From a virus, in the IMG/VR virus record IMGVR_UViG_3300025112_000211, positions 1 through 22,322 of that record: a stretch of DNA of 22,322 nucleotides. One strand, written 5' to 3'. Shown in pieces: positions 1 through 22,322 of this stretch. Both the position numbers and the translations under genes were made by a program. Position 1 is the stretch's first letter. Every line of letters starts with the position of its first letter. The notes under the pieces were generated by a model. That model worked only from the letters and a program-made list of their open reading frames with translations, did no database searches and had not been told where the DNA came from.

Positions 1-2068
1 AGCGCTTACCGGTTTTGTTGTTCTTTATAGTTAGATAGTCTTCTTCCTCAACAACAGTCCAATCTCCGCGTTCATTAGCCAAGTGTAAGTCGCCAGTATA
101 AACATTTGCCCATCGCATTGCGGATGAACCTAGGTCGTGTGAATTATCTGCTCCGGGCAAAATGCTTCCCGTAACGTGAAGGGCACCATTAACTGCTAAT
201 TGAGCCGTGGGTGTTGCCGTGCCGATGCCGACACTATCCGCACTCCCGTCTATCCTCATTACTTCTGCCCCAGAAGTTCCTCCGCATATGATAGTATCGC
301 TGGTGGCATCAGTTCGACCTATATACACGGCATCCGTAGCCGCTGTGCCGAGTTCAAGTGTGCTCGCGGGCTGGAGTTTTAGATCAGCAGTACTTTGATT
401 GGTAGTTACCGTCAATGTTCCGTCCGAACTCACAGTAAAAGCAGTATGATTGGTCGAGTCATAACCAAGCCTCATTACTTCTCCAGTATCTATTACGTGA
501 AATTTTGCGGCGGGGTTGCCGGCTGTACCGATGCCGACATCTCCACTTTCTAGTATATCGAATGATGAACTCACTGACCACCATGGCTTCCCGTTGGTGC
601 CATCAAACCCTATCTGATATCTTGCGCCGACGTATGGAACACCAGCAAACCACTCCTCGTTGCCGTCGTCGCAGGTGAGGTGTATGCCCCGGGCGCGGTA
701 GTCAATATTAGAGTTAAGTTCAATAAGGGTGGAGGCCGCCTGCGTCGCCGGGAGCATATTGCCCTTAATCAGCAACTGGGCGCCGTCCGAGCCATCGTCG
801 CCCGATTCGATCTGAACGAGAGGATTGGCTTGGGTGTAGCTAGACGAAATATGCAACATAGCTGATGGGGTGCTGTCCTGTTTGTTTCCAAGACCGATCT
901 TGCCGCCTAGAAGAAGATCTCCGGATCCTGAAATATCACCTATAACGGATAGTGCTTCGGACGGCGAATCGGTGCCGATGCCGACACGGCCGGAACCGGT
1001 TACAAAAAGAACATTTCCGTTCGTCGCGCCGTCGACCTGCAGAAGCGCTTCATCTCCAGAAGACGAAACATGGAGGAGGGACTGGGCGCTAGTTGTTCCA
1101 ATACCAAATTGTCCGCTGCTGTCTAGGATCGCTTTGTTACTATTATTAATTCGGAAATACATGTCCTGACCGCTATGCGCATTCACGATAGTCATGCCAG
1201 CAGCATTCTGGTACAACGCATAAGCCGAGCCCTGCAGATCTCTGTGGCCGAACGTTGCTGCGTCTGAATTGAAGCCGTTATGGCCAACAAAGGCGCGCCC
1301 AATTTCAGCAGTCACATCGGTATCCGGATAAACCTCAAACTCATGTGTAGGGCTTGCGGTGCCGATGCCGACCCTACCAGAGCCTGTTACAAAGAGAACC
1401 GTTCCGTTCGTTGCGCCGTCGACCGACAGAAGCGCTTCATCTCCAGAAGACGAAACGTGGAGAAGAGAGTCCGGCGATGATGTCCCGATGCCGACGCGGT
1501 TCGAACCCGTCACTGCCAATACAGGATTCTGTTCCGAATCATGACATATGAATATCATACTATCATCAGAAGAGGAAAGATGTAGGAGAGACGTTGGGGC
1601 CCATGTGGATCCTGCGTTGGGCCCAATACTAAAGAAACCATTGCTATCAATAGCCGCCTTTATTGCGGCACCAATCCTGAAATACATATCTTGACCAGCA
1701 ACAGAGTTTAAACTTAGATCTCCGGCCGAACTGATCAAAACATTGTACTTAAGGTGCTTGCCGCTCCCATGGTGGTCTTGATAACTATGCCCTATAAACC
1801 CGTAGTCCGTCGAGGTGGGCCACGCACCTAATTCAAGGCGTCCCATTCTTACGGTAGATGCAGATACAGGAATATCTAAAGCAAAACTAGAACTTGGCGC
1901 GCCCGTCCCGATGCCAACCGTCGAGCTCGAAACTACGAAGTTGGTGGTTCCCCCGGCGACGACCCCTAAAGCATCTTCGCTCCAATCTAAATAAGTGTTT
2001 CCCTGAGCATCATCTTCATTATAAATGTCACCATGCTGAACACTACCGGTTGTGTATTTATATGCCAT
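1..2068 (-). CDS. tail fibre protein, repeat-rich (3' end beyond window)
   Basis: An uninterrupted reading frame of 689 codons runs from an ATG at 2068 to the left edge, where it is still open. The protein begins MAYKYTTGSVQ, much like the next fibre gene to the right (MTYKYQRG). Motifs of the form VGIGT-x-x-P recur at about 1905, 1486, 1358, 971, 525 and 218. These are typical of shaft repeats in phage fibres that bind host surfaces. The segment around residues 202-237 is repeated at 331-366. The last visible residues include RWANVYTGDLHLANERGDW followed by an acidic stretch and NNKTGKR. From memory this resembles the usual C-terminus of marine phage fibres, so only a few codons are probably missing. 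The ribosome binding site is weak. A strong terminator hairpin lies about 20 bases upstream, so expression probably depends on read-through. The family is clear; the receptor is unknown. Confidence 0.82.
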   Translation of the reverse strand, partial: MAYKYTTGSVQHGDIYNEDDAQGNTYLDWSEDALGVVAGGTTNFVVSSSTVGIGTGAPSSSFALDIPVSASTVRMGRLELGAWPTSTDYGFIGHSYQDHHGSGKHLKYNVLISSAGDLSLNSVAGQDMYFRIGAAIKAAIDSNGFFSIGPNAGSTWAPTSLLHLSSSDDSMIFICHDSEQNPVLAVTGSNRVGIGTSSPDSLLHVSSSGDEALLSVDGATNGTVLFVTGSGRVGIGTASPTHEFEVYPDTDVTAEIGRAFVGHNGFNSDAATFGHRDLQGSAYALYQNAAGMTIVNAHSGQDMYFRINNSNKAILDSSGQFGIGTTSAQSLLHVSSSGDEALLQVDGATNGNVLFVTGSGRVGIGTDSPSEALSVIGDISGSGDLLLGGKIGLGNKQDSTPSAMLHISSSYTQANPLVQIESGDDGSDGAQLLIKGNMLPATQAASTLIELNSNIDYRARGIHLTCDDGNEEWFAGVPYVGARYQIGFDGTNGKPWWSVSSSFDILESGDVGIGTAGNPAAKFHVIDTGEVMRLGYDSTNHTAFTVSSDGTLTVTTNQSTADLKLQPASTLELGTAATDAVYIGRTDATSDTIICGGTSGAEVMRIDGSADSVGIGTATPTAQLAVNGALHVTGSILPGADNSHDLGSSAMRWANVYTGDLHLANERGDWTVVEEEDYLTIKNNKTGKR
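971..1465 (-). repeat. direct repeat, 387-bp offset, inside tail fibre
   Basis: Bases 971-1078 recur at 1358-1465, an offset of 387 bases or exactly 129 codons, with only scattered substitutions. The encoded unit includes LLHVSSSGDEALL, VDGATNG and LFVTGSGRVGIGT. A more diverged third copy ends near 1486. The in-frame spacing indicates internal duplication of a fibre shaft module. Confidence 0.85.
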
Positions 2069-2088
2069 TCTTTTATAAATAGAAACTC

Positions 2089-2125
2089 AAAAACAAAAAG
2101 GGTGAGTATCCCAAGATACTCACCC
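2089..2125 (-). terminator. intrinsic terminator between two fibre genes
   Basis: Read on the minus strand, an 11-bp perfect stem (GGGTGAGTATC paired with GATACTCACCC, loop TTGG) occupies 2125-2100. It is followed directly by TTTTTGTTTTT. This is a textbook rho-independent terminator for leftward transcription. It lies downstream of the 334-residue fibre gene and only about 20 bases before the start of the next fibre gene. Confidence 0.9.
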
Positions 2126-2167
2126 CCAAATTTGTATAGTTGTCTCTAACCCAAAGAAAGCTTCGGC

Positions 2168-3172
2168 TTAGAAGATCATCCAGTTACTACTATCCGAATA
2201 CAAGTTGACAGAAGCATAAGGCGACTCAAGCGCAATATGCAGCCCACCATCAATTAACTGAGAGCCAGCTCCAGTAATCTGAACCGGGAAGGTAGCACTT
2301 GCACTTCCATCACTATTCTTAACAACATAAACACGAGTACCGACTTCATTAGCCGTTGCATCTGGTAATGTAATGATAGATCCAGACGCACAAAGATAAA
2401 TAGTACCAGCATCAGCAGCCACAATAGTATGGTCGCTGGCCTGATCCTGACTCGAAGTTACTGAGACTTTCGACCACATAAATCCCTTCGAAATAGAAAG
2501 AATATCACCAACTGTTAATTGTCCACCCGCTGTAATGTTTGTGGAAGCTGAAAGGGCCCCAGAAACTTCAACAAGACTAGTATTCAAACAGAGGAGATCA
2601 CTATCACTATCCGTACCAATCGTTTCACTGTCCCCGATGGTAAACTCTTGCATCCTAACTGCACCGGCTGCACTTACAGTAAATAATTGAGCAACGTTAA
2701 TGCCACCAGCTGGCGAGAAAAGTCCCGAACTGGATGATACGGCGCCCAATACTGCGTCACCGTCGTCGGCGATGCTAAAGGCTTCAGCTAACGTAATACT
2801 ATTAACCGTAAGATCACCCGAACCAGAGATGTCACCATCGGACGGATTAATACTTACTGTCGAATGAATGCGTAATGTCTCGCCAGCGGCGCCGCCGGCC
2901 GTGTCAGCAAAAACCGGATAGTATGTTGCGTCGGTCGACGTACCCGTAGTTGCAACAGTAGAAGTACTAACACCCGTTAGTCTGGATGCGTCCCCTTCAA
3001 AGAATGCGCCTGAAACAACAGTACTGGCGCTAAGAATGTTTACATAACCAACTGCAAATCCTGTAGAAATATCTCCAAGCTGGCTATTAGAGCTAGCCGA
3101 TAGACTAAATCCTGTATCAAGTATTAGAGAGCCAGATAATAGCGCTGTACCTCTTTGATATTTATATGTCAT
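2168..3172 (-). CDS. tail fibre / appendage protein, 334 aa
   Basis: A serine-, threonine-, glycine- and alanine-rich protein without membrane segments, typical of a fibrous virion appendage. It starts MTYKYQRGTALLSGSL, similar to the 689-residue fibre to the left. An EGDASRLTGV element near residue 60 matches the GDGSNLSG-type element common in phage fibres. The last 80 or so residues (ITLPDATANEVGTRVYVVKN through IALESPYASVNLYSDSSNW) are related to the end of the 643-residue protein at 3333-5264. This suggests a shared C-terminal tip or trimerisation domain. The start is fixed by a perfect AGGAGG at 3181-3186, eight bases before the ATG. A strong terminator follows the gene. The function as a fibre or short appendage is inferred; the receptor is unknown. 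Confidence 0.75.
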   Translation of the reverse strand: MTYKYQRGTALLSGSLILDTGFSLSASSNSQLGDISTGFAVGYVNILSASTVVSGAFFEGDASRLTGVSTSTVATTGTSTDATYYPVFADTAGGAAGETLRIHSTVSINPSDGDISGSGDLTVNSITLAEAFSIADDGDAVLGAVSSSSGLFSPAGGINVAQLFTVSAAGAVRMQEFTIGDSETIGTDSDSDLLCLNTSLVEVSGALSASTNITAGGQLTVGDILSISKGFMWSKVSVTSSQDQASDHTIVAADAGTIYLCASGSIITLPDATANEVGTRVYVVKNSDGSASATFPVQITGAGSQLIDGGLHIALESPYASVNLYSDSSNWMIF

Positions 3173-3332
3173 ATTTAAATCCTCCTATATTATATGACAA
3201 AACGCGCGAAAAACCACAAAAGCAAACTGTGATCACAACCTGGAGGAATGAGAAAAAATAAAACTTATATCCACAATCGTTTTCTGTACCAATTAGTCTA
3301 AACTTATAGAAAGAAGCAAAGTAATTCTGTTT
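3173..3332. other. longest non-coding gap in the window
   Basis: About 160 bases between two fibre genes. It holds the AGGAGG ribosome binding site of the 334-residue fibre (3181-3186). It also has a 10-bp perfect palindrome TGTGATCACA at 3228-3237 and an isolated TATAAT on the minus strand (3189-3194). The TATAAT lies too close to the start codon to be a convincing promoter. I see no open reading frame and no clear terminator hairpin. Confidence 0.6.
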
Positions 3333-5264
3333 TTAATAAATATACCAATTGGCCCCGTTAGAATAGAGCTGTATAGCACCATAAGGAGATTCTATTGCAA
3401 CATTCCCTTCGCCATCAATCGTTTGAGAGGCAGATGCACTCAAAGCAACCGGGTTTGCGGCCGAAGCAGCGCCGCTTTCGTCCTTAATCACAACAACTTG
3501 GCCATCAGTGAAAGATGTGGCATCAAATATTATTGAAACTGGCACAGAAGCAACTCCCAATATATAATCTGTTATAGAAGCAGTATAGTTTGAAGAAACG
3601 GTTACTCTTTTGTGGATAAGGCCGCCTGATAAGTATGAATCACCAGTTACCAAAGTAGCGGAAGCAGATAAAGTAGTTAGTTCTGCCAATGAACCCGTGT
3701 ACGATCCTGTTAGGGTTGTCCCATTGAACGTAAGACTCGAATCCCCCTCTAATGTGTTGGCATCTGTCCAGATGCCAACTTGATTATTTGATGGTGTGCC
3801 AGAAGCATCAACCAAAGTCGACCCCCAAACACGAGAATCAATTTCATCAGTTACTATAGAGGAGCCGTTATAGACAAGCACCGTATTGTCGGTGCCGGCG
3901 GCCACATTAGAAAGAACAATTGTTTGACCCGTAATTGTTACAGTATCCCCGCTAGCATCTCCAAGAGTCGCATCTCCAGATACCGAAAGCGCTGACGCAC
4001 TCACAGTTGTTAGTTCAGCTAAAGATCCAGTATATGAGCCTGTTAAGGTTGTTCCGTTGAATGTAAGGTTTGATGAGCCAGCAAATGATCCAGCATTATT
4101 GTACTGAACTTGGGTGGACGCACCTCCGGGTGCTGCGGCGGCGGACGTTAAAACCAAATTATAGGACGCGTCCAATCCCAAATAGCTTCCTGTTCCCGCT
4201 AAAGTTCCCGAAGTGGGTAGCAAATTCATTAAAGAAGCTGACAGGGTGGTTACTTCTGCCAACGAACCCGTATAAGAACCCGTTAAGGTAGTTCCATTAA
4301 ATGTAAGATTCGATGAACCCGCGAAAGCACCCGTGGCGTTGTATTGAATCTGAGTTGTAGCGCCGGCGGGTTCGGTAGTTAATCCGCTTAGGTTTGAACC
4401 ATCACCATAAAAAGCGGAAGCCGAAACATTAACAGACGCGCTCAAATCAGTTAGCGATAAAGTGCTGCTAGCTGTTAAAAATAATAAGTTTGCACTTCCG
4501 CTAAAGGTGCCGCCCCCTGTTTGAAATTGTACAGATCCTGTATCACCTACCGCATTCTGGCCAGTTGCTGCAATCGAAAGCGTACTTCGGCGCCCGCCAT
4601 CAGTTAGCGTAATACCATCACCGGCGGCCAAATAGCGCGCGTTAGTTAACCTATCGTCAAGCGCAACTGTTATAAATTCTGCATCAACAGGAGGATACGG
4701 CGCAGAGCGAGGCTCAGCTACTGGGCCAGCGGAAGTAGATGAAGTTACCGGCGGCGTACGATCGATGCTTGGCATCACCCGGAAAGTACCGGCACGGGCC
4801 GTGATACATTCGGCGCTTATCTGAAACTTGTGCTCTACTTGTCCAAAGTAATACCTAGTATCATTATAGGTCCTTACAATCTCATAAAATTGATCGCCGT
4901 ACTGGACAAAGTCTCCGACTCGAACAAAAAGATTTTGATCGGCTGTTAACCGCTTACGGTGAAAGTTAACTGTTAATTTGCTTTTATATTCATATCCATA
5001 ACGGTCATGAGTTTGTTCATTCTCTACCTCAACAAACGCATATACACGAACAGGAGGAAGAGATACTTTCTCAATCGCTTCACCATAAATATCATTAAAA
5101 TTAGACGCCTCAATGCTTATCGGATAATAAGCAATACTCTGGCCTACAACCCTTTCGGCCAGTTCGTCATTTACTTGTTTTACTAGGTCGCGTTCTTTTT
5201 TGCCAAAGAACATAGGCGACGGCGGGGCTGCCGGTTGCGCCCACTTATTTTTAGGATCGGCCAT
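3333..5264 (-). CDS. virion protein: connector-like N-terminus joined to fibre repeats
   Basis: 643 residues in two parts. Residues 1-165 (FFGKKERDLVKQVNDEL, YYPISIEASNFNDIYGEAI, VRVGDFVQYGDQFYEIVRT) form a non-repetitive domain. It recalls small neck or head-tail completion proteins of marine phages; that is a memory-based suggestion. From about residue 195 the protein is fibre-like. SSNLTFNGTTLTGSYTGSLAE-type repeats occur at residues 317-344, 397-424 and 509-534, and GDGSNLSGL lies near residue 288. A module at 434-487 is shared with the fibre at 14783-16432. The C-terminal 80 residues are related to the end of the 334-residue fibre. GGGAGG upstream of the ATG supports the start, which directly follows the stop of a small ORF (TAGATG). 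It could attach a fibre to the neck or baseplate; this is inference. Confidence 0.7.
   Translation of the reverse strand: MADPKNKWAQPAAPPSPMFFGKKERDLVKQVNDELAERVVGQSIAYYPISIEASNFNDIYGEAIEKVSLPPVRVYAFVEVENEQTHDRYGYEYKSKLTVNFHRKRLTADQNLFVRVGDFVQYGDQFYEIVRTYNDTRYYFGQVEHKFQISAECITARAGTFRVMPSIDRTPPVTSSTSAGPVAEPRSAPYPPVDAEFITVALDDRLTNARYLAAGDGITLTDGGRRSTLSIAATGQNAVGDTGSVQFQTGGGTFSGSANLLFLTASSTLSLTDLSASVNVSASAFYGDGSNLSGLTTEPAGATTQIQYNATGAFAGSSNLTFNGTTLTGSYTGSLAEVTTLSASLMNLLPTSGTLAGTGSYLGLDASYNLVLTSAAAAPGGASTQVQYNNAGSFAGSSNLTFNGTTLTGSYTGSLAELTTVSASALSVSGDATLGDASGDTVTITGQTIVLSNVAAGTDNTVLVYNGSSIVTDEIDSRVWGSTLVDASGTPSNNQVGIWTDANTLEGDSSLTFNGTTLTGSYTGSLAELTTLSASATLVTGDSYLSGGLIHKRVTVSSNYTASITDYILGVASVPVSIIFDATSFTDGQVVVIKDESGAASAANPVALSASASQTIDGEGNVAIESPYGAIQLYSNGANWYIY
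3663..4316 (-). repeat. three copies of a 26-28-codon fibre repeat
   Basis: Copies at 4233-4316, 3993-4076 and 3663-3740 encode SNLTFNGTTLTGSYTGSLAE plus a short TTLSAS-type tail (SSLTF in the third copy). The first two also share the preceding TQ(I/V)QYN, and are 240 bases apart, so the duplicated unit is about 80 codons. Synonymous differences show that the duplications are not very recent. Confidence 0.85.
3804..3965 (-). repeat. fibre module shared with 15992-16153
   Basis: This segment encodes LGDASGDTVTI, then NVAAGTDNTVLVYNGSSIVT and DEIDSRVWGSTLVD (residues 434-487). The fibre gene at 14783-16432 carries the same 54-residue block at its residues 94-147. Protein identity is very high while many third codon positions differ. 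Confidence 0.85.
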
Positions 5265-5357
5265 CTAGCGGCCCTCCCAATAAAAAGCCTTATATTTATT
5301 TAGTGCGCGACTCGCTGCCGATAATACATCGTATACCATTTCCCGCCATAGCCCCAA
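5265..5357 (-). CDS. possible 30-codon ORF between virion genes
   Basis: A TTG start at 5357 is preceded by GGAG (5364-5367) at six-base spacing. The frame encodes 30 residues, including MVYDVLSAASRALNKYKAF, and ends in TAG immediately before the ATG of the next gene. It lies in the same frame as the 140-residue gene just upstream, separated from it by that gene's TAG stop plus four further codons. It may be a real small gene, a remnant, or a C-terminal extension made by amber read-through. The sequence alone does not decide. Confidence 0.35.
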   Translation of the reverse strand: MGLWREMVYDVLSAASRALNKYKAFYWEGR

Positions 5358-5369
5358 ACACGGCTCCGT

Positions 5370-5792
5370 CTATCCGACTCCAGCCGAACCGGACCAGTTC
5401 GAGCCGCCTGACGAGACAGAGATATTGTTAATAGAATCAGTTGGTATGAACGTACAACCAGCCATCACAGATGTCCCCCCGCTAACACCACCAGTCAAAT
5501 GCAATTCTGTTACTTTAAGCTCCAGAGGGCCCAACTCCGTATCCGCCTTAACAAGCAAATAATTAGTACCTGTAAGGCCGAAAGCAGAAAAACCAACTCT
5601 TAAATCAACAGAACCGCTGTTGTTAACTTGTACCCATCGAGTCACCGTCGGAAAATGAATTGCTACAGAGCCGTCTCCGTGCGTACCTCCCGAACCAACT
5701 TGGGCATCTATGTTGCCACTAGCAAAAGGTTTTCCAGATACCTGGTATGATCCAACATTGCCCAATCCTACTTTATATTGAAATGTAGCCAT
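5370..5792 (-). CDS. small virion-like protein, 140 aa
   Basis: I do not recognise a named family. The protein is rich in glycine, serine, valine and threonine, contains few charged residues and has no membrane segment or signal peptide. It begins MATFQYKVGLGNVGSYQVSG and ends in a Gly/Ser-rich tail (SSGGSNWSGSAGVG). This composition suits a beta-rich virion surface or decoration protein. It lies between bS21 and the neck/fibre gene. ACGGAG lies about nine bases before the ATG. It is too short for a major capsid protein of this phage type. A structural role is inferred from composition and position only. Confidence 0.65.
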   Translation of the reverse strand: MATFQYKVGLGNVGSYQVSGKPFASGNIDAQVGSGGTHGDGSVAIHFPTVTRWVQVNNSGSVDLRVGFSAFGLTGTNYLLVKADTELGPLELKVTELHLTGGVSGGTSVMAGCTFIPTDSINNISVSSGGSNWSGSAGVG

Positions 5793-5812
5793 AGTTTTGT
5801 CTCCGTCTAATA

Positions 5813-5826
5813 AATAGCATGCTATT
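5813..5826. promoter_or_regulatory. 14-bp perfect palindrome upstream of virion gene
   Basis: AATAGCATGCTATT is a perfect inverted repeat in the 41-base gap between bS21 and the 140-residue gene, about 21 bases upstream of the latter's ATG. It could be a protein binding site or form an mRNA hairpin just upstream of the ribosome binding site. No clear promoter hexamers surround it. The palindrome is certain; the function is unknown. Confidence 0.4.
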
Positions 5827-5833
5827 AACTGTT

Positions 5834-6055
5834 TTATCTAAACAATTTAGCATCCTTCTTCCTTTCCAGCTTTCGTTGTTCGCGAATTGCCTTCTGATGT
5901 TTTAATTTGCGGCGAAGGGCCGGCTTGATGTAGTAATCGGTTTTCTCTCTATAAGTTTCGACAACGCGTTCCTTTTTACATTTCCTAACAAACCTTCTTA
6001 TCAATCTCTCGCTTGTTTCACCGCGGCGCAGTTCAACCATAACATTCGTTGCCAT
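5834..6055 (-). CDS. rpsU: phage-encoded ribosomal protein bS21 homologue
   Basis: 73 residues, close to the usual bacterial S21 length of about 70. Family features are visible in order: an N-terminal strand (VMVELRRGET), the RRFVRKCKKERVV helix, the tyrosine-proline segment DYYIKPALRRK, and a lysine/arginine-rich C-terminal helix ending DAKLFR. In bacteria bS21 binds the 30S subunit near the 3' end of 16S rRNA, beside the anti-Shine-Dalgarno sequence, and helps initiate translation. Viral copies are known in other uncultured phages. The gene lies within the late head/tail cluster, eight bases after the preceding stop, so it is probably made late with virion proteins. It may replace host S21 on ribosomes and favour phage mRNAs. 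The assignment is strong; the role is inferred. Confidence 0.87.
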   Translation of the reverse strand: MATNVMVELRRGETSERLIRRFVRKCKKERVVETYREKTDYYIKPALRRKLKHQKAIREQRKLERKKDAKLFR

Positions 6056-6062
6056 TCTGCGC

Positions 6063-6515
6063 CTACTTCCCTTCTTTTACGTCGCTCATATGAGCATTCC
6101 AATTTCCGCCAACAGCCCCGAACAAATTGGATATATCCACCCCTGCATCTTCAGGGGTTTGTCCAGATAGGGGGTGAGACTGTTGGCTAGGGCTAGCTTG
6201 GGTCGCAGCTGGGGTGGTGCCCTCAAAAAGATTCATACCATTATAGGCGTCTCCGCCAATGGCTTCCATTAATTTTGTTTTATGTTTTTTTAATTTATCA
6301 CTCTGTTGGGCGCTAAAAGCATTTCGCTTCATTCTTTCAAGAGTGGGGTCAGCCTTCGTCTCGGCGGTTTGCAATGAGGGCGCTGTTTGGGTTGTGCGCA
6401 TCCCGCGGGCAACTTCAGATATAAGACCCGAAAGTACTCCATCCTCAAATATTACTTCTTTTATACACTCTTTTATAAGAGGCTTTAAAATTTTCTTTAA
6501 TTCTGTCTTTTTCAT
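6063..6515 (-). CDS. putative prohead-core protein with N-terminal KE-rich helix
   Basis: 150 residues with no named family that I recognise. It begins with a basic amphipathic helix (MKKTELKKILKPLIKECIKE) resembling the IIKEEL-type tag of other proteins here. It contains two I-x-E triplets, which fit the (L/I)-x-E cleavage rule known for T4 gp21. The rest is hydrophilic and probably disordered: a TQTAPSLQTAETKADP stretch, a lysine-rich middle (SDKLKKHKTKLMEAIGG), then Gln/Ser/Pro-rich sequence. The gene lies just downstream of the prohead protease and the 157-residue protein, where scaffold or core genes occur in T4-like phages. No good Shine-Dalgarno sequence precedes the ATG, so translation may be coupled to the upstream gene. 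The core role is inferred from position and composition. Confidence 0.6.
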   Translation of the reverse strand: MKKTELKKILKPLIKECIKEVIFEDGVLSGLISEVARGMRTTQTAPSLQTAETKADPTLERMKRNAFSAQQSDKLKKHKTKLMEAIGGDAYNGMNLFEGTTPAATQASPSQQSHPLSGQTPEDAGVDISNLFGAVGGNWNAHMSDVKEGK

Positions 6516-6525
6516 TTAAAATGTT

Positions 6526-6999
6526 TTATTCTGTTAATTCACCGGATTCCAACTCGCGGATAATATTGTCAAAATCTGAAGTAATCATATCGATCTGCTC
6601 ATCGAGATCTATTCGCATAGTCTTAAGAGCTTGTTTTAACTCTTGAAAAACTGGTGATCTTAATAAACCGAGATCCTTCGCGTCTTGGTGTAATTCTTTG
6701 TTGAGACTGAGAGATCTTTTGGCGTGGGCGCGCCAGATCTTTGCGTACTTATTTTTATAAAGATCCAAAATTTTAGATTTTTTCCCTAGACTATAGGATG
6801 CACCAGGAGCAGTAGCAGAAGGAGGGGCTTCCCCGGTTGCCGCATATCTTGCTGCAGCTGCGCCGCGTTGAGCAACTCCTTTTGCGGCAGATCCGGCGCC
6901 GGCTACGCGAGCGCGCTGGCGGTCGAACCATCCTTCTTCAATAACAGCATTTATTTCTTCTTTGATAATCTGTTCCAATTCTTGTTTTAAAATTTCCAT
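6526..6999 (-). CDS. putative prohead-core / scaffold-like protein
   Basis: 157 residues. The N-terminal helix MEILKQELEQIIKEEINAV matches the tag on the three small proteins at 20764-21603. An alanine/glycine-rich low-complexity segment (residues 30-70) follows, then a charged helical half with a lysine-rich helix and an acidic end (DFDNIIRELESGELTE). AGGAG lies within the end of the protease gene, and the ATG begins three bases after that gene's stop. Position immediately after the gp21-like protease, a helical charged make-up and (I/L)-x-E triplets all suit a scaffold or core protein. No direct homology to T4 gp22 can be shown from the sequence alone. Confidence 0.6.
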   Translation of the reverse strand: MEILKQELEQIIKEEINAVIEEGWFDRQRARVAGAGSAAKGVAQRGAAAARYAATGEAPPSATAPGASYSLGKKSKILDLYKNKYAKIWRAHAKRSLSLNKELHQDAKDLGLLRSPVFQELKQALKTMRIDLDEQIDMITSDFDNIIRELESGELTE

Positions 7000-7002
7000 T
7001 TT

Positions 7003-7602
7003 TTAATCTCCTATAATCTCATTCATCAAGTTTATAAGCTTATTGTTCTTTTGAGCCTGTTCATTCATTAACTTATTCTCAGAAAGACTCATGAAGGCGC
7101 CCGGCGTAGAGGGTTCCGAAACAATATCAAAACAGATAAGCTGGAAATCATCTTCTACGATTGTCTTTCCCTGCTGTTCAGTAACGGAGCCCATACCTCT
7201 AGATGAAATACCAATCTTTACGCCGGCATCCACAAGAGCCCGTAGGATTTGGCCAGCAGGAGTGTTAAGTACCTGGCACTTCCCCATAACAGCGGGCCCG
7301 TCCATCCAAATGTCGATAACCATGTGAGAAACATTCGCCAGATTAACTATGGAAGATTCGGGATGGTCTAGCTCTCCAAGCGCGCGGCGCTCGTCAACAA
7401 CTTGAGCATACTTCTTAACTTCTCGTTGCATAATCGCTTCAGAATAAACGCGGCCGTTACCATTTTCACAACCGCCCTCTTGGAGCTTGCCCATAATGAA
7501 CATGGCGCCTTCTCGCACCATCTTCTTCTCGGCTTCCGTCAGTAAATCCTGACAGACGCCACCTTCGCAAAGTTCATAGTATTCTCGGAGAAGTTGGGGC
7601 AT
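7003..7602 (-). CDS. prohead core protease, T4 gp21 / S80-like
   Basis: 199 residues, about the usual size for T4-type prohead proteases. Family signatures: NGNGRVYSEAIM near residues 47-58, ALGELDHPESS with the likely catalytic histidine at 80, VSHMVIDIWMDG, VLNTPAGQIL, and KIGISSRGMGS carrying the likely nucleophile (Ser133 or 134). FDIVSEPSTPGAFMS at 158-172 is also typical. The enzyme is a serine endopeptidase made inside the prohead. It cleaves core and capsid proteins after (L/I)-x-E and then itself, clearing space for DNA. It lies between the tag-bearing 226-residue protein and two putative core proteins. A C-terminal asparagine/lysine-rich tail (NEQAQKNNKLINLMNEIIGD) could be removed on activation. 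Identification is confident; the exact residue roles are by family analogy. Confidence 0.9.
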   Translation of the reverse strand: MPQLLREYYELCEGGVCQDLLTEAEKKMVREGAMFIMGKLQEGGCENGNGRVYSEAIMQREVKKYAQVVDERRALGELDHPESSIVNLANVSHMVIDIWMDGPAVMGKCQVLNTPAGQILRALVDAGVKIGISSRGMGSVTEQQGKTIVEDDFQLICFDIVSEPSTPGAFMSLSENKLMNEQAQKNNKLINLMNEIIGD

Positions 7603-7606
7603 CGTG

Positions 7607-8287
7607 TTATTTACTCTTTAAAGTTCTCTTAATCTCTTCTCGGACTATTCGCTTGAGTTGGCCGCGAGTGAGGGATTCGTTCTGTCCCTGTTCTTTTCGG
7701 TACTGCTGGAATTCCTTTGGGTGCAACTTGACCCATTTCTCGCTGTCCGCATTGGCTTGGTCGAAGATGGGCTGGCGGCCAGGTTCGCCTAGGGGCGGCC
7801 CAGAATCGATAGCCGCTTGGATGGAATCCTGCACGTGATCATACGTTGGGAGCTTCATGCGGCCATGGGGATCGTCAGGCGTACCGTGTTTCTTCGCCCA
7901 CGCGCCTCCGGGCTTGAACAACTCCTTCCGCGCTCTTGATGATCCCGGGATTTCAGGGCCAGGAGCCGCGGCAGCCTTTGCGGCGGGAGCACCCTTCCCC
8001 TGGTCCCGGGCATCGTCGGAGATCCCGGAGTCGCCCCCGAGTCCCTCGGGGCCCGGACCCTGGCGCTGCACTGCATGGGGCCCGGTCAGACCAGGGCTTC
8101 CGCGGCGGCGTTGCTCTTTGCCCCATTCGTCCGCGTCTGCGCCGCCGGTGACACTGCGGTGATACTTTGCGTAATCCGCTCCGGTAGGACCGTAGCGGCC
8201 CTCTTCAAGCTCTTCCTCTCCGCGATTCACTGTCTCGTCCAAGAAGTATCTCGGATCAATTCTTTTTACATTTTTTCTGCGTGCCAT
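7607..8287 (-). CDS. hydrophilic protein with C-terminal KRIVREEI helix
   Basis: 226 residues; no family recognised. It starts MARRKNVKRIDPRYFLDE, supported by AGAGGA upstream. Residues 40-135 are rich in glycine, proline, alanine, arginine and aspartate and probably disordered. The DNA there (about 7860-8120) is clearly more GC-rich than its neighbours. The C-terminus has a more ordered segment (KLPTYDHVQDSIQAAIDSG, EKWVKLHPKEFQQYRKEQ). It ends LTRGQLKRIVREEIKRTLKSK, a close relative of the N-terminal IIKEEL tag but here at the opposite end. It sits between a membrane protein and the prohead protease, so a prohead-core or internal-protein role is plausible but unproven. Confidence 0.6.
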   Translation of the reverse strand: MARRKNVKRIDPRYFLDETVNRGEEELEEGRYGPTGADYAKYHRSVTGGADADEWGKEQRRRGSPGLTGPHAVQRQGPGPEGLGGDSGISDDARDQGKGAPAAKAAAAPGPEIPGSSRARKELFKPGGAWAKKHGTPDDPHGRMKLPTYDHVQDSIQAAIDSGPPLGEPGRQPIFDQANADSEKWVKLHPKEFQQYRKEQGQNESLTRGQLKRIVREEIKRTLKSK

Positions 8288-8311
8288 AATTAATTCCTCT
8301 TATTATTTAAC

Positions 8312-8331
8312 GTGGGTGCTTTCGCACCCAC
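8312..8331 (-). other. hairpin with GAAA tetraloop before the 226-aa gene
   Basis: On the minus strand GTGGGTGC-GAAA-GCACCCAC forms a perfect 8-bp stem capped by a GNRA tetraloop. It ends about 24 bases before the ATG at 8287. No run of T residues follows, so it is not a standard terminator on this strand. An mRNA stability or processing element is possible. Confidence 0.5.
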
Positions 8332-8388
8332 CTAAAGTATGCTACCGGAGCAGCACCTACGAACCGGTTGGATCATCCATTTTTTCAT
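8332..8388 (-). CDS. possible 18-codon leader-like ORF
   Basis: An ATG at 8388 overlaps the TGA of the membrane protein gene (ATGA). It opens an 18-codon frame, MKKWMIQPVRRCCSGSIL, that ends in TAG one base before the hairpin stem at 8331-8312. It is preceded at six bases by AAGGAGGTGA (8395-8404), the full complement of the bacterial 16S rRNA 3' end and the best such site I noticed in the window. No longer frame follows these signals. It may be a translated leader or coupling peptide, or a decayed gene. Confidence 0.4.
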   Translation of the reverse strand: MKKWMIQPVRRCCSGSIL

Positions 8389-8705
8389 GATTGCTCACCT
8401 CCTTTATGGACCACTCGGATCCCGTAATCCTCTACCAACATACTCAGAAAGTATGATGTTCCCGCACTAATACATCCGCAAATAAACGCATTTACTAAAG
8501 TATAGTCAAAATTAAATAGTTCTGTATAGGGACTTATGCCCCATAGAAACACACCAACCCAAAATCCCATACACAAATGACAGTGGAATAATCGGCCGAA
8601 GCCCCACATCGATTTGCAAGCTGGGCGGATCTTATTAAAGATATGTCCATGAATAATAATAAAAGTCATGCCGTATGCAGCAAGAACGAAGTGTAACAAT
8701 TCCAC
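8385..8705 (-). CDS. three-helix membrane protein with CHLC motif
   Basis: 106 residues. Hydrophobic segments lie near residues 3-19, 46-58 and 70-90, so it is probably an inner-membrane protein with three helices. The loop and second helix carry LFHCHLCMGFWVG, with Cys42 and Cys45 in a C-x-x-C arrangement. This resembles small DUF1360-type membrane proteins, an attribution from memory. Its place between the portal-linked hypotheticals and the prohead genes is notable, because T4 proheads assemble on the inner membrane. An assembly or membrane-modifying role is possible but not shown. The gene starts one base after the stop of the neighbour and ends in an ATGA overlap with a tiny ORF. Confidence 0.65.
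   Translation of the reverse strand: MELLHFVLAAYGMTFIIIHGHIFNKIRPACKSMWGFGRLFHCHLCMGFWVGVFLWGISPYTELFNFDYTLVNAFICGCISAGTSYFLSMLVEDYGIRVVHKGGEQS
8395..8404 (-). promoter_or_regulatory. ten-base perfect Shine-Dalgarno sequence
   Basis: AAGGAGGTGA on the minus strand matches ten consecutive bases of the anti-Shine-Dalgarno complement. It lies inside the last codons of the membrane protein gene and is spaced for the ATG at 8388. A second ATG eight bases further on opens only a 7-codon frame. Confidence 0.6.
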
Positions 8706-8706
8706 C

Positions 8707-9213
8707 TTAATATCGATTTCTTAATGGATAGTAGTAGTAGCCAGGACGCATAGAGCCCTTGTCGCCATACTGAGGAACTTCGCCATATTCGGTGGAGTCG
8801 CGGTCGGTCGGATGCGTATACATATCTTCCAACTCTTTCTCGTATTGGTCTGCTACTCTTTCGCTCGCGGCCTCATGGTCAATGAATTCTGCAACAACAT
8901 ATACAGCGGCCTGCAGGGGGTTTATCTCTTCATTGCCATAAATCTCCCCTTCTAAGGATCGAAAGACATTTCCGCCTTGTATCGAAGAGCGATCAATGAT
9001 ACCTTTCGAGGCGAGCAGTTCGAGCAAACGATTTTGATAATCGTAAACGTCTTCACTAGCTATTGCCTTCGGGAAAGTAACAACCTTCATTTGTTCTGGC
9101 ATCACAGCAATATCAATTTTTTTGTGATCCATAACAAGCAGTGAACCATCTAAACCCTTGCGAGCATTAAGTTCTACAGTTGCGTGCGGCCCACCAATTT
9201 TGATTTTAATCAT
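8707..9213 (-). CDS. conserved hypothetical protein, 168 aa
   Basis: No named family recognised. The N-terminal half looks like a compact alpha/beta domain (MIKIKIGGPHATVELNARKG, LLVMDHKKIDIAVMPEQMKV). A helical stretch (LLELLASKGIIDRSSIQGG) and a second helical region (AVYVVAEFIDHEAASERVAD) follow. The C-terminus is tyrosine- and proline-rich (GYYYYPLRNRY). There is no signal peptide or membrane helix. The start overlaps the upstream gene by eight bases and GGGAG precedes it. It lies between the portal-adjacent 270-residue gene and the membrane protein, in the region where T4 relatives encode head-assembly factors. Similar proteins in marine phages seem familiar, but I cannot assign a function. 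Confidence 0.65.
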   Translation of the reverse strand: MIKIKIGGPHATVELNARKGLDGSLLVMDHKKIDIAVMPEQMKVVTFPKAIASEDVYDYQNRLLELLASKGIIDRSSIQGGNVFRSLEGEIYGNEEINPLQAAVYVVAEFIDHEAASERVADQYEKELEDMYTHPTDRDSTEYGEVPQYGDKGSMRPGYYYYPLRNRY

Positions 9214-10018
9214 TTACTGAAAGCTCCCGGATTAACTCCTGTGTCTTTAAAATCTTATCGAGATCTTGTTGTACAAACTCTCGCTTACGAAAATCTTCAA
9301 GATAATCAGTGACACCACTAACCTTTTGCTCTATGAGAGGCTCCAACTCGACGTTTGCCGCTTTACTAAGTAAGCCTTTAAGCCTTGATAATTCTTCATT
9401 GAGGTAAAGCCGTAGTTCGAACCCATCATCAGCAAAACTTGTAATAAAATGATTTAATAATTCCTTTTGTTCTTGTAAAAGATTTCCATACTTCTCATTA
9501 AACTTCTTAATAAAAGAATTATAAGTTAAATTATCAAGCGATTTTAATGTGACAGACTCTGAGAGTGACAATTTTTCACTCATTCTATCAATTATAGACT
9601 GTTCAAATAAAACTCTTTTTTTAACAGCCGTTCTAGAATTAAAGATAGCATCAACAGAGGCTAGAGATTTAAAGTTTGGAACAAAATTGCCCCAAACGTC
9701 TTTACCCAATCCTTTGTTAATGGCCGCTATAATACGAGACTGGGCATCAAAAATAGTATTTTCATTTAAAGCAGCATAGGCCGTCTTTGCTTCTTGCAAT
9801 AGCCTCTCAGCAACTTTCGGCTGAATTTGCCTTGTCTCGAGCAAGATATTATAAAGCTCAAGCTCGCGAGCAAGCGCGTCGCCCTTAGAAAAAAATTCTT
9901 TTAAGATTGTTGCAGTTTTATCTTTTTTATCGGTATCCTTATCTATAATACTCTTTGTTAGCTCTCTTATAAGAGTCTCATAAATAAATGCTGTATTGCG
10001 TTTCTTATTATGTTTCAT
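9206..10018 (-). CDS. conserved helical protein next to portal, 270 aa
   Basis: No named family recognised. I place the start at the ATG at 10018 (MKHNKKRNTAFIYETLIREL). AGAGG at 10028-10032 lies nine bases upstream, giving an 11-base overlap with the portal gene. An ATG at 10054 would add 12 residues but a longer overlap. The protein is charged and almost entirely helical: KTAYAALNENTIFDAQSRII, then a lysine/glutamate-rich C-terminal half with coiled-coil character. It lies between the portal and the prohead genes, where T4 encodes prohead-core proteins gp67 and gp68. A core or connector-associated role is plausible but rests on position only. Confidence 0.65.
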   Translation of the reverse strand: MKHNKKRNTAFIYETLIRELTKSIIDKDTDKKDKTATILKEFFSKGDALARELELYNILLETRQIQPKVAERLLQEAKTAYAALNENTIFDAQSRIIAAINKGLGKDVWGNFVPNFKSLASVDAIFNSRTAVKKRVLFEQSIIDRMSEKLSLSESVTLKSLDNLTYNSFIKKFNEKYGNLLQEQKELLNHFITSFADDGFELRLYLNEELSRLKGLLSKAANVELEPLIEQKVSGVTDYLEDFRKREFVQQDLDKILKTQELIRELSVND

Positions 10019-11945
10019 CTTTTTCAGCCTCTTTTTTCTCCATCTGCTCCACAAGTCGACGAACTCTCACGGTATTTTCAAACATTCTTGATTCACTCTT
10101 ATTATAAATAGATTCGTTTCGTTGTTTAGTTCCAAATGTCAGATCATCAATACTTCCTTGAGGCCTTTTAGAACGAGCGGAACGGCCGCGAAGCGCTTCG
10201 GAACCCTGAGCTAGAGCGCGAGTTTCACGTCGGAAAGGGCCCGGAGCTCCCGCAATACGACCGTCATTAGCAACCGTTTCATAAGATCCCTTTTCATAAT
10301 GATGTACATCGGCGTCGTCCTCATGCAATTCGTCTCGCCGGCCTGGGGCCGTAAGAAGCGCCGATTCTTCCCCTCCGAGTTCTTCACCGCCGAGTTCTTC
10401 GCCGCCGAGTTCTTCGCCACCAAGCTCGCCACCAAGCTCACCGCCGAGTTCGCCCCCCAGTTCACCGCCGAGTTCTTCGGCTGCACCTTCCTCGGCAACA
10501 CCTTCAAGAGCTTGCTGATACTTACGATCATAAAAAGACTCGCGCTGGTTGCGAAGAAACTCATCATCGGAAAGACCGAGAATATTAGTGGCAACCCAAT
10601 GCTTACTATATGTGCCTTCCGGGATGGCATTTGCAGTATCAAACTTGGTACGCATATATTCTAACTGTTGCAGTTCAGCAAGACGAGATGGATTATTTAA
10701 AGATAATTTAAAACTAATTAAATCCTCGCCGCGGAAGCCTAGCGTATAAAGATGAACAATAGAAATTTTTTCTAATTCAGAAACAAGAGATCGTTGTAGT
10801 CTCTGGATAGTCCTCGAAAACCGAATGTCTTTTTGAGCAAGAGTTGTTTTATCTTCATCGGCTCCCTCAAGATTTGTAAGATATGATTGAGGAATCTTAA
10901 TTGCAGAAAACAATTTGTCTCTTAAATATTTAACATCCTCAATATCATCAAGAGATTTAGCGCCGATGAGAGATGTAATATCGGATCCAACGCCGCCACG
11001 CATTGGGATAAAGTAGTCTTCTTCAAGAGACAATGGATTATACCGAAGATCAACACGACCAGTTGCCGCATCAACTAAGGAATTACGCTTCATTTCGGTT
11101 TTAACTTTTTCCATATACTGTGGAACGTCTTGAGGCGGGATGTTACCAACATCAATCTTAAATACACGACGCTCGGGGGCACGCACGATACGATAAGCAA
11201 TCATCGCATCTTCTAATAATGTAAGCTGACGCCATATACGACGCGCGGGATCTAGTACAGATGTCCCATACGGAGCGTGGCGATCGTTTCCAAGAATACG
11301 AAGATGAGCAACCTGCCAATTTTCAAAAGTCATACCAGCGCCATTCCATTGATATTGTACGTAATTGGGGTTGGTGGGATCTTGTCCCTCGAGTCTTTCA
11401 ACTTCATTATTCGGCAGCCCCACTACTGATGTAATACCCATCCTTTCATCAATATCTAAATATAAAAAGAAATCGCCATATTTGCACATTGAACGAGCCC
11501 ACCCGAACGCATTAAATTCTATATTTAAAACATCATAAAACAAAGAATTAAGAATTGTTTTGATTTCGTGATTCATACAATCAATGTTCAGTAATTTATC
11601 ATATTCATCCGACGTTGTCATTTCATCAGCATAAATATCTATAGCCGACGCAATCTCTGGCATATACTCCATCTGTTCAAAGTCAACATAACGCTCTGCA
11701 CGATTTTGATTCCTAAAGGCAGCTGACGTAAACAAGTTATAATTCTGCGACATGTTGTTGTCGGCTCTTTTAAACTCTTGACCACTTAAAGATCTAAACC
11801 GATAACGATATTTATCTAAATCACCTCTACGTTCCTGGCGGCCAAGCTGAGCGCGGTAGTTTATAATTGGACCAGATAAGAGTCTCGTTAACCTCTTAAA
11901 CAGAGGCGCTGTTGGGTTTCTTGTGTTTTTCTCGTTCTTGGCCAT
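10008..11945 (-). CDS. portal protein, T4 gp20-like
   Basis: 645 residues, somewhat longer than T4 gp20 (about 520). Portal signatures are present: RYVDFEQMEYMPEIASAIDI near residue 90, DIYADEMTT, a central region with ILGNDRHAPYGTSVLDPARR, RAPERRVFKIDVGNIPP, VKYLRDKLFSAIKIPQSYL, and DKTTLAQKDIRFSRTIQRLQ. Twelve copies form the ring at one capsid vertex through which DNA enters and leaves, and which docks terminase and neck. The extra length lies in the C-terminus: a GGEL/GGEEL repeat near residues 489-527, then an arginine-rich region. The gene begins three bases after the terminase stop, with AAGGG upstream. Identification is strong; the C-terminal extension is unusual. Confidence 0.9.
   Translation of the reverse strand: MAKNEKNTRNPTAPLFKRLTRLLSGPIINYRAQLGRQERRGDLDKYRYRFRSLSGQEFKRADNNMSQNYNLFTSAAFRNQNRAERYVDFEQMEYMPEIASAIDIYADEMTTSDEYDKLLNIDCMNHEIKTILNSLFYDVLNIEFNAFGWARSMCKYGDFFLYLDIDERMGITSVVGLPNNEVERLEGQDPTNPNYVQYQWNGAGMTFENWQVAHLRILGNDRHAPYGTSVLDPARRIWRQLTLLEDAMIAYRIVRAPERRVFKIDVGNIPPQDVPQYMEKVKTEMKRNSLVDAATGRVDLRYNPLSLEEDYFIPMRGGVGSDITSLIGAKSLDDIEDVKYLRDKLFSAIKIPQSYLTNLEGADEDKTTLAQKDIRFSRTIQRLQRSLVSELEKISIVHLYTLGFRGEDLISFKLSLNNPSRLAELQQLEYMRTKFDTANAIPEGTYSKHWVATNILGLSDDEFLRNQRESFYDRKYQQALEGVAEEGAAEELGGELGGELGGELGGELGGEELGGEELGGEELGGEESALLTAPGRRDELHEDDADVHHYEKGSYETVANDGRIAGAPGPFRRETRALAQGSEALRGRSARSKRPQGSIDDLTFGTKQRNESIYNKSESRMFENTVRVRRLVEQMEKKEAEKDET
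10366..10480 (-). repeat. GGEL/GGEEL tandem repeat in portal C-terminus
   Basis: About eight in-frame units of 12 or 15 bases encode GGEL and then GGEEL. The repeat is acidic and glycine-rich, so probably a flexible tether or disordered segment. Such short-period repeats mutate readily in copy number. Confidence 0.9.
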
Positions 11946-11948
11946 TAT

Positions 11949-13535
11949 TTATCCCTTAATAAGTCCGAGATATTGTTCATTAAACTCGGCTCCCTGCAAT
12001 GTTCGTTGATTTTCTTTTGTCATCTTGTGTCCGCTCATTCCTGGAATTGTTGTTGAGATCTCCGTTTTTGACGTAGAAATAGAAGATATGAACTGCTTGC
12101 TATATTCCACATTCTTTTGGCTCTCCACAATCACTGTATCTCTCACCCAACATCCAATTGCAAATGACATAACCAAATCATCATTATAACTGCGCATCGC
12201 CTGTGGTCTCCCGGAATGCCAAATAAACGTTTTCATTTCAGAAAGTAAGCGATTTGAGTTAATCTTAATTAGTTTGTTTCTCATAAACTCTTCCATCTTC
12301 GCGACAATCAAAGGTCGCGTCTTAGAAGAGGTTGTAAACCCCGGAAGCACATTTGATTGCCATTGTGCCGTAACCGGATCAACATAGAGATGATCTCCTT
12401 TGCTTGAGTGATACAAGTTATGATACCCCTTATCAAGTAATTTTTTAAGTACTGCGTAGCCTATGTTGTTGTTTTCTATAACCAACATTGGATTTCCATA
12501 CTCGCCGGCAACGTTATGTAAAATATCTGCGAAATCATCGGGGGTCGGTTTTCCAACGTATTCAGCCACCACTTCCATTGTCTCTAGTTCAAATATATGA
12601 AAGGCGCTATTGTCCTTACCGTCACCTCTCGCAACGTCTGCCACTATAAGATAAGGCTTTTCGGGATCATACCTTTTCCATATCCAATAGTTTCTATCAA
12701 ATCCTGTTCGATATTCTGGTACCACAGCTCGTTCTAAATACCACTGAATATCATCGGGATGGATGACTGTCTCACCAGATACATTAAAGTTGCACTCTAA
12801 CTCTTGAGCTATCTGGCGCTTCGACATATTCTTAGTTTCTTTATCAAACCATTTTTTATCTCTGTCTGGATGAACATCCCACAACAAGGTGGTCATATGA
12901 AACGCGTTGATACCGGCTTCAGACTCAACACAGTTTTGATGAAACCAATTTCCCACACCATTTGGGGTTGAGAGAGCGATACAGCGGCCGCCAGTTGACA
13001 ATGTCGGATAAAGCGCTGTCCACAACTCCCCCAGCTTTTCAACATGTGCTGCCTCATCAACCACCAACAAAGAAAGGGCCTCAGAGCGGCCGGCATCTGA
13101 TGATGTTGAAGAACCTTTAATTTGGGAACCATTCGAAAGCTCAAATGAAGTTCTATTATCAATAGTAATCTCTGAGATTCTCATCCAGGCCGGAAGATGC
13201 TTAATAATTGCTTTTACTTTTTTAACCAGGTTGGTGGCGGTTTGAAGCTTTGTGGCAACAACAAGGATATTCTTGTCGCGATGGAAAAGCATTAACCAAC
13301 TAATGTAAGCTGCGGTGATAGTGGAGATACCAAGCTGCCGCGCTTTAAGAATTATATTGAAACGATAATCGTTAAAATCTTTAAGCAGCTCTTCTTGATA
13401 ATCATATGCCTTAAAGGGAATTAGGCCCCTTTGAGGATGTGAAATACGACAATAATTTGTAGTAAAATAGACCGAATCTTTCCCGGCCTTAACGATCTCT
13501 TTTAATATCTCTTGCTTAGTGAGAGCATTGCCCAT
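11949..13535 (-). CDS. terL: large terminase subunit, T4 gp17-like
   Basis: 528 residues with both domains intact. ATPase: Q-rich adenine-binding segment (YDYQEELLKDF) near 45-55, Walker A ARQLGIST at 65-72, Walker B LLVVDE at 156-161 and the coupling motif LSTPNG at 188-193. RuvC-fold nuclease: Asp300 in IVADVARGDGKD, Glu354 in LVIENNNIGYAVL and Asp452/453 in YNDDLVMSFAIGCW, the expected metal ligands. The protein pumps DNA through the portal into proheads and cuts concatemers at the end of packaging. It lacks the long N-terminal extension of T4 gp17 (about 610 residues). It lies directly upstream of the portal gene. No small terminase subunit is recognisable, but one of the three small upstream proteins could serve. 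Confidence 0.94.
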   Translation of the reverse strand: MGNALTKQEILKEIVKAGKDSVYFTTNYCRISHPQRGLIPFKAYDYQEELLKDFNDYRFNIILKARQLGISTITAAYISWLMLFHRDKNILVVATKLQTATNLVKKVKAIIKHLPAWMRISEITIDNRTSFELSNGSQIKGSSTSSDAGRSEALSLLVVDEAAHVEKLGELWTALYPTLSTGGRCIALSTPNGVGNWFHQNCVESEAGINAFHMTTLLWDVHPDRDKKWFDKETKNMSKRQIAQELECNFNVSGETVIHPDDIQWYLERAVVPEYRTGFDRNYWIWKRYDPEKPYLIVADVARGDGKDNSAFHIFELETMEVVAEYVGKPTPDDFADILHNVAGEYGNPMLVIENNNIGYAVLKKLLDKGYHNLYHSSKGDHLYVDPVTAQWQSNVLPGFTTSSKTRPLIVAKMEEFMRNKLIKINSNRLLSEMKTFIWHSGRPQAMRSYNDDLVMSFAIGCWVRDTVIVESQKNVEYSKQFISSISTSKTEISTTIPGMSGHKMTKENQRTLQGAEFNEQYLGLIKG

Positions 13536-13543
13536 AACATTTG

Positions 13544-14092
13544 CTACTTACCTTTACGCGTATCGTTCTTGGGGCGCTTATTCTTGGGTCCAAGGGCGAG
13601 CCAGTCTTTGATGGCCGCCTCAACTCGGTCCTCCTCTGAGCCTTTATTCACATCGATAACGTCAGTGAGGCCGCCGATGCGGTAATCACAATGCGCCTGG
13701 CAATCGGTACGGTAATTAGAAATCCTCTGTACCAAAATGTTATGTTCTCCTTCTTTGGTTAAAGTTAGAGTATTACCAGTTATATTCTTATATTCTTTCT
13801 TTAAAAATTTCACAATTTCTTTTAGCTGCCGAACGATATCGTCCTCAAAGCCTTTGTCCTGGACTTCTTTGATCCGTATCTCGGCTTGATACTTTACCCT
13901 TAAAATGGGACCATGGAATGTGACACCAAAGCCATCCATTACCCGGCGATCATTAATCATGTGTCCCTCTTCGCGTCGGAGACCTGCTTTACGGGCTTTA
14001 CCGTCTGCCTGTGTGGACTCGTCATGGGCGCCGTCATATGCATTGGCAGCTGCCTGACTAATTCCTTGAATGATTTCATATACTGTAGCCAT
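13544..14092 (-). CDS. conserved hypothetical protein upstream of terminase
   Basis: 182 residues from the ATG at 14092, chosen because AAGGA at 14101-14105 is eight bases upstream and the ATG follows the previous stop after one base. A further upstream ATG would force a 90-base overlap. The protein begins MATVYEIIQGISQAAANAYD, then has a charged stretch (KARKAGLRREEGHMI) and a compact alpha/beta part (DGFGVTFHGPILRVKYQAEI). A helix with LKEIVKFLKKEYKNITGN and TLTKEGEHNILVQRISNYR follows, and the protein ends in a basic tail. I have an impression of similar proteins beside terminase genes in other marine phages. It may be a head-completion factor or a small terminase subunit; neither is demonstrated. 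Confidence 0.7.
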   Translation of the reverse strand: MATVYEIIQGISQAAANAYDGAHDESTQADGKARKAGLRREEGHMINDRRVMDGFGVTFHGPILRVKYQAEIRIKEVQDKGFEDDIVRQLKEIVKFLKKEYKNITGNTLTLTKEGEHNILVQRISNYRTDCQAHCDYRIGGLTDVIDVNKGSEEDRVEAAIKDWLALGPKNKRPKNDTRKGK

Positions 14093-14093
14093 A

Positions 14094-14489
14094 TTAATTT
14101 TCCTTATTCGGTCTCCAACCGGTTGTCCATCTCTCTTCTCTCCCGTCAATCCATTGTATATAGCATCCGAAGCAAGCTCCAAACTTGTTCATATACAAAT
14201 CATCACGCGGATGAAAAGAATAAATAGAGCAAATAGGACACGTCCTATTATGGTCTCTAGTAAGTAGTTTTTTGTTTATTAAAAATCCGTCTTGTTCTAC
14301 TTTGTCTTGAGTTTCAGCTAATTTGGCAAACTTACGTTGCTCTTCCTGAGATTGAGTAATGTAATCTTTCTCTTTAGTGTCGTCCCAAAATCGCCGAGGA
14401 TTATTAATAGTTTCTTCGCCATATTTCTGTGCGATTGCCTTCTCAAGTTTGGGAATGTATTCTTGGTCTTTACTCACCGGGCGGCTCAT
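14094..14489 (-). CDS. zinc-ribbon protein, 131 aa
   Basis: The N-terminal 75 residues are charged and helical. A zinc-ribbon follows with two C-x-x-C knuckles: Cys84/Cys87 in RTCPICSIYSF and Cys106/Cys109 in GACFGCYIQW. The chain ends EERWTTGWRPNKEN. Four cysteines at this spacing should bind one zinc ion, and such modules bind nucleic acid or proteins. The ATG at 14489 gives a 20-base overlap with the upstream gene. A GTG at 14477 would give only eight; neither has a clear ribosome binding site. The position between fibre and terminase genes suggests a role in packaging or virion assembly, but the family name is unknown to me. Confidence 0.7.
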   Translation of the reverse strand: MSRPVSKDQEYIPKLEKAIAQKYGEETINNPRRFWDDTKEKDYITQSQEEQRKFAKLAETQDKVEQDGFLINKKLLTRDHNRTCPICSIYSFHPRDDLYMNKFGACFGCYIQWIDGREERWTTGWRPNKEN

Positions 14490-14778
14490 CTACGTGCATG
14501 GCTGCGGTTTGGGCAGCTTCGGCTTCTGCATCTCTTTCGGCGCGGGTTTTGTACTCTGGTTGAGCAAAATGAGACTCCAGAATTCCATCAACTGTTGCCG
14601 GGATGGTCTCCGCGAATGGATCGGCTAAAAGGCGGTTTTGTTCTTTAGCCTTAACAACATTTATACATTTAAACGCTTTTCCTTTTATTGCATCACGTGC
14701 CCACTCTCGCGGATCACAAACCACATCTGCCATGGCCTGGTACTCTAAGTCGGTTATTTCAATTGTAAGTCTTTTCAT
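14470..14778 (-). CDS. small fibre-associated hypothetical protein, 102 aa
   Basis: The protein begins MKRLTIEITDLEYQAMADVV and continues with CDPREWARDAIKGKA. Here an ITDLEY strand-turn and a DPxEW helix start recall small proteins that accompany tail fibres in many phages (memory-based). The C-terminal third is acidic and alanine-rich (RAERDAEAEAAQTAAM). It has no membrane segment. GGAT lies ahead of the ATG, which begins four bases after the stop of the C1q-type fibre gene. That adjacency suggests a fibre chaperone or assembly factor, as inference only. Confidence 0.6.
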   Translation of the reverse strand: MKRLTIEITDLEYQAMADVVCDPREWARDAIKGKAFKCINVVKAKEQNRLLADPFAETIPATVDGILESHFAQPEYKTRAERDAEAEAAQTAAMHVDEPPGE

Positions 14779-14782
14779 AATT

Positions 14783-16432
14783 TTATCCTAATAAATATCC
14801 CTGGAATGCAGTATACTGAGCACCGCCGGATCCTTGAGTGGTACTTGTACCAACGTTAACAAGTACCTGAACATAAGCAGTATCGCTAGCATCCATATCA
14901 GCCACCACCGACAAAGCAGGAGTTGAATAGGCGCCGCCGTCGCGGTACCTCACTCCGTTCAGGTGGAAATAGGTACGATTACTGGTTATTATTTTTATCC
15001 ATACATATTGGGAGCTACTGCTATCGACGCTTGATAGGCGTACCTGGGTCGACAGCATATATTTTCCAGTCGTTGGGGCTGTAAAAGTATCGGTAGTGGT
15101 GTTAAAATCGCCTCCTACATCATAATCCTCTACATTAAACTCAATTGTGGTCCAGGTCGCTGCGGCGAGAGCTTGGTCCGCATTGCCGTATGCGCTGAAG
15201 GCGGGCTGCGTGGTGACCGTGATTGTCCCGGCCACGTCTAGATTGTTGTCGAGGTTCAGATCGAGGCTTGAATCCAAAGTCATCCCGTTGACGTTATTAA
15301 TTCTAAAATAGATCGCCTCGCCCGTGGCGGCATTCAGAAAGGTTTTTCCGTCGTGGTATTGGAGAAGAGCATATTCGCCTGCAGCTGTGGAATCAACATG
15401 ACTGAAGTATGCATAGTCACTATACCCTCCTCCGTAGCCTACCCGGGCTCTTCCTATTTCAGCATAAGCATTGCTGTCCGCGCTGATTGCAACTGTCCCA
15501 TCTGATTCAATTGACATTCTTTCAGTAAGTGTTGTCCCGCTGTCGGCGCATGTCCAAAAGCGGATCGCGCCAGGATGTGAAGATGCATCGGTCCACGTAC
15601 CAGTACCGACCTCTCCTGTTATCGTTGCAGCTGAATAATAAGTTCCATTATCCGTCTCGGTTGCATCGAAAAGAATTTCACCCAAGCTTTCACCAGCCTG
15701 GATAACAGCATCATCATATCTTTCAAATCTGATCTCTCCGGCATTATCGACAGTTCCATTCTTGCTCTCAAGTTTTAATTGTGGAAGATTGTTGCCAGTA
15801 GGGGTGAGCGTAGTAGTAGCTGCTTGGATTGTTACAGTATCGGTGTAAGCATCGCCAAGAGTGGTGTTGCCATCAACCGTCAATGCACCCCCTACATCCA
15901 AGGTAGATCCATCCCACGTCAGGTTTGAATCTCCTTCGATCGAATCACTATCGGTAAAGATGGCTAACTCATTATCGGTGCCATTTGTTCCATCAACCAA
16001 CGTAGAGCCCCAAACACGTGAATCGATTTCGTCGGTTACAATCGAAGACCCATTATAAACAAGAACTGTGTTGTCGGTTCCTGCGGCCACATTAGCTAGG
16101 TCAATGGTTTGAGCGTTGATGGTAACAGTGTCGCCTGACGCATCGCCGAGAGTGGTACTACCGCTTACCCCAAGAGACCCAGTGATTCCGACTGGGCCAG
16201 TTTCAAGAGAGGCATTGAGAGCTAACTTATTAGTAGATGCATTAAAAGAAATATTTGTATTTCCGGCGAGGCCTGTAGACCCATCGGTTTGAAAACCCTC
16301 GGTAAATACTATATTGTACGCAACATTGCCGGCTGAACTTGTAACATCTACGTGATCGGCGAGAATATTTGCGTTGTTTTCAACAAAATTTAAAAGCGCG
16401 CCTCGGTCCCTAAAAACTATATCTTCACTCAC
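14783..16432 (-). CDS. tail fibre with C-terminal C1q/TNF-like domain
   Basis: 549 residues from a GTG start that overlaps the upstream gene by eight bases. Residues 1-75 are a non-repetitive head (MSEDIVFRDRGALLNFVENN). The shaft includes a module at 94-147 shared with the 643-residue protein. It also has a segment around 320-400 (AEIGRARVG, IYFRINNVNGMTLDS) related to the 689-residue fibre. Residues 409-549 look like a C1q/TNF jelly roll: QPAFSAYG, then DTFTAPTTGKYMLSTQV, a central YFHLNGVRYRDGG, ADMDASDTAYVQVLVNVG and the ending YTAFQGYLLG. C1q-type domains trimerise and bind surface ligands, so this is probably the receptor-contacting tip. Domain recognition is from motifs and should be tested by structure prediction. 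Confidence 0.8.
   Translation of the reverse strand: MSEDIVFRDRGALLNFVENNANILADHVDVTSSAGNVAYNIVFTEGFQTDGSTGLAGNTNISFNASTNKLALNASLETGPVGITGSLGVSGSTTLGDASGDTVTINAQTIDLANVAAGTDNTVLVYNGSSIVTDEIDSRVWGSTLVDGTNGTDNELAIFTDSDSIEGDSNLTWDGSTLDVGGALTVDGNTTLGDAYTDTVTIQAATTTLTPTGNNLPQLKLESKNGTVDNAGEIRFERYDDAVIQAGESLGEILFDATETDNGTYYSAATITGEVGTGTWTDASSHPGAIRFWTCADSGTTLTERMSIESDGTVAISADSNAYAEIGRARVGYGGGYSDYAYFSHVDSTAAGEYALLQYHDGKTFLNAATGEAIYFRINNVNGMTLDSSLDLNLDNNLDVAGTITVTTQPAFSAYGNADQALAAATWTTIEFNVEDYDVGGDFNTTTDTFTAPTTGKYMLSTQVRLSSVDSSSSQYVWIKIITSNRTYFHLNGVRYRDGGAYSTPALSVVADMDASDTAYVQVLVNVGTSTTQGSGGAQYTAFQGYLLG
15992..16153 (-). repeat. fibre module shared with 3804-3965
   Basis: Encodes residues 94-147 of the C1q-type fibre, almost the same protein block as residues 434-487 of the virion protein at 3333-5264, about 12 kb away on the other side of the head genes. 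The nucleotide sequences match well but differ at many third positions. Confidence 0.85.
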
Positions 16433-16895
16433 TTTTTACAATCTCCGTCGATATAGCGAATATCCCCAGAGAGGTAAGAGTTCCAATACCAAATCCCAAA
16501 GCAACCATAAACGGCTCGGTGCCTGGTTTTTGCTTAAGTACAAGTTCTTGTAATCTTTCGTTTTCAGCAACCTTAAGAATCATCATAGACTCATATTTAT
16601 CTTTCCAAGAATGAATTTCAATATCTTTAAAGTCCAATTGTAACTGAAATCTTTCAGCCTGAAGATGTAGTTCATAGCTAATTCGCAAATCACACTCAGC
16701 ATCTTCAAACTTTTTATCAACTGCTATTTTAGCTGCCGCATCAATAGATAATAAGACACCATCAAATGGTGCAGGATCGCCGGCTTTGAGCGAGGTCACA
16801 TCATATTCTGGTTTTTCTTCCGGTTCATCGGCAATTGCCATCGACGGAAAAGCCAGGAATACAATCAAATAAAGTGACAATATCTTTTTAACCAT
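16425..16895 (-). CDS. exported membrane-anchored protein, 156 aa
   Basis: An N-terminal signal peptide is clear (MVKKILSLYLIVFLAFPSMA, probable cleavage after AIA). The mature part begins acidic (DEPEEKPEYDV), has LKAGDPAPFDGVLLSIDAAA near 36-55 and a helical, probably coiled-coil middle with one cysteine. A hydrophobic C-terminal segment (FMVALGFGIGTLTSLGIFAI) probably anchors it to the inner membrane, with the helical region in the periplasm. It overlaps both neighbours by eight bases, in a run of three membrane-protein genes. A lysis or envelope role is plausible. There is no lipobox cysteine, so it is not a standard outer-membrane spanin. Confidence 0.65.
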   Translation of the reverse strand: MVKKILSLYLIVFLAFPSMAIADEPEEKPEYDVTSLKAGDPAPFDGVLLSIDAAAKIAVDKKFEDAECDLRISYELHLQAERFQLQLDFKDIEIHSWKDKYESMMILKVAENERLQELVLKQKPGTEPFMVALGFGIGTLTSLGIFAISTEIVKSE

Positions 16896-17304
16896 GTTTC
16901 AGTCCAAACGCTGCCGCTATTTCTCTTGATAATTTCTCGGGATCATTATAACTCTCATCTACTAATTTTTTAAGCTCGTCTTTCTTCTTGCCATCTAACT
17001 CTTCGCCGCGGTTGGCGAATTCTTCTTCTAACTCAACCATTCTTTTCTGGTGCTCTGCTAACCTTTTGTTTTTCTCTACGATTTCGGCGGCGTGGATCCG
17101 TTCTATAGTTTCCATCTCTGCGTCGTGTGCCTGCTCTTTTGATGCCATCAGCCCCACAATACTTGTAAGAAATGCTGCATTACGGGTTAATGCGCCGATG
17201 AGAGCTCCCACCACAAACAAAAGCCCAAGAACAATTAGCCACCAAAACTTTTTCGCCTTAAGCCAAGCTTTCTTTATAAAAGCTTTAAAAGCTAGCCACT
17301 TCAT
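16888..17304 (-). CDS. membrane protein with long coiled coil (i-spanin-like topology)
   Basis: 138 residues: a basic N-terminus with lysines and tryptophans (FIKKAWLKAKKFWWLIVLG), a transmembrane helix at about 20-40, and then a long, highly charged coiled coil (about 58-120, EMETIERIHAAEIVEKNKR and following). This N-in, coiled-coil-out layout is like inner-membrane spanins, but also like other phage membrane proteins. It starts one base into the stop of the holin-like gene (TGATG) and overlaps the next gene by eight bases. A role in lysis is suggested by topology and context only; no endolysin is visible in the window. Confidence 0.6.
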   Translation of the reverse strand: MKWLAFKAFIKKAWLKAKKFWWLIVLGLLFVVGALIGALTRNAAFLTSIVGLMASKEQAHDAEMETIERIHAAEIVEKNKRLAEHQKRMVELEEEFANRGEELDGKKKDELKKLVDESYNDPEKLSREIAAAFGLKHG

Positions 17305-17489
17305 CAGTCGACCCCCTTCAGGCGCGCCACCATATCAACCACTCCTTGAGTTCCAATATAGACAACCGTGATCATCGTCCAGTCTTCTGACGCTAAATCG
17401 GCGAATCCCAATAATAAACACGCCGTCACCCAAGCCAGTAGCTTACGAGAAATAATCTTGTTTAGACCCTTGTCTAGTAAGTGTTTCAT
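17304..17489 (-). CDS. holin-like small membrane protein, 61 aa
   Basis: I place the start at the ATG at 17489 (MKHLLDKGLNKIISRK), because GAAGGAG at 17499-17505 lies nine bases upstream. An upstream TTG would put that site inside the gene. A basic N-terminus is followed by two hydrophobic segments, LLAWVTACLLLGFAD and MITVVYIGTQGVVDMVA, joined by an acidic turn (LASEDW), and then a short charged tail. Two helices, small size and clustering with a coiled-coil membrane protein are typical of class II holins and related phage membrane proteins. The holin call is plausible but unproven. Confidence 0.55.
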   Translation of the reverse strand: MKHLLDKGLNKIISRKLLAWVTACLLLGFADLASEDWTMITVVYIGTQGVVDMVARLKGVD

Positions 17490-17542
17490 TTTATTCAGCT
17501 CCTTCTTTATAATTAGGGCCAAATAAGAAGTATGTCTAAACT

Positions 17543-20500
17543 TTACTGGCTAACGCGGGCGTATCCATTATCTTTGTCAATTGTGATCTCCAGATCTACT
17601 ATATCTTTCAGGGAGTCAACGTGTGAGATAAGTATAACTGTCTTAAAATACATTTTAATTAATTGGAGGATGCGTATAAAGCCTTCCATATTTTCAGCAT
17701 CAAGAGCAGTTCCCGGCTCATCGAGGATAAAAATATTTCCCTTCGGAAGATTAGAAACACTAAGAAGAGCCAAACGAATTCCCATGGCAGCAATTGTTTT
17801 TTCCGCTCCGGAGCCCATTTCAATTGAGCGAGGCTCGTGCTTGGGGTGTTTAATAAGAATATCTAATTTGCGGCCATCCTCTTGAAAGAAAACCTCGAAA
17901 TCAACAATATTAGAAATAACTTTAGCAATCTCTTCGTTAATGATAGGGAGCCGCTTCTTAATAATATCATAAGCAATTCCATTGGAATGCGCACAACGCA
18001 TAAACAAATCATAAGCAGCATACTCCTCACGAATGTTGGTGCGCTCTACCTTTTTTTCTCTTAAAGACTCGACCTTTTGTTCAAGCGATCCGATGCTGCG
18101 GTGATGCTGGTTTATATAATCTTCACATGCTACTATAGAATCTTTAGTAGAGTCGATACTCTCTTGAACGCTGGTACGCTCAGAAAGTAACTTTTCAATA
18201 TTCTTAATTAACTCTCTTTTCTCTTCGTATAAATCAATCTTCTCGTTTGTAGCAAAAAAATCATTTTTATAGTTCTTGATTTTTGCATATAATTTTTCAA
18301 TAGAAACTCTATTATCACGTTTTTCAATTTCAAAATTATTCTTTTGTATAATAATTCCGTTATACTTGTCGATTAGTTCTATAAGTTCTGCTGAATTAGC
18401 CGAAACCATTTTAGTCTTATACCCCTTTGCTTCTTCTATTCTATCAATTATGTCCACTTCAAGTGATGGAATTTCTACAGTGGCCAAATGGGCATCACGA
18501 ATAAACTGACACATTGGATACTCAGACCCACACGGGACCTCGTCTAATAATGAAATCTTTTTACTCATTGTCTTATATTCATTGTCTAGCAATCTAGCAC
18601 GAGAAACAATATCCTCATAATTATTTTTAAATTCATCAAATTCTTTTTTCTGATCTAATAGTTCTTCAATATCAATAGTAGTGAGGAAGTCATCATACTT
18701 TTTGAGCTTTCTATCATAATCGGCATTCTCGCTTTTGAGTTCAACTATATTAATGTTAGTATCTTCAATTTTATTTTCAAGTGCTGTTCGTGTTTCTAGC
18801 AAAGATTTAATATCAAGACGCTCTGCGGGAATAGAATCGATTTGCTCTGTCAAAGAAATATATTCTAATTCTGCGTTAGATAAGTCTTGCCTCAGTTCGT
18901 CACAGATAACAACTTCTTTACCCAAATCTATTTGTGCTTCATCCCTCTGAAGTTCAGCAATTGCTATATCATTATCATAGTTAGTGTCCGCAAGACGCCG
19001 ATGGAGGGCTTTAAGATCTGCTGAGTCTTCTTGAGCTAGCTTAAACTTTCTTTCAAAAATCTCTAAATCCAAGAACTTAGCGAGGATTTCCTTCCTACGA
19101 GTAGAGCCCTCTTTAATAAACGATAAATTATCAAGCTGACTCGACATTGAAGTAAGCAAGAAGTCCTCAACTGTTCCAAACCGCTTCCGAATTTGAGCAT
19201 CTGTCTCGACGCGGCTTAAGCCATTAAGGCTTGTTGGTTCCCCCACTTCCGGGTCAAGGCCCGAGAACTCCAGATTTGTCTTGGCTTCGTTAGATACAAC
19301 GCCCTTTAGTTTCTTTACATACTTCTCAGAAGTTCGCTCAATGGAATATGTTTTATCACCAATTTGTAATTCAACAGATCCTCGGCAATCTTTTGTATGC
19401 TGGTTAATAATGTTATAATTCTTACGTTCATTCTTCGACGTAGTATTAAACATTGTATAAAGTAATCCATCAATAATACTAGATTTTCCTGAAAAATTCT
19501 TTCCGAAAATGCCAACGATTCCATTTAGTTTAGAGAAATCAACACTGTTGCCAACGCCGTAATTGAACAGATTATCCCATTCAAATTTATTAAGGCTCCA
19601 GTTAATGTTGCGTGCGACTTCTTCGGTCTCCTCAATCTGTGAGTTATACTTACGATTAAGATCGAATACTCGTTCCAACATCTCCTCGGATGGTTCATAG
19701 TCCGTAAGATATTCCCTTATAAGATTCTGCTGAACTCCTTTGTCTCGTAAATTCTCGACCTTAAAAGTCTTTCCAATCTCAACTGTCCCACGTTCCCCCG
19801 CTGCACGATTTAAGAACGTGATGCTCTCCGGCTTAAAGCGATGTTTTGCAATATCAACTGCCTTGCGCATTACATCCAGTGGTAAGTTGTTGTTGCTGAC
19901 AAGTCGTAAACGGGCGCTCGAGGGGACATTGGTCTTCCTGGGTATCCTCCCTTTTGGTGTGAGTTCGAGTGTTACGAATGGTTTTGGATTGAGCAAAACA
20001 TGATGTTTCACACTGAAAGAATCTTTATCTTCAATTTCCCAAATCAAGAATCCCTTATCATTTGTCTCGCCATGATTCTGTTGAACAGTTGAGCCAGGGT
20101 ATCTCACGCGACCATCCTCGTCGAGGATCTGGTTTGTCTTATGAATATCGCCAAGTAACGCATAGTCGTGATCGCCAAAGATGCCCACGTCGTGATCACC
20201 GTGAGTCATCACCCATCCGGTGTCGGTCTTCACACCCGAAACAGAGCCGTGATAAAGCGCGATGTTTATTCTCTTAGGATCGCTCGGCTTAACCCAGTTT
20301 TCCTCATCAAAAACCGATAGCACGTTAAAGGCGATGTGCGGCCCTACAAGGACTTCTCCTGCGTTCTTAAGCAGATGTAGGTCCGGCAAGTTTAAAGCCT
20401 TCACAATCGGTGTGAGGGCGTCCTGACGCGTGCTATTCTTTAAGTTGCCGTCGTGGTTGCCCAAAATGATGTATGTGGGCGCGATGCTAGCTAGATTTGC

Positions 20501-20695
20501 AAAGAAGTCGGAGCAAAGCTCAACGAACTCTGGGGAAATCTGTGTCTTGGTGTGGGCGATGTCGCCGCAGTGTACGATGTAGTCTACGTTTTCTTTTCGT
20601 AGTGTTTCATATAATTGATCGAATACGATCTTATACTCGTAATGAAACTTTAAATTCTTTATGTGTGTGTCTGCTATGTGTGCTATCTTGTACAA
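17543..20695 (-). CDS. single-chain Mre11-Rad50 (gp47-gp46 / SbcD-SbcC) nuclease
   Basis: A single 1050-codon frame. Residues 1-250 hold the Mre11 phosphoesterase motifs: Asp9-x-His11 (IADTH), Asp45 (HCGDIAH), Asn80-His81-Asp82 (LGNHD), His149 (LYHG) and GDIH at 182-185. Rad50 follows: Walker A GKNFSGKS at 398-405, a long coiled coil, a CGSEYPMC hook at 722-729, the second coil, signature MGSGAEKT near 960, Walker B with LDEPGTALD near 991, and a switch histidine at about 1025. In T4 the two activities are separate proteins, gp47 and gp46. The complex resects DNA ends for recombination-dependent replication. The start is TTG with AGGGGA at 20703-20708, seven bases upstream, and a sigma70 promoter about 30 bases away. 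All catalytic motifs appear intact. Confidence 0.92.
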   Translation of the reverse strand: MYKIAHIADTHIKNLKFHYEYKIVFDQLYETLRKENVDYIVHCGDIAHTKTQISPEFVELCSDFFANLASIAPTYIILGNHDGNLKNSTRQDALTPIVKALNLPDLHLLKNAGEVLVGPHIAFNVLSVFDEENWVKPSDPKRINIALYHGSVSGVKTDTGWVMTHGDHDVGIFGDHDYALLGDIHKTNQILDEDGRVRYPGSTVQQNHGETNDKGFLIWEIEDKDSFSVKHHVLLNPKPFVTLELTPKGRIPRKTNVPSSARLRLVSNNNLPLDVMRKAVDIAKHRFKPESITFLNRAAGERGTVEIGKTFKVENLRDKGVQQNLIREYLTDYEPSEEMLERVFDLNRKYNSQIEETEEVARNINWSLNKFEWDNLFNYGVGNSVDFSKLNGIVGIFGKNFSGKSSIIDGLLYTMFNTTSKNERKNYNIINQHTKDCRGSVELQIGDKTYSIERTSEKYVKKLKGVVSNEAKTNLEFSGLDPEVGEPTSLNGLSRVETDAQIRKRFGTVEDFLLTSMSSQLDNLSFIKEGSTRRKEILAKFLDLEIFERKFKLAQEDSADLKALHRRLADTNYDNDIAIAELQRDEAQIDLGKEVVICDELRQDLSNAELEYISLTEQIDSIPAERLDIKSLLETRTALENKIEDTNINIVELKSENADYDRKLKKYDDFLTTIDIEELLDQKKEFDEFKNNYEDIVSRARLLDNEYKTMSKKISLLDEVPCGSEYPMCQFIRDAHLATVEIPSLEVDIIDRIEEAKGYKTKMVSANSAELIELIDKYNGIIIQKNNFEIEKRDNRVSIEKLYAKIKNYKNDFFATNEKIDLYEEKRELIKNIEKLLSERTSVQESIDSTKDSIVACEDYINQHHRSIGSLEQKVESLREKKVERTNIREEYAAYDLFMRCAHSNGIAYDIIKKRLPIINEEIAKVISNIVDFEVFFQEDGRKLDILIKHPKHEPRSIEMGSGAEKTIAAMGIRLALLSVSNLPKGNIFILDEPGTALDAENMEGFIRILQLIKMYFKTVILISHVDSLKDIVDLEITIDKDNGYARVSQ

Positions 20696-20721
20696 ACAGT
20701 TATCCCCTAAGCTATGATACT

Positions 20722-20749
20722 AGTATACAGGATGGGTAGGTGGTGTCAA
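20722..20749 (-). promoter_or_regulatory. sigma70-type promoter for Mre11-Rad50 gene
   Basis: On the minus strand a perfect -35 TTGACA (20749-20744) is followed by a 16-base spacer and a -10 TATACT (20727-20722). Transcription would begin near 20715. That leaves a 20-base leader containing the AGGGGA ribosome binding site and the TTG start. A 10-bp palindrome, ATACTAGTAT (20717-20726), overlaps the -10 and could be an operator. The promoter implies recognition by host RNA polymerase, so early or middle expression. Confidence 0.75.
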
Positions 20750-20763
20750 GGATTATTTTTATA

Positions 20764-21012
20764 TTAATCGCGATACATCTGGTTGCCCAACAGGTTGTCC
20801 AGATAAGCAATGACTTCTTCGTCACCGCCCAAACCGAGCTTCTCGGCAGCAGCTGCTCCACCTTCGCCGACGCCAATGTTTGAAACGATCAAGAGTTTGT
20901 TTAGCAGTCGCTCCTCAGGAGTGCCACCTTCGTGGCGGGGCTCCGTCTGAAGGTCACCTAAGCCGAGTTCTTCCTTGATAATCTCTTTTAGTCTTTGTTT
21001 GGTTAGTTTCAT
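20764..21012 (-). CDS. small tag-bearing protein 1 (82 aa)
   Basis: Begins MKLTKQRLKEIIKEELGLGD, the tag shared with the next two genes, with 45 nearly identical 5' bases. After the tag comes an acidic linker (TEPRHEGGTPEERL), a helix (LLNKLLIVSNIGVGEGGAAA) and a helical end (EVIAYLDNLLGNQMYRD). No family recognised, no membrane segment. GGAG lies eight bases before the ATG. It is the last gene of the small tag-bearing cluster, just upstream of the sigma70 promoter. It may be an internal virion protein or a short regulator; no function can be assigned. Confidence 0.65.
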   Translation of the reverse strand: MKLTKQRLKEIIKEELGLGDLQTEPRHEGGTPEERLLNKLLIVSNIGVGEGGAAAAEKLGLGGDEEVIAYLDNLLGNQMYRD

Positions 21013-21015
21013 TTT

Positions 21016-21291
21016 TTATGCTCCAAGTCGATCGACGAGGCCGCCGAGCTTTGCGAGTTCTTTGGATGTTAATTCTTGACTCTCAAGCTGCTTAATCGTC
21101 GACGCCACTAGTTCTGGATTTTGAGAAGCTGGCATATTTTCTAATCTCGCAACAAGGTCCGACCTAATGGTGCCCGGGTCTTCTCCTGGCGGGAACTCTT
21201 CGTACCCCGGTCGTTCCCAGGCCGGGAGGCGGGCTTCATTAGCCAGCTCTTCCCTAATAATCTCTTTGAGTCTTTGCCTAGTGATTTTCAT
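21016..21291 (-). CDS. small tag-bearing protein 2 (91 aa)
   Basis: Begins MKITRQRLKEIIREELANEA, the shared tag. Next comes a proline- and glutamate-rich segment (LPAWERPGYEEFPPGEDPG) and then a helical domain (TIRSDLVARLENMPA, then ELVASTIKQLESQELTSKEL). No family recognised. GGAG lies a few bases before the ATG and the gene is separated by three bases from each neighbour. Its body is unrelated to those of the two flanking tagged proteins, so the conserved part is the N-terminal module rather than a whole-gene duplication. Confidence 0.65.
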   Translation of the reverse strand: MKITRQRLKEIIREELANEARLPAWERPGYEEFPPGEDPGTIRSDLVARLENMPASQNPELVASTIKQLESQELTSKELAKLGGLVDRLGA

Positions 21292-21294
21292 TTA

Positions 21295-21603
21295 TCACTC
21301 CGCCAGAGACAGTCGGCCGGCCGGTATCGTTTCCTTTCTAGGGTGCTGCGGATCATCCCAATTTACGTCGGCCACCCAGCCGGCTTTGTTATGCTTCCAA
21401 ACGCTATGTATGGTTCCTTCGCCGCGGCCCGGGGCCGAGACGCGCTGCTTCTCCTGAAAAGGTTTTTCGTCTCGAGAAGGGCCTCGTGGCGCGGCGCCGG
21501 TGCCTAGGCCGTGTTGCTTCGACGCACTAGCCCAATCGCCTTCACTCAGGGCGCCCAGTTCTTCCTTAATAATCTCTCTTAGTCTTTGTTTGGTGATTTT
21601 CAT
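21295..21603 (-). CDS. small tag-bearing protein 3 (102 aa)
   Basis: Begins MKITKQRLREIIKEELGALS, the shared tag. A disordered glycine-, arginine- and proline-rich linker follows (KQHGLGTGAAPRGPSRDEKP). The C-terminal 40 residues form a likely small beta-barrel: GTIHSVWKHNKAGWVADVNW, DDPQHPRKETIPAGRLSLAE. This pattern resembles SH3-like or KOW-type barrels that bind protein or nucleic acid, as inference only. AGGAG lies seven bases ahead of the ATG. The arrangement of tag, flexible linker and compact domain suggests that the tag delivers the domain to a location or partner. Confidence 0.65.
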   Translation of the reverse strand: MKITKQRLREIIKEELGALSEGDWASASKQHGLGTGAAPRGPSRDEKPFQEKQRVSAPGRGEGTIHSVWKHNKAGWVADVNWDDPQHPRKETIPAGRLSLAE

Positions 21604-21612
21604 TTCTCGCTC

Positions 21613-21759
21613 CTAAAGCAGGGAACAGTGGCCTAGCACAAGACCAGCAAGAAGTGCCACAGCACCATTCGCGCCCAAAAGCACATAAAGCTTGAGAGGC
21701 TCACGCAAAAGCAAAACGCTCTTACCCAGAGCCAAACTATCTAATACAAGTTGTTTCAT
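21613..21759 (-). CDS. single-helix membrane microprotein, 48 aa
   Basis: An ATG at 21759 preceded by AAAGGA opens 48 codons ending in TAG at 21613. The protein has a hydrophilic start (MKQLVLDSLALGKSV) and a hydrophobic helix (LYVLLGANGAVALLAGLVLG) ending HCSLL. The ribosome binding site overlaps the end of the primase gene, as expected for an operon gene, and it fills an otherwise empty 170-base gap. The function is unknown; small size and one helix fit a phage membrane microprotein. Confidence 0.55.
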   Translation of the reverse strand: MKQLVLDSLALGKSVLLLREPLKLYVLLGANGAVALLAGLVLGHCSLL

Positions 21760-21773
21760 TTTATGTTATTCCT

Positions 21774-22322
21774 TTACACTGACATTGCAAGTGTCAACAA
21801 TAAATAGTTGTCCGAAGTGATAAGGGTCGCATTTTCCAGGCATTTCTGGAATTGCTCTTTGCTCATGGAGCCCACATCGTCGTTGTCGGCGATGTCCACC
21901 TTCCATACTTCAATGTCAAAATCCAATAAAGTCTTGATAATCTCGAGTTCTTTTTTCTTTGCATCAGGATCGAGAGCAATGTAGACTCCTGCGTCTTCTT
22001 TAACAATTTTCCTCAACAATAATGAACTTTGGTTTAATGTGGATCCAAGAACAGGAACTGCATTACGGCCCGCGATAATTGCATCAAAAACTCCTTCAAC
22101 AAGAATTATATCCGAGCTCCAATCAACGAACAAATCGTTGAATATAATATTTTTACTTGCGGGCGGATTTTTATATTTTGGATAAAACGCTTTATCATAA
22201 GATCTGGAAACGAAATAACTCAAATCACCCTCTTCATCAAACGATGGAATAATGATTCGTCCTTCGTATTCTCCTTGACTACAGTAGCCCATTTTCCACC
22301 AAACAATATCTTGCTTGCTGAT
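21774..22322 (-). CDS. DnaG-like primase, C-terminal part (5' end beyond window)
   Basis: 182 codons are visible and the frame is open at the right edge; the visible part begins ISKQDIVWWKMGYCSQGEYE. Typical bacterial and phage primase core features follow: EGRIIIPSFDEEGDLSYFVS, then RSYD and YPKYKNPPASKNIIF. The TOPRIM glutamate lies in IILVEGVFDAI (residue 76 of the visible part) and the metal-binding D-x-D in YIALDPDAKKK (118-120). The enzyme makes RNA primers for lagging-strand synthesis. The chain ends about 60 residues after D-x-D, so the DnaB-interaction domain of bacterial DnaG is absent. The zinc-binding and N-terminal parts would lie beyond the edge. The next gene's ribosome binding site overlaps its stop. 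Confidence 0.85.
   Translation of the reverse strand: MSKQDIVWWKMGYCSQGEYEGRIIIPSFDEEGDLSYFVSRSYDKAFYPKYKNPPASKNIIFNDLFVDWSSDIILVEGVFDAIIAGRNAVPVLGSTLNQSSLLLRKIVKEDAGVYIALDPDAKKKELEIIKTLLDFDIEVWKVDIADNDDVGSMSKEQFQKCLENATLITSDNYLLLTLAMSV

Follow-up and report, generated by a model that had tools for sequence, protein, structure and literature searches.

The tagged genes and their surroundings

The window, which is the whole 22,322-base stretch of DNA analysed here, is a fragment of a T4-like genome from an IMG/VR virus, an uncultivated marine relative of T4. Three adjacent minus-strand ORFs at 20764-21603 share the start MK(I/L)T(K/R)QRL(K/R)EII(K/R)EEL, here called the class A tag, and continue into unrelated bodies (Table 1). 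Reading the three ORFs and matching the motif pattern confirmed the original prediction that consecutive genes carry a common 5' module in front of unrelated bodies. The module had also been described as near-identical. This is truer of the protein than of the DNA, since the first 45 nt of the three modules are 80-91% identical when counted from the sequences; a repeat finder places the array repeats in a single 59-nt family with 75-85% identity. A control pattern, the motif read backwards, had no match in the window, in 28 related contigs or in IMG/VR, and the tag module is thus far above chance.

Searches of Pfam and PHROGs found no domain in any of the three bodies, and the body of the first gene has no relatives in IMG/VR. 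The body types proposed earlier (a helical domain, an acidic helical protein and a probable beta-barrel) find little support: a single-sequence AlphaFold model of the 102-residue protein has four strands, with a mean pLDDT of 52, a confidence that does not warrant searching by fold.

The array is bordered by genes for a primase and for an SbcD/SbcC-like protein, and the start of the same SbcCD ORF adjoins the tag arrays of relatives. Small proteins somewhat like the hydrophobic product encoded between the array and the primase adjoin tags in loci L470 and L472. The window also contains a T4-type head module and a prohead core protease of the Peptidase_S77 family, which is presumably the enzyme that cleaves the tags. 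Further tag copies, overlooked in the original prediction, lie at the start of the gene in the T4 gp22 slot, at the C-terminus of the gene in the gp68 slot and, more loosely, in the gene that follows the gp22 slot. The gp22-slot gene is tagged in relatives too (L011, L013, L016, L022 and others). The gp68-slot protein starts with MARRKNVKRIDPRYFLDET and ends with GQLKRIVREEIKRTLKSK.

Table 1. Positions of the array, its borders and other genes of the window.
Feature	Position	Strand	Remarks
Primase, outer border of array	21774..22292	-	PHROG 47 E 1.5e-30; same border in L306, L309, L310, L466-L469
Hydrophobic 48-aa protein, probable membrane protein	21759-21613	-	between array and primase
Tagged gene 1, 102 aa	21295..21603	-	tag MKITKQRLREIIKEEL, then GALSE followed by G; possible second L-x-E at residue 21
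Class A tag module of gene 1, codons 1-15	21559..21603	-	exact pattern match
Tagged gene 2, 91 aa	21016..21291	-	tag MKITRQRLKEIIREEL, then linker ANEARLPAWERPGYEE
Tag module of gene 2	21247..21291	-	pattern match
Tagged gene 3, 82 aa	20764..21012	-	tag MKLTKQRLKEIIKEEL; body GLGDLQTEPRHEGGTPEERLLNKLL...
Tag module of gene 3	20968..21012	-	pattern match
SbcD/SbcC-like nuclease-ATPase, inner border of array	17543..20695	-	PHROG 77 and 100; SbcD-like nuclease and SbcC-like ATPase (T4 gp47, gp46 types) in one 1050-aa ORF; same border in relatives
Fibre-like gene	16432-14783	-	C-terminal C1q domain
TerL	13535-11949	-	part of T4-type head module
Portal	11945-10008	-	part of T4-type head module
Gene directly upstream of protease (T4 gp68 slot)	7607..8287	-	class C start MARRKNVKRIDPRYFLDETVNR; class A-like C-terminus GQLKRIVREEIKRTLKSK
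Prohead core protease, Peptidase_S77 (T4 gp21 type)	7003..7602	-	Pfam PF03420 E 2.6e-29, PHROG 207 E 2.5e-55
Gene directly downstream of protease (T4 gp22 slot)	6526..6999	-	class A tag MEILKQELEQIIKEEI, same register (L8, I11, I12, E14)
Next gene	6063..6515	-	start MKKTELKKILKPLIKECIKEVIFEDG, tag-like helix; kept in same slot in relatives
Ribosomal protein bS21	6055-5834	-	Pfam Ribosomal_S21 E 1e-9; three genes past prohead protease
Fibre-like gene	5264-3333	-	

Tag classes and their exchange

Other starts of 14-18 residues have the same ending as class A, namely MKLIMENWRKFLNE, MARRKNVKRIDPRYFLNE and MKHLREYIRQILLE. Class B has a consensus near MKLIMENWRKFLNE, with Trp, Phe/Tyr, Leu and Glu at positions -6, -3, -2 and 0, respectively; its start Met lies at -13 in 77%. 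In 30 of 75 loci, class C (MARRKNVKRIDPRYFLNETVNR) stands ahead of the protease, on bodies that differ. A fourth class (D), MKHLRxYIRxILxE, was seen in L477. Matches of the aromatic-tag regex in ribonucleotide reductase and in a baseplate-like family were judged by eye to be chance and discounted.

Tags of different sequence are found on the same body. One body (GDVILTGRFKNKRTIVKxIG...) stands behind MKITKLQLRRIIAE, MKKLLTEWRKYLNE and MKHLREYIRQILLE in L195, L182 and L477; each of these tags is 14 residues long and ends in Glu, and the homology of the bodies sets in directly behind Glu14, identity being back within a few residues. Likewise, a protease-flanking core protein has a class A tag in L052 and a class B tag in L082 and L083. 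The linker EARLPAWERPGY recurs behind tags on different bodies in L470-L474, suggesting that the exchanged module can reach beyond the tag.

The linker EARLPAWERPGYxPEPG comes straight after class A tags on differing bodies in L470-L474, and tandem class C genes adjoin it. In L466:2560-3363 (+), an in-frame fusion of two tagged proteins has left one whole tag inside the ORF.

At the amino acids shared by the three window copies, the codon is identical in 27 of 37 comparisons, which are not fully independent, where codon usage would predict a fraction of 0.434 (P = 4e-4). The modules thus seem to have been copied as DNA and conserved as protein, and the agreement would fit DNA copying as well as protein selection. 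The 5' module might instead be a nucleic-acid element, such as a translation leader, a regulatory site or a recombination hot spot, with the peptide incidental. That modules do recombine, and that codon identity exceeds expectation between genomes as well (0.536), would agree with such an element. We regard it as most improbable, because the protein positions are kept across contigs whereas the codons differ, the motif is found at C-termini too, and unrelated DNA, coding for another peptide with this layout, takes its place on the same body.

Anatomy of the tag and its likeness to T4 capsid-targeting sequences

Information content, taken over 228 tagged proteins, is high up to residue 16, modest to about residue 22 and near zero beyond. 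The alignment of 101 tagged proteins holds for roughly the first 15 residues and no further, and mean column identity is 6%. The fixed class A positions are M1, K2, I/L3, T/S4, L8, I11, I12, E14 and E15. I/L-x-E14 is present in 95% of the 228, a figure partly selected by the search pattern. Since the pattern itself selected several fixed positions, the finding free of this selection is that of a second [LIM]-x-E at residues 17-28, present in 53% of tagged proteins and in 7-16% of body windows. The residue after the Glu of this second site is A, G, N or S above background.

The endings fit the cleavage rule of T4 gp21, which cuts after L/I-x-E (PMC9026906). The major capsid protein of T4 gp23 type, present in 23 of 24 contigs, has a conserved NQAKELLRE followed by A, S or T in its N-terminal region, which also fits L-x-E. 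The residue after I-x-E14 is mostly Glu (81-91%), and in the T4 internal protein sites examined it is Ala, which counts against a capsid-targeting reading of the tag. Given the usual Glu after Glu14, cleavage may take place mainly at residues 21-22. Among the array proteins of the window, only that of the first gene has a second site (LSE followed by G at 21). An orthologue of the third gene in L467 has MNE followed by G at 21, at a place where the copy in the window is shorter by six residues.

T4 ipII and ipIII both start with MKTYQEFIAEA on unrelated bodies, the same anatomy as the tag here. When aligned on the Glu, their Y4/F7/I8/E10 correspond to L8/I11/I12/E14 of class A and W8/F11/L12/E14 of class B. 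In the T4 capsid-targeting sequence (CTS), residues 4 and 7 are mainly responsible for targeting and residues 8 and 10 for processing (PMC9026906, a review of Black's work). Classes A and B and the class D example fit at all four positions (-6, -3, -2 and 0). Class C fits at -3, -2 and 0 only and has no hydrophobic residue at -6, which counts against the capsid-targeting reading.

The CTSs of T4 IPI, IPII, IPIII and Alt are likewise short N-terminal modules on unrelated bodies, with an L/I-x-E ending for the S77 protease. The likeness is one of layout: the sequence differs here, and T4 has no class A match. The systems also differ in scale and arrangement. T4 has three internal proteins plus Alt, whereas up to 24 class A genes are found per contig here. 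The arrays occupy fixed slots, several classes occur in one genome, a second L-x-E near 21-22 is frequent and some copies are C-terminal. By analogy, the tags would follow the same logic as the T4 CTS in a different sequence; common descent of the tags is not claimed.

A similar arrangement was described in the giant phage SPN3US, in which gp53 and gp54 have an identical 15-residue N-terminus that was likened to T4 CTSs (PMC5694885). In giant phages of the phiKZ/SPN3US type, head-protein propeptides are also removed after x-x-E by the prohead protease (PMC5694885). Those propeptides are mostly longer than 100 residues and end in A-x-E or S/A/G-x-E. The tags here are 14-22 residues long and end in I/L-x-E, which places them outside that type by length and by the I/L at P3.

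Tagged genes next to the prohead protease

In 80 loci fetched by protease similarity alone, tagged N-termini were found in 82 of 221 genes at positions -2, -1 and +1 from the protease and in 14 of 722 genes elsewhere (P 5e-43, phylogeny not corrected). In T4, gp67, gp68 and gp22 occupy the slots around the protease. Judging from gene position, the tagged genes in these slots probably encode prohead core proteins. The T4 proteins also have L/I-x-E sites, and gp22 starts with MLKEQLIAEA. Unlike them, the slot proteins here share their tag families with the distant cargo arrays and differ markedly in body from one relative to another.

Some core-slot proteins are tagged at both ends (L008:10581-11378, L026:10454-11224 and L027:9006-9767, all on the plus strand), with MLISENELEELIKEEI... 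at the start and ...LKRIIREELESLSE at the end. They are reminiscent of T4 Alt, which undergoes two-ended processing (PMC9026906).

Distribution of the class A tag

The exact DNA pattern of the tag was found in more than 119 IMG/VR stretches among the matches listed. A relaxed pattern, applied to 28 related contigs that had been selected by tag or protease, found 1-17 tags in each of 25; the largest class A count is 24 genes in one contig. Because the backward pattern gave no IMG/VR contigs, 49 control contigs were drawn with an unrelated arbitrary pattern, and none of them has a class A tag. Of 28 large tag-bearing contigs, 19 contain the S77 protease, against 7 of the 33 controls that measure 30 kb or more (Fisher P 3e-4), a comparison in which lengths and habitats were not matched. 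All 10 tag-bearing contigs of at least 145 kb contain it. Two observations count against the capsid-targeting reading: no S77 was seen in 9 of the 28 tag-bearing contigs, and control contigs have S77 without a class A tag.

A scan of 257 Gb of prokaryote genomes matched 9 stretches, on contigs of five MAGs. Those that were read are phage-like tag arrays, and one contig of 305,838 bases also carries S77. The tag thus appears to be phage-specific, its matches being restricted to phage. Contigs of phage character binned into bacterial MAGs include L477 and L480; the latter, a 101-kb contig binned as a Halobacteriovorax MAG, has about a dozen successive tagged genes.

A tblastn search of cultured phages with the 22-residue tag gave no matches, the query being too short to be informative, and the whole records of 13 phages were therefore searched by pattern. 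Class A is absent from these records, which comprise T4 and twelve phages whose proteases are related, among them P-SSM2, Cr30 and a Flavobacterium phage; this absence counts against the capsid-targeting reading. Cr30 has one class B-like match. A literature search for the tag strings found no paper in the searched library that prints the motifs in a phage context.

Bodies behind the tags

Homologues of the third gene's body were found in four contigs (L466-L469) and those of the second gene's body in five; all are tagged. The original prediction had named equally common tag-less homologues as evidence against a tag. Instead, 131 of 185 distinct homologues start with class A, class B or a tag-like sequence, the last being a loose class. 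Of the remaining 54, some have degenerate tags, some are regex false positives and some are enzymes that truly lack a tag. In the slot between primase and SbcCD, bodies turn over between relatives.

Few domains were recognised among 101 class A proteins: AAA_33/polynucleotide kinase, GNAT, ParB-like nuclease and LysM. Class B proteins include a SAM lyase, a protein kinase, a nucleotidyltransferase and a PNK 3'-phosphatase-like domain, as domain matches and not as activities. Some of the putative cargo resembles host-takeover enzymes, namely the SAM lyase, protein kinase, nucleotidyltransferase, polynucleotide kinase and ParB-like nuclease. About 80% of the cargo has no known domain, which counts against the reading as injected cargo.

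The tagged small proteins might also be building blocks of the prohead core, i.e. scaffold paralogues whose helix self-assembles the core and whose bodies are spacers destroyed at maturation rather than cargo. The tags on core-slot genes flanking the protease, the tags at both ends of some core proteins (e.g. L008, L026, L027) and the mostly small bodies without known domain are what such a scaffold would predict. It would not predict recognisable enzymes and nucleic-acid-acting domains behind tags, same-slot bodies that turn over between relatives, or arrays that lie at a distance from the head module and reach a dozen genes, and we consider this explanation unlikely.

Alternatively, the helix may send the proteins elsewhere (the membrane, the replisome or a phage nucleus-like shell) or mark them for degradation. 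A short amphipathic helix is compatible with binding to a membrane or a partner, and the array does sit between primase and an SbcCD-like gene. Another destination would not predict the protease-flanking slots, the L/I-x-E endings or the T4 register, and similar arrays lie at other genomic positions. Such a destination is very unlikely, and no support was found for the membrane or replisome targeting that had been proposed for the window genes.

Proposed role of the tags

We propose, with a probability of about 0.75, that the tag is part of a multi-class, much expanded capsid-targeting-sequence system of the T4 internal-protein type. The earlier suggestion that the module is copied as a tag and recalls the targeting of T4 internal proteins is thus supported, by the L/I-x-E ending, the presence of S77, the slots beside the protease, the exchange of tags and the tagging of homologues in nine of nine contigs. 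The first 14-22 residues would fold as a short amphipathic helix and attach to the prohead core during head assembly, and any body fused behind this helix would be loaded into the prohead. The S77 protease of the phage would then cut after the Glu of I/L-x-E at residue 14, at the L-x-E near 21-22, or at both. This would remove the tag and free the body inside the head, from which it would be ejected with the DNA. Recombination behind the tag could bring in new cargo and give rise to arrays of small tagged genes with fast-changing bodies, while the arrays would keep their fixed slots, between primase and SbcCD and beside the protease.

A broader proposal is more tentative, and we hold it as possible. 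A widespread lineage of uncultivated T4-like phages may run a general protein delivery system, in which several interchangeable tags, each ending at a cleavable Glu near residue 14, fill the head of each phage with dozens of different small proteins for injection, anti-restriction and host-takeover enzymes among them, and in which cargo turns over by recombination behind constant tags. If so, residues 1-14 alone would predict which phage proteins ride in the virion and enter the host first, and many hypothetical genes of uncultivated marine phages would gain a location and a likely role. The tags would point to injected anti-defence or takeover proteins and could provide new cargo-loading tags. 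The number of proteins delivered per T4-type head and the evolution of cargo sets would become testable.

Other features of the window

The gene for ribosomal protein bS21 lies close to the protease. The same neighbourhood of bS21 has been described (PMC9723584), and it is also annotated in Microcystis phage Mel-JY01. The two fibre-like genes of the window, which lie far apart, share a near-identical stretch, NVAAGTDNTVLVYNGSSIVTDEIDSRVWGSTLVD, and their proteins are otherwise different.
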